This document shows positions 1 through 64,000 of a stretch of 64,000 nucleotides of DNA, in pieces. The notes under the pieces are model-generated. The model was not told where the DNA came from and ran no database searches. It worked only from the letters and a program-made list of their open reading frames with translations. How positions within the stretch are numbered: the first letter of the stretch is position 1; every line of letters begins with the position of its first letter. This DNA comes from an uncultured Gemmata sp. (GTDB lineage Bacteria; Planctomycetota; Planctomycetia; Gemmatales; Gemmataceae). Location of the stretch: positions 1 to 64,000 of the forward strand of contig CALDUT010000012.1 of assembly GCA_937924775.1 (NCBI GenBank), read 5' to 3'. Position numbers and translations under genes: made by a program.

Positions 1-617
1 AACACCCGCTCCAAATACTCACCACCCACCGGACACAAACCCGGACGCACCCCCATATAACTCACACTCACACGCTCCGCCGGCCATCCCAAATAACGCA
101 CTATCTCCTGCTTCCCAAATTCCGATATCGCCAACAAATGGCTGGCCAGTTTGAGCCCGCGATGGAACTCTTTCTCGAACACGCGCACCCGCTCCGGCGG
201 ATGCCACTGGGGATAGAGAATCGCGGAGAGATCATGAACGGAAACAACCGTGGGCAGGTCGAGTGGCCGCGGAATGTAGTTCGGTTCGTGGTAAAGAAGA
301 CACTGGTTGCGGCGGATGGTTTCCTGGTATGGGTGCTGCATAATCGGGAACGCGGTACGGACGGCGACCAGGAATCGTCCGCGAACGGTGCGTTCGAGGC
401 GGGCCAACAGCCCCGGTTGTCGGGCAATTTTTTCAAAGCGCGCACACTGTTTATTCAGCCAATTTTGGCGGAGGTCGAGCCAGCGGCTAGGAAAGGAATA
501 AACAAAGTCGGGGCCGGCCACCGCCCGCAGTCCGCGAACCAGTTCTTGTGCGTAATAACCGACGCCGGATTTTTTTCGCTCGCGCAGCAGGGGTAAATCG
601 GTAATCAGTACGCGCAT
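1..617 (-). CDS. Glycosyltransferase family 4, N-terminal part (cut by window edge)
   Basis: I translated this by hand on the minus strand; it opens with ATG (MRVLITDLPLLRERKKSG) and stays open for 205 codons to the window edge, so the C-terminal half is missing. Features typical of GT-B fold, GT4-type enzymes are visible: the glycine motif SGVGYY (residues 17-22), HEPNY (110-114), SVHDLS (126-131) and AISEFGK (163-169), the usual end of the N-terminal acceptor domain. Such enzymes transfer a sugar from a nucleotide sugar to a glycan or lipid acceptor at the inner face of the membrane. The donor-binding domain is outside the window, so substrate cannot be guessed. Confidence 0.85.
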   Translation of the reverse strand, partial: MRVLITDLPLLRERKKSGVGYYAQELVRGLRAVAGPDFVYSFPSRWLDLRQNWLNKQCARFEKIARQPGLLARLERTVRGRFLVAVRTAFPIMQHPYQETIRRNQCLLYHEPNYIPRPLDLPTVVSVHDLSAILYPQWHPPERVRVFEKEFHRGLKLASHLLAISEFGKQEIVRYLGWPAERVSVSYMGVRPGLCPVGGEYLERV

Positions 618-764
618 CAGTTTCGCCCTCGCGATCGACCCAGCAAGCCCAACCCACCACTGGGGCCGAAGTGTAACAAACCCGTCTCTTGGGTCAACGC
701 CAACTGCACAAACTACAATAACTGGATAAGACCCTGTGAACCTTCCTCCCCGCAACATGCGATC

Positions 765-1544
765 ATGGCTGACGAAAACGCTTTCATTGCCTACTCGCTT
801 CATCCGAATCAGCCCACGGACGTTGTCCCAGAGCCGGCACCAATTCCGCGAGCGTGGATGGATGCCGCCCATCAGCGTTTTCCCTACCGGTGTTTACCGC
901 TGGCGATTGCCAATCAATGCGGGTGGATTCTCCGTTGCCCAGTAGGTTTCAGCGCCTATTGGTATGGCGGCCCACTCAAGGAAGACATCGAATTGCGATT
1001 CGACCAACCCGATAACCGCATTCTCAGTCATTTCGGTGTTGGCGTGATCACCTTCACCGTGCCGTTTTTGTTCCGCACCCCTCCGGGCATCAACCTGTGG
1101 GTGAAAGGGCCGGCCAATTGGATCAAAGACGGCATTCAACCTCTGGAAGGCGTCGTCGAAACGGATTGGATTCCCTCCACCTTCACCATGAACTGGAAGA
1201 TGACGCGGGTGTGCGAGTGGGTCCGCTTCGAGAAGGGCGAGCCGTACTGTATGCTCGTACCTGTGCCCCGGGGGCTGGTCGAAACGCTGGTGCCCCGCAT
1301 CGAACCGATTGCCACCAACCCCGAGTTGGAAAAGCAATACCACAAATGGGAGGAGAGCCGCAGCGAATTTTTAATCGGTTTGCATGCCCGCGACCCGAAA
1401 GCTGTTGCCCAAGGGTGGCAGAAGGATTATTTTCAAGGCAAAACTCCTACCGGGGAAGCGTTTCCATCGCATCAAACGCGCTTGAACGTCAAGGAATTCA
1501 CCCGCGGCGCCAAACAACCGCCCCCGCCGGCCCCGGAAGGGTGA
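765..1544 (+). CDS. DUF6065-like protein
   Basis: The 259-residue soluble protein has no signal peptide or membrane segment. Its composition (YRCLPLAIANQCGW, SAYWYGG, FTVPFLFRTPPGINLWVKGP, then WIPSTFTMNWKMTR) recalls DUF6065 proteins found beside natural-product and surface-modification genes; that family name is from memory. Tryptophan and proline are frequent, and the last 10 residues are a proline tail. The ATG at 765 fits the family start, although no strong ribosome-binding site precedes it. It is divergent from the glycosyltransferase on its left and precedes a secreted protein gene by 91 bases. Function is unknown. Confidence 0.75.
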   Translation: MADENAFIAYSLHPNQPTDVVPEPAPIPRAWMDAAHQRFPYRCLPLAIANQCGWILRCPVGFSAYWYGGPLKEDIELRFDQPDNRILSHFGVGVITFTVPFLFRTPPGINLWVKGPANWIKDGIQPLEGVVETDWIPSTFTMNWKMTRVCEWVRFEKGEPYCMLVPVPRGLVETLVPRIEPIATNPELEKQYHKWEESRSEFLIGLHARDPKAVAQGWQKDYFQGKTPTGEAFPSHQTRLNVKEFTRGAKQPPPPAPEG

Positions 1545-1635
1545 ACCGGCCCAAACCGCCGTCGTTCTCATCCCCGCCCAGGATCGGCGGCCTTCCCTCA
1601 GCCGATGGCCTGACTCCTTTTGGTGAGAAATTCCT

Positions 1636-2682
1636 ATGCACTACTCCTGCCTGGTTCTCCTGCCGCTGTCTGTCCTGTTCTTGGGGTTGTGTGGGGTCTC
1701 GCAAGCCGCCGACGTGTCGAAACCCACCCCCACCAAAGCCGACGAACCCCGGGCCGCCCAGTTCTCCGCCACAAAGGCCGCCGAATATCTCGATAGCGTC
1801 GGCATCCACTGGACCCGCGACCGCGAATGCATCAGTTGCCATACGAATATGCCCTACTTAATGGCTCGGCCCCAACTGCCCGGCCAGGCGTGGAAGGAAG
1901 TTCGTGAATTCCTGGAAGCCGACGTGCAAAAATGGTCCACCGGCGGCAAACCCCGCGGCGATGCCTATGTGGTCGCGACGGCCTTTGCACTCGCGTTCAA
2001 CGATGCGCAGACCACCGGCCAACTGCACGACACCACCCGGGCCGCGCTCGACAAAATGTGGCAAATTCAACTTCCAACTGGCGAATGGAAATGGCTCAAA
2101 TGCGATTGGCCACCACTCGAACACGACGACTATTACGGAGCTACCCTTGCGGCCTTAGCCGCGGGTTACGCCCCTGACAATTATGCGCAACAAAATGAAA
2201 AAGCCAAATCCGGAATCGAAAAATTAGTTCACTATTTCGCGAAAAATCCTCCGCCCGATTTGCACCACACCGCCATGTTGCTGTGGGCTGCGCAGAAATT
2301 GCCGGGCCTTATGACCGCCGACGAACAGAAAAAGGCTATCGCCGCCTTGGTCGCCAAGCAACGGGCCGACGGCGGCTGGTCGCTACCATCACTGGGCCAC
2401 TACAAACGCCGCGACGCCCAGAAAACCCCCAACGACCCCAATGCCGATAGCGACGGTTACGGCACTGGCCTGGTGACCTTCGTCCTTCTGCAAACCGGCA
2501 TCAAGCCCACCGACCCGATGGTTGTCAAAGCGGTGCAATGGTTGAAAGCCAACCAACGCGAAAGCGGCCGTTGGTATACCCGTTCCCTCAACAACGACAA
2601 AGCTCATTACATCGCCAACGCGGGCAGTGCGTTTTGCGTCCTGGCCCTCAAGGACGCTGGTGCTCTGAACCCGCCCAAGTAG
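1636..2682 (+). CDS. Secreted alpha/alpha-toroid (squalene-cyclase-like repeat) protein with a CxxCH motif
   Basis: The 348-residue protein starts with a signal peptide (about residues 1-25, ending near SQAAD). A heme c-type CISCH motif lies at residues 65-69, and repeats such as QRADGGWSLPS and YGTGLVTFVLLQTG follow, typical of the prenyltransferase/squalene-oxidase alpha/alpha toroid fold. The DxDD acid motif of true squalene-hopene cyclases is not seen, so cyclase activity is doubtful. Planctomycetes have many such exported toroid proteins with cytochrome-like motifs. A periplasmic redox or ligand-binding role is inference. Confidence 0.8.
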   Translation: MHYSCLVLLPLSVLFLGLCGVSQAADVSKPTPTKADEPRAAQFSATKAAEYLDSVGIHWTRDRECISCHTNMPYLMARPQLPGQAWKEVREFLEADVQKWSTGGKPRGDAYVVATAFALAFNDAQTTGQLHDTTRAALDKMWQIQLPTGEWKWLKCDWPPLEHDDYYGATLAALAAGYAPDNYAQQNEKAKSGIEKLVHYFAKNPPPDLHHTAMLLWAAQKLPGLMTADEQKKAIAALVAKQRADGGWSLPSLGHYKRRDAQKTPNDPNADSDGYGTGLVTFVLLQTGIKPTDPMVVKAVQWLKANQRESGRWYTRSLNNDKAHYIANAGSAFCVLALKDAGALNPPK

Positions 2683-2812
2683 CGGCCAGCCGCAGATGGA
2701 TCGGATCGCCGGCCCCCGGGGAACTGAAACTGGAGCCATCGCCACACGCTGAGAGCAAGCGTGGAGCAAAGTTGGCGGAATCGATCCTCCGATGGCCAGA
2801 ACCGGTGGGATT

Positions 2813-3580
2813 TTAAGGGCGTTTCCGCTTGCATTTCGGCGGCCCGAGGATTTCCTGCATCACCACCGCCATCGCGGCTCCTTGCCCGGTGCTGAGCAGT
2901 GCCGCCAGGTTTTTAGCGAAGTCCGACCGCGGCGCAGGCCGCGGGCGAGCTGGCAAACGTGTAACGCTCGTGGCGGGTGCGCCGGTGGTGGCCGGTGGTC
3001 GAACCACCGGGGCTACCGGCAGTTTCTCGATCTGGCCGCCGGTGGGGGTTTCACGCACAGGGGCTTGCGGACTGGATCCAAAACCCGTCGGGAGGGCCGG
3101 AGGCGCGGGTGGAGCCGGCGGCGGAGCTTCAAAGCTGGAGGCGGGCGGGGAAGCAGCGACCGGAGCCGGTTCGGCGAGTTCGGCGACCACCCGTGGCCGC
3201 GGACGATCTGGGGTTCTCACCGGTTGAATGACCGGCGGGCCACTCGCCGGCGCCGATGGTGGTGCGGGCGGAGCTTGCGGCGGCAGGCTGCGACGCCGCA
3301 ACCGGTCGATCTCCGCCAAAAACCGGTCCATATCCGAGTTGCCGGTGCGGGGCAGCGCCGATTCGTCGCGGGCCGGGGCCCGGGGGCGTTCGGCCCGTTC
3401 ATCTTCGGCGGCGCGGGCCCGTTCCGCGGCGCGGGCCAAGCGTTCAGCGCGGGCTTGCCGTTCCTCCTCGGCCCGTTTGGCCGCGTTGGCTTCCGCGAGA
3501 TTGTTCAGCATCTTCGCGATCGACCCCACCACGGTGGAGATGATCACAAAGATCAGAATCATAATGATGAATTGCAACAT
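2813..3580 (-). CDS. Membrane-anchored coiled-coil/proline-rich protein of the FloA-NfeD cluster
   Basis: The protein has 255 residues if it starts at ATG 3580 (MLQFIIMILIFVIIST); the longer open frame adds 31 residues that look non-coding and would bury the membrane anchor. After one N-terminal membrane segment comes a charged Ala/Glu/Arg coiled-coil (NAAKRAEEERQARAERLARA), then a long Pro/Ala linker, then a C-terminal helix-like block ending in basic residues (GPPKCKRKRP). It is the last of four same-strand genes after NfeD, NfeD-short and FloA, with 104 bases between it and floA. No known domain is recognised. A scaffold role in the same membrane microdomain is inferred from position only. 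Confidence 0.7.
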   Translation of the reverse strand: MLQFIIMILIFVIISTVVGSIAKMLNNLAEANAAKRAEEERQARAERLARAAERARAAEDERAERPRAPARDESALPRTGNSDMDRFLAEIDRLRRRSLPPQAPPAPPSAPASGPPVIQPVRTPDRPRPRVVAELAEPAPVAASPPASSFEAPPPAPPAPPALPTGFGSSPQAPVRETPTGGQIEKLPVAPVVRPPATTGAPATSVTRLPARPRPAPRSDFAKNLAALLSTGQGAAMAVVMQEILGPPKCKRKRP

Positions 3581-3684
3581 GGTCGCATCGCTGTAGATTG
3601 TGGGTGGAGCTGTTCGGATAGGCCCCGTCGAGTCCGAAATTAGGGGGGACTGGGGGTCGCCCGTGGCGGCCACCGGGGGTGAAC

Positions 3685-4794
3685 TCAGCGGCCCGAGCCG
3701 GATTGCCCTTCGGCCCCGCCGGTCATGGTGGCGATGTTGTTCCGCATAAGTGTATCGGATTGCAGGTTCTTCATGTTATAGAAGTCCATGACGCCGAGGT
3801 AGCCTTTCTTGAAGGCTTCGGCGATTGCCAGCGGCACCTGCGCTTCGGCTTCGACGACTTTGGCCCGGTTTTCTTCGACCAATGCCCGCATTTCTTGTTC
3901 GCGGGCCACGGCGGCCGCTCGGCGTTTTTCGGCTTCGGCCTGGGCCACGCGAAGGTCCGCGGCGGCTTGGTCGGCTTGTAGTTTGGCCCCGATGTTCTCG
4001 CCCACTTCGATATGGGCAATGTCGATGGACACGATTTCGAAGGCGGTTTGAGCGTCGAGGGCGTTGTGCAGCACAGTTTGGGAAATCATGCCTGGGTTGG
4101 CCAGCACTTCCTTGTGGTCGTGGGCGGAACCGATGGCTTTGACGATCCCTTCGCCGACGCGGGCGATAATCGTTTCTTCCGTCGCCCCACCGACCAGCCG
4201 TTCGAGTTTGGTTCGCACCGTCACCCGCGCTTTGGCCAGCAATTGAATCCCGTTACGGCAGACGGCATCGAGGAATTGCTTGCCCTTGGCTGGGTCGGGG
4301 CAGTCGATGACTTTGGGATTGACACTGGTACGGACGGCTTCGAGAACATCGCGGCCGGCCAGGTCGATGGCGGCGGCGACCCGCCAGGGCAGATCGAGGC
4401 CGGCTTTATGAGCGGCAATGACCGCGGTGGCGGTTTTGGGCACATTACCGCGGGCGAGGAAGTGGCTTTCGAGGTCGCTGGTGGTCACGCGCACGCCGGC
4501 TTGCACCAGGGCGATTTTCTGCCGCACCACCATCGCGTAATCGACGTTCCGCAGCTTCATCCCAATGAGGCTGCCGATGCCGATGTCGGCTTTGGTCAGC
4601 AAGGCTTGAATCCACAGCCGGATGAAGCTGAAGAACAAGAACAAAAAGACAATGAAGATCAGGACTGCGACCAGAGCCACCACAATGATGATGACCTGCG
4701 TGGTACTGACAGGAGTTTCGCCGGCTCCAGGGTCGCCCGCTTTTTGTTTAACAATTTGAGCCAATAAGGAGAATGCGAAGGCAAGCAGTGTCAC
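3685..4794 (-). CDS. floA: Flotillin-like protein FloA (SPFH family)
   Basis: The protein has 369 residues from a GTG at 4794, preceded by AGAAAGGA at proper spacing; the longer frame to 4908 adds a non-family leader. Two hydrophobic stretches lie in the first 60 residues ([21 protein letters not shown]), followed by the FloA/YqfA core ([24 protein letters not shown]) and a C-terminal Ala/Glu coiled coil ([19 protein letters not shown]). FloA proteins are about 330 residues and organise functional membrane microdomains. Genes for NfeD-type partners lie directly upstream, the classical arrangement. Confidence 0.95.
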
Positions 4795-4923
4795 GGCTGG
4801 GGGTCCTTTCTCGTCGGAATCCGGGTGAGGGGGTGGAAGTCGAAGCGATGGGCGATCGCGTTGCGATTCGATTTCCGGCCAACGGGCCACGCGCCTCCAT
4901 GTGAGCAAAACGTAGAGTTAGTG

Positions 4924-5532
4924 TTATCGCAGTCCGAGGTCGAAGTCATCCACATTGTCGGGTTTAGCTGGCTCTTTCGCAAGTCCTTGTTGGTTTGGAG
5001 GTTGTGTTGTGACCGGAGTCGCAGGTCCCTCGGGGCGGACATCGGAGAGGTCCGGGGGACCCTCCAGTTGGCGAACGATGATCTGCCCCCATTTGACGTC
5101 GATACAGCGGACCCACACCCCGGCCTCGAGCATCATGCCTTCGGTCAGAGCATCGTAGCGGCGGCCATCGAACTCGACGACGCCGGAGGGTCGCATCGGC
5201 GAGACGGTTTTGCCGGTCCGGCCTTTGAGGGCTTCCAGTTCCGAAGTTGGGACCGCAGGAACCGTGGGTTGTTCTTCCAGCACTGTATCCAGCGACATCC
5301 GTCGCCACGCCGCCACCGCGGCATACCCGATCGCGGGCAAGCCAATCGCCAGGGCGATCATCGCGACGACGCCTTCGATCATGGTCCCGTAGTAAAGGAT
5401 GATCCCTACGGCGAAGGCAAAGCACCCTAGCGCCGCCACTACCAGGAAGCCGCCGGTGGGGATGAAGATTTCCGCAACCAGCAGGAACACCCCGATGGCG
5501 ATGAGCACAAAGGCTATAGCGAGATAGTCCAT
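4924..5532 (-). CDS. Short NfeD family protein
   Basis: The protein has 202 residues from ATG 5532 (MDYLAIAFVLIAIGVFLLVAEIF); the open frame extends 16 codons further upstream without family resemblance. Three or four membrane segments occupy roughly residues 1-85. They are followed by the soluble OB-fold NfeD domain, with GRTGKTVSPMRPSGVVEFDGRRYDA and a closing strand VKWGQIIVRQLEG. The tail is proline-rich. Short NfeD proteins lack the protease domain and partner flotillins. It sits between the long NfeD gene (66 bases upstream) and floA (129 bases downstream). Confidence 0.9.
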   Translation of the reverse strand: MDYLAIAFVLIAIGVFLLVAEIFIPTGGFLVVAALGCFAFAVGIILYYGTMIEGVVAMIALAIGLPAIGYAAVAAWRRMSLDTVLEEQPTVPAVPTSELEALKGRTGKTVSPMRPSGVVEFDGRRYDALTEGMMLEAGVWVRCIDVKWGQIIVRQLEGPPDLSDVRPEGPATPVTTQPPNQQGLAKEPAKPDNVDDFDLGLR

Positions 5533-5598
5533 AGTTGCAGGGCAGAGTCGGGGCTCCAGGGGCCCGGGGCATTCCCGCAACGGCCCCTGCTGTCGTCG

Positions 5599-7800
5599 TT
5601 ATACTTCCTTGACCACAATTCGCGTACCTTCTACCGCAAAGACTTGCACACGGCTACCCGCGGGGATGAAACTCCCATCGGAAACCACATCGACGAACTT
5701 ATCTCCAAACCGGACAACGCCGGCGGGGCGTAACGGCGTGGTGGTGGTCCCGATAGCGCCCAACAGTTCGGCCGCTTCCGAGGCCCCCGGCAACAGCGGT
5801 TCGGCGGCGTCGGCCTGTTCGGTGGGGGGAGCCAGCAGCATCCGGTTGGCGTAGGGCACTTGCGGCAAGAACCGCGCGATGAGAAACGCCAGCACCATCG
5901 CCCCCATTAGGGCGAACAGGTAAGTTGAGATACGGACTCCGAAGTTCACCCAATCGCTGGCATTTTCCGGAACCTTATCGAAGGTTACCAACCCCAAACC
6001 GGCCAGCATGAACACAATCCCCGAGATCCCGCACACCCCAAATCCTGGCAGTACAAAGATTTCGATCCCCAGTAGCACAATTCCCAAAATAAAAAGCAAC
6101 AGCGCCAAAACGAACATTTCCCCACTGAAACGGGACTGCGACCAGAAGACCAAAATGAAGCACAGCGCCGCGACAATTCCTGGAACGGTCAGCCCCGGGA
6201 CTTTCAGCTCCAGAATCAGGCCGATGAAACCGACCATCACTAGGATGATCGTGACCGCGGGGATGCGGAGGAATTCCGCGAACTGATCGACCCAGCCCAA
6301 TTCCGGGCTTTTGGCTTCCGTGACACCGTAGATTTCGCACACGTTGCCGACATCGGTGGTGGGCACGGTAAAGCGAGCCAGCCCCAACTCCAATGCCAGT
6401 GAGGCGTTCGGCGCAAATGGCACGCCGGGTGCCTTGACGACTTTGTCACGCTCCCATTGGCCCGGTTCGGTGCGCTGGAGAGTTTCGAACTCATCGCGGC
6501 TCAACAGCCGGGTTTTGTTGCGATTGTTGTCTTTTCCGCGTACACGGAGGATTTCCACCGCCGGATCAAGCATACCGTCGATGAGGATACCCGGATAGCC
6601 GCGTTGTTCCGCGAAGTCACGCAGGCTTTTCTTTTGGGCGTCGATGGCTTGTTGCCGCACCGAGCGCAGGTAGCGTTCGAAGTTGCCGATGGTGGCTTCC
6701 CGCAGTTCGCCGTCGGTATCGGCTTTCGGCTTGGTCATGACGATTTCTGAACAGCCCAAGGCGATGACAGTCGCGGCATCGGGAGCGGCCTCTGGAATGA
6801 AGGCGATAATCTGCATGGGGTAGTCGCCACTTTGGGCTTTGACCAGGTCTTCGGCCAGGCCCCGGGCCACATCCAAATCGGTGCCGCCGCATTGGAGAGT
6901 CAGAATCAGAATGTTGCCATCTTTTTTCCGCACATCCCGCAACACGCGATTGACCGATTCACGCAGGGCCCCATCGACATCGCCTCGGAGCGTCCATTGG
7001 AAGGCCACCGGGGCGCGGCCTTGGAGCGGATCATCGCGAATGATCGACGGCGGCAGACCGTAGAGTTCCGCAAGATCTTTGCGAGTATCGGCTTGCGCTT
7101 TGGCCAGTTCGATTTCCCGGGCCACGCTGGCCGAGTAACGGGCCAATTGACCATCTTGCACGCCCTGCACGGGGACAGGTTGCCCGGCGATGTCGGCCAC
7201 CGCCGCGGCATTGCGGGCATCGGCGTAAATCACTTTTCTGATGTCGCGGCGGGAGGTGCCTTTGACCAGGCGCACGTCGGGATCGAACATTTTTTGGACA
7301 ATCGGCCAGCGATCGTCTCGGTTGAAGCGGACTTGGTATTCTGTCGCTTCGCTAGGCCCAAGTTTCGTTACACCTTCAGTCAGAATGGGTCCGAGGACCG
7401 CATTGCGACCCATCACCACTTCTTTACACGCCAACACAGGAAGCACCGTATGGCCGCTGGTGGGGGCATGCACAAACGCGATGGTGCGTTTCCCCTGCAA
7501 ACCGCCGATGTACTTGGCAAGATCGTAACAGGGGCCGTAGTCGGTGGTGGACGCGGGTTTCCCATCGGGGTTGAAGTCGAAAACGATGGTATCGACCCGT
7601 TGCTCGGCGATCCCATGATGGATGCGGGCATTGACCTGATTGCGGATGCGAGCGACCGCGTCACTGGTGATCGGGTTGGACACTGTGACAAACATGGCAC
7701 TGGCCGCCGCTTCTTGAGCCACCGCGGCGGTCGCGGCCACCAACACGCCCACCATCGTGACCGCGATAAGCCTCATGTGGGAAAAAACCGTTGGGTGCAT
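5599..7800 (-). CDS. Long NfeD family protein (ClpP-class membrane serine protease-like)
   Basis: The protein has 733 residues from ATG 7800, which has AAGGAA at good spacing; the frame to 7860 is an unlikely extension. A signal peptide (ends near VAAQEAAAS) leads into a ClpP/crotonase-like region (MFVTVSNPITSDAVARIRNQV, then VHAPTSGHTVLPVLACKEVVMG). A second, similar region follows (NILILTLQCGGTDLDVARGLAEDL), then four or five membrane segments and a C-terminal NfeD OB-fold (GTTTTPLRPAGVVRFGDKFVDVV). The usual Ser-Lys dyad context is not well conserved in the first repeat, so protease activity is uncertain. Long NfeD proteins cleave membrane or flotillin-associated substrates; this is the likely first gene of the operon. 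Confidence 0.88.
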   Translation of the reverse strand: MHPTVFSHMRLIAVTMVGVLVAATAAVAQEAAASAMFVTVSNPITSDAVARIRNQVNARIHHGIAEQRVDTIVFDFNPDGKPASTTDYGPCYDLAKYIGGLQGKRTIAFVHAPTSGHTVLPVLACKEVVMGRNAVLGPILTEGVTKLGPSEATEYQVRFNRDDRWPIVQKMFDPDVRLVKGTSRRDIRKVIYADARNAAAVADIAGQPVPVQGVQDGQLARYSASVAREIELAKAQADTRKDLAELYGLPPSIIRDDPLQGRAPVAFQWTLRGDVDGALRESVNRVLRDVRKKDGNILILTLQCGGTDLDVARGLAEDLVKAQSGDYPMQIIAFIPEAAPDAATVIALGCSEIVMTKPKADTDGELREATIGNFERYLRSVRQQAIDAQKKSLRDFAEQRGYPGILIDGMLDPAVEILRVRGKDNNRNKTRLLSRDEFETLQRTEPGQWERDKVVKAPGVPFAPNASLALELGLARFTVPTTDVGNVCEIYGVTEAKSPELGWVDQFAEFLRIPAVTIILVMVGFIGLILELKVPGLTVPGIVAALCFILVFWSQSRFSGEMFVLALLLFILGIVLLGIEIFVLPGFGVCGISGIVFMLAGLGLVTFDKVPENASDWVNFGVRISTYLFALMGAMVLAFLIARFLPQVPYANRMLLAPPTEQADAAEPLLPGASEAAELLGAIGTTTTPLRPAGVVRFGDKFVDVVSDGSFIPAGSRVQVFAVEGTRIVVKEV

Positions 7801-8249
7801 CGGTTGTCGTTCCTTCGGGACGGGGCGCGAGTCGTTACCCAGCTCCACTGATCTGTTCAAATTATAACGGCTGGTGCAACCCGACCAAAGAATGTTCAGC
7901 CGGCAAATAGGAAGGCCTAGGCCGTTGTGGCACGCCGTTCGCCTCTGGTAACTGGGGTGCCTCTGCCATTTTGGCAGGCCGGCCCCGCTGGGCGTCTCGC
8001 CGCAGCGATTGTGCCGAGTTTGCGCTTCAGGCCGCCAAAGTGGTGGCTGATACTCGGATTCGCAAGCCAGCAGGGGATTGAAGGGACGAGCTTAAGGAAT
8101 TAAGTTTAAGGAAGATGGTGAAGATGGGGGAAAGACGTAAAAAAACTAGTGATTCGCAAACCGGAGTGTTTCGAGCAGATAGGGGAAATCAGCGTGACGT
8201 GCTGCCCTCCTCAAGGCAGGGGGTTAGGGGTGGCCGACTGGGGGGCGTC
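7801..8249. other. Intergenic region between divergent genes
   Basis: This 449-base gap separates the start of the long NfeD gene from the ketosynthase gene. An open frame continues upstream of the ketosynthase start from 8115, but its sequence (KTSDSQTGVFRADRGNQRD) is not family-like and I treat it as non-coding leader. No clear promoter hexamers, tRNA or terminator were found. The ketosynthase mRNA leader is probably long. Confidence 0.5.
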
Positions 8250-9542
8250 ATGCGTAGGGTTGTTGTCACGGGTTTAGGGGTGGTTGCACCCAATGGAGTT
8301 GGCAAAGAGGCCTTTTGGAAGGCTTGCGTCAACGGGCACAGTGGGATCGGGCCGATTCGCTCGTTCGATGCGTCCAACCACCCGATTCGCGTCGCCGGCG
8401 AGGTGTTGGATTTTGACCCCGAGCCCTTCATTCCCGATAAATTTCGCAAATCGGTCAAAGTGATGGGCCGGGCGGCCAAATTCGGCATCGGCGCCGCCGG
8501 TTTGGCCATCGCCGATAGCGGGCTGGACCTCGACCGCCTCGACCCCACGCGCTTGGGGGTGGTGATGGGGGCCGGTTTAGTACCGATGGATTTGGGAGAA
8601 CTGGCACCGCTTCTGGCCCGCGCCTGCCACGAGGGGGGCGAATTTGACGCAACCAAACTGCCTGATCCGAGCCGGCCCGATGCCCCGCTTTTTCCCTTGT
8701 GGCTGCTGAAGTATCTGCCCAATATGGCCGCCGCGCATATCTCCATGGCCTTCAACTGTCAGGGGCCCAACAACACGGTGGTGACTGCATGCGTGGCTGG
8801 CACTCAGGCCGTGGGGGAAGCGTTTCGCCTCATCGCCCGCGGCGATGCGGATGTCATGCTCTGCGGCGGGGCCGATAGCCGTATCGACCCGCTGATGCTC
8901 TTGGCCTATACGGCGTTGGGAACCCTCAGCAAAGACGAAGGTCGCAAGCCCGAGGAACGTTCCCGGCCGTTCGATCGCCTCCGCGATGGCTTCGTCATCA
9001 GTGAAGGGGCCGCGGTGTTGGTTCTTGAAGATTATGAGCGGGCCAAAGCCCGTAACGCCCCGATCTATGCCGAAGTGAAGGGATGGGGCAGTTCGTTCGA
9101 TGCTTATAGCGTCACCAAGCCCGACCCCGAGGGCCGCGGCGGGGCCCGGGCCATCCAAGCGGCTCTCGACGAAGCCCGCATCGATTTCCGCGACGTCGGC
9201 TACATCAACGCCCATGGCACCAGCACCCGACTCAACGATGCGATGGAAACCGCTGCGGTCAAACGCGTCTTTGGGGATTATGCCAAGGATGTGCAACTGT
9301 CGTCCATCAAGTCGATGATCGGCCACTCGATCGGAGCCAGCGGGGCCATTGAAGCGGCGGCACTGGCTATGAGCCTCAAAACGCAAGTCTATCCGCCGAC
9401 CATTAACCTGACCAATCCCGACCCGGCCTGCGACCTCGACTACATCCCCAACACCGCCCGCGAAGCCAAGGTGAGGTACGGGCTGTCCACCAGTTTCGGT
9501 TTCGGCGGGCAAAACGGAGCCTTGGTGATGGCCGCCATCTGA
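8250..9542 (+). CDS. Beta-ketoacyl-[ACP] synthase (FabF-like)
   Basis: The 430-residue thiolase-fold condensing enzyme starts at ATG 8250 (MRRVVVTGLGVVAPNG), the classical beginning of the family. The catalytic cysteine is Cys181 in TACVAGTQAVGEA, and the two catalytic histidines lie in NAHGTSTRLND and SMIGHSIGASGA. It condenses an acyl chain with malonyl-ACP in fatty acid or related polyketide synthesis. It stands alone, without an adjacent acyl carrier protein or reductase, so it may act in a specialised chain-building reaction rather than housekeeping synthesis. Length fits FabF (about 410 residues). Confidence 0.93.
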   Translation: MRRVVVTGLGVVAPNGVGKEAFWKACVNGHSGIGPIRSFDASNHPIRVAGEVLDFDPEPFIPDKFRKSVKVMGRAAKFGIGAAGLAIADSGLDLDRLDPTRLGVVMGAGLVPMDLGELAPLLARACHEGGEFDATKLPDPSRPDAPLFPLWLLKYLPNMAAAHISMAFNCQGPNNTVVTACVAGTQAVGEAFRLIARGDADVMLCGGADSRIDPLMLLAYTALGTLSKDEGRKPEERSRPFDRLRDGFVISEGAAVLVLEDYERAKARNAPIYAEVKGWGSSFDAYSVTKPDPEGRGGARAIQAALDEARIDFRDVGYINAHGTSTRLNDAMETAAVKRVFGDYAKDVQLSSIKSMIGHSIGASGAIEAAALAMSLKTQVYPPTINLTNPDPACDLDYIPNTAREAKVRYGLSTSFGFGGQNGALVMAAI

Positions 9543-9599
9543 ACCTCCGACACCCACAACCGCCCAACCCACACACAACGAACTCTTTGGCTTCACCGC

Positions 9600-9630
9600 G
9601 GCGCGAGCCGATGGCCCACCGGCTCGCGCC
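9600..9630. terminator. Perfect 11-bp hairpin between convergent genes
   Basis: The stem 9600-9610 (GGCGCGAGCCG) pairs with 9620-9630 across a 9-base loop. It sits 58 bases past the ketosynthase stop and 78 bases before the end of the convergent secreted-protein gene, so it could end both transcripts. There is no thymine tract on either side, so intrinsic termination is not certain. Confidence 0.5.
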
Positions 9631-9707
9631 CCTTCCATTCTGGCGTACATTTCCAGCGATTCTGTCGTACCGAATAGACTTTTTGCGACAGGATGGACCT
9701 GTCCCAA

Positions 9708-10556
9708 TCACTTATCCAGCAAATCTTCCGCGTAGACACTCTCATAGCGGTATTTTGTGCCTTCGCCCTGATGGTTCATCAGCTCCGTTTGCACCTTCAA
9801 GCGTGCAGCTTGGTAGTGGCCGCTGCGGGTGTTGAAGTAGACCTCGCCGGTCCACAGCAGCGGAATGAGCGGAAGCTGCTCGCTGGGAGTTTTGGGCGGA
9901 TCTTGGAGGGTGGTTTCCAGGCCGGCGGTGAACACACCGGCCGTCGTTGTGCCTTTATCGGTGTACCTCTGGAGAAATTCGTAACTTTCGCCAGTACCCA
10001 GAGGCGGATCGAGCTTCAGGGTGAAACGGCGCTCCCACGTTCCGCCGGGCTGCGGCAGCTTGTCCGGGAATTCGACCCGGAACGGCAGCTCGGCGTGAAT
10101 GCGGGCCGTGTTCCCGCCTTTGGCTTCTTTGATCTCCACAATTTTCCCCAACGGGTCGATCCGTAACACCACAATTGGGGTGTTGAGGTAGTTGGCCATG
10201 GCCTTGGCATCGGCGGGTTTGCTCGAATCGGTGGTGGTCACCGAGCCATCCGGTTGGCGAAATTCGCTTTTCAACTCAGTGATGCTCATTTCCAAGGTCG
10301 CGATACCGTGTTTGTCCACTTCTTTGACCGTCCACTGCCGGACCAAGGCCAAATGGGATTGCGTGGTCGTGGTGGTCGCTTTTTCGGTTTTGTCATCCAC
10401 GGTGGTTTCATGAATGACCGTTTGTTGTACTACGCGATAACGGAGAGTCGCCCCCGGTTGCCAGTGGAAGCGGGGGGCCGCGGCTGCTGGAGCCTGGGCC
10501 GCGGCGGTCCCCGCCAGTCCGACCATGACGCCGAAAACCAACAACTGCCGCATCAT
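9708..10556 (-). CDS. Secreted protein of unknown function (beta-rich)
   Basis: The protein has 282 residues from ATG 10556, preceded by CAGGGAGA at 8 bases; the open frame continues 50 codons upstream but without a fitting start. A signal peptide (MMRQLLVFGVMVGLAGTAAA) is clear. The mature part is strand-rich with alternating charged/hydrophobic stretches (RFHWQPGATLRYRVVQQT, WTVKEVDKHGIATLEMSI). It resembles the DUF6263-type exported proteins common in planctomycetes, but I cannot confirm the family. It is convergent with the ketosynthase gene. Confidence 0.75.
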   Translation of the reverse strand: MMRQLLVFGVMVGLAGTAAAQAPAAAAPRFHWQPGATLRYRVVQQTVIHETTVDDKTEKATTTTTQSHLALVRQWTVKEVDKHGIATLEMSITELKSEFRQPDGSVTTTDSSKPADAKAMANYLNTPIVVLRIDPLGKIVEIKEAKGGNTARIHAELPFRVEFPDKLPQPGGTWERRFTLKLDPPLGTGESYEFLQRYTDKGTTTAGVFTAGLETTLQDPPKTPSEQLPLIPLLWTGEVYFNTRSGHYQAARLKVQTELMNHQGEGTKYRYESVYAEDLLDK

Positions 10557-10840
10557 GCGTGAATCTCCCTGCGGAAATGGGCCATAAAGCCTATACCCGG
10601 CGCCCCCGCCGGCGCAAAGACCAATCCCAGCCCTCACGTCGCGGTCATGAACTTCGCAGTTTCCTTCCAATTCCTTCCTAACGATACCGTGGGCGGGCAA
10701 CACCAACTCTCCTGGAGATGGTCACAGGGCCAGAGTGTCTGAGGCTGGGATGACTGGGAACGGGATGAGTCGGCCACACTCGGGATGATTTTGTCTGGCG
10801 GGGCGGGAGTGTTTGCAGAGCCCTCGCGCCCGCGTGGAGG

Positions 10841-11674
10841 CTAGGGAGCCTGCCGCGCGAGAAAATCGGCCAGTGCCGGTAAATACAGATCAACAATCAT
10901 CAGATCGTGCCCCTTACCTTCTAACGGGAGCAAGACTTTAGGTTCATTGGCAGCCGCGTAAAGTTGTTCGGCGTGATAGAACGGCACCACGCGGTCGTCG
11001 GTCCCGTGGGTGATGAAGACCGGGCGGCGGCAGTGTGGGATTTTCGCCAAATTATCAAACCGCATGCGCATGAAGGTAAAGGTGGGAAGAAACGGATAGT
11101 GGTCTTTCGCCACCGCGGGCAGGCTTGTGAAGCAGAAGACTAATACCAACGCCCGGTGTTCCACCCGGCGCGCCAGTTCGATCGCCGGTCCACCGCCCAG
11201 CGATTCCCCATAGAGCACGATCCGCGCCGGTTCAATCTTCGCCGCGTCATTCAGCCACCGGTAAGCCCCTTCCGCGGCGGCATAGCACCCCTGCTCCGTG
11301 GGCGTGCCGGGGCATTTCCCATAACCGGGATAGTCGAACAGCAGTACTCCAACCCCCAGTTCCTGCCGCAACTGAGCCGCGACCCGGCCCCGGTGTGTGA
11401 TATTTCCGCCATTGCCGTGGGCATACAGAATCGCCCCCTCCTGCGGCTGCCGCGGCGGCAGCCACCACGCCACCAATGGTGTGCCATCGGCCGAAGTGAA
11501 CGTAACTTCTTGCGTATTGGGATCTTCTGGCGGCAACCACGCTTGCTTGGCCGAAAGCGGATGAAATACCAGATAACGTTCCAGAGACCCCAGCACGCCA
11601 ATCATTCCTAAATAGATCAACAAACTGAACAATACGATGTAGCCCCCACGGCGTAGGCGGGATTGTTTTACCAT
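10841..11674 (-). CDS. Membrane-anchored alpha/beta hydrolase (BEM46/ABHD13-like)
   Basis: The 277-residue protein has one N-terminal membrane anchor (GYIVLFSLLIYLGMIGVLG). The oxyanion motif is HGNGGN, the nucleophile elbow GESLGGG carries the serine, the acid is in THGTDDRVVP and the histidine in GKGHDLM. All catalytic residues of a serine hydrolase are therefore present. Family members of this build are S9-like esterases or depalmitoylases facing the cytoplasm or periplasm. The gene is divergent from guaB, 204 bases apart. Confidence 0.9.
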   Translation of the reverse strand: MVKQSRLRRGGYIVLFSLLIYLGMIGVLGSLERYLVFHPLSAKQAWLPPEDPNTQEVTFTSADGTPLVAWWLPPRQPQEGAILYAHGNGGNITHRGRVAAQLRQELGVGVLLFDYPGYGKCPGTPTEQGCYAAAEGAYRWLNDAAKIEPARIVLYGESLGGGPAIELARRVEHRALVLVFCFTSLPAVAKDHYPFLPTFTFMRMRFDNLAKIPHCRRPVFITHGTDDRVVPFYHAEQLYAAANEPKVLLPLEGKGHDLMIVDLYLPALADFLARQAP

Positions 11675-11878
11675 GATTCAGTTGGGAAAGAAATAACGGG
11701 GGAACCACCGCTTGTGTCGTATGGTTGCCATCCCGGGGCGTGCGGCCTGCCAAAATCCTTGGGGGGCCTGTGGTGAGAACGTTTCTCCCCGGGGTCGATC
11801 TCCAGTTCCCATCGACGCGCTTCGGTTGGAGTTCCTATAATCCCCCATCCCCCCTTTTCCCACCGGAGCCCGTACACT

Positions 11879-13366
11879 ATGCAGGACCGCATCGCCTATC
11901 ACGGTATCACCTTCGATGATGTCTTACTGGAACCGGCTTACAGCGACGTCGTTCCCCGGGATACCGACGTTCGCACCCTACTGACCCGCAATGTGCGGAT
12001 CAACATTCCGATTGTGTCCAGCCCCATGGATACGGTCACCGAAAGTGAACTGGCCATTGCGTTAGCCCAGGAAGGCGGTATTGGGATCATTCACAAGAAT
12101 CTCTCGATTCCCGCCCAAACCCGGGAAGTGGACAAAGTCAAACGCAGCGAGAACGGCATCATCACCGATCCGCTGACGCTTCCGCCCGATGATACCGTGG
12201 GCCATGCCCGCCGATTGATGGACGAACATCATATCAGCGGGGTTCCCATCACCGTCAACGGGGTGTTGAAAGGGATTCTCACCCGCCGCGATCTGAAGTT
12301 TCTTGACAACAACGAGCAAAAACTCGAAGAAGTGATGACCAAGCGGAACCTGGTCACCGCGCCCGAAAACACCACGCTCGAAGAGGCCGAAAAAATCCTC
12401 ACCAAAAATAAGGTGGAGAAACTGCTTCTGGTAGACGATGAATTCAGACTGAAAGGGTTAATCACGATCAAGGACATCGACAAGATCCAAAAATTTCCGC
12501 ACGCCGCCAAGGATGCCCGCGGGCGGCTTCGCGTGGGAGCCGCGGTCGGGGTGTTCGACTACGAACGGGCCGATTCCCTGATCGCCGCGGGGGTCGATGT
12601 GCTGGTGGTCGATTCGGCCCACGGCCACAGCCGCAATGTGATCGAAACGGTTCGGGAGCTGAAACGCCGCTATTCGATCGACATTATCGCGGGGAACGTG
12701 GCCACTGCCGAGGGGGCCCGGGCCTTGGTCGAAGCGGGAGCCGATGCGGTGAAAGTGGGTATCGGGCCCGGTTCCATCTGCACCACCCGGATTGTTTCCG
12801 GGGTGGGGGTGCCACAGATGTCCGCGATTGCTAATGCGGCTAAAGGTCTGAAAGGAACAGGAGTTCCGCTGATTGCCGATGGCGGCATCCGCTACAGCGG
12901 TGATATCACGAAAGCCTTGGCCGCCGGCGCCTATTCGGTGATGATCGGCGGGTTGTTCGCCGGCTTGGCCGAAAGCCCAGGACAGTTGATACTCTACCGC
13001 GGCCGTTCGTTCAAACAATACCGCGGCATGGGATCGCTAGGAGCGATGATGGCCGGCAGTGCCGACCGCTATCAACAAGCTCCGTCGGGGCAACCAGTCC
13101 CCGGGAATGGCAAATTGGTTCCTGAGGGTGTGGAAGGGCGGGTGCCGTTCAAAGGGCATCTGGCTCCCTTTGTGTATCAGCTTGTTGGCGGCGTGCGTGC
13201 GGGGATGGGCTACTGTGGTTGTAGGTCGCTCGACGAGCTGCGGACGAAAGCCCGGTTTATCCAAGTAACCACGGCCAGTATGCAGGAGAGCCATCCGCAT
13301 GACATCGCTATCACGCAAGAATCGCCCAATTACAGCCCGGCGGACTATTCCGCGGATGCTGGCTAG
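11879..13366 (+). CDS. guaB: IMP dehydrogenase
   Basis: This 495-residue enzyme converts IMP to XMP with NAD, the committed step of guanine nucleotide synthesis. The order is N-terminal TIM-barrel part ([20 protein letters not shown]), two CBS domains inserted at about residues 95-210 ([32 protein letters not shown]), then the barrel with the catalytic loop [11 protein letters not shown] (Cys is the nucleophile) and the flap arginine region. Full family length is about 490 residues. The 3' end overlaps the next gene by 68 bases. Confidence 0.98.
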
Positions 13367-14312
13367 TGTCCTGACGTTACTGACGCTGGCAGCACTTCCC
13401 AGTTCCGCTCAATCGCCCACTTCCTTCTCGGCTTCTTCGCCTTTACCTCCGGCGGGATACCGCCCGCGAACCCCGGTCTCCCCCCTCGCGTCCCCGCCTA
13501 CCCGGCCCACCGGGATGGTTTCGGGTCGCTCCTCCACAGGCGGCACGATCCTGTACTTCCATAAACCGGCCAACGCTCCGCTAGCCACCGATGAAGTTTC
13601 GGAGCCAGCGACCGGGGGGAGCATCGCCCAAACCCCAACGCCGTCGGCCCCGGGGGCTTTCCCGGAGGTTCGCCCGGCATCGCATCATTCGACGTATCCT
13701 TCGACGCCTATTGGCTTTACAACTCAAACCGACCCCATGACCTCCACTGCGCAAAAGAATCCCGAGGTGGAGATTCAACCGGTGCCCGAAGAGTTCATCC
13801 AACTGCCGCCGCGGGAAAAGATTTTCATGGTCTACGACGATGCCGGTCTGGAAAAAGCCATCACGGATTACATCCGCGAGGGGTTGAAGAAAGATAAAAA
13901 GTACGACCCCAAGCAAGAGAAAAGCCTGCTCTTTCCCCCCTTGCCGGTCATCAGCCCCCCGGGGGTCGTCTACACGCCCAAGACCAGCCAATACCCGCCG
14001 CGGAGTGCGTGGATCGAACCGGGGTATGTGGTCCACCGACGGTTGCACTTCGAAGAACGTAATGCCGAACGCGGCGGCTGGGACTTAGGCCCCCTGCAAA
14101 CGTTGGTATCCGTCACCCACTTCTACAAAGATGTGCTGATGTGGCCGTATAGTCTGGCCTCCGGTTGCCGCTCCGGCTTTTGGGATACTAGCGCCGGTAA
14201 GTGCTTGCCAGGCAGCCCGACTCCCTACTACTTGTACCCCCCCGGTTTGAGCCTCACTGGAACCGTAGTCGAAGGCTCGGTCCTCACCAGCGCGGCCTTC
14301 ATTTTCCCATAA
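13299..14312 (+). CDS. Secreted proline-rich protein of unknown function
   Basis: The 337-residue protein overlaps the end of guaB in another frame. The start at ATG 13299 has a strong AGGAG site about 10 bases upstream; an alternative ATG at 13356 would be a cleaner signal peptide but has no site. The N-terminus ([19 protein letters not shown]) is hydrophobic, followed by a long Pro/Ser/Thr-rich low-complexity linker and a more ordered C-terminal half ([21 protein letters not shown]). No known domain is recognised. A periplasmic role is likely. Confidence 0.75.
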
Positions 14313-14358
14313 ATTGTCTCATCAGCCTGGATGCGATCCACGGTGAGATGAGCCTCAG

Positions 14359-14399
14359 CGAGCCACGGCGACCAAATCGTGGCTCGTCGAGCATTTTTT
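14359..14399 (+). terminator. Intrinsic terminator
   Basis: A nine-base-pair stem (14359-14367 with 14378-14386, CGAGCCACG) with a 10-base loop is followed by six thymines at 14394-14399. It lies 47 bases after the stop of the secreted proline-rich gene and before the convergent small gene. Confidence 0.6.
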
Positions 14400-14488
14400 C
14401 GACTTTTCGGTCCCGGCTTGGGCTTTCTCCCCGAGACAGGCGGTGGGGTTATGGAGTTTTGTTCCACGCAAAGGCGTTTTCTGGAGTC

Positions 14489-14740
14489 TTACGAGCTTTC
14501 TTTCAGCCGTAGGAACGTTTCCTGAACCAACTTCTTCGTATCGGTCAGTGCTGTGAGCAAGGGCACCAAATCCGGCGGCGCGGTGCGCCGCTGCCCGTGT
14601 TCGAGGCGGTAGTACACCAGATGCTGATTCAACGCCGTGATGGCGTCGGTGAGTTGATCCAAGGCCATCGCGAGGTTGCCGGCGTCGGGGCCGAGCTGAA
14701 AGCGGTAATCGTCGAGTCGGACCGCGTCGTCTTCCGTCAT
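14489..14740 (-). CDS. Small helical protein of unknown function
   Basis: The 83-residue protein starts MTEDDAVRLDDYRFQLG and has regularly spaced hydrophobic residues (LAMALDQLTDAITALNQHLVYYRLE) that suggest a helical hairpin. It lies 68 bases downstream of the serine acetyltransferase gene on the same strand, so it may be co-transcribed. There is no signal peptide and no known motif. The ribosome-binding site is weak. It is short, so confidence is moderate. Confidence 0.55.
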   Translation of the reverse strand: MTEDDAVRLDDYRFQLGPDAGNLAMALDQLTDAITALNQHLVYYRLEHGQRRTAPPDLVPLLTALTDTKKLVQETFLRLKESS

Positions 14741-14808
14741 GGGGTAGTTCCGTAGCCGGGGGTACGGTCGGGTTCAGGGGTGGCGTAACCGGGGAAAGAC
14801 GGTGGCTA

Positions 14809-15756
14809 TCAGATTTCGTAGGTGAACGGCATTTCCGCCGGCTTTGCTCCTTTTAACCGCAGTTTGGGCTTCTCCAAAACTACGGTGGTATCCGGGGGAA
14901 CGCTCTCCGTCAGCCAGACATTGGAACCGATGACCGACCGGGCCCCCACAACAGTTTGCCCTCCCAGAATTGTGGCGTTGGCGTAGACGATGACCCCATC
15001 TTCGAGCGTGGGGTGGCGTTTGTAGGCCCCGTGGATCAACCCGCCGCTATCGTCTTTGGTGAAGGACAGGGCCCCGAGCGTAACTCCTTGATACAGCTTG
15101 ACGTTACGACCAATGTGACAGGTTTCACCGATCACCACGCCCGTACCGTGGTCGATGAAGAAGCCTGGGCCGATAATGGCCCCCGGGTGAATGTCGATGC
15201 CGGTTTTGGCGTGGGCCAATTCTGTCATCATCCGGGGGATGAACGGCACCCCCAAACGGTGAATCTCATGGGCGACGCGGTAAATCGTGATCGCTTCCAG
15301 ACCCGGATAGCAGAAAATGATTTCGTGGTGGTTGCGCGCCGCCGGGTCGCCGCGGAAGGCCGCGTCGACATCCTGTTCCAGCGTTTTGCGAATCTCGGGC
15401 AGGCGCCGAAGTAGTTCAACTGCTTTGGGTTGCGCGATTTTTTCGCAATCGATGTGCGGGTTTTCCTCGCACAATTCGTGCCGCAAGGCTCGAGCCATTT
15501 GCGTGGTCAATTTGTCGTGCAGGGCATCGATGAGGCTGCCGACGTAGTAGCCGATATTGCCCAGATGGAGATTCTGCCGTTTGCCATAGCCGGGGAAGAG
15601 GACTTCAAACAAATCGCTGACAATATCGGCGACCGCGTCGCGGTTGGGCAGCGGTTCGTGGGCTAGATGATTCAGCCGGCTGCATTCGGTGTAGGTTTCG
15701 ATGAGCTGATCAGTGATCGCCGGCAATTCTTCTTTCAGCCGAATGTCCGTGGCCAT
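14809..15756 (-). CDS. cysE: Serine O-acetyltransferase-like hexapeptide-repeat enzyme
   Basis: The protein has 315 residues from ATG 15756 (GGGAG site nearby). The N-terminal helical domain (about residues 1-170) is longer than in E. coli CysE. The left-handed beta-helix follows with hexapeptide repeats ([58 protein letters not shown]). The DIHPGA and HGTGVVIGE residues match the active-site face of serine acetyltransferases. It makes O-acetylserine for cysteine synthesis. No cysteine synthase gene is adjacent, and the epsC-like long N-terminal form is common in Planctomycetes. Confidence 0.9.
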
Positions 15757-16348
15757 GGTCACTCCCGGCAGCTGCAGAGAGAATTTGATGTGATCATACG
15801 CGATAAGCCACAGCAACGTCAAAAGAACTTACCCGGGCCAACAACCGGTGCTGCCGCGTTCTGGTGGTTCTCGGGGCTCGTTGGGATGGTCGCTTGGGCG
15901 GCTCAGAAGGCATCATCTGCAAACGCAGTGTCGGCCTCGTCGGCTGGAACTCCGCGGTTTGTGCAAAATGTCACAAATCGCAGCAGCGGTCGCGGCCAAA
16001 TGCTGGAGTTCGCAGCAGACGACGCGGTTGTGAAGACCGTGTGACGGGCGATCGGGAAATTCTCCTTCGCCACAAGTTGTTTAATTGATTGATCTTGTAT
16101 CTACTCTCAGGGAAATGTCAAAATTCCGTCAAGTTTGGCATCGGATCTGCGTCATATAACGGATGACGAGCCGGACACGGAACCAGCCCGTCGGACTGAG
16201 GGGAGAGGCAGTTCGGCTGACTGTTCCGTTGAATGGTTCGCATCCGACAACCGCTCGAGTATTGGCTGAGGGGAGAGGCAGTCAATAACTCGGGCGGTTT
16301 GTTTATTTTTTCACGTGTTTGAAGATATTGCCGGCCCCACGTCACGAT
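15757..16348. other. Non-coding gap with a 17-bp direct repeat
   Basis: This 592-base stretch lies upstream of cysE and downstream of the next minus-strand gene. No convincing gene was found. The open frames inside show mixed, unnatural composition. A 17-base direct repeat, CTGAGGGGAGAGGCAGT, occurs at 16196-16212 and 16266-16282, exactly 70 bases apart. The region around 16080-16140 is AT-richer than the neighbourhood and could hold a promoter. Confidence 0.5.
16196..16282. repeat. 17-bp direct repeat pair
   Basis: Identical copies of CTGAGGGGAGAGGCAGT begin at 16196 and 16266. They are separated by 53 bases of unique sequence (70-base period). Only two copies are seen. Confidence 0.7.
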
Positions 16349-17467
16349 TCAGGAAGCCGGGGTGGCGGTGGCCGTTGGTTCCGCCTCCCCCGTCGCGCGG
16401 GCTTCCTCCTCCTCCAGTTCCTGTTGGATTTCCTGCACTTCGCTGCGCATCCGCAAATAGACCAGGTAGCCGCCCAACGCGATCAGCCACTCGGCCAGAC
16501 GTAACGCCAAGCGTGCGATGATACCCCGTTGCGGGGAGCGGTCCGACAGTTTGTAGAGGCCAGCGAACGCGGCTTCCCCCACCCCGACTCCACCGGGCGA
16601 TACCGGAATCGCCTGCACGATGAAACCGATCGGAGCGATCACCAGATGTTCGGAGAGGGTGGGGAGTGTGGTGTGATCGCTCGGCGGAAACACTCGCGAA
16701 GCACAGTGGAAGGCGAACACCAGGCCGAAATGCGAAGCGGCCGACAGAGCCAGGCCTATCAGCACCACCCGCATCTGCTGCCGATAGATCACCAGCGCAT
16801 ACCACATTTCCGCTAGGCCATTCCCGAGTTTGGGAATCCACTTCAGCCGCCCAGCGAAGCGATCGACCCGCCGCTGTGGCAGCAGCCCCAAAAGCAGAAA
16901 GCCGATGGCACTGCCCAGGGCGATGCCCGCGGTCAGCTTCACCAGCCACTGCAACTCCGGATTGGCGACCAACCGGGCATCCCCCAGCCCCCACGCGATG
17001 GAGCCCAGAACCGCGACAAACAGAATCAGCCCAAACAGCCCCATTGCGCGATCGGCGATGACCGTCGCCACCGCTTTGGCTTTGCGTTCGGGGTGAGCGT
17101 GAGCGATGAAATAGGCTTTCAACACATCGCCCCCGACCGAACCGGGGAAAAACGTGTTGTAAAAGATGCCGACCAACCCTAAGCGGTAGGCATTCCGCAC
17201 CCGGAAGGGCAAATCGAGGGCCCGGACCAGCAGATACCAGCGGTATAATTGCAACGCCGCCGCTGTGGCCATCAGTACCGCGGCCAAGAGCAACCATTCG
17301 GTCGCAATCGGACCGCGGAGCAATTCGCCGATACCGGGGGTGATGTCCCCGGTTTGCGGGTCGGTCTTCGAATCCCAGTATTTGTAGATAACGTAAGCGA
17401 GTAGCCCGAAGCCAACGACGTATTTGAGAAAGGCCACGAACCACTTTTTCGCGTGTTTGTTCACCAT
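16349..17467 (-). CDS. LPG-synthase-type membrane protein (YbhN/UPF0104 family)
   Basis: The 372-residue protein has about eight membrane segments, including VVGFGLLAYVIYKYW, WLLLAAVLMATAAALQL and GLILFVAVLGSIAWGLG. The family signature FFPGSVGGDVLKAYF near residue 106 and SPGGVGVGEAAFAGLY near the end mark the lysylphosphatidylglycerol-synthase transmembrane (flippase-like) domain without the cytosolic transferase. Such proteins are thought to flip or translocate lipids. The C-terminal tail is a Glu/Ala-rich coil. AGGAGG is very close to the ATG; a GTG one codon later has better spacing. Confidence 0.9.
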   Translation of the reverse strand: MVNKHAKKWFVAFLKYVVGFGLLAYVIYKYWDSKTDPQTGDITPGIGELLRGPIATEWLLLAAVLMATAAALQLYRWYLLVRALDLPFRVRNAYRLGLVGIFYNTFFPGSVGGDVLKAYFIAHAHPERKAKAVATVIADRAMGLFGLILFVAVLGSIAWGLGDARLVANPELQWLVKLTAGIALGSAIGFLLLGLLPQRRVDRFAGRLKWIPKLGNGLAEMWYALVIYRQQMRVVLIGLALSAASHFGLVFAFHCASRVFPPSDHTTLPTLSEHLVIAPIGFIVQAIPVSPGGVGVGEAAFAGLYKLSDRSPQRGIIARLALRLAEWLIALGGYLVYLRMRSEVQEIQQELEEEEARATGEAEPTATATPAS

Positions 17468-17701
17468 CGCCTCCTGCGCGTCGGGGTCGCGTCGCGAATG
17501 GGGAGATTGTGCGTTTTGCCGTGGTGGGCGTCCAGATCAGCCGTGCCGCGCTAACCACGCTGGGAGGGCCGAACACGTCTGTTCGCATCACCCCGCCGGC
17601 TTACGGTCGTACTTCGCCTTGTCGAAGCCCCCCCGATCCCGATAGCATGGGATGTTCGCCGTGGAAATGGCGTTTTGGAGCTATTAGCCCTGACGGTGAT
17701 T

Positions 17702-19462
17702 ATGCCACCGAAGATCACGAAGACCACCCCCGCGTCGGCCAGCACGGCCCCGCTCAGCTTTGATCCGACCAATCCTTTCATCGTCCAATCCGACCGTTCC
17801 ATCCTGGTCGAAGTGGACAATCCGAAGTACGCAGCGGCCCGCGACGCGCTGGCCCCTTTCGCCGAGTTAGAAAAAAGCCCCGAGCATATCCATACCTACC
17901 GCATCTCGAACTTGTCGCTGTGGAACGCCGCTGCCGCCGGCTTCACCGCCGCGGAAGTGCTGACGGTCTTGCAGCGGTACACCAAGTTTCCCATTCCCCC
18001 CAACATCCCCACCGACATCGCCGAAACCATGGCCCGCTACGGCCGTGTACGGCTCGAACGCATCGATGCCCAGCGGCTGAAACTGGTGTGTGCCGATAAA
18101 CCCCTCCTCGCCGAGTTGGCCCGCAACAAGAAAATCCGTGACTACCTCGGTGAACGGCTCGACGACACCGCCTTCGCCATCGATCCTGCGTATCGCGGCG
18201 TGTTGAAGCAAGCGCTGATCACAGTGGGTTATCCGGCCGAAGACCTCGCCGGTTATACCGAAGGGGCGGCACTGCCGCTGGCTCTGCGTGCCACCATGGC
18301 CCACAACGGCCAACCGTTCGTGGTTCGCGATTACCAGCGGGAAGCCGCGGATGTTTTCTACGCCGGCGGGGATGCCCGCGGCGGCAGTGGCGTGATCGTA
18401 CTGCCCTGTGGGGCCGGCAAAACCGTGGTGGGTATCGCTGTGATGGCCCTCTTGCAAAAAAACACCCTCGTCCTGACCACGAGCATCACCGCAGTGAAAC
18501 AATGGCGGCGGGAAATTCTCGACAAAACGACGCTGACCGAAGACGAAGTGAAAGAATACACCGGGGAAACGAAGGACATCGGCCCCGTGACGATCGCCAC
18601 CTATCAGATACTCACCTACCGCCCGGACAAAACCGAAGACTTTCCGCACTTTGGCCTCTTTGAACAACGCGATTGGGGCCTTATTATTTACGACGAAGTT
18701 CACCTCTTGCCCGCTCCGGTCTTTCGCGTCACCGCGACGATTCAAGCCCGCCGTCGGTTGGGTCTGACGGCCACTCTGATCCGGGAAGACGGCCGCGAAG
18801 GCGATGTCTTTTCTCTCATCGGCCCCAAGAAATACGACGTGCCCTGGCGTGAACTGGAAACCCAGGGGTGGATCGCCAGTGCCAGTTGCACCGAGATTCG
18901 CGTCGCCCTGCCGGACGACAAAACCCGCATGGAATACGCCGTGGCCGATCATCGGGCCAAATACCGCATCGCCAGCGAAAACGTCGCGAAAGACGATGTC
19001 GTCGGCGAACTGCTGGCCCGCTACCGCGACCAACGCGTGCTGGTGATCGGCCAATACTTATCCCAACTGCGGCGGCTGGCCGAACGCTTCGATCTGCCGC
19101 TCATCACGGGCAGCACCGGCAATGCGGAACGCGAAGAACTTTATCACAAGTTCCGCACCGGTGAGGTCCGCCACCTGATTCTCTCCAAAGTCGGCAACTT
19201 CGCCATCGACTTGCCCGATGCCAACGTCCTGATTCAGGTGAGCGGCACCTTCGGCTCGCGTCAGGAAGAAGCGCAGCGACTGGGCCGCATCTTGCGCCCC
19301 AAAGGCGACGGCGGCTCGGCCCACTTCTTCACCCTCGTCACCCGCGACACCCGCGAACTCGACTTTGCCCACCACCGGCAGATGTTCCTCACCGAACAAG
19401 GCTACAGCTACGAGATTTGGGATGAACGCGACCTCCTCCCCGCCCAGCGCGAAGTCGGGTGA
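17702..19462 (+). CDS. Bacterial XPB-type DNA helicase
   Basis: The protein has 586 residues from ATG 17702; an upstream TTG at 17675 adds nine residues. The N-terminal damage-recognition-like domain (residues 20-200) precedes two RecA-like lobes: Walker A PCGAGKT (235-241), DEVH box (331-334), GLTATLIRED (354-363) with the RED triplet that marks XPB, and the motif VI-type QRLGRILRPKG near the C-terminus. XPB translocases open DNA in nucleotide excision repair in eukaryotes and archaea; bacterial members are less well understood. The next gene and the one at 21833 encode partner-family modules. It is the first gene of the likely functional group. Confidence 0.95.
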   Translation: MPPKITKTTPASASTAPLSFDPTNPFIVQSDRSILVEVDNPKYAAARDALAPFAELEKSPEHIHTYRISNLSLWNAAAAGFTAAEVLTVLQRYTKFPIPPNIPTDIAETMARYGRVRLERIDAQRLKLVCADKPLLAELARNKKIRDYLGERLDDTAFAIDPAYRGVLKQALITVGYPAEDLAGYTEGAALPLALRATMAHNGQPFVVRDYQREAADVFYAGGDARGGSGVIVLPCGAGKTVVGIAVMALLQKNTLVLTTSITAVKQWRREILDKTTLTEDEVKEYTGETKDIGPVTIATYQILTYRPDKTEDFPHFGLFEQRDWGLIIYDEVHLLPAPVFRVTATIQARRRLGLTATLIREDGREGDVFSLIGPKKYDVPWRELETQGWIASASCTEIRVALPDDKTRMEYAVADHRAKYRIASENVAKDDVVGELLARYRDQRVLVIGQYLSQLRRLAERFDLPLITGSTGNAEREELYHKFRTGEVRHLILSKVGNFAIDLPDANVLIQVSGTFGSRQEEAQRLGRILRPKGDGGSAHFFTLVTRDTRELDFAHHRQMFLTEQGYSYEIWDERDLLPAQREVG

Positions 19463-19629
19463 AGCCGCCATCCCCTCAACCCCGACCGCCCTGGAACGCC
19501 CGAGCCAGAAGGCCAGACCCACAGGACGCGTCTGGCCCCGGATAAACCAACTTCCGCCCGCGGTAACTGTGCTGTAGTGAAGCCCCCCTTTCCCGTGACA
19601 AGCCCCAGAGCCAACAGGTGCCCCGAAGA

Positions 19630-19857
19630 ATGAACCATCCGATCGCGCGACTTCCGGCGAAATTGCACCGGCGAGTGTGCCTGGTCTTGACCGAAGATGC
19701 TGTTTTGGCTGAAGAATTGCTCGCCCGGAAGAAACTGGCGGCGGAAGTGGCCGGGCGACTGTCGAACAACGTTTTACTGATTCGCCCCGGCCGGCTTGAG
19801 GTGGTCTTGGAAGAACTCCGCAAGATGGGTCACACTCCCCAAATAATCGGTAAGTGA
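19630..19857 (+). CDS. Stand-alone XPB/Ssl2-partner C-terminal module
   Basis: The 75-residue protein starts at ATG 19630 with a GAAGA site; an upstream GTG at 19618 is possible. The central segment (CLVLTEDAVLAEELLARKK) and the block RLSNNVLLIRPGRLEVVLEE align with the final 60 residues of the large protein at 21833-23983 (RLGPQALVVRPDDLPALRAV), sharing RL, L, RP, L, L, G and T at matching spacings. This is the C-terminal subdomain of the Helicase_C_3 family that accompanies bacterial XPB. It begins 168 bases after the XPB stop. I infer a small partner or decoy for the helicase. Confidence 0.7.
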   Translation: MNHPIARLPAKLHRRVCLVLTEDAVLAEELLARKKLAAEVAGRLSNNVLLIRPGRLEVVLEELRKMGHTPQIIGK

Positions 19858-20003
19858 TCGCCGCCGGAGCGATCCAAATTGGCCATCATTTCGATATCAC
19901 TCAGACTAACTTGTTATAACAACAGGCCGCCGGTGAGTTGTCAGGCGCTGTGCAACACACCAGGACCTGCATGGCTTTCTATAATGGTCTAATGTGTTTT
20001 CCG

Positions 20004-20036
20004 TTGACAATTGACGCTGGAATGATGAAATATAAA
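20004..20036 (+). promoter_or_regulatory. Promoter-like AT-rich segment upstream of the DUF1559 gene
   Basis: TTGACA at 20004-20009 is followed immediately by a second TTGAC, and TATAAA occurs at 20031-20036. Spacing is 21 for the first and 14 for the second element, neither ideal. It is the most AT-rich part of the 291-base gap and lies 113 bases before the gene start. Confidence 0.35.
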
Positions 20037-20148
20037 TAGGCTTCGTGAAGAAACGCACTGGTGAAGTTTCTCACGATCGCACGAACATTGGCATTGGTGG
20101 TTTTCAGTGCCAGGGGCGTGCCTTCCGAGATTTTTAGAGGGCTTTTTT

Positions 20149-21171
20149 ATGTCATCCTCTCTCCCAACTCGATCCCGTGCCTTTACGTTGATTGAGCTAT
20201 TGGTGGTGATCGCGATCATTGCGATTCTCATCGGCTTGTTATTGCCGGCGGTGCAGAAGGTCCGCGAGGCCGCCGCGCGGATGCGTTGCCAGAACAATCT
20301 GAAACAACTGGGTTTGGCTATTCACAATTACCAAGATTCGAACAACCGTCTCCCGCGGAACTATCAGCAGGTCGGTGGCAATGTGTGGGAAGCCGTCAGT
20401 GCCAGTGTCCAGATTCTGCCCTACATCGAGCAAGCCCCATTGTATACCCAATTTGAGGCCAACCGGACGAACTGGGGTTTTGTCTATGGCACGCTGTTGA
20501 ACACGGAATTGTCGATTTTCAAATGCCCCTCGGCCCCCGCGGGTCCGCGTCGGGGAACCAACCCCAACGGTTGGGATGGCCCCGGTTCTAACTACGGTTG
20601 GTGTACGGGGAGCTCGATCGAGACGGTGTGGGCTGGCGACCGCTTCAACGGTATGATCTCGTACCAAACCGATCGGCGTTTCGCGGATGTGGTCGACGGT
20701 TTGTCGAACACGATTCTGGCCTCGGAATTCCTCTCGGGGGCGTCGTTCTCCAACAACCCATCGCAAGGCCGCTATCCCTACGACATCTTCTACGTCGGTG
20801 ATGGCCTGTTCAATGCCGTGGCCAACCGCAACTTCCCGACCGTGGCTGAACTGAACGCCATCGGCAGTGCCACGAAGATTGGGCTGCGGTCGAACAATGG
20901 GACACTCTGGGGTTGGTACGCCGCCGCACAATCCACCTTCAACACCGCAGCTCCGCCTAACTGGCAACACCCCACCACCGGTGGCAACTGCTGCCCTGGC
21001 GGCGCGCACGACTGGGGCTTTGGCATCATCCCGCCCCGTAGTGCTCACCCCAATGGCGTCAATGCGGCCTTCGGCGACGGTTCTGTGCGGTTTATTCCCA
21101 ACAACATCGATGTGCTGACCTTCCAATTGCTCGGTCACCGCAACGATGGACGGCCCATCCCGAACTTCTAA
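20149..21171 (+). CDS. DUF1559 protein with type IV prepilin N-terminus
   Basis: The protein has 340 residues from ATG 20149, preceded by AGAGGG at 7 bases. The N-terminus carries the prepilin motif RAFTLIELLVVIAIIAILIG, followed by the planctomycete DUF1559 signature (VQKVREAAARMRCQNNLKQL) and a globular domain with the H-X9-DG-like end (HPNGVNAAFGDGSVRFI). These proteins form a very large family in Planctomycetes; a pseudopilin-like secretion or cell-surface role is inferred. The next gene encodes a small lipoprotein, 28 bases downstream, a frequent pairing. Confidence 0.95.
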   Translation: MSSSLPTRSRAFTLIELLVVIAIIAILIGLLLPAVQKVREAAARMRCQNNLKQLGLAIHNYQDSNNRLPRNYQQVGGNVWEAVSASVQILPYIEQAPLYTQFEANRTNWGFVYGTLLNTELSIFKCPSAPAGPRRGTNPNGWDGPGSNYGWCTGSSIETVWAGDRFNGMISYQTDRRFADVVDGLSNTILASEFLSGASFSNNPSQGRYPYDIFYVGDGLFNAVANRNFPTVAELNAIGSATKIGLRSNNGTLWGWYAAAQSTFNTAAPPNWQHPTTGGNCCPGGAHDWGFGIIPPRSAHPNGVNAAFGDGSVRFIPNNIDVLTFQLLGHRNDGRPIPNF

Positions 21172-21199
21172 CGGCCTTCAACCCAAGGACTCCAACGCT

Positions 21200-21538
21200 A
21201 TGATGTACCGACTGGTTGCTGTAGGAACGCTCACACTGCTTCTAGGAATTGCCGTGGGTTGTGGGCCTCCGGGCCGCGTTGAAGAACGCACCATCGAGGT
21301 GAAACCCAATACCGAGCTGGAACAGGCCAAACAGTATCTGAAAAACTACGCCAACGGCCAACCTCTGGGCAGCGAGGTGACGAGTTTCACCCATCTGGTG
21401 GAATCGGTACGCCGGGACGACCCCACCCGTGCCGAAATCCTCGAAAAAGGATTCGCTGAACTGCAAAAGCCGGGGGTCAATGTCGCGGCAAAGGCTAAGG
21501 AAATCCTTAAGCAACTCGAACCGCGGCCCACCGGCTGA
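21200..21538 (+). CDS. Small lipoprotein paired with DUF1559 gene
   Basis: The protein has 112 residues from ATG 21200, with AAGGA 10 bases upstream; the frame from 21146 overlaps the preceding gene. The N-terminus MMYRLVAVGTLTLLLGIAVGC ends in a lipobox (GIAVGC, Cys21), predicting lipid attachment. The mature protein is a charged helical domain (KPNTELEQAKQYLKNYANGQ, RAEILEKGFAELQKPG). No known domain is recognised. Its place between the prepilin-like gene and a strong terminator suggests a two-gene operon. Confidence 0.75.
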   Translation: MMYRLVAVGTLTLLLGIAVGCGPPGRVEERTIEVKPNTELEQAKQYLKNYANGQPLGSEVTSFTHLVESVRRDDPTRAEILEKGFAELQKPGVNVAAKAKEILKQLEPRPTG

Positions 21539-21550
21539 CACCCCACCCCG

Positions 21551-21579
21551 GCCCGGGCTGGTCCACCCGGGCTTTTTTT
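21551..21579 (+). terminator. Intrinsic terminator after the lipoprotein gene
   Basis: A seven-base-pair GC stem (GCCCGGG at 21551-21557 with CCCGGGC at 21566-21572) is followed by seven thymines (21573-21579). It lies 13 bases after the stop of the lipoprotein gene. Confidence 0.85.
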
Positions 21580-21832
21580 CTGGCCATTTGGGTGACTCGG
21601 GCTGCTCCCGTGAATGATTCACCCACAGGCATCGGGGTGAACCGGTGCCGGGATGACCCAGCACGTTGATACCGGCAACCACTATTCCCCTCACGCGCGG
21701 CTCTTCGTGACGCAACTCGCCAACCGTCGGTCCTACAATAATCTCAAGCGGAAATCCGGGGGGCCAAGCCGATGCCCAATGGAGACGGGGACGACCGCGA
21801 GTGAATTCCCGGGAAATCGAGGGAAGCCGGAG

Positions 21833-23983
21833 ATGGAGTTCGATTGGTCGGGTCGATGTCGGGATACGCTCACTCGCTACGAGGAACCGCTGTTGCGGGC
21901 GGTGGCCGAAAAATTGGTGCGACCACGGACCAAACTGCCTTCCGCCGAACTCGTCGAAAAGATAGTCACAACGCTGACCAATGCCCCAGTGATTGACCGC
22001 CGCCTCAAAGAGCTGCCGCCCGCGGCCCGGCGGATCCTGGCGATCCTCGGATGCAGCCGGCAACCCTGTTGGAAAATTGGACACCTCCTGACGATCCTTG
22101 CGGCCTTCGACCATCACGACGGATTCACCCCAGTTCAAAGCCTGCTCGAAGCCGGCTTGCTATTCCCCGTCCTCGAGGCCACCACCGCGCCGGTGAGTGA
22201 TTTCACGACCTGGTATGGCGCCGCCGGGATGAACGCGGCAAGGGTGTTCACGCATCCGCAGGTCGCGGCTCGGTCGCGAACCGATGCATGGGAGTGGCCG
22301 CGTGACCCCACCGACGCTTCCCTCGCCGTAACCGAGGATCAGCCGCCCGCCGCCGCGGCGGCCGCCGCGCCCACCCCTCCGGACGCGGTCCGGCACGCCG
22401 ATGGGTGGGAATGGCCCCTGCGGTTGGCCGTGGTGTGGCAGCAAGTCCACGCGGAACCGGTTCGCCTCACGCAAAGCGGCACGCTATTCAAACGCGATCT
22501 GCAGCGGCTGCAAACCGATGCGGTGCTGACGGCAGCTCCGGTCGAACAACCTGTTTCCGTGAGCGATGCGGGGGTTTTGGCCTTACTGTGGGCCCAAGCG
22601 GCGGGTTTGGTGGAAGAACGCTCCGCCACGTTGGACGCCACAGCGTTCCCCGCGGTGTGGGCAGGGCCATTGGGTCCGCTTCTGAGCGAGCTATTCGCCG
22701 CGTTGTGGCTGGTGGACGCTTGGGAGCCGCTGGGGGGCTACACCCCCGCCGATAACCCGATGGTTCTTTCGCCCACACCGACGGCGGGTTTGCTCAGCCT
22801 GCTGCTGGCCCGGGAATGGACTTCGCCCCGGGCGATCGCGGCGTGGTTGTGGTCCCATCATCCCTCGTGGGCTGGCTCGTTGCCTGCCAGTGCGGCCCGG
22901 GAACAGGGCACACCGTGGGTGAAAGCCTGGTTGTGGGGAGTGGCGTACCCTTTGGGAGCTGTGGAGGTAACGACGGATCAGGTTCGCTTGTCGGCCTGGG
23001 GGCGGCATTGGTTGTTCGGGGAGCGTGAACCGGCAACGCCACCAACATTCCCGCAAACGCTAGTGGTTCAGCCCAACGCGGAGATTCTGGCCTACCGGCA
23101 AGGACTGACGCCGGAATTGGTCGCGTCGCTGTCGCGTTTTGCGCGGTGGACGAGTCTGGGGCCGGCCTGCACCCTCGAGCTGACCGCAGAGCAGACTTAC
23201 CGCGGCCTCGAAAGCGGCTTATCACTGCCTATGATCGTCCAGACACTCAACCGGCACGGCCTGCGACCGCTTCCACCGGGGGTGGCCGATTTGCTGCAAC
23301 GCTGGGCCAGCAAACGCGAACGCATCACCGTGTTCACGTCGGCGGTCTTAGTGGAATTTCCCACCCCGGCGGAGCTGGAAGCCGCCCTGGCCCGCGGCCT
23401 GGTCGCCCTCCGCCTCACCGACCGCATCGGCATGACGGCCGACGGCAGCGAACCTGCCCTCACCCATTTTCGTCTCATCGGCAATCGCGATTACGAAGCC
23501 AAACCGCAACGCTGTGTGCAGATGGCCGATGATGGCATCACCCTGACGGTGGATACCCCGCAAGCCGATCTGCTGCTAGAAGCGGAAATCGGCCTGTTTG
23601 CCGAGGCCTTACCGGTGGAAGCCAATGGTACCCGGAAGTATCAGCTCAGCGCCGCCACATTGCGGCGGGCGCTGGCCCATGGTCGTTCCCTCGCCGACAT
23701 CGACGCCTGGTTTCTCGAACGAACCGGTGCGCCGCTATCACCCGCCGGCCGCTTGCTCTTGTGCGGCTCACAGCTCGAACCCTGGCACGCCACGCCGCTG
23801 TTGGTCCTGACGGTTCCCACCACCGAAATCGCCGACGGCCTGATGCAATGGCCGGCCACGCGTCCGCGAATCACCGAACGCCTCGGACCGCAGGCTCTGG
23901 TCGTGCGGCCGGACGACCTCCCCGCCCTCCGCGCGGTCCTGGCGGAACTGGGCATCACCATCGACAGCGGCCCGCCGCGCTAA
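21833..23983 (+). CDS. XPB/Ssl2-like helicase-associated protein (Helicase_C_3)
   Basis: The protein has 716 residues from ATG 21833 (MEFDWSGRCRDTLTRYEEPL) with GAGGGA upstream; the open frame extends to 21653 but that part is not family-like. It lacks Walker motifs. The C-terminal domain (residues about 500-716), with YEAKPQRCVQMADDGITLTV and the end module LVLTVPTTEIADGLMQWPA then RLGPQALVVRPDDL, matches the XPB/Ssl2 N-terminal/helicase_C_3 family that accompanies XPB helicases in many bacteria. The middle has winged-helix-like stretches. It follows the XPB gene by 2.4 kb, with two unrelated genes between. Confidence 0.85.
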   Translation: MEFDWSGRCRDTLTRYEEPLLRAVAEKLVRPRTKLPSAELVEKIVTTLTNAPVIDRRLKELPPAARRILAILGCSRQPCWKIGHLLTILAAFDHHDGFTPVQSLLEAGLLFPVLEATTAPVSDFTTWYGAAGMNAARVFTHPQVAARSRTDAWEWPRDPTDASLAVTEDQPPAAAAAAAPTPPDAVRHADGWEWPLRLAVVWQQVHAEPVRLTQSGTLFKRDLQRLQTDAVLTAAPVEQPVSVSDAGVLALLWAQAAGLVEERSATLDATAFPAVWAGPLGPLLSELFAALWLVDAWEPLGGYTPADNPMVLSPTPTAGLLSLLLAREWTSPRAIAAWLWSHHPSWAGSLPASAAREQGTPWVKAWLWGVAYPLGAVEVTTDQVRLSAWGRHWLFGEREPATPPTFPQTLVVQPNAEILAYRQGLTPELVASLSRFARWTSLGPACTLELTAEQTYRGLESGLSLPMIVQTLNRHGLRPLPPGVADLLQRWASKRERITVFTSAVLVEFPTPAELEAALARGLVALRLTDRIGMTADGSEPALTHFRLIGNRDYEAKPQRCVQMADDGITLTVDTPQADLLLEAEIGLFAEALPVEANGTRKYQLSAATLRRALAHGRSLADIDAWFLERTGAPLSPAGRLLLCGSQLEPWHATPLLVLTVPTTEIADGLMQWPATRPRITERLGPQALVVRPDDLPALRAVLAELGITIDSGPPR

Positions 23984-24219
23984 CAATCTCTACCGGGGTT
24001 CGTTCGGATGGCGGCGCGTGTTCGGCAAACGGCACTGTGAAGGGTCGCTCGGTTCTTCCCGGATGGGCAATGAGGCCACCTTGCGCTGGTGAATGTCTGT
24101 CGCGGGCCAAGAACTCTGGATGCGGTCCAGAGAAGCTTCCTGTTGCTTCGCTGCGTCAGTTTGCGATAATCCTCAGAGCCCCCCCGCCCGTTTCTCATCC
24201 CTCCTTCGGAAGTGGCCCG

Positions 24220-25449
24220 ATGATGCGTCTGTGTTTTCTCACGATGTTCCCCCTCGTGGTAGCGGTCACGATGGCTCCGGCGGCAGACTGGCCGCGTTTC
24301 CGGGGCCCCAATGGTACCGGGATAGCTACCGGTCCTCTGCCCACCATCAACCCTCAAACGCCGCTGTGGAGGACCGAACTGCCCGGCAAAGGCAACGGCT
24401 CGCCCATCGTTGTGAATAGCAAAGTTTACCTGCAAGCTGCGTCCGACGATGGCTCGAAACGCTACCTCGTGTGTATCGATGCCGCCACCGGCAAGATTGA
24501 ATGGACGAAAGAACAACCCGGGGCCAAAGGCAAAACGCACGCGAAAAACTCACTGGCCTCCGGCACCCCCGCCAGCGACGGCACGCACCTGTACTGCCAA
24601 TGGTGGGACGGTAGCGGCGTGAGCCTGCACGCCTACGACCTCACCGGTAAGGAATTATGGCGGGTCTCGCTGGGCAGTTACGTCAGTCAGCATGGCCCCG
24701 GCTTCTCACCGATGGTTCACAACGGCCTGGTGTTCGTCAATGTGGACGACGACCAACACGCAGAACTGATCGCGCTGGATGCCAAAACTGGCGACAAGAA
24801 GTGGATCGCCGACCGCAGGCACTACCGGGCCTGTTATCCGACACCGTTTCTGCTGGAACGCCCAGGCCAAACCCCGGAGCTGATTCTGGGCACCACTACC
24901 GCCCTGACCTCCTACGATCCCGCAAGCGGCAACAAGAACTGGGAATACACCCTCACCTGGCCCAAAGGCGAAATGCCACTGCGGGTCATTGGCCATCCGG
25001 TGTTTGTGGCGGGACTCGTGGTGCTGTATTGCGGGGATGGCGGCGGTTCCCGCTACATGGTCGCCGTCGATCCCAACGGCAAAAAGCCGGCCAAAGTCTG
25101 GGAATTGAAAAAAGACACCCCGTATGTCCCGTGTGTGCTGGTGAAGGAGGCCCATTTGTTCTGGATCGGCGACAAGGGAACCGCCAGCTGCGTGGACGGC
25201 AAAACCGGCAAAACGGTGTGGACAGAACGCATCTTCAGTGGCGACGTCACCGCTTCGCCGGTGATGATCGACGATACGATCATCATGATTTCCGAAAAAG
25301 GCGAGATCGCGGCCCTCAAAGCAGCCACCACCTTTGAAGAGCCAACGAAAGTGAACCTCGGCGAAAAGGTGATGGCCACGCCCGCGGTCGTCAATGGCAC
25401 CCTCTTCATCCGCGGCGAAAAACACCTCTTCGCCTTCGGTCAGAAGTAG
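24220..25449 (+). CDS. Secreted PQQ-like beta-propeller protein
   Basis: The protein has 409 residues from the double ATG at 24220/24223 with GGAAG upstream; the long frame to 23761 is an artefact of overlap with the previous gene. A signal peptide (MRLCFLTMFPLVVAVTMAPAA) precedes WPRFRGPNGTGIA, the typical start of planctomycete PQQ-repeat proteins. Propeller repeats follow (DAATGKIEWTKEQP, DAKTGDKKWIADRR, DGKTGKTVWTERIF). The fold binds PQQ or acts as an outer-membrane scaffold; no cofactor-specific catalytic residue is recognisable. Confidence 0.92.
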   Translation: MMRLCFLTMFPLVVAVTMAPAADWPRFRGPNGTGIATGPLPTINPQTPLWRTELPGKGNGSPIVVNSKVYLQAASDDGSKRYLVCIDAATGKIEWTKEQPGAKGKTHAKNSLASGTPASDGTHLYCQWWDGSGVSLHAYDLTGKELWRVSLGSYVSQHGPGFSPMVHNGLVFVNVDDDQHAELIALDAKTGDKKWIADRRHYRACYPTPFLLERPGQTPELILGTTTALTSYDPASGNKNWEYTLTWPKGEMPLRVIGHPVFVAGLVVLYCGDGGGSRYMVAVDPNGKKPAKVWELKKDTPYVPCVLVKEAHLFWIGDKGTASCVDGKTGKTVWTERIFSGDVTASPVMIDDTIIMISEKGEIAALKAATTFEEPTKVNLGEKVMATPAVVNGTLFIRGEKHLFAFGQK

Positions 25450-25560
25450 AGATGCGCAGCGGGCGTCACCGTATCCACGGCGGGCCCGCGCGGCGGAGTT
25501 CCCCGTGACTGTTGTGAAGAGTAGTTCGCCGGGCCGTCCAGTGGTTTCACCCTCAGTCGT

Positions 25561-25875
25561 GTGCAAAGCGATCTGGGCGTGAGTGTTCAAACTGGCCTCG
25601 ACCTCTTCGGGCACATCCCAGCGGTCGCAGTCGATGCAGCCCTGCAAGCGCTACTCCGGCGGCAACGCGGCTTAGCCACGACCATCAACCCCGAGAAGGC
25701 CCGTTCGGAACTGCTCGTGGCCCCCGTACTGACCGAGACTTGGCGTCTGGGAGCCGGGCCCATCGCCCTGTACTCCAGCGTGACCTTCGATGTCGATCCG
25801 GCGACCGATCTGACCGGTGTGTGCGACAATACTATCTATCTCGACATGATAGTTGGCCCGCGGCGGCCGCGGTGA
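25561..25875 (+). pseudogene. Truncated nuclease-like hypothetical protein (N-terminal remnant)
   Basis: The 104-codon frame begins at GTG 25561. The segment LDLFGHIPAVAVDAALQALL then NPEKARSELLVAPVLTETW and TFDVDPATDLTGVCD resembles, from memory, the N-terminal part of a PD-(D/E)XK-like hypothetical family abundant in cyanobacteria and planctomycetes, where EKARSE and a following GxCD element are conserved. In that family GxCD is followed by a longer domain with an EAKN motif; here the frame ends 16 codons later. So this is likely a 3'-truncated remnant. No strong ribosome-binding site was seen. Confidence 0.5.
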
Positions 25876-25999
25876 GGGCGGGCACGGGCCTTGGACATGT
25901 GGGTGGCTGACTCCACCATTCGCGGTGTCATTCCTTTGTCCACTACTACTAGATCCCGGCCGACGCCGAACGAGTGGGATGACTCCGACAGACGCAATA

Positions 26000-26572
26000 T
26001 CAGTCGTTCGCCGGTTTCTTGTTGCCGGTTTCTTTTAGTTCCATGGTCATGGTCATTTTCTGCTCGGCAACTTCAGCAGTCATCGTCGTTTTCAGAATCC
26101 CGACGACATCTTTGGCTGTCCAGACTTTCATATCGCCTTGCAGCTCCAACCCCATGATTTTGGCTTTCACTTTGTAGCTGGTCCATGTTGTGTCGTATTC
26201 CTTCCCGTGGATTTTGATCTTTTCCTTGCCATCTTTCTCTTTCTTGAAGCTGGCTTCACCACCGGGAATAGCTCCACCTTTGGTGGGGTCGAAGGGTTGG
26301 GTAAGGTCGATTTTCTGCTCTTGCTCGGGAATCTCCATTTTGTTGCCGGCGAACTCGACATTGCCGGTGATCTTGATGGTCACTTCCTTGTCGGTTTTCG
26401 CGGTGACGGTTTGGGTGATAGTGCCCGTGATGGTCAGCCCGCCGAGTTCCGCAGTGGTGGTGTAAATGGTGTAGTCGCCGACTTTGGCGTTCTTATACGG
26501 ATTGTCAGTATCAGCAGCGTCCGCGGCAATGGGTGCAACAAGTAGTGCGCAAGCGGCAATCAGTGAACGCAT
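26000..26572 (-). CDS. Secreted lysine-rich beta protein of unknown function
   Basis: The protein has 190 residues from ATG 26572, preceded by AGGAGGA at 10 bases; the frame to 26737 is an extension with no site. A signal peptide (MRSLIAACALLVAPIAADA) is followed by a strand-rich mature domain, with many Lys/Thr and repeats such as ITGTITQTVTAKTDKEVTI and KVKAKIMGLELQGDM. No known family is recognised. It is convergent with the truncated remnant and divergent from the sigma factor. Confidence 0.75.
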   Translation of the reverse strand: MRSLIAACALLVAPIAADAADTDNPYKNAKVGDYTIYTTTAELGGLTITGTITQTVTAKTDKEVTIKITGNVEFAGNKMEIPEQEQKIDLTQPFDPTKGGAIPGGEASFKKEKDGKEKIKIHGKEYDTTWTSYKVKAKIMGLELQGDMKVWTAKDVVGILKTTMTAEVAEQKMTMTMELKETGNKKPAND

Positions 26573-27339
26573 AGTGCCGGTTCCTCCTGTGTGTGGGGTT
26601 GCCCCCGGCCGCCCGGCACGGTGTCGCGAAACCCCATTCTCTGACAGATTAGCGACGAATACTCGTTTGAACAGGTGAGTAGCGACGCTTTTGATGGTCT
26701 TGTTCGCTACCCAACGCCCCCAGGATTTAAGGAGCATCGTGAATTTAGCGGCCCCAAAGAAACCTTTTAGTGTCGGAAATGACGACGCGGTGCCATAATT
26801 GGCTACAGTAGCACAAAATGGGAGCTAAAGTTGGGTTGACTTTGGGAAACTTCTTGCGGCGCAGCGCATCCAAACGGAATGATGGCGGCGTGGAATCTGG
26901 CGAAACGGTAGCGATTCCACGTTCGCGAGCTGGTCTGAACAGAAAAAATGTCGCAACCGACATTGTAGGCTGTCTGGGGCGATTCGTAGTCTGTTGGTTG
27001 GCAGATGATTCCGTCGAACGGGGTGGTTCCTCCATCCGGTGGGGATGCGAGCCGGGTCGCAATTTGTCGATTGTGGAGGTTGTAGCGGCCATGGTGATTT
27101 CGCCTAACAACTGGTTTACGATGAAGATACTCGCAGCGACACTCGCATTCCCCCCCTCCGCGAGCGTTTTGTAAAGGCATTCATCGAGGGTATCGTTTCA
27201 GCGGTCGATACGTTCTTGCGGATTCAGCCGAGCGTGCTTGGCACGGCTGCAAAGCTACTAGGTGGGTGTGGTTTCACCCCGAGTCCGCGATTCACCGACC
27301 GCGACCGATCCCGAGCACTGTTAGACAGGAAGCGAGTTC
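26573..27339. other. Long intergenic region with no convincing gene
   Basis: This 767-base gap separates the divergent secreted-protein and sigma-factor genes. The largest open frame (26818-27174, plus strand) has odd composition, no ribosome-binding site and no similarity I recognise; the opposite-strand frames at 26745-27180 look equally accidental. The gap may contain regulated promoters for the sigma factor, but no clear hexamer pair was identified. Confidence 0.5.
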
Positions 27340-28179
27340 ATGTCGCGACTTCGCCGCTATCGAACGGATGTCGTCCAGTCGCCACTGGAGACCTACCTGC
27401 GCGAGATCAACGAAACCGCGCTTCTGACCGCGGAGGAAGAAAAAGAGTTGGCCCGGGCCATTAGCCAGGGCGATACGGAAGCCCGGGATCGCATGGTCCG
27501 GGCCAATCTCCGCTTGGTGGTCAATATTGCCCGCAGTTACACCGGCAAAGGCTTGTCTTTACAAGACTTGATCGAAGAGGGCAATCTGGGCTTGCTGCGG
27601 GCGGTGGAAGGTTTCGATCCGTCGATGAACACACGTTTCAGCACTTATGCCAGCTATTGGATCAAGCAGAGCATCAAGCGGGCGTTGGTCAACACCGCCA
27701 AGACCATCCGCATTCCCGCGTACATGGTTGAGCTATTAGCCAAATGGCGGCGAGCAACGAACAAACTGACCGACGAACTCGGCCGCCCGCCCACGCATGA
27801 AGAAGTGGCCAAGTTCCTCGGATTGCCCAAAAAGAAGCTGAACATCATTAAGAAAGCGATCCGCGTCTACAACGCGGCCCCCCAAGTGGATCAGAGCGGC
27901 GAACAGGGCTGGAGCATCGAAGAGATGCTCATGGACGCCCGGGCCAAAACCCCCGATACCGAGATGGTCGAAACCGACGATCTCAAGCAGGTTCTGCTGT
28001 TGCTCGACAAAATGGACCCCCGCGAAGCCACTGTCCTACGCATGCGGTTCGGCCTCAACGACGAGGAACCCAAAACCCTTAAGGAAATCGGCGAGTGTCT
28101 GGGCCTGACTCGCGAGCGGGTTCGGCAGATCGAAGGCGAGGCCTTGGCAAAACTCAGCGAAGACCTTTGCGGCGATTAG
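27340..28179 (+). CDS. RNA polymerase sigma factor, RpoD/SigA family (group 2-like)
   Basis: This 279-residue sigma-70 starts at ATG 27340 with AGGAAG nearby. Region 1.2 (SPLETYLREINETALLTAEEE), regions 2.1-2.4 (RANLRLVVNIARSYTGKG, DLIEEGNLGLLRAVEGFDP, RFSTYASYWIKQSIKRA), region 3 (GRPPTHEEVAKFLGLPKKKL) and region 4 (LKEIGECLGLTRERVRQIE) are all recognisable. There is no long region 1.1, and 279 residues is shorter than a primary sigma factor, so this is probably an alternative RpoD-like factor. Such factors are multiple in Planctomycetes. No anti-sigma gene is adjacent. Confidence 0.93.
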   Translation: MSRLRRYRTDVVQSPLETYLREINETALLTAEEEKELARAISQGDTEARDRMVRANLRLVVNIARSYTGKGLSLQDLIEEGNLGLLRAVEGFDPSMNTRFSTYASYWIKQSIKRALVNTAKTIRIPAYMVELLAKWRRATNKLTDELGRPPTHEEVAKFLGLPKKKLNIIKKAIRVYNAAPQVDQSGEQGWSIEEMLMDARAKTPDTEMVETDDLKQVLLLLDKMDPREATVLRMRFGLNDEEPKTLKEIGECLGLTRERVRQIEGEALAKLSEDLCGD

Positions 28180-28686
28180 CTTGACGTTGGTTCTGCCTGC
28201 AGTGGTAGTGGCAAAGCCCGCGTGGTTCAGTCGGCGTCGAGGTGTCCTCACTCATCGATCGGCCTTACAGGCGCTGGTCCCACTCTCGCCCATCGCGGGA
28301 ACACCCCTGCGACGGGGGGGGTCTCAGGGGGGATGAAATGATCCGCGTGGAAGGTTGGCGAATGTTAGAGCGTCACACCGAAGCACTTGTCAATTCTAGA
28401 CATACGAATAATCACCCCCCCCTGTCGCGATTTTACCTCACAATTGGCACGCTTTTTTGAATCGTCAACCGAAGACATACGGCATCGCCGGGATAAAAAC
28501 TTTCCTTCCTCCGACCCGGGGCTCACGAGATTCGAGGGTCTGAACTTCACGGCCATCTCAGGATGCTTGAACAGTTATCGCGACGGGGAGAGAGGATAGC
28601 CGCCGTGGCTAGCCTATTCCGTATTCGGGATTGGCAACATCGCCGAGCCATTGTCGCCCAGAACAACATTGTCCTGTGCCGGCTGT
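28180..28686. other. Gene-free stretch containing a copy of a nearby gene end
   Basis: The 507 bases between the sigma factor and the convergent small membrane protein hold no convincing gene. A 21-base segment at 28638-28658 repeats, with two mismatches, the 3' end of the following gene at 28693-28713. Confidence 0.5.
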
Positions 28687-28713
28687 TCACGACATCGCCG
28701 AGCTGTTGTCGCC
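28638..28713. repeat. Imperfect direct repeat duplicating a gene's 3' end
   Basis: Segments 28638-28658 and 28693-28713 share 19 of 21 bases (both begin CATCGCCGAGC and end TTGTCGCC). The second lies inside the last codons of the small membrane-protein gene; the first is 29 bases past its stop. Confidence 0.65.
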
Positions 28714-28962
28714 GATACGGCTGGCAATCCACGCCAGCAGAATCACAATCACCACCACCGCGGCCACCACCAGCAGGCCGCCAAGGGGATCGTCGGCCGG
28801 CGGTGTGGCTGGGAGTTCTGTACCGCGAGGAGGGGTGGGGCGTGTGGCTGCCGCGGGGGAAGCGGAGTTCGCAGCCTCATCGGCTGAAGCCAGAAGAGGC
28901 GTTAGCATCATCGCCGCGCTGAGAAGGGCAGGCCGGAGAAGCGTTGGCAGTTGGGGTATCAT
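28687..28962 (-). CDS. Small secreted protein with C-terminal membrane segment
   Basis: The protein has 91 residues from ATG 28962, preceded by GGGAGG at 7 bases; the 172-residue frame has an unrelated leader. A signal peptide (MIPQLPTLLRPALLSAAMML then ASADE) is followed by a Pro/Ala linker (TRPTPPRGTELPATPPADDP) and one membrane helix (GGLLVVAAVVVIVILLAWIA) ending near the C-terminus. It is a small bitopic membrane protein of unknown function. Confidence 0.65.
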   Translation of the reverse strand: MIPQLPTLLRPALLSAAMMLTPLLASADEAANSASPAAATRPTPPRGTELPATPPADDPLGGLLVVAAVVVIVILLAWIASRIGDNSSAMS

Positions 28963-29351
28963 CGGGGTGCCTCCCGTGAGGGGTCGGGACTTCGATTCTG
29001 AACGGACACCCGGCTTTACTGTATTATTCGCTGCGGGGCTGTCACAATTCTTTTCTATCCACAGCGCAAAAGCCTCCGGAAAAAGTGAGAAAACCGACTT
29101 TTCCGCGGTGCAACAGCGTTTTTGTACCGCCCCCCCGCCAACCTCCGGTATTGTTTTCCGGAGGGAGGGCTCTTGGTCGGGAGTTGTTGGTTGGAACGAT
29201 CCCATGGAACCTGACCGCTCGATTTGCCAGGATGGCCGGTGGGCTTTCCGTCAGAGATTCTTCGTCGATGGGGGCTGGCCGCGGGGCCGAAGCCCTTGCG
29301 GCCAGGGTCATGGTGTCAGAAGTTCCTAACTGGCTTCGAATTGCATTCCTG

Positions 29352-30920
29352 TTACTTCATCAACAGCGTGGCCCCGAAGTACACGGCCACCATCACCAAC
29401 AGGGCGACGGCAATGAGGCCGACAGTCCCGAAGGTGGGTTTGCTGGTTTCGTCGGCTTCTTCGGCCCAGGCTGGTCCGGTGTCTTCCAACGGGTCGGGTT
29501 GGGAAGCCGCGGCCCGGGTTGCGGCCGAGGTTTTCGTCGCAGCAGCCATGGTATTGCCGCGGCTGGGGAGATTGGGAACCGGTCCGCGAGCCGGTTCGAG
29601 AGGGGGTGGGGTGCGGGTCGGTGCCGCGGCCGCCACAGCCGCGGCAGGGTCGAACAGGGGGTTCGGCAGAGGGGGCCGGGAGGCAGGAGCGGCCGGTGCG
29701 GATCGGGACGCCGGGGGCGGCGTTATGGGAGTTGTTGCCACGCCCTTTTGGGAGCGTTGCGGTAGCGTCATCTTCTGGGCCGGTTGGGAGCGGGAACCCA
29801 AGCCGGGGCGGCTGCCACTGGAAAGCCCGGTCATCGCGGGACGGCTACCCGATGGCGAAGCCGGCACACCGCCGGGGATTTTACTCGGATCGCCCACCAG
29901 AGGTTCCAGAGCTTCCACCAGTTCTTCACAACTCGGATAGCGGGCGTCCGGCGCTTTCGCCATCAACTTCTTGACGATGTCTTCCAATTCCGGCGGAACC
30001 TCCGGAGCCAATTCGCGGATCGGCGCCGGTTCCCGCGTTTGGTGGGCCATCATCTTTTCCACCGCCGAACCTTCGGGGAAGGGCACCCGCCCGGTGAGCA
30101 TGAAATACAGCACACAGCCGAGGCTGTACTGATCCCCCGCGGGGGTGCGGTTGGTCGGCTCCATGATGCTTTCGGGGCTGGCGCAATCCAAGCCGCTGGT
30201 CAGCGTGTTGGCAGTCGACATGGTATCGACCAGGCTTTCGCCATCGTTCTCCACCAACAGCGAACCGATACCGAAATCGAGAATGCGAGCCTGATTGTCG
30301 GGACCGATCATGATGTTCGACGGCTTGATCAGGCCATGGAACAGATTATTGGCATGTGCTACCTGAAGCCCCTGGGCGATCTGCAACGCATAGAGGGTCG
30401 CGAGAGGGGGGGGCAGTGGGCCGCGTTGCTGGACTAGCGTTTCGAGCGATTGACCCTCCACCAACGGCCAGGCCAGATAGTGCAAGCCCCCCGCGGTCCC
30501 GACATCCACAAACGGGACCACCGCCGGATGGGTGAAATTCGCAAACGACCGCACCTGCCGCCGCGCCAGCCGGACGTTCCACATGCTGCGGCGCGGTAAA
30601 ACTTTGACCGCATACAAGTTGTTATCGTTCTTCGAGCTGGCCTTATAGACCTGGCCCATGCTGCCCGACCCGATGGCATCCAGCAGTACATATGGCCCTA
30701 AGACCAAACCCTGACTTTTCCCATTGAGGATGCGTTCGGCTTGAAAGGCGGTCAGCGTCCCTTGTTCGACGAGATATTCCGCCAGTGCCGGAGCTTCGGC
30801 CCGGGGATTTCGGCGAAGAAATTCGCCAACGATTTGATCGAGGGGGCCGCGATCAATCAGACCACTGCGCCGCAGGTCCCAAACAAACCACTCGCACGCG
30901 CCGAGATCACTGGTCACCAT
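29352..30920 (-). CDS. Membrane-anchored protein kinase-like protein, probable pseudokinase
   Basis: The protein has 522 residues from ATG 30920 with AAGGA upstream. The kinase domain lies at about residues 76-345. The glycine loop GSGSMG (84-89), VAIK-type lysine Lys106 (YAVKVL) and DFG (215-217) are intact. However, HRDxKxxN reads HGLIKPSN (195-202), replacing the catalytic Asp by Leu, and the alpha-C Glu is replaced by Gln122 (RRQVRSFANFTHP). A Pro/Ala-rich linker follows, then a C-terminal membrane segment (VGLIAVALLVMVAVYFGATL). Catalysis is therefore unlikely; nucleotide binding may remain. I would expect a signalling scaffold role. Confidence 0.88.
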   Translation of the reverse strand: MVTSDLGACEWFVWDLRRSGLIDRGPLDQIVGEFLRRNPRAEAPALAEYLVEQGTLTAFQAERILNGKSQGLVLGPYVLLDAIGSGSMGQVYKASSKNDNNLYAVKVLPRRSMWNVRLARRQVRSFANFTHPAVVPFVDVGTAGGLHYLAWPLVEGQSLETLVQQRGPLPPPLATLYALQIAQGLQVAHANNLFHGLIKPSNIMIGPDNQARILDFGIGSLLVENDGESLVDTMSTANTLTSGLDCASPESIMEPTNRTPAGDQYSLGCVLYFMLTGRVPFPEGSAVEKMMAHQTREPAPIRELAPEVPPELEDIVKKLMAKAPDARYPSCEELVEALEPLVGDPSKIPGGVPASPSGSRPAMTGLSSGSRPGLGSRSQPAQKMTLPQRSQKGVATTPITPPPASRSAPAAPASRPPLPNPLFDPAAAVAAAAPTRTPPPLEPARGPVPNLPSRGNTMAAATKTSAATRAAASQPDPLEDTGPAWAEEADETSKPTFGTVGLIAVALLVMVAVYFGATLLMK

Positions 30921-31191
30921 GAGTCAATCATCCTTACAGGAAGCCCGGCCCGTTGAGAACCAACGGAAGCCGCCGGCGGGTTTTGCGCCCCACAAAAGCG
31001 GATTGCTGCCGCAAAAGTAGGACGCATTTTGGGGGTGTCAAACTCGGCCGCAGTGGTTTTCAGTCACTCCCCCACCCACTATGCTGAGCCCCATGAGCGG
31101 TTGAACCGACCCACGCCCCCGATCGACCGCCCCGCCGCGGTGGAACAACCCGCTCCGGTACGATTTCCCGCCCGACCCAGGATGTGCGACT

Positions 31192-33372
31192 ATGCCTCCC
31201 GACCCTTATACCCCCTGCGTGTGTGGCAGCGGCAAAAAATTCCGCTGGTGCTGCGCCCCGTATTATGCTGACGTCGAAAAAGCCTTCGAGCAAGAACGAC
31301 AGGGACAACACGCAGCCGCCCTGCAAACCATCCAGAACCTCCTGACCGCGCACGGCACTAACCCATCGGTGTGGTTCTTCTATGCCCAATTTCTGTACAA
31401 CGCGGCTTTGGCCGAGCGGTCGGGCGAAGACCAGGCGAAAAAAATTGAACAGGCCGAAGAAGCCCTCAGCAAAGCGCTGGAACTGAACCCCACCTTCGGC
31501 ATGGCCCACTTCCTCCGGGCCCAATTCCGGGAAAACGAAGGCGAACTGTTAGGAGCTTTGCTGCTGTACCGCAAAGCCGTGGAAACCTTCGACACACACG
31601 CCCACGACCACCTCGCTGCCGCGTCATACAAAATTTACCAATTTGAAACGATGTTCAACCGACCGGTGGCCGCCCGCGCCGCGCTCGAACGCTGCGTGCA
31701 TTTCATGCCAGCCGATGCCGAACTGCGGCGGGAATTCGACGAAGAATTTGGCCCCAATGGTCCCTACCCGGAAGCGGCCCGCAAAAAGTACACCCTCCGC
31801 CCCACCGCTCAGCCGATTCCCGAAACCGCAGCCACCGGGCGGCTTTCCGATGCCAAAACGGCCTACGAAGAACTGACCCAACGCACCCCGGACGACCCTG
31901 CCGCATGGTTCAATCTCGGCGTTGTGCGGGCCTGGTTGAGCGAATTGCCGGACGCGGTCACCGCTTTGAGCCAATCGATCGAACGGGAAACCGACGATTA
32001 CCGCGCTGAAGAAGCCGGGGCTTTAGCCGAAGTTCTCCGCTGCGGCCATGGTATGGAAGCGGAATCCGACCATGTGGCCCACACCGTCGCCATGCCCATT
32101 CGCGACCCCCAACCCGTGATGCAAACGCTGCAGACCTACAGCCAAAGCGGCAAACTCCGCGGTATTCGCGTCAATCGCGAAAGCGGCATGATGATGGGCT
32201 ATCTGGTGGAGGAGATTCCGTCGGTACTCGCCGTCGGCTCGGTGCGTTTAGGCCGTGTCATGGCCCGCCTGACGATCGCGCAGGGGCTATTGCGCCTCAC
32301 CCACCCCAACCGTGAAGTGCTTCTCAAAGCCGCCGACGAACTGCGTACCGCCCTCCAATTGGCGGTGGAGCAACCCGTGGAAGCCGTCATGCCGCTGATG
32401 TTCAGCGACGTGGCCCGCGAAGCCATGGCCGAACCCACCGAATCGGCGGATGAAGCGACCCTGGAGGCGAAACTCCGCGAATACGCCACGGACTATTTTG
32501 AGAACGTCTGGTTGCACCAGCCGCTCAAAGCACTGGCCGGCAATACACCCCTCGATGCAATGGGCAGCAAAATTCTCCGCAAGCATGTTTTTGGAGTGGT
32601 CAAATTCCTCGAAGAATGCTTCGCCCTGATCCGTCCGCGTAAACAGATCGGCGAGCAGTTGATTCCGATTGACATCTACGATTTCAACAATCTACGGCAC
32701 AAACTCGGCATGGAATATGTCCGGGCAGCCCCGCCGGTGGTGAACGTACCGGCCGCGGCCCCCCCACCCGCCACCCCAGAAACCGCAGCCCCCCCCCAAC
32801 GCGACATCGCCGCGATGAACGCCGCGGAATTGGCCGCCCTCGATGTCGCTACTCTCTCCGTGGCCGAATTGGAACAGGCGATGGTCGCCGCCGTCAAGCT
32901 CGATGCCCGCGAATTGGCGGTGGCCTTCGCCCAAGCCGGCTTACTCAAACCTTTCGACCCGGCATTCCCCGACCGCTACCGGCTCTACGCCACCGCCATC
33001 ACCGGGGCCGCCACCGCCGGCGACATCGCCCGCGCCGCCCAACTCATCGACGAAGGCACTCGGTACGATGCCGAACACAACCGCGGGCAACGGGCTACCG
33101 ATTACCGACTCCGCAAAGCCCAGTTGTATGTGAAAGCCAAAGATGCGGAGAAAGCCGCGGCCGAATTCGAAACACTCGTTGCTATGCACCCGGACGAAGG
33201 GAAATTTTACACCACCGCCGCCGAGGAAATGCTGCGGCTCAAGGACAGCGCCAAAGCCTTACGCTTCGCCGAAGCCGGTTTGGAAGCCGCCAGCCGGACC
33301 GGTAATCGCGATCTTGAAGGCCACTGCCGCGAACTCGTCGCAGCGGCTCAAAAAGCCGCCGCCAAGTCGTAA
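31192..33372 (+). CDS. SEC-C motif and TPR-repeat protein
   Basis: The 726-residue protein starts at ATG 31192 with AGGA upstream. Residues 9-21 hold the SEC-C zinc motif (CVCGSGKKFRWCC), here at the N-terminus rather than the usual C-terminus. TPR-like helices follow (AEEALSKALELNPTFGMAHF, GRLSDAKTAYEELTQRTPDD), then a domain of unknown function and a final TPR block (AEKAAAEFETLVAMHPDEGK). An Ala/Pro linker separates the last two parts. SEC-C motifs bind zinc and often mediate interactions with ribosome or secretion proteins; a scaffold role is inference. Confidence 0.88.
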   Translation: MPPDPYTPCVCGSGKKFRWCCAPYYADVEKAFEQERQGQHAAALQTIQNLLTAHGTNPSVWFFYAQFLYNAALAERSGEDQAKKIEQAEEALSKALELNPTFGMAHFLRAQFRENEGELLGALLLYRKAVETFDTHAHDHLAAASYKIYQFETMFNRPVAARAALERCVHFMPADAELRREFDEEFGPNGPYPEAARKKYTLRPTAQPIPETAATGRLSDAKTAYEELTQRTPDDPAAWFNLGVVRAWLSELPDAVTALSQSIERETDDYRAEEAGALAEVLRCGHGMEAESDHVAHTVAMPIRDPQPVMQTLQTYSQSGKLRGIRVNRESGMMMGYLVEEIPSVLAVGSVRLGRVMARLTIAQGLLRLTHPNREVLLKAADELRTALQLAVEQPVEAVMPLMFSDVAREAMAEPTESADEATLEAKLREYATDYFENVWLHQPLKALAGNTPLDAMGSKILRKHVFGVVKFLEECFALIRPRKQIGEQLIPIDIYDFNNLRHKLGMEYVRAAPPVVNVPAAAPPPATPETAAPPQRDIAAMNAAELAALDVATLSVAELEQAMVAAVKLDARELAVAFAQAGLLKPFDPAFPDRYRLYATAITGAATAGDIARAAQLIDEGTRYDAEHNRGQRATDYRLRKAQLYVKAKDAEKAAAEFETLVAMHPDEGKFYTTAAEEMLRLKDSAKALRFAEAGLEAASRTGNRDLEGHCRELVAAAQKAAAKS

Positions 33373-33445
33373 CTGCCATTGGGAAGCCCCCTTGGAGATG
33401 TGGTTCTCTCCTCACCAGCGTCTCGCAGTGGGGTTACAAAGTCAC

Positions 33446-33493
33446 GGGGCCTCATAACCGGTGAGACGACAACCGCGACAGGAATGAGGCCCC
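33446..33493. repeat. 10-bp inverted repeat near tRNA
   Basis: GGGGCCTCAT (33446-33455) and ATGAGGCCCC (33484-33493) form a perfect 10-bp inverted repeat with a 28-base loop. It lies 25 bases past the tRNA 3' end and 74 bases past the SEC-C/TPR gene stop. No thymine tract adjoins it; a processing or termination role is a guess. Confidence 0.5.
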
Positions 33494-33517
33494 AATTGGA
33501 GTGTTCACCAGAATGAC

Positions 33518-33589
33518 TGGGCCCGGTGGGAGTCGAACCCACTTCCAAGGAGTTATGAGCTCCCTGCTCGACCGTTGAGCTTCAGGCCC
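33518..33589 (-). tRNA. tRNA with CAT anticodon (Met or Ile2)
   Basis: The 72-nucleotide cloverleaf is complete by eye. The acceptor stem GGGCCTG pairs with CGGGCCC (one G-T), the D stem is AGCTC/GAGC, the anticodon stem GGGAG/CTCCT holds loop CTCATAA, the variable loop has five bases, and the T stem GTGGG/CCCAC closes loop TTCGACT. The discriminator is A and no CCA is encoded. CAT could be elongator Met or, after lysidine modification, Ile2; the GGGCC acceptor stem leans to Ile2. It is not an initiator, since G1-C72 is paired. Confidence 0.92.
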
Positions 33590-33709
33590 GCGGATGTCAT
33601 TGTAAGACTTTCGGCTCGGAGTGCGTAGGCCACTGAAGGTTGATGGCTCTGACGGGGCCAATCGTCGCGGTATCCTGTTGATGATGCGGCGATGATATCA
33701 TCCCAACCG

Positions 33710-35764
33710 TCACTTCACCGCCAGCCACTGGACCGCGTCGATGACCACAAAGCCATCGGCGCCATCGTTAGTGATCTGGACGCGACCTTGGGTTCCTTTC
33801 TCAAATTCAAACGTTCCTAGGGACATCCACAGCCCGTCGATGGGGGGCTTCTTCTGTTGATTGATGGTGATCGTTTGATTCCCGCCGGCAAACGTCACGC
33901 GTACCGGAACGCGGGTGGCTCGGTTGGGGTGAGCCGTATAGGCCACGCGAACTTCATACTGGCCTGCGGCCGGCAGATTGGGAACGAATTGCGCGGATTG
34001 TTTCCCCCGGTTCGTGTTACCGTCGTGCCGGTAGCCGATGCCGACGAAGGGCCCGATGCTGGTGCTGACAGTATCGAAACCGGTGCGGTCCGCATCGGGA
34101 TCGTCCACAACAATCCCAGGCAATTTCTTAGGATCGACCGTGTCCGGCCGTGGGGCCGTCGCGAATTCCAGCACTTGTTGATCCGCCAACAACCGTCGGC
34201 GGAGCTTGTCATAATTGACACTTTGTACATCAACTTTGTCATCAAGGGCCAAACACGCAGCGGTCGCAGCACTCTGCCCCAAAATCATGAAAACCGGCTC
34301 CATGCGGATCGAACCGTAGGCGATGTGCGAACTGCTGACACACACCGGCACCAGCAGGTTCGGGCACTCGCCGGTTTTGGGCACAATCGACTTGTAGCTG
34401 ATACGGTAAGGGCCGCCCGGGCTGACTTGGACATCGCCTTCATTCTGAACGAAGCCCGCCGGCGTAATATAGCGGGCACAGTTGTGTGAATCCATGTTGT
34501 ACGAACCCATCCCCACGGATTGAGGGGTGTCACGTAGGCGGCGGCAGTCGCGTTCGGTGATGACGTAATCGCTCACCATACGGCGAGCTTCCCGAATGTA
34601 TAGCTGATGCGGCCAATGACCGGTATCGGTGAATTCATCTTTGGCCAAACCCCACTTAGCCAGTTGCGTCCGGACTTTCTCTGGCACTCGCGGGTGATTC
34701 TGCAAGCTCCACATCAGCCCTTTTTGATAGCTAAGATGAGCCGCGATGATCTTGTCGCGCTCGGTGTAGCTGGCGTCAGGATAGGCGTAGTTCTGGCCGA
34801 TGAAATCGGTACTGACGGCGCAATTGTTGTTGGTATCCGTTTTGCCGTTGGGCATCCGATCGATCTTGAGGGGAATCCGGAGATCGCCCGCTTCGAAATT
34901 GCGGAAAAGCAGTTCGTATTTCTTCTCGTCGTAATCAGCCGGTTTCTCGAAGGGGACGCGGTTGGCCGGTACATCGGTCATGCACATGCGGAAGCAGTAG
35001 GCTTGCAGGCGTTGGTCTGCCTCGCCATCGGCGGGCAGTGGGTTGGGATCGATGCCAAACAGAAGCCCGCTTGTGGAATCCCCCGGCTTCACATACGGAT
35101 CAACGTTCACCACAAAACGGTGCAGGTGGGTATTCCACTTGCGGGCGACACCATTGAGCGTTTCGCCGTATTGTTTGTTGGCCTCACGGCCTACGGTGTA
35201 ACTGACGCCCGCAGCGGCCATCAGATCGCCTTCGTAGGTCGCATCAATATACATTTTGCCCGTGAAGGATTGGCCCGATTCCATCGTGATCGACACAATC
35301 CGCCGACCGTCGAGCTTCACCCCTTTTGCGCGATCGAGTCGTTGACCAAAAACAATTTTTACCTTGACTTCTTGCAACATATCGCGCAGAATCTTTTCGG
35401 CGACTTTTGGCTCAAACGTCCACATCGCATCTTCATCCTTGCGATAGAACTTGTAGTCCTCACGTTTTTCGTGAATCCAGACGTTCGGGTCGTCGTAGTA
35501 TTTTTTTACGCGTTGGTAGAATTCGCGGCTGATGCCGCCGATGACGCGTTTGTCGCCGCTGTCAGTCCAGCCTAATCCGCCGCTCGTCAACCCGCCGATG
35601 TGTTGGCCGGGTTCGAGGAGGGCCACGCTTTTGCCCATGCGGGCCGCTTGGATCGCGGCCACCGCACCACTGGCGGTGCCGCCGTAGACGACAATATCGT
35701 ACTCCGCGGCCCCCACCGGGGACGTAGCCACAAGTACCGCCCAGCAGCCGATAAAACGCGACAT
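33710..35764 (-). CDS. FAD-dependent oxidoreductase with C-terminal golvesin-like domain
   Basis: The protein has 684 residues from ATG 35764, with GGAGGAATGGAG upstream. A signal peptide (MSRFIGCWAVLVATSPVGAA) is followed by the Rossmann dinucleotide motif (DIVVYGGTASGAVAAIQAAR) and a second conserved region (IGGLTSGGLGWTDSG, YIDATYEGDLMAAAG) of the FAD_oxidored family. The final 130 residues (FDTVSTSIGPFVGIGYRHDG, AAGQYEVRVAYTAHPNRA) resemble a golvesin/xanthan-lyase-type carbohydrate-binding domain. The enzyme is predicted to be exported and to oxidise a sugar-containing substrate at the cell surface. It follows the tRNA by 120 bases on the same strand. Confidence 0.9.
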   Translation of the reverse strand: MSRFIGCWAVLVATSPVGAAEYDIVVYGGTASGAVAAIQAARMGKSVALLEPGQHIGGLTSGGLGWTDSGDKRVIGGISREFYQRVKKYYDDPNVWIHEKREDYKFYRKDEDAMWTFEPKVAEKILRDMLQEVKVKIVFGQRLDRAKGVKLDGRRIVSITMESGQSFTGKMYIDATYEGDLMAAAGVSYTVGREANKQYGETLNGVARKWNTHLHRFVVNVDPYVKPGDSTSGLLFGIDPNPLPADGEADQRLQAYCFRMCMTDVPANRVPFEKPADYDEKKYELLFRNFEAGDLRIPLKIDRMPNGKTDTNNNCAVSTDFIGQNYAYPDASYTERDKIIAAHLSYQKGLMWSLQNHPRVPEKVRTQLAKWGLAKDEFTDTGHWPHQLYIREARRMVSDYVITERDCRRLRDTPQSVGMGSYNMDSHNCARYITPAGFVQNEGDVQVSPGGPYRISYKSIVPKTGECPNLLVPVCVSSSHIAYGSIRMEPVFMILGQSAATAACLALDDKVDVQSVNYDKLRRRLLADQQVLEFATAPRPDTVDPKKLPGIVVDDPDADRTGFDTVSTSIGPFVGIGYRHDGNTNRGKQSAQFVPNLPAAGQYEVRVAYTAHPNRATRVPVRVTFAGGNQTITINQQKKPPIDGLWMSLGTFEFEKGTQGRVQITNDGADGFVVIDAVQWLAVK

Positions 35765-36088
35765 ACTCCATTCCTCCCGAAGATGGAAAATAGAGTAACA
35801 GATGCCCGCCGGCTTGCCAGCGTTCAACGATCAGGAATCGCGAAACTCTGACCACATGGCGCACAGTGAGCTTTGACGGCGTAAGGCGGATCGCTTGCTG
35901 GGCAATCGCCACATGTTGATAGAACGACCACCCGAGCCGCGATGATACCATCGCGATGTCTCAGTCACACCTGAAGTACCCGCATCAGGATGCGGGCCGA
36001 TACGGTGAGGGGTCATAGAAAGGAGAAAGCCGCACCTTGGTGGTCGCGGCTTCACCCTTAGGGCTGATACGCGGCTGGGCCGCGGAAT
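35765..36088. other. Intergenic region with terminator of the sigma gene
   Basis: This 324-base gap holds only the terminator hairpin described separately. No gene or clear promoter was seen. Confidence 0.5.
36015..36052 (-). terminator. Terminator downstream of the FliA-type sigma gene
   Basis: Read on the minus strand, AAGCCGC (ending 36046) pairs with GCGGCTT (36033-36027) around a 12-base loop, followed by a thymine-rich tail TCTCCTTTCT (36026-36017). It lies 37 bases past the gene's stop. Confidence 0.55.
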
Positions 36089-36865
36089 TCAGTTGGTGTT
36101 GAATTCGCCTTTGCGTTTGGCCAGTTGCGCTTGCAAGCGGGCCACGATACTCGAGTGCATCTGACTGACCCGGGATTCACTGAGATTGAGTGTGGCCCCG
36201 ATCTCTTTCATCGTCATCTCTTCGTAGTAGTAGAGGATGACGATGAGCCGCTCGTTGCGGTTGAGCCCCCGGGTGACCAGCTTCATGAGGTCGCGGTTTT
36301 GCAGGCGACCGGTGGGGTCTTCGGCTTTTTTGTCTTCAAGAATGTCGATTTCGCGAACGTCCTTGTAGCTGTCAGTTTCGTACCACTTCTTGTTGAGGCT
36401 GACGAGATTGACGGCGGTGGCTTCACCGATGTATTGATCGAGCTGTTCGAGGGGAATTCCGAGTTTTTCGGCCAGTTCCTCGGGTTTGGGAGGCCGGCCC
36501 AGAGCCGCTTCAAGCTCCTTGCGGCAGGCGTCCATCCGGCTCGCCTTGCTGCGAACGAGGCGCGGAACCCAATCCATGGTGCGCAGCTCATCGAGCATGG
36601 CTCCGCGAATTCGCGGGACACAGTAGGTTTCGAATTTGACGCCCCGGCTCAGGTCGAAGGCTTCAATCGCATCGAGTAGGCCGAAAACTCCGGCGCTGAT
36701 GAGGTCATCGAGTTCCACGCCGTCGGGAAGGCGTGCCCAAATGCGTTCGGCGTTGTACTTGACCAGCGGCAGATATTTCTCGACCAAGCGGTTGCGCAGC
36801 TCGACGGTGGGCCGCTCGCGGTACTCTTGCCAAACCGCGGCAATGTCGGTTTCGGTTTGGGTCAC
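36089..36865 (-). CDS. Sigma factor, FliA/WhiG family
   Basis: The protein has 258 residues from GTG 36865 with GGGAGG 9 bases upstream; the frame to 37015 is an Arg-rich leader that I reject. Region 2 (NRLVEKYLPLVKYNAERIWA, GVFGLLDAIEAFDLSRGVKF, ETYCVPRIRGAMLDELRTMD), region 3 (GRPPKPEELAEKLGIPLEQL) and region 4 (MTMKEIGATLNLSESRVSQM) match FliA (sigma-28), which in many bacteria controls flagella or differentiation. There are no flagellar genes in this window. It is monocistronic here, with a terminator behind. Confidence 0.93.
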   Translation of the reverse strand: MTQTETDIAAVWQEYRERPTVELRNRLVEKYLPLVKYNAERIWARLPDGVELDDLISAGVFGLLDAIEAFDLSRGVKFETYCVPRIRGAMLDELRTMDWVPRLVRSKASRMDACRKELEAALGRPPKPEELAEKLGIPLEQLDQYIGEATAVNLVSLNKKWYETDSYKDVREIDILEDKKAEDPTGRLQNRDLMKLVTRGLNRNERLIVILYYYEEMTMKEIGATLNLSESRVSQMHSSIVARLQAQLAKRKGEFNTN

Positions 36866-37540
36866 GATCACAATCCTCCCTGATGAATGACAAGGGTGTT
36901 GGTCGCATGGCCCGCCGCCGAGCGGCTCGGCTCGGCGTCCCCGGTTCAGGCTCCTCCCGCATCGCCTGCGCGGTGCTGCGGTCGAATCGAGGTCACACCG
37001 GGACGAAGGCGGCACTCCAAGCCATCGCCCCCGGTAAGCGCCCTGTTGATTCCACCAGCCCCAACCGTCATCGATGGGTCGCGATCAAAACGCTTGTCCA
37101 TCCCCCAAGCATCAGCGGGAACACTCCGATGCTTATCGCCAACTATCGGTCAACGCGACTCTGACGCTGTAATCATTTCCCGGCCCGAGGGCAGCCAGGC
37201 TGCCGTGCGACTCGCTGCAATCGCTGCCGCTGTCGCCATCGCGACAGGCAGCATGCATCGCCGAGACGCTGCCACCCGCTTGCAGCGAGCGCTCCGTTCC
37301 CCAACGGGTCGCTCGCACTCCGGCCGATGAAGTTGAGGGCTCTATGCCGCCAACAATGAAGAATGTGAAGGGGAAGATTTACAATTCCGCGCGCCGAGCC
37401 GGGGTTGGCTCGCAAGCGCTCGACCGCGGCGGTAAGATGTACAAACTGGGTACTCGGCCAACGGAAGCTCCCCGCGGGCTTGCCCCGGATGAGAACAGGG
37501 AGCTGCCGGGACTGCCGACACACGCAGGAGGACAAACGAC
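36866..37540. other. Intergenic gap before the M28 peptidase
   Basis: This 675-base region between divergent genes has only accidental frames, for example 36887-37330, with Ser/Arg-rich unnatural composition. A hairpin-like GC stretch around 37400-37430 was noted. No RNA gene was recognised. Confidence 0.5.
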
Positions 37541-38554
37541 ATGAGCCCGATCCTAGGTTGGTCGGCAGTCTGCGCCGCGGCACTGGTGGGGGTAGGAGTT
37601 TCCATCGGTTGCACAGCCCCGGACGACAAACAGCCCCCGAAGAAAACCGATTTCGCCACCGGCACCAGTCCTGCCGCGGCCCCGATCGTGGCCATCCCTT
37701 TCGATGGTCAGCGGGCCCTCAAATACTTGCAGCAACTGTGCGACCTCGGCCCCCGCATCAGCGGCACCGAAGCGATGAAAAAACAGCAGAAGATCATCGA
37801 AGAACACTTCAAAAAACTGGGAGCCACGGTCAGGCGCCAAGAATTCCAAGCCCACCAGCGCAGCCAGAAAAAACCTACGGATTTCGTCAACCTCATCGTC
37901 ACCTGGCACCCGGAGAAAGAACGCCGCATCCTGTTGTGCGCGCACTACGATACCCGGCCGATGGCCGATCAAGAACCCAACCGCGCCAATTGGACCAAAC
38001 CGTTTCTCAGTGCTAACGATGGCACCAGCGGCGTGGCCTTCCTCATGGAACTTGGCCATCACATGAAGGACCTCCCCTGCGCCTTCGGCATCGACTTCGT
38101 GTTCTTCGATGGTGAAGAATTCGTCTTTGAAACCGACCGGCTCGGCGGCGGCGACCGGTACTTCATTGGCTCGGAATATTTCGCCGAACAGTACACCCAG
38201 TCGAAAGCCACCCGCAAATACCGCTACGAAGCCGCAGTGCTGTTCGACCTATTCGCCGCCAACGATGCCCAGTTGAAAGTGGAACTGTACTCCTTCGATG
38301 CGGCCAAACCGCTGGTGGATCAGATTTGGGGTATTGCCAAAGAGCTCGGCGTAAAATCCTTCAAATATGAACGCGGCTATGAAGTGCTGGACGACCACAT
38401 CGCCCTGATTCGCGCCGGCATTCCCGCCGTGGACATCATCGACTTCGACTACCCCCACTGGCACAAACTGTCGGACACCCCCGACAAAGTCGATGCGGGA
38501 CAACTGACCGATGTCGCCAAAGTTATCACCACCTGGCTCCAGAAGATCAAATGA
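37541..38554 (+). CDS. M28-family metallopeptidase lipoprotein (glutaminyl cyclase-like)
   Basis: The 337-residue protein starts at ATG 37541 with GGAGGAC. The lipobox VSIGC near residue 24 suggests lipid anchoring. Metal ligands of M28 are visible: AHYDTRP, NDGTSG, DGEEF and the final HWHKLSDTPD, giving a two-zinc or one-zinc site. Length and the DLGPRISGTEAMKKQQ motif match the glutaminyl-peptide cyclotransferase branch as well as aminopeptidases. It would act on peptide N-termini outside the cytoplasm. Confidence 0.9.
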   Translation: MSPILGWSAVCAAALVGVGVSIGCTAPDDKQPPKKTDFATGTSPAAAPIVAIPFDGQRALKYLQQLCDLGPRISGTEAMKKQQKIIEEHFKKLGATVRRQEFQAHQRSQKKPTDFVNLIVTWHPEKERRILLCAHYDTRPMADQEPNRANWTKPFLSANDGTSGVAFLMELGHHMKDLPCAFGIDFVFFDGEEFVFETDRLGGGDRYFIGSEYFAEQYTQSKATRKYRYEAAVLFDLFAANDAQLKVELYSFDAAKPLVDQIWGIAKELGVKSFKYERGYEVLDDHIALIRAGIPAVDIIDFDYPHWHKLSDTPDKVDAGQLTDVAKVITTWLQKIK

Positions 38555-38557
38555 GAA

Positions 38558-38576
38558 GGGCGAGAATTTCTCGCCC
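38558..38576. terminator. Palindromic hairpin past the M28 gene
   Basis: GGGCGAGAA at 38558-38566 is the reverse complement of 38568-38576. It begins 4 bases after the stop codon. No thymine tract follows, so termination is only possible. Confidence 0.4.
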
Positions 38577-39732
38577 AAGAAGTGCGCGTGACGAAAAAAA
38601 TCCGACGGAAAAAATCAAGTGGCCAGTTCGCATCCTCCGTGAGCGAACCGGCCACGGCCCGTTCAGCGACAATCCGTGTCTGGGGCCACACGCCGGGTCT
38701 TCGTAAGGTTCAGCGGGAACATCGCAGCAAGGCAGAGGAAGCGTTTCTGCCCTGGGCGTCGCATCCATGACACCTGCCCGGCGCATCCTTGCGGCGGGTG
38801 CGAGAAAACAGAACGCCGAACCGACCCGATCCCGTGCTTTGGTAACGACAGCACCGCCCTCCGGCCGTTGACCACCGGAGTTTGTCGCTATCGTAAATTT
38901 GCCAAGGGCGGAACGGGGCGAATCTTGAAGCTAGTCGCGGGGGGCGAGGACGAACCCGCAGGGGCCGCTTCAAGTCGTTCGAGAGGGTCCGGGATTGAGG
39001 CTCCGCGGGCAGAAGAAATGACTGACAGGAAGTGCGTGGGTCATCCCGATAGTCCTCCGTCAAAATTGAGCGACAACCAATCTGGGGGGAACGATACCTT
39101 TTCTTCCGCAGATGTCAACAGGGAAGCGGGTGACAGTGGACTGCCAATCTACTCTGCCCCCAACTTGTTGTCTATCAATGTTTTCAGGCGAACAGGCCGT
39201 GCGACAACCGATCGGTCAAGAGGCTCCCCCGCCGGGGTTGCTCAAAAATTGGACGCCGCGGCGCGTGTTAGTAAGTTCTTGCTGGAACGGGTTTTCGGAC
39301 ACAAGCGGAGGGGCTGTGAAGGAGCGAAGTAGAAAAAATACACAGCGGCTGAAAAAAATTGTCCCCCGCCAAAGTCGTGGTCCTCGGCCGGAACATCACC
39401 GAAGGCCCGGGGGATTCGCGGGGACCCAAAAATCGCCTCCACCTGTGCCGTGTGGGTCGTCCTTCGGGAACCCGCTATGTGAAGAGGGGTGCCTCACCCC
39501 GGTGTTTCGGATCCCACTACAATCTCGGCACGCTGGTGCTGAGGATGGGCTTGCGAGCGACCGAAGTATTGAAATCAAGGCCCCCAAAGCAGGTTATTGT
39601 CGGTTCGCCAAAAGCTTACGACCCAATCACGAACACTGCAGAGGCATCACCATCATAGCAGCCGCCCGCCCCTGAAGCAAACGCTCCCAAAGCCAACGCT
39701 CCTGCGGAGCCGCGGTTCGGACGACCACCGGC

Positions 39733-39761
39733 TTTTCACTGCATTCGCGGCGGGGTATAAT
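39733..39761 (+). promoter_or_regulatory. Promoter-like element upstream of clpS
   Basis: TATAAT at 39756-39761 has TTTTCA (four of six bases of the -35 consensus) at 39733-39738, exactly 17 bases upstream. It is 50 bases before the clpS start. Confidence 0.45.
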
Positions 39762-39811
39762 CCTGCTTGGTACTGGCGCCTGGTATCGTTGGACTCCCGA
39801 GGTTGACGATC

Positions 39812-40135
39812 ATGACAGCCGATGTCGAAGTCGAACTCGACGAGCAAACGCACAGCCGGACCCAGCACCTCCCCCCGTATGCCGTGATCCTGCACAACGA
39901 CGATACCAACACCATGGATTTCGTGGTGTTGGTGTTGCGGAAAGTCTTCGGTTATACGGTGGAAAAATGCATTGCACTGATGCTGGAAGCCCACCATCAC
40001 GGCCGGGCGGTCGTATGGATCGGGCCGCTGGAAGTGGCGGAACTGAAAGCCGACCAGATTCGCTCTTGCGGGCCGGATCCAGCGGCCGTCCGAGCCTCCC
40101 ACCCCCTCGGCGTTACGGTCGAACCGGTGGCATAA
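39812..40135 (+). CDS. clpS: ATP-dependent Clp protease adaptor ClpS
   Basis: The protein has 107 residues from ATG 39812, preceded by GAGG at 9 bases. The ClpS core is clear: PPYAVILHNDDTNTMDFVV with the Asn-Asp-Asp substrate-binding residues, VLRKVFGYTVEKCIALMLEA, HHHGRAVVW and EVAELKADQI. ClpS hands N-degron substrates to ClpA/ClpC and blocks other substrates. A second, divergent ClpS-like gene lies at 63015-63314, which lacks the NDD residues. No clp ATPase gene is adjacent. Confidence 0.93.
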   Translation: MTADVEVELDEQTHSRTQHLPPYAVILHNDDTNTMDFVVLVLRKVFGYTVEKCIALMLEAHHHGRAVVWIGPLEVAELKADQIRSCGPDPAAVRASHPLGVTVEPVA

Positions 40136-40174
40136 CTTCGTAACGCTCCCACCGCTAACCACTCGAGGCCAGTT

Positions 40175-41536
40175 ATGCGAATTTCCAGCCCTCTGTCGCG
40201 TCGTGCGGTATTGCGAGTCGGCGGGGCCGCCCTGGGGGGGTTGAGTTACCCGCAATTGCTGGCCGCGGCCGAAACGCCCGCCGCGCGGCGAAAAGCCCGC
40301 GCCAAGGCGATCATTTTTTTGCACCAATGGGGCGGACCCGGGCAGCAGGAAACCTTCGACCCCAAGCCCCAGGCCCCAGATAACATCCGCGGCTGGTACG
40401 GGGCGACCAAAACCAAAATCCCCGGCGTTCTCTTCGGTGAGAAGATTCCCCAGCTCGCGGCCCTGGCCGACAAACTGACCGTCATCCGGTGCATGACGCA
40501 CACGATGAAAAACCACAACTCCGCCGGGTACTACTCACTCACCGGCGTCGCCCCGCCAACCGACGACCAACGCCTCCGCGACACGCTCGATCTAGCCCCG
40601 GCCTATGGCTCGATTGTCGATAAGCTGGCCCCGGCCCCCCCGGGCATCGCCACCTTCGTCGCCTTCCCGCACATCATCGCCGATGGCAGCATCACCCCCG
40701 GGCAGCACGCCAGTTTTCTCGGAAAAACCCACGCGCCATTGTTCGTCAATCAAGACCCCAACAAACCTGGCTTCCAACTGCCAGAACTGACACTCCCGGA
40801 CAATCTCAGTGTGGAACGCTTGGAAAATCGCCGGGAAATCCTCAGACTCATCGACGAACAAAGTGATCTGCTCGAACAATCGCTGGTGGCTCAGGGTCTG
40901 GACGAAAACTATCAGAAAGCGGTGGCGATGCTGACCAGCCCCCGCTTCAAACAGGCCTTCGATCTGACGAAAGAAACTCCCAAAACCCGCGACGCCTACG
41001 GCCGCACCACCTACGGGCAATCCTGCCTGCTGGCCCGCCGCGTGGTCGAAGCGGGAGCCAAGTTCGTCAATGTCTACTATGCCCGCTCCATCGGTGGCAT
41101 GGGGCAAGGGTGGGACTACCACGGCTTCCGCGGCGAAGACGTGCCGGCACGGCTGCGGGAACTGTTGCCCATCGCCGATCAGACGCTCACCGCGCTCATC
41201 ACCGACCTTGAAGACCGCGGCCTGCTCGACGATGTCCTGGTGGTCTGGGTGGGCGAATTCGGCCGCACGCCCCGGATCAGCTCCAACGGTGGCCGCGACC
41301 ACTGGCCGCAATGCTACTGTGCGGTTCTGGCCGGCGGCGGAATGAAAAAAGGCTTCGTCTACGGAGCCAGCGACAAAATCGGGGCCTTGGCCACGGTCGG
41401 CCAGGTTCGGCCCGAGGATCTGGCCGCGACCATGTTCGAAGCCCTCGGTATCGACCCCGAAAGTGAAATTCGCGACAAACTCAACCGCCCGTTGCCCATC
41501 GCCCGGGGGCGCCCGATCAGGGAATTGTTGGCGTAG
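40175..41536 (+). CDS. DUF1501 protein, Tat-exported
   Basis: The 453-residue protein starts at ATG 40175. It begins with a twin-arginine-type leader (SRRAVLRVGGAALGG at residues 8-22). The core shows planctomycete DUF1501 signatures: FLHQWGGPGQQETFDPKP, MTHTMKNHNSAGYYSLTG, VVWVGEFGRTPRIS and GGRDHWPQCYCAVLAGGG, which place it in the alkaline-phosphatase/sulfatase superfamily. DUF1501 genes usually pair with DUF1549/DUF1553 or PVC-heme genes; here the next gene is a PVC-heme protein. Role in polysaccharide degradation or surface processes is inference. Confidence 0.92.
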   Translation: MRISSPLSRRAVLRVGGAALGGLSYPQLLAAAETPAARRKARAKAIIFLHQWGGPGQQETFDPKPQAPDNIRGWYGATKTKIPGVLFGEKIPQLAALADKLTVIRCMTHTMKNHNSAGYYSLTGVAPPTDDQRLRDTLDLAPAYGSIVDKLAPAPPGIATFVAFPHIIADGSITPGQHASFLGKTHAPLFVNQDPNKPGFQLPELTLPDNLSVERLENRREILRLIDEQSDLLEQSLVAQGLDENYQKAVAMLTSPRFKQAFDLTKETPKTRDAYGRTTYGQSCLLARRVVEAGAKFVNVYYARSIGGMGQGWDYHGFRGEDVPARLRELLPIADQTLTALITDLEDRGLLDDVLVVWVGEFGRTPRISSNGGRDHWPQCYCAVLAGGGMKKGFVYGASDKIGALATVGQVRPEDLAATMFEALGIDPESEIRDKLNRPLPIARGRPIRELLA

Positions 41537-41631
41537 CCAGAATGCGGACCGCGATATACCCCCGACCCGAGGAAGATGGCCGATAGTCCTCACCATCACC
41601 CGTGTTTTTTCTCTCTCCCCGGAGGCCGCTT

Positions 41632-44600
41632 ATGCGGTTGACTCTCATTGGGATCATCACACTGGTGCCGCTGTGGCCCGCGCTAGCCCAAGCGCCACTG
41701 CCGGACCTCCCCCCGCACCTGGTGGCCCCCACCGATCCGCTGTCGCCGGAGCAAGAACGCCGGCAGTTCCAAGTGCCTCCGGGGTTTGAAGTCCAACTGG
41801 TGGCCAGCGAACCGGACATTCAAAAACCCATGCAAATGGCCTTCGACGCCCACGGCCGCTTGTGGGTCACCACCTCATACCACTACCCCTTCCCCGCACC
41901 CCCCGGCCAAGGCACCGACACCGTCTTTGTCCTGTCCGACTTCGACCCCGAAACCGGCCGAGCCCGAAAGGTACAAAAGTTCATTTCCGATCTGAACATT
42001 CCCATTGGCATTCTCCCCCTGCCTGATGGCCGCTCGGTCTTGGTTTCCAGTGTCGGCGAAATTCGCAAATACACCGATACCAAAGGCGATGGCAAAGCCG
42101 ACACCATGGAAGTCCTTTTCCGCGGCTTCGGTTACGACGACACCCACGGGATGACCAACTCGTTTACGCTTATGCCCGACGGCTGGGTGTACGCCTGCCA
42201 CGGCTTCCGCAACGACAGTATCGTAAAAGGCCGGGACGGTCACGAAGTGAAAATGAATAGCGGCCACACCTTCCGCTTCCGGCCCGACGGTTCGCGGATC
42301 GAAGTGTGGACGCGCGGACAGGTCAACCCCTTTGGTATGGCCATCGACCCCTGGTTCAATCTCTACACTGCGGATTGCCATTCCAAGCCCATCACCCAAC
42401 TGATCCCCGGAGCGACGTATCAGAGCTTCGCCAAACCGCACGACGGCCTCGGCTTCGCCCCGCACGTCACCGCGCACGCCCACGGCAGCACCGGGCTGTG
42501 CGGCGTCGCCTGGTACGATGCCGACCACTTCCCCGCCGAATACCGCGGCACGATGTTCGTCGGCAATGTGGTGACCAACCGCATCAATTTCGATCGCATC
42601 GAATGGAAAGGGGCCAGCCCGGTGGCGAAGGAGTTGCCCGATTTCCTGGTCAGCCCCGACCGGTGGTTCCGCCCGGTCGATATCAAACTCGGCCCAGATG
42701 GAGCCTTGTATATCGCCGATTTCTACAACAAAATCATCGGTCATTATGAAGTCGATTTGAAAGACCCGCGCCGCGATAAAAACCGGGGCCGGATCTGGCG
42801 GATTGTCTGGAAAGGCCGGGATGGGAAGGCCCCCAACCCCGCGTTCCACCGCCGCGACTTCACCCAGGCCAGCAACGACGAACTCGTCAACGACTTGTTG
42901 CACTCGAACCTGACGGTGCGTTTTCTCGCCGGGCATCAACTGCTCCACCGCATCGCCCAAGGAACCGGGCCGACACAGGCGTTCGGCGAATCCCTGGTGG
43001 CCAAACTCGCCGCCCACCCCGAACGCGTGTCGGAATTTCTTGGCTGGGCGGCCTGGGCGGAGGAAGCCCGCCGCCGCAACCAACCGCTGGCGATCGACGA
43101 ATACCGGGCACTGCTGAAATTCGCCACATCGCCCGATCGTGTGGCCCTCAAGCCCGAGCAGCTCACCGGCCACCTCACCCGGGTGTTGGCCAGCCGAACG
43201 TCGTGGAGCCCCGACGAGCGGCAATTCCTCCGCGAACGGCTGGACGCGTCCGCCTCCGTGCATGAAACTCGGGCCTGCGTCGAGGCGATGATCCTTCACC
43301 CGCATGCCGACTTCATCGACCCCTTGGTGAAATTGTTCAACAGCGCCGACCCAGACGATACCCACCTACGGCACGCGGTGAAAGTCGCCCTCCGCAATAG
43401 CTTGCGGAATCACGCAACGTGGCCTGAAAGCCGTGATCCGCTCTTTGTCGAAATCGCCCTGGCGCTGGCTCAGCCGAAAGCCGCGCACTATCTCGCCACT
43501 CGCATCCACACCCACACGCTTCCCGCGGACAAATGGCCCCCCACCGCCGAACACATCGCCCGCTACGGGACGGCGGCCGACGAAGACATCCTCTTTCAGG
43601 CCCTCCTCCAGAACCGCCAGAGCGAGTCGCTGCTGGCCGCGTTCCGGGGGGTGCAGGCCCGCGGTCAACCCCTCAGCGCAGAACGCACCCAAAGCCTCAT
43701 CCGCGAAGCTGAAGCCGCTCTGGCCAAGGACCTGCGACCGGACACCATCCCGGACCTCCGGTGGGCCCTCCGCCTGCTGAACGCCCTGCCGCCGGTCGCT
43801 GATCGGACAGAACGCCGTCTCAGCCCCGCAGCCCTCCAACGGCTCGAAGAGTGGCTAGCTCACACAACAGCCCCTGACGAAGTGCGCCTGGGAGCAGCGG
43901 AAGTCTTGCTCAGCTATGCTCCGGCCGTGGCCGTCCCGGCCATTCGCCGCCAACTGGCAGATACCGCCACTCCGGAAGCCGTTCGGACCGGGCTTCTACT
44001 GGCCTGCGCCGCGTCCCACAACACCGACGCCCTGCTCGACGCCCGCGACGCCTTGGCCACGCTGCCCTACCGCCTCGCCGTCCCCATCGCCACAAGCTTC
44101 GCCAGTACCAAAATGGGGGCCGAAGTTCTCCTCGATGCCGTCCGCGCAGGTAAAGCCCCCGCCCGGCTCCTGCAAGAACGAACCATTCTCGAACGCCTGC
44201 GGGCCTCCAATGCCGACGGCTGGCAGAAACGGGTGGCCGAACTGACCCAAAACCTGCCCCCCGCCGACCAACGCATCGCCGCAGCCATCAAAGACCGCAT
44301 CAGCGGTTTTGCCCAGGCGAAACCCAACGTGGCCGAAGGGGCAAAAGTCTTCCACAAACATTGTGCCGCGTGTCACAAAATCGGCGACCAGGGCGGGAAA
44401 ATCGCCCCCCAGCTCGACGGCATCGGGATTCGCGGCGTCGAACGGTTGCTGGAAGACATCCTCGACCCCAACCGCAATGTCGACTCAGCCTTCCGCGCCC
44501 GGGTCATCACGCTGACCAACGAGCAAACCCTCACCGCACTGATGCTGCGGGTCGAAGGACAAGTGCTGGTCGTGGCCGACCTCGAAGGCAAAGAACGCCG

Positions 44601-44748
44601 CATCCCACTGGCGGAGATCGCCAGCAACCGCGAAACCCAACTGTCGGCGATGCCCGCCAACTTCGTCGATACGATCCCGGAAGCGGAGTTGTACCACCTG
44701 TTGGCGTATTTGTTGGAACAACGCCCCCGGGAATCAGCCCCGAAGTGA
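41632..44748 (+). CDS. PVC-type heme-binding CxxCH protein (propeller, HEAT-like, cytochrome c)
   Basis: The protein has 1038 residues from ATG 41632, with GGAGG 6 bases upstream; a GTG at 41602 is rejected. A signal peptide (MRLTLIGIITLVPLWPALAQ) leads to a membrane-bound-dehydrogenase-like beta-propeller at residues 45-420 (VPPGFEVQLVASEPDIQKPM, FGMAIDPWFNLYTADCHSKP, GPDGALYIADFYNKIIGHYE). A helical repeat middle follows, and a C-terminal cytochrome-c domain with CAACH at residues 911-915 and the heme-ligand context APQLDGIG. Such giants are a hallmark of planctomycetes and are proposed to carry out periplasmic oxidation of complex sugars. Confidence 0.95.
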   Translation: MRLTLIGIITLVPLWPALAQAPLPDLPPHLVAPTDPLSPEQERRQFQVPPGFEVQLVASEPDIQKPMQMAFDAHGRLWVTTSYHYPFPAPPGQGTDTVFVLSDFDPETGRARKVQKFISDLNIPIGILPLPDGRSVLVSSVGEIRKYTDTKGDGKADTMEVLFRGFGYDDTHGMTNSFTLMPDGWVYACHGFRNDSIVKGRDGHEVKMNSGHTFRFRPDGSRIEVWTRGQVNPFGMAIDPWFNLYTADCHSKPITQLIPGATYQSFAKPHDGLGFAPHVTAHAHGSTGLCGVAWYDADHFPAEYRGTMFVGNVVTNRINFDRIEWKGASPVAKELPDFLVSPDRWFRPVDIKLGPDGALYIADFYNKIIGHYEVDLKDPRRDKNRGRIWRIVWKGRDGKAPNPAFHRRDFTQASNDELVNDLLHSNLTVRFLAGHQLLHRIAQGTGPTQAFGESLVAKLAAHPERVSEFLGWAAWAEEARRRNQPLAIDEYRALLKFATSPDRVALKPEQLTGHLTRVLASRTSWSPDERQFLRERLDASASVHETRACVEAMILHPHADFIDPLVKLFNSADPDDTHLRHAVKVALRNSLRNHATWPESRDPLFVEIALALAQPKAAHYLATRIHTHTLPADKWPPTAEHIARYGTAADEDILFQALLQNRQSESLLAAFRGVQARGQPLSAERTQSLIREAEAALAKDLRPDTIPDLRWALRLLNALPPVADRTERRLSPAALQRLEEWLAHTTAPDEVRLGAAEVLLSYAPAVAVPAIRRQLADTATPEAVRTGLLLACAASHNTDALLDARDALATLPYRLAVPIATSFASTKMGAEVLLDAVRAGKAPARLLQERTILERLRASNADGWQKRVAELTQNLPPADQRIAAAIKDRISGFAQAKPNVAEGAKVFHKHCAACHKIGDQGGKIAPQLDGIGIRGVERLLEDILDPNRNVDSAFRARVITLTNEQTLTALMLRVEGQVLVVADLEGKERRIPLAEIASNRETQLSAMPANFVDTIPEAELYHLLAYLLEQRPRESAPK

Positions 44749-44884
44749 CCTGGGCTGAAAACGCTGCAACCTCAGCACTGGCTTGCACTTAGGCGGAATT
44801 TTCCAGCCAAGTACCCGGGATTGTGTGTTTTTTTTCGGAATTCGGGGGCCATTCCGCGAGATGGGCCCCCGGTGCTGTCAGTAT

Positions 44885-44890
44885 TATAAT
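44885..44890 (+). promoter_or_regulatory. -10-like TATAAT upstream of the sigma-like gene
   Basis: TATAAT sits 38 bases before the GTG start of the sigma-like gene. No convincing -35 hexamer was found 17 bases upstream, so the promoter may use an alternative factor. An 8-bp GC hairpin at 44843-44871 lies immediately before it. Confidence 0.35.
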
Positions 44891-44927
44891 GTCGAAAGGT
44901 TCGCCATTGCTCCGTGAAGGATAGACC

Positions 44928-45548
44928 GTGAATCGTATGACCCGTTATCTGCCGTCACAACGATCGTCGCGGAATGTGATGGTCGCGGTGGTGCTGGGCA
45001 CAGCGCTTGTGGCCACGCCGGCCAAGGCCGCCGTCGCCAGCAAAACCGGCACCGCCCCCGCGCCCAGCCCGAAGGCCGTGGCCGACATTACCAAATACTG
45101 TCAAACCTGCTGGCGGAATGCCCGGCTGCCGGCGGATCGCTGGTCCGATTGTACGCAAGCGGTCTTTGTTCGCCTGCTGGAACGGGTCGATGCCGACAAA
45201 TGGAGTACGGTTCTGGTGGATCGGGAAACGGCCGAACGCCGGGAATTTCTCCGCGCCATCGACGCCGTCAAGAAACGCACACAGCGGGCGCGTAAGTTCA
45301 CCAGTCTCGCGCCCGATCTGCCCGAACGAACCCGCGTCGCCAACACCACCCGCGACGACCGCGAAGCGGTGGCCCACGCCGCGGCCGAACACCTCAGCCC
45401 CCGGCAACGCCGCATTCTGGAATTGACCGCCGACGGTTGGCCCATTCCCGAGATTGCCGCGGAGCTGGGCACCACGGCGGAGCGCGTCAGCGACGAGAAA
45501 TACAAAGCGATCAAGAAACTTCAGCACGTTTTGGGAGTCCATTCCTGA
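44928..45548 (+). CDS. Sigma-70-like protein with signal-peptide-like N-terminus
   Basis: The protein has 206 residues from GTG 44928 (AAGGAT 6 bases upstream) or 203 from ATG 44937. Residues 18-35 form a hydrophobic segment (VMVAVVLGTALVATPAKA) preceded by basic residues and followed by an AxA site, a textbook export signal. The rest resembles an ECF sigma factor: region-2-like WRNARLPADRWSDCTQAVFV, and region 4 HLSPRQRRILELTADGWPIP then IAAELGTTAERVSDEKYKAI. Sigma factors act in the cytoplasm, so this combination is odd. A GTG near 45076 would give a leaderless form. Confidence 0.75.
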   Translation: MNRMTRYLPSQRSSRNVMVAVVLGTALVATPAKAAVASKTGTAPAPSPKAVADITKYCQTCWRNARLPADRWSDCTQAVFVRLLERVDADKWSTVLVDRETAERREFLRAIDAVKKRTQRARKFTSLAPDLPERTRVANTTRDDREAVAHAAAEHLSPRQRRILELTADGWPIPEIAAELGTTAERVSDEKYKAIKKLQHVLGVHS

Positions 45549-45572
45549 AAACGGAACACGATGGCCTCAAGA

Positions 45573-45613
45573 AACGGCGGCCCAGCGCAAGCGGGGCCGC
45601 CGTTGGCATTTAT
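45573..45613 (+). terminator. Terminator after the sigma-like gene
   Basis: An 11-bp GC-rich stem (45573-45583 with 45594-45604) with a 10-base loop is followed by a weakly thymine-rich tail. It is 25 bases past the stop codon. Confidence 0.6.
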
Positions 45614-45683
45614 TGCATGAGTGAGGTGCGACGACCCCCCGCTTGCACCACTCGCTCACTTCCCCATCGAGGAGACACACTTC

Positions 45684-46031
45684 ATGAGAATGGCAACCCT
45701 TGGTGCAACGGCGATCACTGTTGTGGCTCTGTCCGTCGCTACCGCGTCGGCTCAACCGGGGCGGGTGGTTGTTGTGCCCGCCGGCGGCTTCCAACAAAAC
45801 AATTTCTTCCGCGTCACCCCGATTGTGCCGGTGGCGCCGGTGTGCCCACCGGTGCTGCAACCAGCATGGGGCTGGAACTACAACACCTTCGGCTTGACGG
45901 TCGCTCGGCCCACGTGGAGTTTCAGCATTGGTTCTGGCACGGTCAGTCCGTTGGTAACTCCTTTCTACAACTATGGTTACAACTACGGCTGGGTCGCACC
46001 GTACCCCTTCCATCTGGGCCGGCGCTGGTGA
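45684..46031 (+). CDS. Small secreted protein, aromatic/Gly/Pro-rich
   Basis: The protein has 115 residues from ATG 45684, with GAGGAG upstream; the frame to 45621 is not needed. A signal peptide (MRMATLGATAITVVALSVAT then ASAQ) is followed by a short mature protein rich in Tyr, Trp, Phe, Pro and Gly (PAWGWNYNTFGLTVARPTW, YNYGYNYGWVAPYPF). The aromatic/Gly pattern suggests a surface or matrix protein. No domain is recognised. Confidence 0.7.
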   Translation: MRMATLGATAITVVALSVATASAQPGRVVVVPAGGFQQNNFFRVTPIVPVAPVCPPVLQPAWGWNYNTFGLTVARPTWSFSIGSGTVSPLVTPFYNYGYNYGWVAPYPFHLGRRW

Positions 46032-46141
46032 AGTCGGAAAGCCACAGGTCGGGCATGCTGCCCGTGGCGGATTTCGCGGCGACCGTGGGCGGAGGCGTGG
46101 GCCGCCCACCGGCATTGTCGGTCATTTTGGCGAGAATTTCC

Positions 46142-46300
46142 TCAGCTTTGGCCGCGGCTTTGCGCTGAGAGTAAGCCGCGGTACTCGTCTTTGCTGATCT
46201 GGCCGTTGCCGTCGAGGTCGGTGCGGAGTTTGTCTTCTTTGAGACCGGGTCCGGGGCCTGGTGGGCTAGTAGCCGCGGCGTTTCTTGATCTGCCGGTCTT
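46142..46300 (-). pseudogene. EF-hand-like remnant, possibly frameshifted
   Basis: Minus-strand codons encode KLRTDLDGNGQISKDEYRGL, a canonical EF-hand calcium loop (D-x-D-G-N-G-x-I-x-x-x-E), then stop at 46142. In the +1 frame the sequence continues naturally as QRKAAAKAEEILAKMTDNAG. A one-base shift near 46170 would join the two into a longer calcium-binding protein, so this looks like a broken gene. No start or signal is clear. Confidence 0.35.
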
Positions 46301-46442
46301 CTGCATCGAGTTGGCGTTTAGTGATCCACACAAAAAGCGCCAAAACCACGGCAATGACGCCAATGACCGCGGTAAAGCCCACAGCGACCGGATCGCCTTC
46401 CGAAAGGGCGCTGAGGTATTTCTGGATGGCATCGAGGCGCAT
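46266..46442 (-). CDS. Small single-pass membrane protein
   Basis: I found this 58-residue frame by hand; it is too short for most gene callers. It begins ATG 46442 (MRLDAIQKYLSALSEGDPVA), has one membrane helix (VGFTAVIGVIAVVLALFVWI) and a basic, charged cytoplasmic tail (TKRQLDAEDRQIKKRRGY). It lies 98 bases downstream of the large permease on the same strand. No ribosome-binding site is evident. It might be a small subunit of the efflux complex. Confidence 0.45.
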   Translation of the reverse strand: MRLDAIQKYLSALSEGDPVAVGFTAVIGVIAVVLALFVWITKRQLDAEDRQIKKRRGY

Positions 46443-46540
46443 GGTTGGTTTTTTAGGGCTGAGGATGCGTCCAACTTCGTGATCATCGCCGTTGCGATGA
46501 ACGAAGTCAAGTCGGTGGGGGGATTTCCGAACCGGCCTTG

Positions 46541-48913
46541 TCAGCGGAGCGATTCGAGAATGTCCATACGCATGGCCGATAGCGCTGGTACCAAGCCGCC
46601 GAGGCGGCCCATCACCAGGGTGAACAGCAAGCCGGTGGCGATGATCGGGGCATCCACCTGCATGGTCAGCGTCACGCTTTTGCCTCCACCCTGACCGCCG
46701 GAGAGGGTACTGGCGGCTTCAAAGCCGTTGGCGAAAAAGCCGATCAGGCAGCCGAGGAATCCCCCCCCGAAGGCGATGGTGAGTGATTCGAGCATAAACG
46801 AGATGAGTATCTGCCAGCGTTTGAAGCCGAGAATCCGCAGCACCCCCACTTCGCGAATCCGGGCGGCGATCGAGGCGAACATGGTGTTCATGACGCCGAA
46901 AATGCCGCCGACAGCCATAATCACGGCCATCAGCACAATCGCGGTGAGGAATTGTTCGTTGGTTTTGGTCAGTTCTTTGTAGTAGTCCGATTCGGCGAAG
47001 GCTTTCAGTTTCGCCTGGGTGTAAATTTCGTTGAGGAAGTAGGCCATAGCTTTGGCGGATTCGTCGGAATCATCTTCCATCCGCAGCACCAGGGTACTGA
47101 ACTTATCGCCTTTGCCGCTGGCCAGGACCACGGGGTTTTGAATGCCCGTCCAGATTTCGGAACCGTAGGTGGTGCCGCGGGTTTTCATGAGGCCCACCAC
47201 TTTCCACCACCGATCGCCCAGTTCGAAGGTATCGCCCACGTGGAGGCGGGCTTTGCCCTGGTCTTCACCCAGTGTCGCCGCGACGCCTTCTCCCAAGCAG
47301 CATTGCAAGTATTCCAGGCCGTCCGGGGCTTTCTCCCCTGGTTCGACCGCGTTGGTGTTGAACCATCGGCCGCCCTCTTCGAGGGTGATATCGTGAACGA
47401 TCGCCCCGATCCGGATGTCGTCGAAAGCCCGCAGTTGGAGGAAGCGGCGTTTGGGCGGTTCGCCGGGTTTGGTCGGGATGGCCTGGTTGAGAACAACGTA
47501 GGATTCGAAGCTTTTGAGGTATTCGCCGGGAGTGTCTTTGGGCGTGCCAATGGGGAAGCGTTGGAAGCGGCCATCGGGGCCGAAGGTGCCGCGGGCCACA
47601 CTGACGCCTTTGCCGTCGGGGCCGATGGGCCGCCCCAGGGCGTCGGCCATCACCGTGGCTTTGATGGCGTTTTCGATGTCGCCGCCGCGGGCGAGATTGC
47701 TGAACAGTTCGTCGGTCGAGCCTTCCGACAGCACCAGTACATTCCCCGGAACTCCAGTCGTTTCGTTCAACTTGTACATGCCGTTGACGAAGGCAAGCAG
47801 CACCACCACCAAGGCCACGACCACCGTGAAGGCCACGGCAGTTAAGGCCGTATCGCGCTTGCGGACCCACAGGTAGCGCAGGTTGTAACTGAGCGGAACT
47901 TTGCCGATCAGCAGAAGCAGGATGAGATCGGTACCGTAAACGACCAGGAAGATGAACGGCCACTGGTCGACCAGTACCGTGGGCAGCAGTTTCCAGAGGG
48001 GTACCCCGAAAATGGGTTGCAAGTCGGGATCTTGTAACAGGCGGAGTTTGGGGGAATGGGGGGTGCGTTCGGCGATTTCGCGTTCCACTTCGGCGAGCTG
48101 CTTTTCCGCCTCGCTTTTATCGCGCGGATTGAGGTTGGGGCGATTGGCCGCTTTCAAGAACGAATCGCGGCTTTTGAGCAATTCTTCGGCCGGCAGCCAG
48201 CGCTTGGTCACATCCGCGACACGATCGGCAATGGCTTCATCGGCGATGGTGCGGCGCATGTCGCTGCCGCTGGGGCCGGCGGCCTGCCGTTGGGCGAAGA
48301 GTTCCGGGGGCACGATCCAGCGGTTCTGGGGTTCTTCGGCCCAATCGGCAATCGCGGCGTTGGCTTGCGCCAGCTGGTTTTGGTATTCACGCCGCTGTTC
48401 AGGTGTTATGTCGGGGTTGATGAGTTCTTTGCGAGCGTTGTCCCGCTGCTCTAATAAACTTTTCAGCGGTTCGACATCGGCGGGCCGGCGGTCTTCGGGA
48501 AAGATGAACCACGAGATGACCGGGAAATCCGCGACGGAATAGCCGAGGACCTTTTTGGCCAAGGTGGCCATCTGCCCGCCACTGGGCAGGGGCAAACGCG
48601 ACACCACTTCCATGGCGAAGGCTATCAGAGCGATCAACACGACGATTCCGGCCAAAGCCGCCAGAATCCGCCGCCGTGTCCGGGCCCACCACGAGCGTGT
48701 CGGGCGGACTGAATCGGTCAAAACGGCCTCATTGGGCGATACCGCGGGCAAGGCGACCAACAGGGCGGAGAGCGGCAATAATGAGAAACCGATGACAAAC
48801 AGTGTCCCGATGAGGCGGAACAGGGTCCGGAAGAATTGGCCGAAGGTTTTGGCGATCCGGCCTGGGAATCGGGGCGGAGCCACGCGTTGCAGGCTCAGGT
48901 TGGTCGCTGTCAT
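46541..48913 (-). CDS. Large ABC transporter permease, FtsX/MacB-like
   Basis: The protein has 790 residues from ATG 48913 with GGGAG; the frame to 49069 is rejected. The N-terminal cytoplasmic part is followed by two membrane regions (FVIGFSLLPLSALLVALPAV, AALAGIVVLIALIAFAMEVV). A roughly 180-residue charged, coiled-coil-like stretch follows (LEQRDNARKELINPDITPEQ). Then comes the FtsX core (RYLWVRKRDTALTAVAFTVVVALVV), a periplasmic MacB-like domain, and three C-terminal helices (IVLMAVIMAVGGIFGVMNTMF). The extra N-terminal membrane and coil part makes it much larger than a usual 400-residue FtsX-type permease. It is the last permease in the operon. Confidence 0.88.
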   Translation of the reverse strand: MTATNLSLQRVAPPRFPGRIAKTFGQFFRTLFRLIGTLFVIGFSLLPLSALLVALPAVSPNEAVLTDSVRPTRSWWARTRRRILAALAGIVVLIALIAFAMEVVSRLPLPSGGQMATLAKKVLGYSVADFPVISWFIFPEDRRPADVEPLKSLLEQRDNARKELINPDITPEQRREYQNQLAQANAAIADWAEEPQNRWIVPPELFAQRQAAGPSGSDMRRTIADEAIADRVADVTKRWLPAEELLKSRDSFLKAANRPNLNPRDKSEAEKQLAEVEREIAERTPHSPKLRLLQDPDLQPIFGVPLWKLLPTVLVDQWPFIFLVVYGTDLILLLLIGKVPLSYNLRYLWVRKRDTALTAVAFTVVVALVVVLLAFVNGMYKLNETTGVPGNVLVLSEGSTDELFSNLARGGDIENAIKATVMADALGRPIGPDGKGVSVARGTFGPDGRFQRFPIGTPKDTPGEYLKSFESYVVLNQAIPTKPGEPPKRRFLQLRAFDDIRIGAIVHDITLEEGGRWFNTNAVEPGEKAPDGLEYLQCCLGEGVAATLGEDQGKARLHVGDTFELGDRWWKVVGLMKTRGTTYGSEIWTGIQNPVVLASGKGDKFSTLVLRMEDDSDESAKAMAYFLNEIYTQAKLKAFAESDYYKELTKTNEQFLTAIVLMAVIMAVGGIFGVMNTMFASIAARIREVGVLRILGFKRWQILISFMLESLTIAFGGGFLGCLIGFFANGFEAASTLSGGQGGGKSVTLTMQVDAPIIATGLLFTLVMGRLGGLVPALSAMRMDILESLR

Positions 48914-48974
48914 CCGATCACAATCTCCCGCGGTTTGGCTGCGGCCCGTCGGCTGCCGCCAGGGCCGCGATCCT

Positions 48975-49223
48975 TCAGAGGGTCGCCAAGACTTCGTCCC
49001 ACGAGGTGGCCTCGAGCAACCGTTCGGCCCTGCGTTCGAGGCGTTCCGGTTCGGTGATGGTTGGCACAACGGCGTTCGCGTGGGGCCGCGGCCCCAATTT
49101 CTGGCTTGCCCAGCGTCCCGGCAGGGTACGGGCTTCCACCGCTCGTCCTGCAGTTCGTCCTGGCGTGATACCGCGGTGAGGAATCGGTTGATCGGTGGTG
49201 GAATCTTCCACGATCTTACTCAC
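48975..49223 (-). CDS. Small protein between the two permease genes
   Basis: The 82-residue frame starts at GTG 49223 and fills the 323-base gap between two permease genes on the same strand. The N-terminal half is Pro/Arg-rich (PGRTAGRAVEARTLPGRW) and the C-terminal is a charged helix (TEPERLERRAERLLEATSW). There is no signal, no membrane segment and no known domain. Position suggests it belongs to the efflux operon. A weak ribosome-binding site keeps confidence modest. Confidence 0.5.
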   Translation of the reverse strand: MSKIVEDSTTDQPIPHRGITPGRTAGRAVEARTLPGRWASQKLGPRPHANAVVPTITEPERLERRAERLLEATSWDEVLATL

Positions 49224-49236
49224 CGTCGGCCGTTCT

Positions 49237-50733
49237 TCAGGCGACGCGGGCGAAGACCTCGGCCACCTTCACGTCCTTGGCCGTTAACGCCGGTACGAAA
49301 CTGCCGGCCAACGCCACGGCCATACCCAGCAGCGTGCCATACAGCATGGCAATCGCCGGCACAAAAAACGCCCCAAAGAACATAATCTGGAACTTGAAGT
49401 GGCCCAGTAAACGCCACGCCAGAAACGTACTCATCGCCCCACCCATGAAGCCGACCAGCAGGGCTTCCCCCAGCACCAGGAACATCACATGCCGGGGCTG
49501 GAAACCGAGAACCTTCAGCACGGCCATTTCAGTACGCCGTTCCCGCACGGAGATCGACAGGGCATTAGCCACCACCAGGCTCATGATGCCAATCATTGCG
49601 GGCACAAGAATGTACTTGATGCCCCAGAAAATGTCTTTGAAACCGCCCAACCACGAACCAATGCCGCTGGAGGCGGTTTCTAGCTTGATCGGCACTTTGT
49701 TGAAGCGGGCCCGGTCGTTGACCATCCCGCTGAGAATCTCAAACGCTTCTTTGTTCGGCAAACGCACCCAGATGAGGTTGATACACTTCTCCATCATCGG
49801 GTGCATTTCGCCTTTGGGGTTGGCGTCGCGGTCCCGCGGATAGGCTTCGAGGCTGCGGAGCAAGTACGATTTGTTCATGAAAGAAACCCCTTCGTACTTG
49901 CCTTCCGGTAGTGTTCCGATGATCTCGAACTCCCACACCAATCCCGGATAGTTCACCCCATAAAGCTTGATCTTCTGCCCCACCTCCATGTTCAGCGACT
50001 TCAACCGGCTTTTGCTCATGACGATGGCCCGCTCGTTCTGCTTCATAATGTCGCAGGCCTTCTCCAACATCTCGTGTTCTTCGCCGGTCAGGTCATCGAG
50101 GCCATCCATCATGGTCAGCACTTTGTCCGGTTCGAGTGCAAAGAGGAAGACCATGTTCTCTTTGCGCTGATTGACCTTGTCGGTAGTGCCCAGCACGAAC
50201 GACCAGCTCATGATGTCGGATTCGCGAATGACCAACGGCGGCTCGCCGGGGTGCTGCTGCGCGTAGATTCTCGGCACATCCTCCATGCAAATCCGCTTGA
50301 ACTCCTCATAGTAGCCTGGCGGCATCTGGCTGGGGATGGTGGTTTTGTGGGTCACAATCGCCTTGAAATTCGCTTCTTTCTCGGTGGTGGCTTTGCCAAT
50401 CATCCACAACACCGCGTAGATGAGGCACAATACCAGCGTCAGAACGAAGATCGCCAGGTACGTCAGCGAGGTGCGGAGCATATTGCGGCGCAGGCCGCGA
50501 AACATGATGAGAACCAGCTTGAGAGGGAACCAGCCGGTCCAGCCGGCGAAGAGCCCCGTGATCCGGTCCGCACCCCACAAAATCACAAAAAACGCCGGTA
50601 GCGTCAGCAGCCCCAGCGCGATCGCCCCCACAATAATCCCGACCAGCCCCGCGAACAGATAGCCGGTCAGCATGAACATCGAGGTATCGAAGCCGAACCC
50701 GGCACTGCTGAGTTCCGGAGGGAGACCGAACAT
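49237..50733 (-). CDS. ABC transporter permease, FtsX/MacB-like
   Basis: The 498-residue protein starts at ATG 50733 with GAGG 7 bases upstream. An N-terminal helical pair (YLFAGLVGIIVGAIALGLLT) is followed by the FtsX-type first helix (RNMLRTSLTYLAIFVLTLVLCLIYAVLW, split here by positions about 84-110). A large extracytoplasmic domain follows, and three C-terminal helices (AMIGIMSLVVANALSISVRE, VLGEALLVGFMGGAMSTFLA) with the conserved ERRTEMAVLKVLGFQPRHV loop. It probably pairs with the larger permease as a heterodimer driven by the ATPase at 50826-51527. Efflux of a lipophilic compound or lipoprotein-type transport is inferred. Confidence 0.92.
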   Translation of the reverse strand: MFGLPPELSSAGFGFDTSMFMLTGYLFAGLVGIIVGAIALGLLTLPAFFVILWGADRITGLFAGWTGWFPLKLVLIMFRGLRRNMLRTSLTYLAIFVLTLVLCLIYAVLWMIGKATTEKEANFKAIVTHKTTIPSQMPPGYYEEFKRICMEDVPRIYAQQHPGEPPLVIRESDIMSWSFVLGTTDKVNQRKENMVFLFALEPDKVLTMMDGLDDLTGEEHEMLEKACDIMKQNERAIVMSKSRLKSLNMEVGQKIKLYGVNYPGLVWEFEIIGTLPEGKYEGVSFMNKSYLLRSLEAYPRDRDANPKGEMHPMMEKCINLIWVRLPNKEAFEILSGMVNDRARFNKVPIKLETASSGIGSWLGGFKDIFWGIKYILVPAMIGIMSLVVANALSISVRERRTEMAVLKVLGFQPRHVMFLVLGEALLVGFMGGAMSTFLAWRLLGHFKFQIMFFGAFFVPAIAMLYGTLLGMAVALAGSFVPALTAKDVKVAEVFARVA

Positions 50734-50825
50734 CGGAATTCCTCACTTTGTTGATAAACTTAGTAACGAATAACACCCCCGTTTGGCCGCCAAACCATCC
50801 CCTAATTGTGTTCCGCGGCGGCCCG

Positions 50826-51527
50826 CTACATCGTCGTGGCGGTGGCCGTATCGAGAACCAGTTGGCCTTTCTCCAGATGCAGCGTTCGCTGCGCCCGGGC
50901 GGCGGCTTTGGGGTCGTGGGTGACCATGATGATGGTCTTGTTCAGTTGTTCGCAGAGAATTTCCATCAGGCGGAGGATTTCGTCGGCACTTTTGGTGTCG
51001 AGGTCGCCTGTGGGTTCGTCGGCAACGATCAGTTCCGGGTCGGTGACCATCGCCCGGGCAATCCCGACACGTTGTTGCTGGCCCCCGGAGAGCTGCCCTG
51101 GGCGATGGTCCATGCGGTCCGACAAATTCACCAGGGCCAGAGCGTTTTCCACTTGCTTGCGCCGTTGTTCTTTGGTGAGCGGCAAGAGCAAAAGCGGCAG
51201 TTCTACGTTTTCATACGCCGTCAGTACTGGCAGCAAGTAGTAAAACTGGAAGACAAAGCCGACATGGCGGGTCCTCCAGCGGGCCAATTCGCTTTCCGAC
51301 ATCTCGGAGATGACATTCTCACCGACGATGATCGTTCCGGCGGTGGGTTGATCCAGACCGGCGATAAGGTTCAGCAGGGTGGTTTTGCCGCTGCCCGACG
51401 GTCCCATGAGGGCGAGAAATTCCCCCTCGGCCACATCGAGCGTCAGATCGCGGAGAACGTGGATCGACTCTGTACCCCGAGTGAACGATTTGTGCAAGTT
51501 GCGAACCTGTACCAACGGACGCACCAT
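50826..51527 (-). CDS. ABC transporter ATP-binding protein (MacB/LolD-type)
   Basis: The protein has 233 residues from ATG 51527, with GAGG; the frame to 51626 is a leader overlapping the previous gene. Walker A GPSGSGKTT, Q-loop, signature LSGGQQQRVGIARAM, Walker B ELIVADEPTG, D-loop (DLDTKSA) and switch histidine (VTHDP) are all intact, so it is an active ATPase. The LNKTIIMVTHDPKAAARAQR ending matches MacB/LolD. It powers the two FtsX-like permeases downstream. Confidence 0.95.
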   Translation of the reverse strand: MVRPLVQVRNLHKSFTRGTESIHVLRDLTLDVAEGEFLALMGPSGSGKTTLLNLIAGLDQPTAGTIIVGENVISEMSESELARWRTRHVGFVFQFYYLLPVLTAYENVELPLLLLPLTKEQRRKQVENALALVNLSDRMDHRPGQLSGGQQQRVGIARAMVTDPELIVADEPTGDLDTKSADEILRLMEILCEQLNKTIIMVTHDPKAAARAQRTLHLEKGQLVLDTATATTM

Positions 51528-51598
51528 AGATCGCCTCGAATGAACGTAGAAAGCGGGGTCGGGTGGACCGCCAACGCTTACCGGCCCGGCCCAACGGA

Positions 51599-52936
51599 TT
51601 ACTTCTTGGTCCACGCGGCATCCCAAAGGGGTTGCCGTTCGGCTTCGTCGCCCCAGGGGAAGTCGCGCTGGGGGTCGAACTGGAAGCGCGTTTCGTAAAC
51701 GGTCGCGGTGATGCCCATTTTGGGCTTAAGGAACGTTCCTTGTTCCTCGTCTTTTTTCAGGTAGACGCGGATTCGGACTTTGACGACATTTTTGGTATCG
51801 TCGGCGATGGGCATGATCCGATCGACCACGCCGCGATACTCCCGCGTGGGGTCGGCATCAGCTTGGAGAACACACGCCTGGCCGGGTTTGAGCCGGGTGA
51901 TTTGCCGTTCCGGGACATCGATTTCCACTTCCAACTTGGCTAAGTCGGCGATGGTGCAGATACCCGCGGCAACATTGAACGACATGGGGCTGACCAAAGC
52001 GCCTTTGTCGGCGGATTTGGTGAGAATCGTACCGTCGATAGGGGCCCGAACGGTACAGTTTTCGACCAGCCGCCGGGCTTCGTCACGGCGGGCGATGGCG
52101 GCGTTGAGGTCTTCGGTGGCGGAAGCCACATTCGCCTTGGCCGTGATCACATCAGCTTCCGCGGCTTCGACTTCGCGTTGGGCGGCCCGAACGTCAGCAT
52201 CGGCCGCCAGTTTGTCGGCATCGGCGACCAGTTTATCGGCTTCATACCGGCGGTATTCTTGGGCCGGGACGACACTCGGATTCATCTTGGCGGCTTCATA
52301 ATCCTTATCGGCACGATCTTTGATTTTCAGTGCCCGGGTGAGGCGGGCTTCCGCAGCACTAAGAGCCGCTTTGGCTTTGGCCACACGGGCCACGGCGGCC
52401 ACCTCGGCAGCCACCGCCCGGGCTTTGATCGCTTCAGCGGCCTTGACCGCGGCTTCTTCGGTTTTCAGCCGGTTGGCGTATTGGTGATCGACCAGCGTCG
52501 CGAGAATTTCCCCCTCCTTGACGCGTTTTCCTTCCGAAAAGTAGATGTTGGTGATTTCGGCCCCCACATCGCGGGGGCTGACGGTCACTTGCAGCGAAGG
52601 AATGACGATGCCCTTGAGCTGAATGACCATTTCTCCTTGTGCGACAATAGGTTGCGATCCGCTACTGGGCGGTGGCAGATTGGGAGCCAGCCCGCTGCCA
52701 CTGGGCGCCGGTTGACCGGTGGGGGCCAAGGCCGATTGCGGAACCGATTTGTACCACCGCACCCCCACGCCCACCCAGGTGATCGCCAACAGGGCACAGA
52801 GAATCCACGGCAACAGCGAGCCACTGTTGCGCGCTGGGCCTGCAGCCAGTTGGTTATCAAGACGCAAGGCTTGAACGCGATTCACCAAATCTCCATTGAC
52901 GGAAGCATTCAGCCGCGATTCGGTTGTGGTCGCCAT
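51599..52936 (-). CDS. HlyD/RND-type periplasmic adaptor
   Basis: The 445-residue protein starts at ATG 52936, overlapping the TetR stop by one base (TGATG). One N-terminal membrane helix (LLPWILCALLAITWVGVGVRW) leads to the biotinyl-lipoyl region (GVEITNIYFSEGKRVKEG-like, near VGAEITNIYF), a long alpha-helical hairpin of Ala/Lys/Glu (residues about 170-280) and beta-barrel parts (CTVRAPIDGTILTKSADKGA). It would link the ABC permeases to an outer-membrane channel; no TolC-like gene is nearby. Confidence 0.93.
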   Translation of the reverse strand: MATTTESRLNASVNGDLVNRVQALRLDNQLAAGPARNSGSLLPWILCALLAITWVGVGVRWYKSVPQSALAPTGQPAPSGSGLAPNLPPPSSGSQPIVAQGEMVIQLKGIVIPSLQVTVSPRDVGAEITNIYFSEGKRVKEGEILATLVDHQYANRLKTEEAAVKAAEAIKARAVAAEVAAVARVAKAKAALSAAEARLTRALKIKDRADKDYEAAKMNPSVVPAQEYRRYEADKLVADADKLAADADVRAAQREVEAAEADVITAKANVASATEDLNAAIARRDEARRLVENCTVRAPIDGTILTKSADKGALVSPMSFNVAAGICTIADLAKLEVEIDVPERQITRLKPGQACVLQADADPTREYRGVVDRIMPIADDTKNVVKVRIRVYLKKDEEQGTFLKPKMGITATVYETRFQFDPQRDFPWGDEAERQPLWDAAWTKK

Positions 52937-53742
52937 CAGAGTTCCTCAGAAATTCGCGCCTCCGACTCCCCCACGGAACAAGGGGATGAAGGGGGGGCCG
53001 TCGGCCCCGCCGGATCGGCATTCCCCGGCCCGGCTGCCGATTGTCCAAACAGCGGTGCGAGCAACTGGACACAGGCCGAAAACATTTCGTTGCGGTCAAA
53101 GGCGTTCGGATCGAGCATCATCTGCATGTCCAGCCCGTGGATGAGGGCTTGGATCAGGGCGGCCAGCACCCACGGCGACGCCACCCGGGGTTCTGGTACG
53201 CTGCTGGCAATGTCGCGAGCCAGAAAGGCCCGCCATTCGGCATACCACTGCGACAGCCGTTTGCGGTAGTCTTCGCGGTGGCCCATTTGGGCCAGAAACG
53301 TATACAGCAGGCTGAAAAGCTCCTTGCCCCCCGGGGGCGGCCAATCGGCCGCCAGGTGTTTCTTCAAACCATGTTGCAGGTATTGCCACGCTTGGCCGGT
53401 CATTGGCTTGGGGCCGTCCGACGCCATTGCCTGGCGGATCATGCGCTGGAGCATGCGATCGTAAACCGCCAACAGGATCGACTCCTTGGTGGGGAAGTAG
53501 TAGGTGAGTTGCCCCCGGCTCATGCCCGCTTCTGATTCGATGCGGCCTAACGACAGCATCTGAATACCGTGGCGGGCAATGATGGTTTCCGCCGCATCCA
53601 GAATTTGCTCGCGGCGAAGCTGGGCAATCTCGGACAAACCCTCCGCTGGGTCGCTCAGACCGGCCAAAGGCGGGCCATGCGAGCCGCTGTGTTGTTCGTG
53701 CGTTTCTTCACAAGGATTCGCCGCGGGCCGCGATTTCTCCAT
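52936..53742 (-). CDS. TetR/AcrR family repressor
   Basis: The 268-residue protein starts at ATG 53742. The DNA-binding domain (residues 40-90) includes REQILDAAETIIARHGIQML, then LGRIESEAGMSRGQLTYYFP and TKESILLAVYDRM, the TetR helix-turn-helix. The C-terminal ligand domain is helical and the tail is Pro/Ala-rich. It is the first gene of the efflux operon, so it likely represses it in response to the exported compound. Palindromes lie 70-120 bases upstream. Confidence 0.93.
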   Translation of the reverse strand: MEKSRPAANPCEETHEQHSGSHGPPLAGLSDPAEGLSEIAQLRREQILDAAETIIARHGIQMLSLGRIESEAGMSRGQLTYYFPTKESILLAVYDRMLQRMIRQAMASDGPKPMTGQAWQYLQHGLKKHLAADWPPPGGKELFSLLYTFLAQMGHREDYRKRLSQWYAEWRAFLARDIASSVPEPRVASPWVLAALIQALIHGLDMQMMLDPNAFDRNEMFSACVQLLAPLFGQSAAGPGNADPAGPTAPPSSPCSVGESEARISEEL

Positions 53743-53810
53743 TCGCTACCTGCAAAATTCTCCTAAGTTTCAATAAATCCAGAACTTCTGTTTCGATCAC
53801 CAGCCCATTA

Positions 53811-53862
53811 GACCGGTTGGACTAGTCCCAACTGCAGTTATACTAGTCCGATCAGTCTAGAG
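53811..53862 (-). promoter_or_regulatory. Operator-like palindromes upstream of the efflux operon
   Basis: GGACTAGTCC at 53819-53828 is a perfect 10-base palindrome, flanked by TTGG and CAA as partial extensions. A second ACTAGTCC lies at 53842-53849, and CAGTCTAG at 53853-53860 adds another CTAG half. Such CTAG-centred paired half-sites upstream of tetR fit a TetR autoregulatory operator. Confidence 0.45.
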
Positions 53863-54004
53863 AATCAAGAGAGAAGATGATGAAGATGGAGCGGTTCTTC
53901 CGAAAAGTTCACCAAAGATGATTCTGGAATTCAATCTCGCGGCCGGGCGGAACCGATGAAACAGCCGCTTCTTCGGCTAATTCTGCCCAAAACGGTGTGA
54001 AGCT

Positions 54005-54496
54005 GTGGACGAGAGAGTTGATCGGTTACTCCGGAAAGCATGGCGGCGAGGCGTCGTGTCGGTGGTGCTATTCGTGGTAGCAATCACAAGTGCTTGCCAC
54101 AGCAGTGGTTGTGGTTCTGCACGAGAGGCACCAGCCGCCGCGACAGTCCGCGGACGGCTGACGTTCAATGGCCAACCGGTGGTGGGCGGTTTGGTTGTTT
54201 TTACCCCCGATCCGCAGCGCGGAGGCCGAGGACAACCCGCGTATGGAGAAACCGGTCCTGACGGCCGCTTCCAATTGCAACAAGCTGGTTCTCCTCACAT
54301 CCCACCGGGTTGGTATCGGGTGGCTTTGGCTCCTGCGGCGGCGTGGCCCCAACCCCTGGCGGCGTCGACTCCACCGGTGTTTCCCGCTCGCTTGTCGCGT
54401 CCCGATCTTTCGGGGATTGAGCGTGAAGTTCTGGCCGGCACCGATCACGACTTCGATTTCAGCGTGGAAACCACCGGCGGCAACGGTCGCCATTGA
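54005..54496 (+). CDS. Small lipoprotein with carboxypeptidase-regulatory-like domain
   Basis: The 163-residue protein starts at GTG 54005. The leader (VVSVVLFVVAITSAC) ends at a probable lipobox cysteine (Cys31). The mature domain has the planctomycete signature VRGRLTFNGQPVVGGLVVF, then GETGPDGRFQLQQ, the CarboxypepD_reg-like beta-sandwich often found in exported planctomycete proteins. It likely sits on the inner or outer membrane surface. It begins a plus-strand group with a glycosyltransferase and a methyltransferase. Confidence 0.75.
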   Translation: MDERVDRLLRKAWRRGVVSVVLFVVAITSACHSSGCGSAREAPAAATVRGRLTFNGQPVVGGLVVFTPDPQRGGRGQPAYGETGPDGRFQLQQAGSPHIPPGWYRVALAPAAAWPQPLAASTPPVFPARLSRPDLSGIEREVLAGTDHDFDFSVETTGGNGRH

Positions 54497-54564
54497 CCCA
54501 CCGTTTGCCAACGTGGTAGAACTTCCGCTCGGTTCCGAATTTCTGCCGCCCGCAGGATGTGATC

Positions 54565-55575
54565 ATGGCTCAGGTGCGCGCCGCACCCAAACCGCCGGTC
54601 AACCGTGGCCAACCGCCGGTGCCGGAGGTCTCGGTGTGTATTGCCAACTGGAATTGCGCAACGTTGTTGCGGCGCTGTTTGCAATCGCTGTTCGATCAGC
54701 CGCAAGGTGCGACGTTTGAAGTGATTGTGGCCGATAATGGCTCCACCGACGGGGCCGCAGACATGGTCGCCACGGAGTTCCCCCAGGTCATTCTCATTCG
54801 CAATTCGGACAATCGCGGTTTCGCTTCGGCCAGCAACCAGGCCGCCGCGGTTTCCCGGGGCCGCTTTCTGTTTTTCCTGAATAACGACACCTTGGTTCCG
54901 CCCAACACTCTGCGGCAGTTTCTCGATTGGGCGGAAGCGAATCCGCGGGTGGGTATGTTCGGCCCCCGGCTCCGGGGCAGCGATGGGCTTTTTCAGGTGT
55001 CGTACCGGCGGCGGCCCACGCTGGCCGCCTTATTCCACAAACTCAGCCTGCTGCGCTGGACCCGCTTATTCCGCCGGGCTTACTACGACTACCGCCGGGC
55101 CACCTTCGACCCCACACAAATCCGCTCAGTCGAAGTACTGATGGGTGCGGCGGTATTCCTGTCGCGAGAGGTGTTCGAACAAGTCGGCCGGTGGGACGAA
55201 GGTTATTCGTTTGGGGTCGAAGACATCGACCTTTCGACCCAAGTAAACCAACGCGGCCCTTTGTTGTTTGTTTCCGAAGTGGAAATTGTTCACCACGGCC
55301 GGGCCGCGGGGCGTGCCAACGTTCATTTTGCCGCGCCCAACGTCGCGATTGGCTACATTCGTTACTTCCGCAAAACCGGCAGCCATCCCGCCTTATTGTT
55401 TCTCTATAAGCTGCTGGTGACGTTTGATACCCCGGTGCAAATCGGGCTGAAGCTGCTGGAAGCGGGCTGCCGCTTCGCCACCGGGCGATACCAGAAAGCC
55501 CAGAAAAGCCTGTTGGCGGTTCGCGGCCTGTGGGCGTTTCTGCGCCACGAGTTATTACGATTTTGGAAAGCATAA
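54565..55575 (+). CDS. Glycosyltransferase family 2
   Basis: The protein has 336 residues from ATG 54565 with AGGAT; a GTG two codons upstream is possible. The GT-A fold is clear: EVSVCIANWNCATLLRRCLQ, ADNGSTDGAA, FLFFLNNDTLVPPNTLRQF with the metal-site NND, and VGRWDEGYSFGVEDIDLSTQ. It resembles the rhamnosyl/GT2 enzymes that build surface polysaccharides, with a C-terminal amphipathic segment. The adjacent methyltransferase starts one base after its stop. Confidence 0.92.
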   Translation: MAQVRAAPKPPVNRGQPPVPEVSVCIANWNCATLLRRCLQSLFDQPQGATFEVIVADNGSTDGAADMVATEFPQVILIRNSDNRGFASASNQAAAVSRGRFLFFLNNDTLVPPNTLRQFLDWAEANPRVGMFGPRLRGSDGLFQVSYRRRPTLAALFHKLSLLRWTRLFRRAYYDYRRATFDPTQIRSVEVLMGAAVFLSREVFEQVGRWDEGYSFGVEDIDLSTQVNQRGPLLFVSEVEIVHHGRAAGRANVHFAAPNVAIGYIRYFRKTGSHPALLFLYKLLVTFDTPVQIGLKLLEAGCRFATGRYQKAQKSLLAVRGLWAFLRHELLRFWKA

Positions 55576-55576
55576 C

Positions 55577-56431
55577 ATGCGTACCTACGGCGTTTGGCGA
55601 TTCGTTCCCGGCTTGGCGCGGTGGCTCCAACGGCTGGAAGCCCGCGAACGTGAAAACCATCTGCTGGCCGCGGAATGTCAGCGGTTAGCGCAGGAAAACT
55701 TCCGCCTCAAAGGCCCTCTGCGCCAGCGCCAGCCGCCGGATGTCTCCCCGCAGTCCGACGAACCGCCACTGCCGCCGGAGCTTTTACGGTGGCTGGTCGC
55801 CGGGACCGACGATGCCGCGTGGTTTCTCGAAAGCGGACGGCGGGCCATGGCCACGCTTCTGGAGTTGCTGCAACGGCATGGTGTTCCGCTGACGGCGTCC
55901 GGCCGCTGGCTCGATTTCGGCTGTGGCTGTGGCCGCGTTTTGCGTCATCTGCAACATACGCCCGCGCAACTGTACGGATGCGATGCCAACCCCCTGGCGA
56001 TCGATTGGTGCGCTGACCATCTGCCTTTTGCCCGTTTCGCAGTCAATGCCCTCGCATCGCCCCTCGACTACGACCGCGACTTTTTCGACGTGATCTACGC
56101 TTTCTCCGTCTTCACCCATTTGCCGCAACCGTTGCAGCAGCATTGGCTTGAGGAACTACACCGGGTGTTGAAACCCGGCGGCGTGCTGCTGTTGTCTGTG
56201 CATGGGGATGCTCTTGTGCATCAACTGAGCCGGGCCGAACGGGCGGATTACCGCGCAGGGCGGTTGGTAGTTCGGTTACCCGCGTTGGCAGGAACGAATC
56301 ACTGTGCCGCGTTCCACCCGCCGGCCTGGGTTCGAACCGTACTCGCGGGTCGATTCGAAATCCTCGACTTCCAACCCGAAGGGGCCACCGGTAACCCGCC
56401 GCAGGATGCCTGGCTGATCCGTAAAACCTGA
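55577..56431 (+). CDS. Class I SAM-dependent methyltransferase
   Basis: The 284-residue protein starts at ATG 55577, separated by one base from the preceding stop, so translation is coupled. The SAM-binding motif I is LDFGCGCGRVLRHL (residue 112 onward); YGCDANPLAIDWC is motif post I, and DFFDVIYAFSVFTHLPQPL is motif II. The N-terminal 80 residues include a coiled-coil (RWLQRLEARERENHLLAAEC) and a Pro-rich linker. It likely modifies a glycan or lipid made by its neighbour glycosyltransferase. Confidence 0.9.
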   Translation: MRTYGVWRFVPGLARWLQRLEARERENHLLAAECQRLAQENFRLKGPLRQRQPPDVSPQSDEPPLPPELLRWLVAGTDDAAWFLESGRRAMATLLELLQRHGVPLTASGRWLDFGCGCGRVLRHLQHTPAQLYGCDANPLAIDWCADHLPFARFAVNALASPLDYDRDFFDVIYAFSVFTHLPQPLQQHWLEELHRVLKPGGVLLLSVHGDALVHQLSRAERADYRAGRLVVRLPALAGTNHCAAFHPPAWVRTVLAGRFEILDFQPEGATGNPPQDAWLIRKT

Positions 56432-56863
56432 CACCCCCTCGGACTTTTCCCGTGCAGCTACAACGCGTCAGACTATCACGCCAGGCCGAAGAAACTCCGC
56501 GTACGCCACCGCCGCCAGACCGACCTGACCCATCTGCCACCCCGTAGCCCCAACGGCTCGCCCCGAGCGTCTGTCCCTCCCGCTGCGGCAAAAACCGCCA
56601 CCTGTGGCTCTGGCCATTGGATCGGTCGCCGATAAGTTGGATGAACCGGCTTTGAGGCCGGGAATCGCTGGAAACGGACCTGCATAACCGCCGGAGGTCG
56701 CCACGGCCGCGCTCAAGCCCAAAGCCACGCCGCCTTCGCCTGAGAATCGCTGCGGGGCCATCCGTTGGGCTTGCGCAGCGGCAAGCCCCCACCAGGACAA
56801 GCCGTCTCACCCCCGGTTATGCTGACGTTTGTGAGTTCATTCAGGACCAACGGGAGACAGGCT
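56432..56863. other. Intergenic gap with no convincing gene
   Basis: The 432-base gap carries only accidental minus-strand frames (for example 56468-56800 and 56112-56810, rich in Arg/Gly). I see no ribosome-binding site or domain. No RNA was recognised. Confidence 0.5.
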
Positions 56864-57307
56864 ATGAGTCTGTTCAGAATCTGTACACTTGTTGGAGTGC
56901 TGTTGATGACGCCGTATGCCTCGGGGGATGAGAAGAAACCGGTCCGGCCGCCTTTGGACGCCAAAGAGTGGAAGAAAACCGAGTCGGGATTGGAAATTTG
57001 GGATCTTAAGGAAGGGAAAGGCGACGCGGTGAAACCGGGGGCCATTGTGGTGATTCACTACACCGGCTGGCTCACCGACGATACAGCCACCCAGTTCGAT
57101 AGCAGCTACGACCGCGGCGAGAAAGCCGAATTCCCGCTCGGCAAGCTGATCAAAGGTTGGCAAGAAGGCATCCCCGGGATGAAACCGGGGGGCATCCGCC
57201 GCCTGAAAATCCCTGCTCATTTAGCCTATGGCGAACGCGGCGCAGGCAAGGTCATTCCGCCCAATGCCACTCTCGTTTTTGAAATCGAGTTGTTCGAAGT
57301 CAAATAA
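56864..57307 (+). CDS. FKBP-type peptidyl-prolyl isomerase, exported
   Basis: The protein has 147 residues from ATG 56864, with GGGAG 8 bases upstream. An N-terminal hydrophobic leader (FRICTLVGVLLMTPYASG) suggests export. The FKBP core is typical: AIVVIHYTGWLTDDTATQFD, EFPLGKLIKGWQEGIPGMKP, KIPAHLAYGERGAGKVIPPN and TLVFEIELFEV. It assists proline isomerisation in periplasmic protein folding. A near-copy of its last codons appears 74 bases downstream. Confidence 0.92.
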   Translation: MSLFRICTLVGVLLMTPYASGDEKKPVRPPLDAKEWKKTESGLEIWDLKEGKGDAVKPGAIVVIHYTGWLTDDTATQFDSSYDRGEKAEFPLGKLIKGWQEGIPGMKPGGIRRLKIPAHLAYGERGAGKVIPPNATLVFEIELFEVK

Positions 57308-57396
57308 CCACCAGCCGTTACGCCAAGAACCGGCCCCGAGCGTTTTGCTGCCCACGGGCAAAATCGCTCGAAGTCATAGAACCACAAGCAGTTACG
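57294..57396 (+). repeat. Direct repeat of the FKBP gene's 3' end, flanking a hairpin
   Basis: The 29-base segments 57294-57322 and 57368-57396 match at 25 positions. The first spans the FKBP stop codon; the second, 74 bases on, starts identically (TCGAAGTCA). Between them lies a hairpin (stem CGAGCG 57337-57342 with CGCTCG 57365-57370, extended by TTTTGC/GCAAAA with a bulge), a possible terminator. Confidence 0.65.
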
Positions 57397-57479
57397 TCGC
57401 CGGGAGTGCTAGAGGGGGAGGCTTTGGCGTGTTGCTGAGCCGCCTATCAGAAGCTGGCCGCCCGGTGAAGCGGTCACAC

Positions 57480-58715
57480 TCAGCGGCGGAGCAATCGCCA
57501 CATCAACAGCATCGCGAGCAAGCCTACGACGATGTCGGCCAGCCAGCAGCCCACAGCGATGGGAATGCGGCCGTTTTTGCCCAAGTCGGCCCCGGCTAAT
57601 AACAGCGGGTAGTAAACCACCAAGGTGGGCAAAAAGCACATCACGAAGGTACTGAGATAATCGGCCCGGTTGGCCCAGATCCCCACCGGGCAGCCGATCA
57701 GGGCGAACACCAAACAACTGACGGCCATCGCCGGCCGCATGTGGATTTCGGCCTTCAGGTTGCGGATATGCCGCGACTTCATGTCGATCTGATACTGATA
57801 GTTCCGCATTTCGTTCTGGAGAACCGTTCGCAGTTGGGGGTTTTCGATCTGATCGATAGCCGCTTGGGTTTGGCGGCGCTGGCGGAGAACGTCCGCCAGT
57901 TCGGCTTCCACCTGGGCGATGCGGCGGGGCAATTGATCCCAAGGAATGACGCTGATCTTCTGCATTGCGTCTTTGCCGCTGACTGAATCGGGCAACGGCC
58001 GGGTGATGGGCCCGGCTTGGGTCGTGGTGCCAATGGCGGCTTTATCGTAGATGACGAAGTGATGAGAAACGATCGTCATCACGCCGGCGTCGCGATCCAC
58101 ACGGATTTGTGCCTCCGGGGTGCGGAACACGAGGCCATAACCGGTGTAAACCGTGGCGCCGGTGGTTTTGTCCTCGGCTTTCTCCCGTTGCTTGATCACG
58201 ACGTCGATCAGTCGCTTGCCTTGGACATCCCGGACATACACCACATACGGTTGATTGGGGTGCCGTAAGCACCGATCGCGGCGGAGCATGTTGTAGATCA
58301 CTTCTTCCGGATCCGAGAGTACCTGAACGTAGAGCAGCCGTTGCGTGTTGGGAATGACCGAATGGGACAAATACAGCGTCGTCCCGGTGGTGATCAGGCC
58401 CAACAGTAACGCGGGTTTGACAATGCCGAACAGATGCACCCCAGCGGCTTTCAGAGCAATGACTTCGTTATCGTGGGCCAAACGCCCATAAACCACACAG
58501 GACGCGAACAGGGTCGTCGCCGGGATCGTCAGCGGCAGCATGCTGGGAATCATTAGCGGAATAATCCGCACAATCTGCCCGATCGACAAACCCTGCTTAG
58601 AAGCCTGATCCACCACCCCGGCGATGAGGAAGAGGCTGGTAAGGGTGCCTAGCGACAGCAAAAACACCCGGACCAGTTCCCAGAAGATCATCCGGTTGAG
58701 CGTTGTGCCCAGCAC
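57480..58715 (-). CDS. LptF/LptG family permease
   Basis: The protein has 411 residues from GTG 58715, with GAGG 7 bases upstream. Six membrane helices form the typical N- and C-terminal triples (RVFLLSLGTLTSLFLIAGVV, KPALLLGLITTGTTLYLSHS, then AVSCLVFALIGCPVGIWANR and IAVGCWLADIVVGLLAMLLM), with a jelly-roll periplasmic domain (residues about 120-270). A charged coiled-coil lies at 255-320. The family moves LPS to the outer membrane with LptB; no LptB partner is present in this window. Confidence 0.92.
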   Translation of the reverse strand: MLGTTLNRMIFWELVRVFLLSLGTLTSLFLIAGVVDQASKQGLSIGQIVRIIPLMIPSMLPLTIPATTLFASCVVYGRLAHDNEVIALKAAGVHLFGIVKPALLLGLITTGTTLYLSHSVIPNTQRLLYVQVLSDPEEVIYNMLRRDRCLRHPNQPYVVYVRDVQGKRLIDVVIKQREKAEDKTTGATVYTGYGLVFRTPEAQIRVDRDAGVMTIVSHHFVIYDKAAIGTTTQAGPITRPLPDSVSGKDAMQKISVIPWDQLPRRIAQVEAELADVLRQRRQTQAAIDQIENPQLRTVLQNEMRNYQYQIDMKSRHIRNLKAEIHMRPAMAVSCLVFALIGCPVGIWANRADYLSTFVMCFLPTLVVYYPLLLAGADLGKNGRIPIAVGCWLADIVVGLLAMLLMWRLLRR

Positions 58716-58844
58716 AAAATCACCTCGCGAACAATATAAAGTCTGGTAACATCAGCACTTACACAAATTCATACGATCGACCGGCTCACCCGGCGGCGTA
58801 CGTCGGCGGCCGCGGACCGCTCTAAAACCCACAACCCTCCCGCC

Positions 58845-61800
58845 CTAACGGGCATTGGCCCGTTGGCCCATCAGCTGCCCAACGCCGCGTTTCAGCCGGT
58901 TGACCACCGCCTTGGCCGGTTCGGTCACCAGCGGCACCGGTTCCGGCTTGTACTTCAGCTCCCCGTTTTCCCGAACCAGTTTGATCGTGAAGAGGTTCTT
59001 GCTCAAAAACGCGGTGATGTCCCCCAACGGGTTCATTTCATGAAGAACTTTCGACCAAATCGTGTAAAAGTCGAACTTCACATAATCGCCTTGGGTATCC
59101 AACTCGCCCGATCCGCCCACACAAATCGCTTTACCAACCAGGTCCAACTGATCGACTTTGATCCGGTCGCCGTGGATGCGGAAAACCGCGTGCGCTTGCT
59201 CAAAGGCGGTTTTGTCCGGCGTTTGCAGCTTCAGAACTTTGACCAGATCCAACAGGATCGGCAGATTGTACATGCGGCCACTGGGAACGTCGATTTTGCC
59301 AGCCCCTTCCACCAGCCATTGCCCGGTTTTCGGGTCCCAACGGTTGCCCACGAGTAACTGCGCTTGGGCGATACCGCTGAGGTCGGCATCGGAGCCGAAT
59401 CTGTAGTGTTTGGCGACTTCTTCGAGCTTGGCATCGGCCAAAGTCAGCCAGACTTCGTAACGGGGCGGCTCGGCCAGCACGACGCGAGCCTGGCCCACCA
59501 AAGCTCCGTTGAAGACGTCGCCGGTACCGTTGAGGAATTGCAGCGTGGGGGGAAAGTATTGCCCCGGCCGGGCCGGATCGGGCAATTGCGGCTCGGCCCT
59601 AAGCTGACAATTCAACGCCTGAAACGGAACCCCCGACACCGCCCCGCGTTCCAGCCAGATGTTGCCCCGCACCGGGCCTAGGTGGGTGCCTTCGTAGCGG
59701 CCCCGGCAGGCCCACGAACCCACCACCCCCTCCCATGCAACCCCCGTGTCAAACGAGGCCCCCAAAAACTTCAATTCCCCATCCCAATAAACCACCGGGT
59801 CAGGCCGCGGTTCGGCTGTCGCCGCCACCGGCACCAGTTCTGGGGCCGGGGGAAGACCGACCGCGGGAGCTTCAGGCGGTGTCAGTACCACCAGATGCTT
59901 CACCAGCAGTTCGGTAGGGCCCTTCAATTGCAACTCCGCGACGGCCGGTCCCAATTTCCCTGGCAATGCCTTCATCAGGGCTTCGTCAACCACCAAGGGC
60001 TTGGCTTCCAGCCCACCCAGATTGGCCCACACCGCGCCGTGGGGGAAGAAACGCACCTCCCCGGCGGCCAGCTTGAGCCGCGAAAGGCCATGCCGCCCGG
60101 CCAGATGGGTGAGGCGAATGCGGTTCTTCTGATACTCCAGCACCCCGGAGATGTCGGTCAATTCGTAGGGGAAGAAGGTGGGTGTGACGGTCGGCCCGCT
60201 GAATTTGAGGGATAATTGGATGTCGTTAGCCGGGTCCAAGGGCGGTACCCGGTGGGGGGTGAGCGGATCGGGGGCCCGGTCGATCACTTCGACATCTGCT
60301 TCGAACGTGATGTGGCCGCGGGGAGCCAGGACATCCCACAATTCGTCGATCCGCACCGTGGCCAAGGCTTTCTTCAATTCAGCATCGAGCGGTACTGTGT
60401 TGCCGCCGATGTGCAGAACCAGCCAGTAATCCCGGCCATTGGCGGCGATACGTTTGGAACCGTGCATCCACACAGCAGCGGAGCCATGCAGGGCGGTGAA
60501 GTGGTCGAAGAGGATTTCATCGCGTTCGGGGAGCGGTTGCAGGGGTTCCCCAGGGCGTATGGGCCGGGTCGGGTCGGTCGCTGTGGTGCGGATCACTACG
60601 CGGCCTTTGAGTCTCTGCAGGGAATAGGGGAATTCACTGTAGTTGAGCTGGCCGTCTTTGATGTCGATGCGGATTTCGTTCTCGCACAGATTAACACCGT
60701 TTGGCTGGGTGATTTTCACCAGGAAATCGCCCCGGGCGGTAGCATTGAACTTGCGGACCAGGGCCGCATACTTGACCGGCAGGGCGGCGTACACCTGTTC
60801 GTCCAGGGGCATGTTGGACCCGGCCACGTTGAGGTGGATCCCCGGGTCGTCGCCGTCGCCATCGATCGTCCCGGTGACGGTGATCAGTTGCCCAGCGGCA
60901 CTACCGACGAGGTTGAGCGTGATGGTTTCTGTGCCGGCGTGGGTGTTCAATTTTTTGACAACGCCGCGCACATCCGAAACCGGATACCGGAATTTCTCAT
61001 ACATCAATCCAACGTGTTTGGGTCGGACTTCCAGTTCGCGCCGCCAGCCAACCGCGTCGCGGTGGAACTTGTAGCCCAAGTCGACCACCCCGGTGGGGCT
61101 GAACATGCGGCGGACCCGCTTCAGTTTGTCGGGTAAACGTTCAAACAAGCTGTCGCTGAGGGCAATATCGGTCGCAGTAATGTCGAGACGTTGCAGGTTG
61201 TGTTCCAGCTTCCGCAAGGGATCGTCAGACGAGTCTGGCGAAACGGCCCCCGGACCGACGGGCAACACCGATGGTGGCGGCAGGTCGGGGCGGGTTTCGA
61301 GCGACAGTATCACTTTGGCCTGACCAATCCGCGCAGTGGCCCGGTCGACCGAAATTTGCCCATTCTCGCTATGGACCGTCGCCGTGATGTTCTCCATGGG
61401 CCAGGGCAAATCGGGGTGTTCGAAGCGGGCGTTGGTCACTTCCAGGGCCACTTTATGTCGCCAAGCGCGGGTTTCCGGGGTGTAAGTGAGGTCGGCGCGG
61501 ACTTTAGCCGTCGCGCTCAGCTTATCAAGATGGGGGACCAGCTCAGGGGCATAGCGGGCCGCGATGGTCAAGGCCGTCTCGCCCAGTGGCAATTCACTCA
61601 GTTCCACCGACAAACCGAGGTGATGAGTAATACGATGGAACCGGCCGCGCACGCTCACGGCCCCAAACTCCGCAGTTACTGCGGCTCCTTGAAGACTCAG
61701 TGTGGGTAAGGGATCGTTCAAGAGCGTACCCTGCACCGCCGTGAAGGTGACCGGCGGCAAGGCTCCCGGCGTGCGGTCGGTCACAGCCAGAGTGCCGTTT

Positions 61801-62237
61801 TTGATGACAAACGCCGGGATGGGCTTATCGGCCGGCCCGGGCTTGATCACATCGGCCAGATTCCACCGCCCGGTGGGGCTGCGTTCAAGCCGCACGGTAG
61901 GGCTTTCCAATTCCACTTTGCGAATCACCAAATAGCCATGGTTGAGCTTCTCTTTGTCGTGGTAGAGGATGGCGTGCGGCACCACGAGAAAAGGCTCTTC
62001 GGGCGGATCGCCGCGGCGGGTCAGGCGGAGATCGGTCACAGCAATTCCGCCCAGAATCCGCAACCGCGCCGAGCCGACATGAATATCGACATCCTCAAAT
62101 TGGGCCGCCAGGGTGCGAATCACCTGTTCGCGAACACGCTCAGGGCTGACCCACGAATTGGCGAACCACGCCAGCGCGACGATGGCCGCGACGCCGGCGA
62201 GGATCCACCCGCGGATAAGCCAACTCCGAACGCGCAT
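58845..62237 (-). CDS. AsmA-like giant membrane-associated protein
   Basis: The protein has 1130 residues from ATG 62237; a GTG 19 codons upstream is an alternative, and both starts have weak ribosome-binding sites. The N-terminal membrane helix (IRGWILAGVAAIVALAWFAN) is followed by a long AsmA/DUF3971-like periplasmic part of repeated strands (RLRILGGIAVTDLRLTRRGD, AVSVRGRFHRITHHLGLSVE). The C-terminal AsmA-like end (IKVDQLDLVGKAICVGGSGE, FDFYTIWSKVLHEMNPLGDI) is recognisable. Members bridge the inner and outer membranes and are involved in phospholipid or LPS transport. Its neighbour, an LptF/LptG-type permease, fits an envelope lipid transport role. Confidence 0.85.
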   Translation of the reverse strand: MRVRSWLIRGWILAGVAAIVALAWFANSWVSPERVREQVIRTLAAQFEDVDIHVGSARLRILGGIAVTDLRLTRRGDPPEEPFLVVPHAILYHDKEKLNHGYLVIRKVELESPTVRLERSPTGRWNLADVIKPGPADKPIPAFVIKNGTLAVTDRTPGALPPVTFTAVQGTLLNDPLPTLSLQGAAVTAEFGAVSVRGRFHRITHHLGLSVELSELPLGETALTIAARYAPELVPHLDKLSATAKVRADLTYTPETRAWRHKVALEVTNARFEHPDLPWPMENITATVHSENGQISVDRATARIGQAKVILSLETRPDLPPPSVLPVGPGAVSPDSSDDPLRKLEHNLQRLDITATDIALSDSLFERLPDKLKRVRRMFSPTGVVDLGYKFHRDAVGWRRELEVRPKHVGLMYEKFRYPVSDVRGVVKKLNTHAGTETITLNLVGSAAGQLITVTGTIDGDGDDPGIHLNVAGSNMPLDEQVYAALPVKYAALVRKFNATARGDFLVKITQPNGVNLCENEIRIDIKDGQLNYSEFPYSLQRLKGRVVIRTTATDPTRPIRPGEPLQPLPERDEILFDHFTALHGSAAVWMHGSKRIAANGRDYWLVLHIGGNTVPLDAELKKALATVRIDELWDVLAPRGHITFEADVEVIDRAPDPLTPHRVPPLDPANDIQLSLKFSGPTVTPTFFPYELTDISGVLEYQKNRIRLTHLAGRHGLSRLKLAAGEVRFFPHGAVWANLGGLEAKPLVVDEALMKALPGKLGPAVAELQLKGPTELLVKHLVVLTPPEAPAVGLPPAPELVPVAATAEPRPDPVVYWDGELKFLGASFDTGVAWEGVVGSWACRGRYEGTHLGPVRGNIWLERGAVSGVPFQALNCQLRAEPQLPDPARPGQYFPPTLQFLNGTGDVFNGALVGQARVVLAEPPRYEVWLTLADAKLEEVAKHYRFGSDADLSGIAQAQLLVGNRWDPKTGQWLVEGAGKIDVPSGRMYNLPILLDLVKVLKLQTPDKTAFEQAHAVFRIHGDRIKVDQLDLVGKAICVGGSGELDTQGDYVKFDFYTIWSKVLHEMNPLGDITAFLSKNLFTIKLVRENGELKYKPEPVPLVTEPAKAVVNRLKRGVGQLMGQRANAR

Positions 62238-62472
62238 CCGTGCCGATTCCCGATGTAAAGGTGTCGGTGCTGCTAATCCCGTTCGCTTTGCCACGGCTTG
62301 TCAGGCCACGAAAGCCGCGGGACAATACGCCGAGTTGCGGCTTTGGTCAATTCCGAGTGGATCCGCTGCGGCCCTGTCGCCGGGTGGCCCGTGCGGCGGT
62401 CGGTCTTTCGGAAAGAGTCAGCCGTGGTTAAAATAGGATGACATCGCCAATGCCCCGGTGTGAGCCACTCGC

Positions 62473-63018
62473 ATGAAAGCTCTCATTCTGGTCGCCGATG
62501 GATTTGAAGATTTAACACTCTTTGTGCCGTGGTACCGGCTCCGGGAAGAGGACGTGGCCGTCACCCTGGCCGCTCCGCTGTTGCACGCGGTCGGCGGAAC
62601 GCATGGATATGTGGTTGAACCCGATGCAGTAATTCACGAAGTCAACCCCTCGGATTTCGACGTGCTGCTGATTCCTGATGGTCTGGCGGCCGAACGGCTG
62701 CGGCTCCGGGAAGAAGCGGTGGATGTGGCCCGCACTTTTGTGGAAGATGGCATGAAAGTTGCTGCGATCGGCCACGGCCTGCAGGTCCTCATCAGCGCCG
62801 GCGCTCTCGATGGCCGCCGCGTCACCTGTGCCCCCGGCATTCGCGACGATGTCCGCGCCGCGGGGGCCATCTACAGCGACGAAGCCACCGTTCTCGACAA
62901 CACCCTACTGACCGGCCGCGGTCCCGACGATCTACCCGCCTTCGCCCAGGCCCTGATGGCCCACCTCGGCACTCCGCGCAAGGCGAGGGTAAAAAACGGG
63001 AATGCCCCCCGCAGTTAA
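62473..63018 (+). CDS. DJ-1/PfpI superfamily protein lacking the catalytic cysteine
   Basis: The 181-residue protein starts at ATG 62473. Fold motifs are intact (MKALILVADGFEDLTLFVPW with Glu12, DFDVLLIPDGLAAERLR), but the nucleophile elbow reads AAIGHGLQVLISAG, with Gly100 where the family has Cys (usually A-x-C-H-G). It therefore cannot act as a classical DJ-1 deglycase or protease, and may instead be a binding protein. It overlaps the convergent ClpS-like gene by four bases at its stop. Confidence 0.88.
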   Translation: MKALILVADGFEDLTLFVPWYRLREEDVAVTLAAPLLHAVGGTHGYVVEPDAVIHEVNPSDFDVLLIPDGLAAERLRLREEAVDVARTFVEDGMKVAAIGHGLQVLISAGALDGRRVTCAPGIRDDVRAAGAIYSDEATVLDNTLLTGRGPDDLPAFAQALMAHLGTPRKARVKNGNAPRS

Positions 63019-63314
63019 GCCGGTTCAATGCTCGCCGGCAATCCGCGGGCCGCGAATTGCTCAACAAACAGCTCCGCTCGCTCGAAATGCGTCACGACAA
63101 TCAGCGAGCGGCCCCGGTGGTACGCTTCCCACATGCGGTATTCGGCTTCCGCCGTGCCAAACCGAGTCAGTTCCATCACCACTCGGGCAACAAACATCAA
63201 ATCCTTGTCGACGGCTTTGTGCAAAACCACTTTGAACCGGCGGGGGGGAATAACAGGACCGCGAGCCGGAATGCTCCAACGGTCGTTCCGCCGGAATGGA
63301 GGGCGGATAGACAT
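63015..63314 (-). CDS. Divergent ClpS-like protein
   Basis: The protein has 99 residues from ATG 63314, with GAGG 5 bases upstream; the frame to 63410 is rejected. The ClpS fold can be followed (FKVVLHKAVDKDLMFVARVV, RMWEAYHRGRSLIVVTHFER, AELFVEQFAARGLPASIEPA). The Asn-Asp-Asp N-degron-binding residues of true ClpS (seen at 39812) are replaced by Lys-Ala-Val-Asp, and the conserved His is Tyr. It may bind a different degron or the Clp ATPase only. It is convergent and overlapping with the DJ-1-like gene. Confidence 0.8.
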   Translation of the reverse strand: MSIRPPFRRNDRWSIPARGPVIPPRRFKVVLHKAVDKDLMFVARVVMELTRFGTAEAEYRMWEAYHRGRSLIVVTHFERAELFVEQFAARGLPASIEPA

Positions 63315-63609
63315 GGCAGCCTCGTGTTGCACCGGCGTGCCCCAAACGGGGCCTTCGCAGGCAAGCGGGACTGGGGGAAGAGGCAACCCCAGCATCCACC
63401 ACTTTACCACACTCCACGTTACCGCGCCGCCGCCGGGGCGGTCAAATCCTAACCCAGCCGCTTATGAAGAGGGCAAGAAGACCTCGGTCCAATGTAACGA
63501 TTACGCAACCTGTGATGAGCCGGTAAAACGGCGAAAGGCAGAAAATGAGGAAAGGCTATGCACAGCCGATTCCTTCGGCCAACGATGTCAGAAATTCCCG
63601 GAAGAGGCG

Positions 63610-64000
63610 GTTGGCGGGCTTGTAAGCCGGGTTCTGTTCTCGCGTGCGCGAGCGACGGTCATTTCTCTAGCCCCGTTGTTACCAACGGGGTCTGGCGGTC
63701 TACCCGGGGATCATAACGGCCCGGGCCGAGCCTGTCCCCTGCTTGACCTTGCTTCCGGTGGGGTTTGCCGAGCCGGCGGGTCGCCCCGCCGCTGGTGCGC
63801 TCTTACATTAAGGGCTTGCGCCCCGCACCTTTTCACCCTTACCGGGAACCAGTCCATGCCGCTGCGGCGATCCGCCCCTCCCAGCCATAAGATCGCTGCA
63901 CCGGCGGGCACCGATTCCCGGCGGTATCCTTTCTGTTGCACTTTCCCGCCCGTTGGCGGTGCGAGCCGGGAATCTCGCGACCGTTACCGAGGGTGGACGT
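63610..64000 (-). ncRNA. rnpB: RNase P RNA (5' part off the window edge)
   Basis: On the minus strand the sequence contains GGAAAGTGCAACAGAAAGGATACCGCC-type P4/P15 region pieces (near 63930), the universally conserved core CGGGTAGACCGCC-like segment, and the 3' hallmark ACAGAACCCGGCTTACAAGC near 63640. Long GC stems separate these. It is a class A bacterial RNase P RNA, catalysing 5' maturation of tRNAs. The 5' P1-P4 strand lies beyond the right edge; the 3' end near 63610 is approximate. Confidence 0.9.

Follow-up and report, generated by a model that had tools for sequence, protein, structure and literature searches.

A conserved small gene beside XPB in an uncultured Gemmata sp. probably encodes a distant bacterial relative of p8 from TFIIH

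A 64,000-nucleotide stretch of an uncultured Gemmata sp. contig (CALDUT010000012.1, positions 1 to 64,000, hereafter the window) carries a small open reading frame (ORF) downstream of the gene for the DNA-repair helicase XPB. This ORF is a real, conserved gene, and its product is probably a stand-alone, distant bacterial homologue of p8 (Tfb5/GTF2H5) that works with a large p52 (Tfb2/GTF2H4)-like protein on XPB. Because the small protein resembles p8, the smallest protein of TFIIH, a human complex for transcription and repair, and the large one resembles its p52, a part of TFIIH seems to have a bacterial counterpart. The gene conservation, gene order, homology and fold reported below were computed here. 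The small protein is called p8-like, as a distant homologue and not a filed family member, because the cut-off of the Pfam Tfb5 model was not reached. The features of the window are as follows.

17702..19462, + strand, XPB helicase of 586 aa, start codon ATG 17702 (NF045503 repair_heli_XPB, 873.7 bits with a cut-off of 610; Pfam)
17777..18037, + strand, clutch-like domain in the N-terminal part of XPB, about residues 26-112 (PF13625 at 26-153; profile match to large clutches 1 and 2)
18038..18241, + strand, second N-terminal domain of XPB, about residues 113-180, homologue of the small protein (hhalign P 6.8e-5 with the small protein, 3.9e-7 with the large tail)
19630..19857, + strand, small gene for a p8/Tfb5-like protein of 75 aa (ORF with ATG start; conservation; profile matches)
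19669..19827, + strand, residues 14-66 of the small protein (ungapped hmmsearch alignment to yeast Tfb5)
20149..21171, + strand, DUF1559 prepilin-like gene between the small and large genes, outside the module (PF07596, PF07963)
21146..21538, + strand, lipoprotein-like frame between the small and large genes, outside the module (ORF, no significant family)
21653..23983, + strand, large p52/Tfb2-like partner (PF13625; hmmsearch to Tfb2/p52; Foldseek to p52, E 6.1e-8)
23048..23326, + strand, HubA/MD2-like clutch 1 of the large protein, residues 406-498 when numbered from 21833 (hmmsearch match with the HubA region of Tfb2; VIA Z of at most 15.7 against the XPB clutch 72-163)
23327..23500, + strand, large middle domain, adjoining the end of clutch 1 and placed like the C-terminal domain of p52 (AF2 confidence low; weak small-family match, P 0.0019)
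23510..23773, + strand, large clutch 2, in which the clutch fold recurs (hhalign against clutch 1, P 4.1e-8)
23783..23953, + strand, large tail, p8-like fold, homologue of the small protein (hhalign P 6.6e-7 with the small protein; VIA Z 6.3 to 3dom_B)

Conservation and genomic context of the small gene

The small ORF begins 168 bp after the XPB stop codon, with GTG at 19618 as an alternative start. The gene was found at E < 1e-10 in 34 of the 41 related genomes searched, with protein identity of 80-89% within the genus and 40-69% beyond it, and the protein has a conserved N-terminal stretch, R-x-P-V-K-x-H-R. The frame, which the preliminary description had called strictly open, was intact in all 34 genomes, with no internal stop. 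The 15 least-diverged pairs had dN/dS ratios (Nei-Gojobori) of 0-0.08, and the ratio for the window against locus L111 was 0.047; most of the 2,485 pairs were saturated, and the 974 usable ones had a median of 0.24 and a maximum of 0.78, with 39 pairs above 0.5. Intact frames and ratios near zero in the closest pairs uphold the earlier preference for a functional stand-alone protein over a degraded duplicate. A degraded, functionless fragment of the large gene, which a short ORF beside its parent family could bring to mind, is highly improbable: it is contradicted by these selection data and by the intact frame in 34 of 34 genomes, by retention of the small gene where the operon is broken up, e.g., in genome G014, and by conservation deep enough to include Deinococcus. 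The small protein matched no family in Pfam at E ≤ 10 and none in NCBIfam, and no relative was present among 207 pattern matches in viral contigs.

The order XPB-small-large was seen in 53 of 72 GTDB loci. Of these loci, 59 had XPB within 3 kb upstream in the same orientation and 60 had the large gene downstream, with median gaps of 77 and 98.5 bp, respectively; neither was near the small gene in 6 loci, and some loci stop at contig ends. Among the 41 genomes, XPB and the large gene were each found in 34. Thirty-four genomes had both the small and the large gene and 7 had neither; for the small gene and XPB, the numbers were 33 with both and 6 with neither. These counts are non-independent because the genomes are related. 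G031 held the small gene without XPB, and G023 an XPB fragment without the small gene. In G014, the small gene and XPB were 1 Mb apart and the large gene was on another contig, with all three retained. About 2 kb with other genes separates the small and large genes in the window and in G012. This gap was 30-280 bp in most relatives, that of G012 being sized like the window's.

Across 392 Planctomycetota genomes, XPB was found in 166 and the small profile matched 13; 9 of 11 matches (G000 and G032 excluded) were 36-113 bp from XPB. Inspection of 28 Planctomycetota XPB loci gave a small-gene match at E ≤ 1e-4 at 12 and none at 16, an absence that counts against a p8-like role. To judge from loci L191-L218, a part of the phylum has a large ORF of about 490 aa as the next gene after XPB, without the small gene. 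All three Deinococcus plasmid loci examined encode, in this order, XPB, a protein of 99-115 aa annotated as hypothetical and a large protein annotated as helicase-associated. The small ones, encoded by p8-like genes at L220:5762-6061, L223:6259-6588 and L224:6255-6602, matched the small profile with E 1.2e-10 to 1.6e-9 among 2,480 ORFs (from the 28 Planctomycetota XPB loci and seven plasmid loci). A tblastn search of the plasmids with the small protein of the window gave no match; since the Deinococcus plasmids do hold a divergent relative, tblastn misses relatives at that depth. To judge by eye, the large protein of Deinococcus similarly has a tandem duplication and extends about 95 residues past it.

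In Paenibacillus and Gloeocapsopsis, the large gene was beside XPB and no small gene was seen between them. A hypothetical protein adjoining the large gene in Actinomyces was considered as a relative of the small protein and rejected, as its sequence reads as a membrane-type protein. Rv0862c of Mycobacterium tuberculosis is presumably a large-type gene beside XPB, and a literature search on it returned nothing.

Domain homology of the small protein, the large protein and XPB

The preliminary description had aligned the small protein by eye with the last 60 or so residues of the large one. The aligned motif is insignificant on its own, because Pfam and NCBIfam searches found nothing and pairwise BLASTP gave E 12 against the large protein and E 26 against XPB, neither significant. 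At the profile level, the proposed homology was confirmed, with P 6.6e-7 for the small protein and the large tail and none of 200 column shuffles reaching the score. Helicase_C_3 (PF13625), against which that description had proposed a comparison, is itself unmatched by the small protein in the Pfam scan. Along the large protein, the small profile gave P 2.5e-6 in the segment of residues 601-718 of 718 and P ≥ 0.0065 in ten other segments. Profile-profile comparison of the small protein gave P 5.9e-5 with the full-length large protein and P 3e-4 with the N-terminal region of XPB; these scores were each reached by 0 of 200 column shuffles, and a reversed-profile control gave P 0.25.

When the proteins were cut into domains, hhalign placed the small protein, the large tail and XPB residues ~105-190 in one group (P 6.6e-7, 6.8e-5 and 3.9e-7) and large clutch 1, large clutch 2 and the XPB clutch in another (P 4.1e-8 to 4.8e-6). 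Matches between the groups were weak, the one with P 8.7e-4 stemming from an 8-residue overlap of the XPB cuts. In the large protein and in XPB alike, the small protein thus matched the domain next to the clutch fold on its C-terminal side. Since the domain cuts fall into two clean homology groups, the large protein has, to judge from its sequence, the unit of clutch and p8-like domain twice in tandem, and XPB carries a third copy of the small-like domain. The middle domain of the large protein matched the small protein weakly, with P 0.0019 over 34 columns. The large frame has its first start at 21653, ATG 21833 being the likelier one; against Pfam at E ≤ 10 the large protein matched PF13625 alone, leaving the curated Tfb2 model unmatched. 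Its AF2 model had a pLDDT of 88.3, with blocks 491-560, in the middle domain, at 44-79. Poorly predicted alone, this domain could need a partner.

In two genomes, XPB gave two separate matches that part at residue 308/309 (G025:C1:15820-15920 and G026:C125:10527-10630). Both are one open frame, as if with an in-frame insertion of about 33 aa.

Resemblance to TFIIH p8/Tfb5 and p52/Tfb2

The idea of a p8/p52 pair was set down ahead of the profile search of PDB (177,635 sequences), in which the small profile was built from 40 small proteins and the large profile from 38 large partners. The small profile found five distinct Tfb5 sequences with E 0.0013-0.0021, the next match having E 0.36. The alignment was ungapped over 53 residues and scored 22.0 bits, a score reached by none of 300 column-shuffled profiles (best 8.0 bits). 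The more divergent alignment A4 weakened the Tfb5 match to E 0.028-0.04, a ribosomal protein ranking ahead of it with 0.021. The Pfam Tfb5 model (PF06331) was over its cut-off in none of the 41 genomes. Its sub-threshold matches were at noise level (9 of 41 genomes versus 5 of 14 controls), and those that hit the small gene (G034 and G032) or the large tail (G027) carry no weight because such matches also occur elsewhere. The large profile, searched independently, found yeast Tfb2 with E 0.0011 and human p52 with E 0.03, the first unrelated sequence having E 0.57. The preliminary description had recognized the homology within the pair, which stood; its resemblance to p8 and p52 had gone unnoticed there.

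The AF2 model of the small protein had a pLDDT of 85.3 and a pTM of 0.67. In Foldseek, Tfb5/p8 occupied ranks 1-8, but the matches were weak (E 0.04-0.59, none ≤ 0.001). Superposition on Tfb5 chain 3dom_B gave a VIA Z of 5.9 with an rmsd of 2.5 over 56 residues, Z 5-6 being middling. The top VIA row was XPB 171-296 with Z 6.5, a tie with Tfb5 by the rule of the tool; the C-terminal part of p52 followed at about Z 4.9 and the unrelated aIF1 at Z 5.1. A conserved protein with an unrelated job, e.g., nucleic-acid-binding or regulatory, could share the beta-alpha-beta-beta-alpha layout of p8 and travel with XPB, and the weak Foldseek E-values and the Z of 5.0-5.1 for aIF1 and other small folds fit it. 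It is nevertheless an improbable reading, as the sequence-profile matches are specific to Tfb5 and the independent search with the neighbour gene leads to p52, with which p8 is known to partner.

The large tail gave Z 6.3 to 3dom_B (rmsd 2.2 over 56 residues), so the small protein and the large tail, homologous with P 6.6e-7, both superpose on this chain and have one fold in common. All 18 Foldseek matches of the large model with E ≤ 0.001 were p52/Tfb2, the best at 6.1e-8. Residues 18-497 of the large model aligned to p52 17-400 with Z 14.6 over 192 residues, with an rmsd of 18.5 because the domains are placed differently. The nearly invariant R497 of the large protein aligned with Tfb2 R450, and E22 and the nearly invariant D23 of the small protein are at or next to the place matching p8 D13. 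A contact of Tfb2 R450 with p8 D13 is reported in PMC9557730. Tfb2 E447 is not conserved in the large protein of the window (K494).

The mutual homology of the small protein, the large tail and XPB ~105-190 also fits a duplicated tail of the large protein, or of XPB, that folds and acts alone, for example as a competitor in the tail-binding site that damps the XPB/large complex, its likeness to p8 coming from one old common fold. The Z of 6.5 for XPB 171-296, slightly above the 5.9 for Tfb5 and tied by the rule of the tool, is in line with such an origin. We consider it unlikely, although less so than an unrelated job, since, among PDB sequences, the small profile picks up Tfb5 but neither XPB nor p52, which makes Tfb5 its nearest known sequence relative, and since retention in single copy together with both partners fits a subunit.

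A proposed p8/p52-like module with XPB and its possible origin

The comparison with TFIIH covers three parts, XPB, a p52-like and a p8-like protein. With p8 (PF06331), the small protein shares a length of about 70 aa, the ungapped 53-residue profile match and a fold common to the C-terminal part of the p52-like partner, and its gene adjoins XPB; its predicted strand-helix-strand-strand-helix fold may be that of p8 as well. It differs in being bacterial, under the Pfam cut-off and equipped with the N-terminal R-x-P-V-K-x-H-R. The large protein matches p52 in the HubA/clutch profile and fold and in the succession of a clutch and a p8-like region. In contrast to p52, it has two such units in tandem, and its Pfam match is Helicase_C_3 only. 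In the N-terminal region of XPB (clutch plus DRD-like domain), the small protein has its homologue at residues ~113-180 (P 6.8e-5), but there the domain is fused to the helicase, whereas the small protein is free-standing. Archaeal XPB-Bax1 is likewise a small operon-type XPB partner system, in which Bax1 modulates the XPB ATPase, according to PMC13024598. Bax1 is a nuclease, whereas the 75-aa small domain has no sign of one.

As described in PMC7708078, p8 and the C-terminal domain of p52 have the same fold and pair in TFIIH, the p52 clutch and the N-terminal domain of XPB form a pseudo-symmetric dimer, p52/p8 stimulates but also limits the XPB ATPase, and stimulation of this ATPase is known for Chaetomium p8. 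By analogy, the bacterial trio would be the same three parts as in TFIIH. Through its clutch domain, the large protein would bind the N-terminal clutch domain of XPB, and the small protein would pair with the large one and control the XPB ATPase. We infer the pairing, the XPB contact, the ATPase control and a role in repair from TFIIH.

In phmmer, bacterial XPB matched eukaryotic XPB (E 6e-85) more closely than archaeal XPB (E 1e-39). Because of this proximity and the presence of the partners, a bacterial root of the module is worth testing. Tentatively, the XPB-p52-p8 module may have existed as an independent bacterial repair machine, perhaps passed to eukaryotes from bacteria and not from archaea, its three proteins having duplicated from one clutch plus p8-like unit. 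Two such units are still present in the p52-like protein of the window and one in its XPB. According to a 2012 statement, no homologue of p52 had been found among bacteria. Literature searches, with subscription papers mostly outside reach and a prior mention therefore possible, found no paper on bacterial p52 or p8, which suggests that the module is unreported.

In human TFIIH, p52 and p8 regulate XPB, and p8 defects cause trichothiodystrophy, according to PMC8617094. The module would supply the missing partners of bacterial XPB, and the three-gene bacterial version would be a minimal system for the control of XPB by p52 and p8 without the rest of TFIIH. It would also open the question of where this part of TFIIH came from to phylogenetic tests.

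Follow-up and report, generated by a model that had tools for sequence, protein, structure and literature searches.

In a stretch of 64,000 nucleotides from an uncultured Gemmata sp. (contig CALDUT010000012.1; the whole stretch is here called the window), we found a gene that encodes, as judged by its sequence, an ECF sigma factor with a divergent region 2 and an N-terminal leader of the export type. Alignments of the relatives show that the leader is translated, is conserved across families, has the anatomy of a signal peptide with a sequence-specific hydrophobic core, and stands ahead of an intact sigma2-sigma4 pair. We propose, with a probability of about 0.4, that the protein is an orphan ECF-type sigma factor of Planctomycetia in which a Sec-type targeting signal at its own N-terminus would take the place of an anti-sigma factor in keeping it latent. 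This latency reading covers both a conserved targeting signal and sigma surfaces that are conserved as if they met polymerase and DNA. The features of the gene are as follows.

44856..44890, + strand: conserved promoter-like element, GCGAGAT (44856-44862) followed by TATAAT (44885-44890)
44916..44921, + strand: Shine-Dalgarno-like GAAGGA, 6 nt before GTG 44928
44928..45548, + strand: open reading frame of the leadered ECF-type sigma factor, 206 aa from GTG 44928 or 203 aa from ATG 44937
44937..44939, + strand: ATG (M4), conserved family start codon, M4 in 98% of 55 aligned members
44937..44975, + strand: basic n-region MTRYLPSQRSSRN (aa 4-16), R15 in 80% of members
44976..45014, + strand: hydrophobic segment (h-segment) VMVAVVLGTALVA (aa 17-29; 13 residues), conserved residues, pN/pS 0.24
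45021..45029, + strand: AKA, signal peptidase I site predicted after aa 34 (AKA/AV) by a home-made score
45069..45299, + strand: sigma region 2 domain (aa 48-124), pLDDT mostly >90 over aa 50-123, pN/pS 0.09
45078..45080, + strand: internal GTG (V51), which would remove the leader; rejected as start, with no Shine-Dalgarno-like sequence and no conservation as a start
45099..45152, + strand: cysteine set C58 (45099-45101), C61 (45108-45110) and C75 (45150-45152), conserved in leadered members
45363..45536, + strand: sigma region 4 HTH domain (aa 146-203), by Sigma70_r4_2 (3.1e-9) and Foldseek

Sigma domains and their conserved surfaces

The protein matches the NCBIfam model TIGR02937 (sigma70-ECF) over aa 57-201 with 54.8 bits against a cut-off of 42.9, while in Pfam it matches region 4 alone (Sigma70_r4_2), and none of the 55 family members matches Sigma70_r2. 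The identity of region 2 is supported by the TIGR02937 match, by the family profile, which aligns with the genome's other ECFs through both domains at 98% probability (hhalign), and by the predicted structure. AlphaFold2 gives confident sigma2 (about aa 48-123) and sigma4 (about aa 140-202) folds, and the best PDB match in Foldseek was M. tuberculosis SigL in a transcription initiation complex, with a TM-score of 0.73 of the target for the SigL sigma4 domain.

The constraint on these domains is strong. In the alignment of 55 members, residues D74, Q77, V79, R82, L83 and L84 of region 2 are at least 95% conserved and R186, S188, D189, E190, K191, Y192 and K193 of the recognition helix at least 90%, and few parts of the protein are as well conserved as the core-binding motif DCTQEVF..RLL and the recognition helix of sigma4. 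Every region of the gene has a pN/pS below 1 within the genus, with values of 0.09 for sigma2 and 0.17 for sigma4. Since such constrained sigma surfaces would be hard to explain in a protein that never meets DNA and polymerase, the conserved core-binding and HTH surfaces favour a cytoplasmic role at some stage. Region 2.3 of the window protein reads FLRAIDAVKKR in place of what we take to be the usual WL..IA.N...D..R, without the usual ECF tryptophan and asparagine, and promoter melting or recognition of the -10 element may therefore differ. The source genome has more than 30 sigma70-type matches, among which this protein alone represents its family.

Start codon, leader and upstream element

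The gene is a single open frame of 206 codons at 44928-45548 (+), and an in-frame TAG (44922-44924) lies directly ahead of the GTG at 44928. Because M4 is so highly conserved (98%), ATG 44937, and not GTG 44928, is the start codon of the family on the aligned sequences; the leader is included from either start. The initial annotation had pointed to an internal GTG, which we place at 45078, in frame just ahead of sigma2, as a start that would remove the leader, and had suggested checking whether all homologues begin there. They do not: between the h-segment and the YC motif of sigma2, 41 of 79 non-redundant relatives have no ATG, GTG or TTG at all, and such a codon with a Shine-Dalgarno-like sequence occurs in 2 of the 79. 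Indeed, within the genus the leader has pN/pS values of 0.39 in the n-region, 0.24 in the h-segment and 0.43 in the c-region, which show that the leader is translated and under purifying selection. We therefore give next to no credence to translation from the internal GTG, with the leader as an untranslated or misannotated artefact; it is refuted family-wide by these results, by M4 and by the conserved promoter-like element that closely precedes the long start.

This element, of the form GCGAGA[AT]-N18/19-TATAAT, was found 30-60 nt upstream of many orthologues; in the window, the spacing is 22 to TATAAT, or 19 to TATTAT. As a sequence motif, it agrees with a transcription start just ahead of the long, leadered start codon. 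Its left box is unlike TTGACA, and its fuller form is GCGAGA[AT]-N18/19-(gtcSg)TATAAT. The GTC ahead of TATAAT can be read as an ECF-type -10 element, so that autoregulation of the sigma gene is possible. A regulon sharing the element was considered and rejected: there were 0 exact matches in the gene's own genome, and in the same-genus genomes exact GCGAGA[AT]/TATAAT matches away from the sigma gene were few, near the control level. In the closest relative (L117, about 9610-10420; G012 contig C15, 34468-35270), about 770 nt separate the promoter element from the sigma gene. This stretch contains repeats of the form GTCGCGGCCG...GAGCTTGG along with two or three small ORFs, and looks as if a cassette had been inserted.

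The window protein has the n-h-c anatomy of a Sec/SPI signal peptide with an AxA site, and the basic residues of its n-region are R6, R12 and R15. We scored the leader with a home-made n/h/c signal-peptide score, trained on 30 E. coli signal peptides from general knowledge and evaluated by leave-one-out. The window protein scored 13.0, near the 14.4 +/- 3.9 of real E. coli signal peptides and well above the other ECFs of the genome, which averaged 1.2 with a maximum of 8.4; sigma-domain segments scored -2.5. The mean of the leadered family was 11.0, and 65% of its members lay above the 10th percentile of the E. coli signal peptides. AxA-like ends recur as the sequences diverge (NA/AD, SA/AT, DA/AV, HA/GA, QA/SE; the slash marks the end of the leader). 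In Isosphaeraceae (L102, L104, L109 and similar), the end ALTAQA/SETDLV is strongly conserved, with almost no linker before sigma2. A Tat signal was rejected, the RR pair being present in part of the family and missing from the window protein, and so was a lipoprotein signal, as there is no conserved lipobox. The leader was also rejected as a part of the sigma fold: in AlphaFold2 it lies outside the confidently folded domains, with a pLDDT of about 50.

A basic-hydrophobic leader is present in all 79 of the non-redundant relatives, from Gemmataceae, from Isosphaeraceae as a second family of that order, and from a few other Planctomycetia, and a layout that recurs in 79 of 79 relatives is beyond chance. 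Taken with the TIGR02937 match and the leader score, this confirms the sigma protein with an export-like leader that the initial annotation had described. In the alignment of 55 members, A20 (95%), V22 (80%), G24 (87%), A26 (80%) and L27 (87%) of the h-segment are conserved, whereas the n- and c-regions are variable. As a control, a 12-residue core of the h-segment was compared, at matched domain divergence, with the leaders of two exported protein families that are encoded in the window and in the same set of genomes. At domain identities of 0.5-0.8, the identity of the core was 0.56-0.74 against 0.30-0.45 in the two control families; below a domain identity of 0.5 the gap narrowed to 0.37-0.44 against 0.32-0.35. 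With these two controls, the comparison points to some sequence-specific constraint on the core, which might come from helix packing, from a protease or from a partner.

The net charge of the family averages +3.06 in the 15 residues before the h-segment and -0.34 after it, and is higher on the N-terminal side in 76 of the 79 members and equal on both sides in the remaining three. By the positive-inside rule, this bias predicts an N-in/C-out orientation, which would put sigma2 and sigma4 on the far side of the membrane if the leader were inserted.

Cysteines, relatives and gene neighbourhood

The leadered proteins carry a set of three cysteines. In the motif Y-C58-x-x-C61-W ... D-C75-T-Q, C58 is conserved in 100%, C61 in 91% and C75 in 98% of the 55 aligned leadered members; one distant leadered member (L113) has no C75. 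Extra cysteines occur in sigma2 of the Isosphaeraceae proteins L102, L104, L109 and similar (DCTQEVCC). At 22 loci in Isosphaeraceae, leaderless sister proteins do not have the first two cysteines (YLxRxW) and often keep the third. As YC..CW is absent from these leaderless paralogues, the leader and the cysteines go together. In a quick tree, leadered (support 0.64) and leaderless (0.93) proteins formed separate clades, which together were monophyletic with respect to the genome's other ECFs (0.97). The leaderless sister clade (L249-L268, L029, L030) has long Ser/Thr/Ala-rich N-terminal extensions with a recurring 'WD.AL', and no YCxxCW. The turn that joins helices 48-64 and 69-86 is at about the same distance from C58 as from C75, which makes a disulfide between the two cysteines geometrically plausible.

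Single matches to the protein were found in 17 of 18 same-genus genomes at 72-90% identity, the nearest relative being a Gemmata sp. metagenome genome, and the leadered family is mostly single-copy. There were matches in most genera of Gemmataceae, in Isosphaeraceae and in scattered other families (family names inferred); Limnoglobus roseus, Zavarzinella formosa, Singulisphaera acidiphila and Gemmata sp. IIL30 are among the carriers with a name. In a sample of the class, 126 of 298 genomes had a match, part of these weak. The sampled rest of the phylum gave weak matches only, with 8 candidates scored per genome, so that absence from outside the class is a weak result.

In about 60 loci, each covered to 5-6 kb on either side, there was no conserved neighbour; antisense ORFs aside, each neighbour family occurred at 8 loci at most. 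No linked anti-sigma factor or protease was conserved in these neighbourhoods, as surveyed with a crude ORF caller that lost the target gene itself in 14 of 61. With no conserved neighbour gene, no cognate anti-sigma factor was found. An adjacent anti-sigma gene is common for ECFs and not obligatory, and many accepted ECFs are without one; an unlinked anti-sigma factor is also conceivable here. In the window, the upstream neighbour (41602-44748) encodes a large protein that is predicted to be exported and has a c-type haem motif, and the downstream neighbour (45684-46031) a small predicted exported protein (MRMATLGATAITVVALSVATASA/QPG). The protein encoded at 20107-21171, elsewhere in the window, has an N-terminus like that of type IV pilins and seems to belong to the DUF1559/SBP_bac_10 type, which is expanded in planctomycetes.

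Possible roles of the leader and comparison with known systems

A sigma factor can work only where it meets RNA polymerase, in the cytoplasm. The conservation of the leader across the relatives suggests that the cell may control this sigma by sending it to or through the membrane. In the latency reading, the nascent chain would be directed to the membrane, and the sigma domains would be held at it or moved across it, away from RNA polymerase. Target genes would be transcribed only when the sigma stays in or returns to the cytoplasm, either as targeting fails or as the leader is cut. C58 and C75, perhaps with C61, might form a disulfide, redox or metal site in the non-cytoplasmic or stressed state. 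Several points speak against latency: a cleavable signal in the N-in/C-out orientation puts a sigma where it is unable to work, so that the reading has to suppose a dual fate or a step of release; individual residues of the h-segment need not be conserved in a generic latency signal; and region 2 is divergent (Sigma70_r2 in 0 of 55), sigma activity being a prediction. A narrower proposal, which we consider slightly more unlikely than the pro-sigmaK-like tether discussed below, is a sensor of secretion competence. The sigma would be made continuously with a functional Sec signal and be removed, by export or degradation, while export works; when export or insertion is impaired, full-length or leader-trimmed sigma would stay inside and switch on a response.

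The same leader can be read in other ways, and both ideas of the initial annotation, a sigma stored at the membrane and freed by proteolysis and a repurposed DNA-binding protein, are still candidates. If the protein were fully exported, its sigma fold would have been put to another use outside the cytoplasm, in the periplasm or in membrane invaginations, where it might bind DNA or protein as a domain stabilised by a C58-C75 disulfide. The canonical signal-peptide layout, with AxA ends that are kept through divergence, and the charge asymmetry that puts the C-terminus outside in 76 of 79 members would fit, as would the cysteines that go with the leader (the first two are missing from the leaderless paralogues) and a region 2 too divergent for Pfam Sigma70_r2. 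Full export is nevertheless rather doubtful: DCTQEVF..RLL and the sigma4 recognition helix are highly conserved, as expected of a working transcription factor, and the distant leadered member L113 is without C75. It is unlikely that the leader is a tether like that of pro-sigmaK, holding the sigma at the cytoplasmic face of the membrane until a site-2 protease, a rhomboid or a similar enzyme cuts in or near GTALxA to give active sigma. The short bilayer-spanning pro-sequence of pro-sigmaK, cut by SpoIVFB, is a precedent (PMC11486902), and the sequence-specific h-segment with its small residues, the conserved sigma surfaces and the lack of an anti-sigma neighbour agree with a tether. However, the pro-sequence of pro-sigmaK is N-out/C-in when engaged by SpoIVFB (PMC11486902), while the charge bias here predicts N-in/C-out (76 of 79); furthermore, a tether would have no need of AxA signal-peptidase-like ends, and no protease gene is linked. 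Least expected of these readings is that the hydrophobic helix makes no contact with the membrane and instead binds a partner, or acts as a degron, within a cytoplasmic sigma, which we hold to be improbable. Conservation of the segment at residue level does exceed that of ordinary signal peptides (two control families), and N-terminal extensions whose function is unknown occur in several ECF families of planctomycetes (PMC8103513). But a basic n-region, 12-13 strongly hydrophobic residues and AxA ends make up the anatomy of a signal peptide, and the AlphaFold2 model does not fold the leader with the sigma domains.

A conserved export-type signal on a sigma factor would mean either a new kind of switching, by where the sigma is sent, or a sigma fold with a job outside the cytoplasm, and either would be new. 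The question is directly testable, since the leadered proteins are short, mostly encoded by a single copy, and found in cultured strains, the four carriers named above. We know of no sigma factor recorded as being sent to the membrane or exported for its control in such a form. Our literature search turned up neither an ECF sigma with a reported signal peptide nor relevant work on exported sigma factors; the main ECF classification papers lay outside this search, and prior notice is possible. Detergent-soluble fractions of Tuwongella immobilis, which is related to Gemmata, yielded sigma factors, ECFs among them (PMC8567305); by analogy, this would indicate only that an association of such factors with membranes is not far-fetched in this group.

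Like the known ECF sigmas (TIGR02937; M. tuberculosis SigL, BldN, AlgU and E. coli sigmaE as structural matches), the window protein has sigma2 and sigma4 only, a core of about 160 aa and a full-length profile match. Unlike them, its family has no Sigma70_r2 hit, carries YCxxCW...DCTQ and an export-like leader, and has no anti-sigma neighbour. In eukaryotes, ATFS-1 of C. elegans is a transcription factor with an organelle-targeting signal, and failure of its import switches it on. It is a functional analogy only, being a bZIP factor subject to mitochondrial import, and to our knowledge no bacterial sigma factor is controlled in this way; the secretion sensor, if true, would be a bacterial counterpart of ATFS-1 in one protein, with no anti-sigma factor. 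The closest working analogy for latency by tethering is given by pro-sigmaK and pro-sigmaE of Bacillus subtilis, in which a short N-terminal membrane-directed pro-sequence is carried by a sigma factor (PMC11486902); they differ from the window family in that they are not ECFs, have no AxA signal-peptidase-like site and act in sporulation. IutY (ECF243) and ECF48/52/53 are C-terminal membrane fusions of ECF sigmas, and some ECF36 proteins have an N-terminal extension with 3-4 transmembrane helices and DUF2275 (PMC8999054). They share with our reading of the window protein a self-contained membrane regulation without a separate anti-sigma factor, but are multi-domain anti-sigma fusions, whereas the window family has a short signal-like leader and no anti-sigma domain. 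Regulation of ECFs through N-terminal extensions is a planctomycete feature without mechanistic data, and the former ECF87-89, planctomycete ECFs with such extensions, are unstudied in their regulation (PMC8103513). Compared by description only, these groups resemble the window family in having an N-terminal extension, which in their case is not described as a signal peptide (PMC8103513). By its mode of control, the window family is probably a new variant of the ECF sigma factors.
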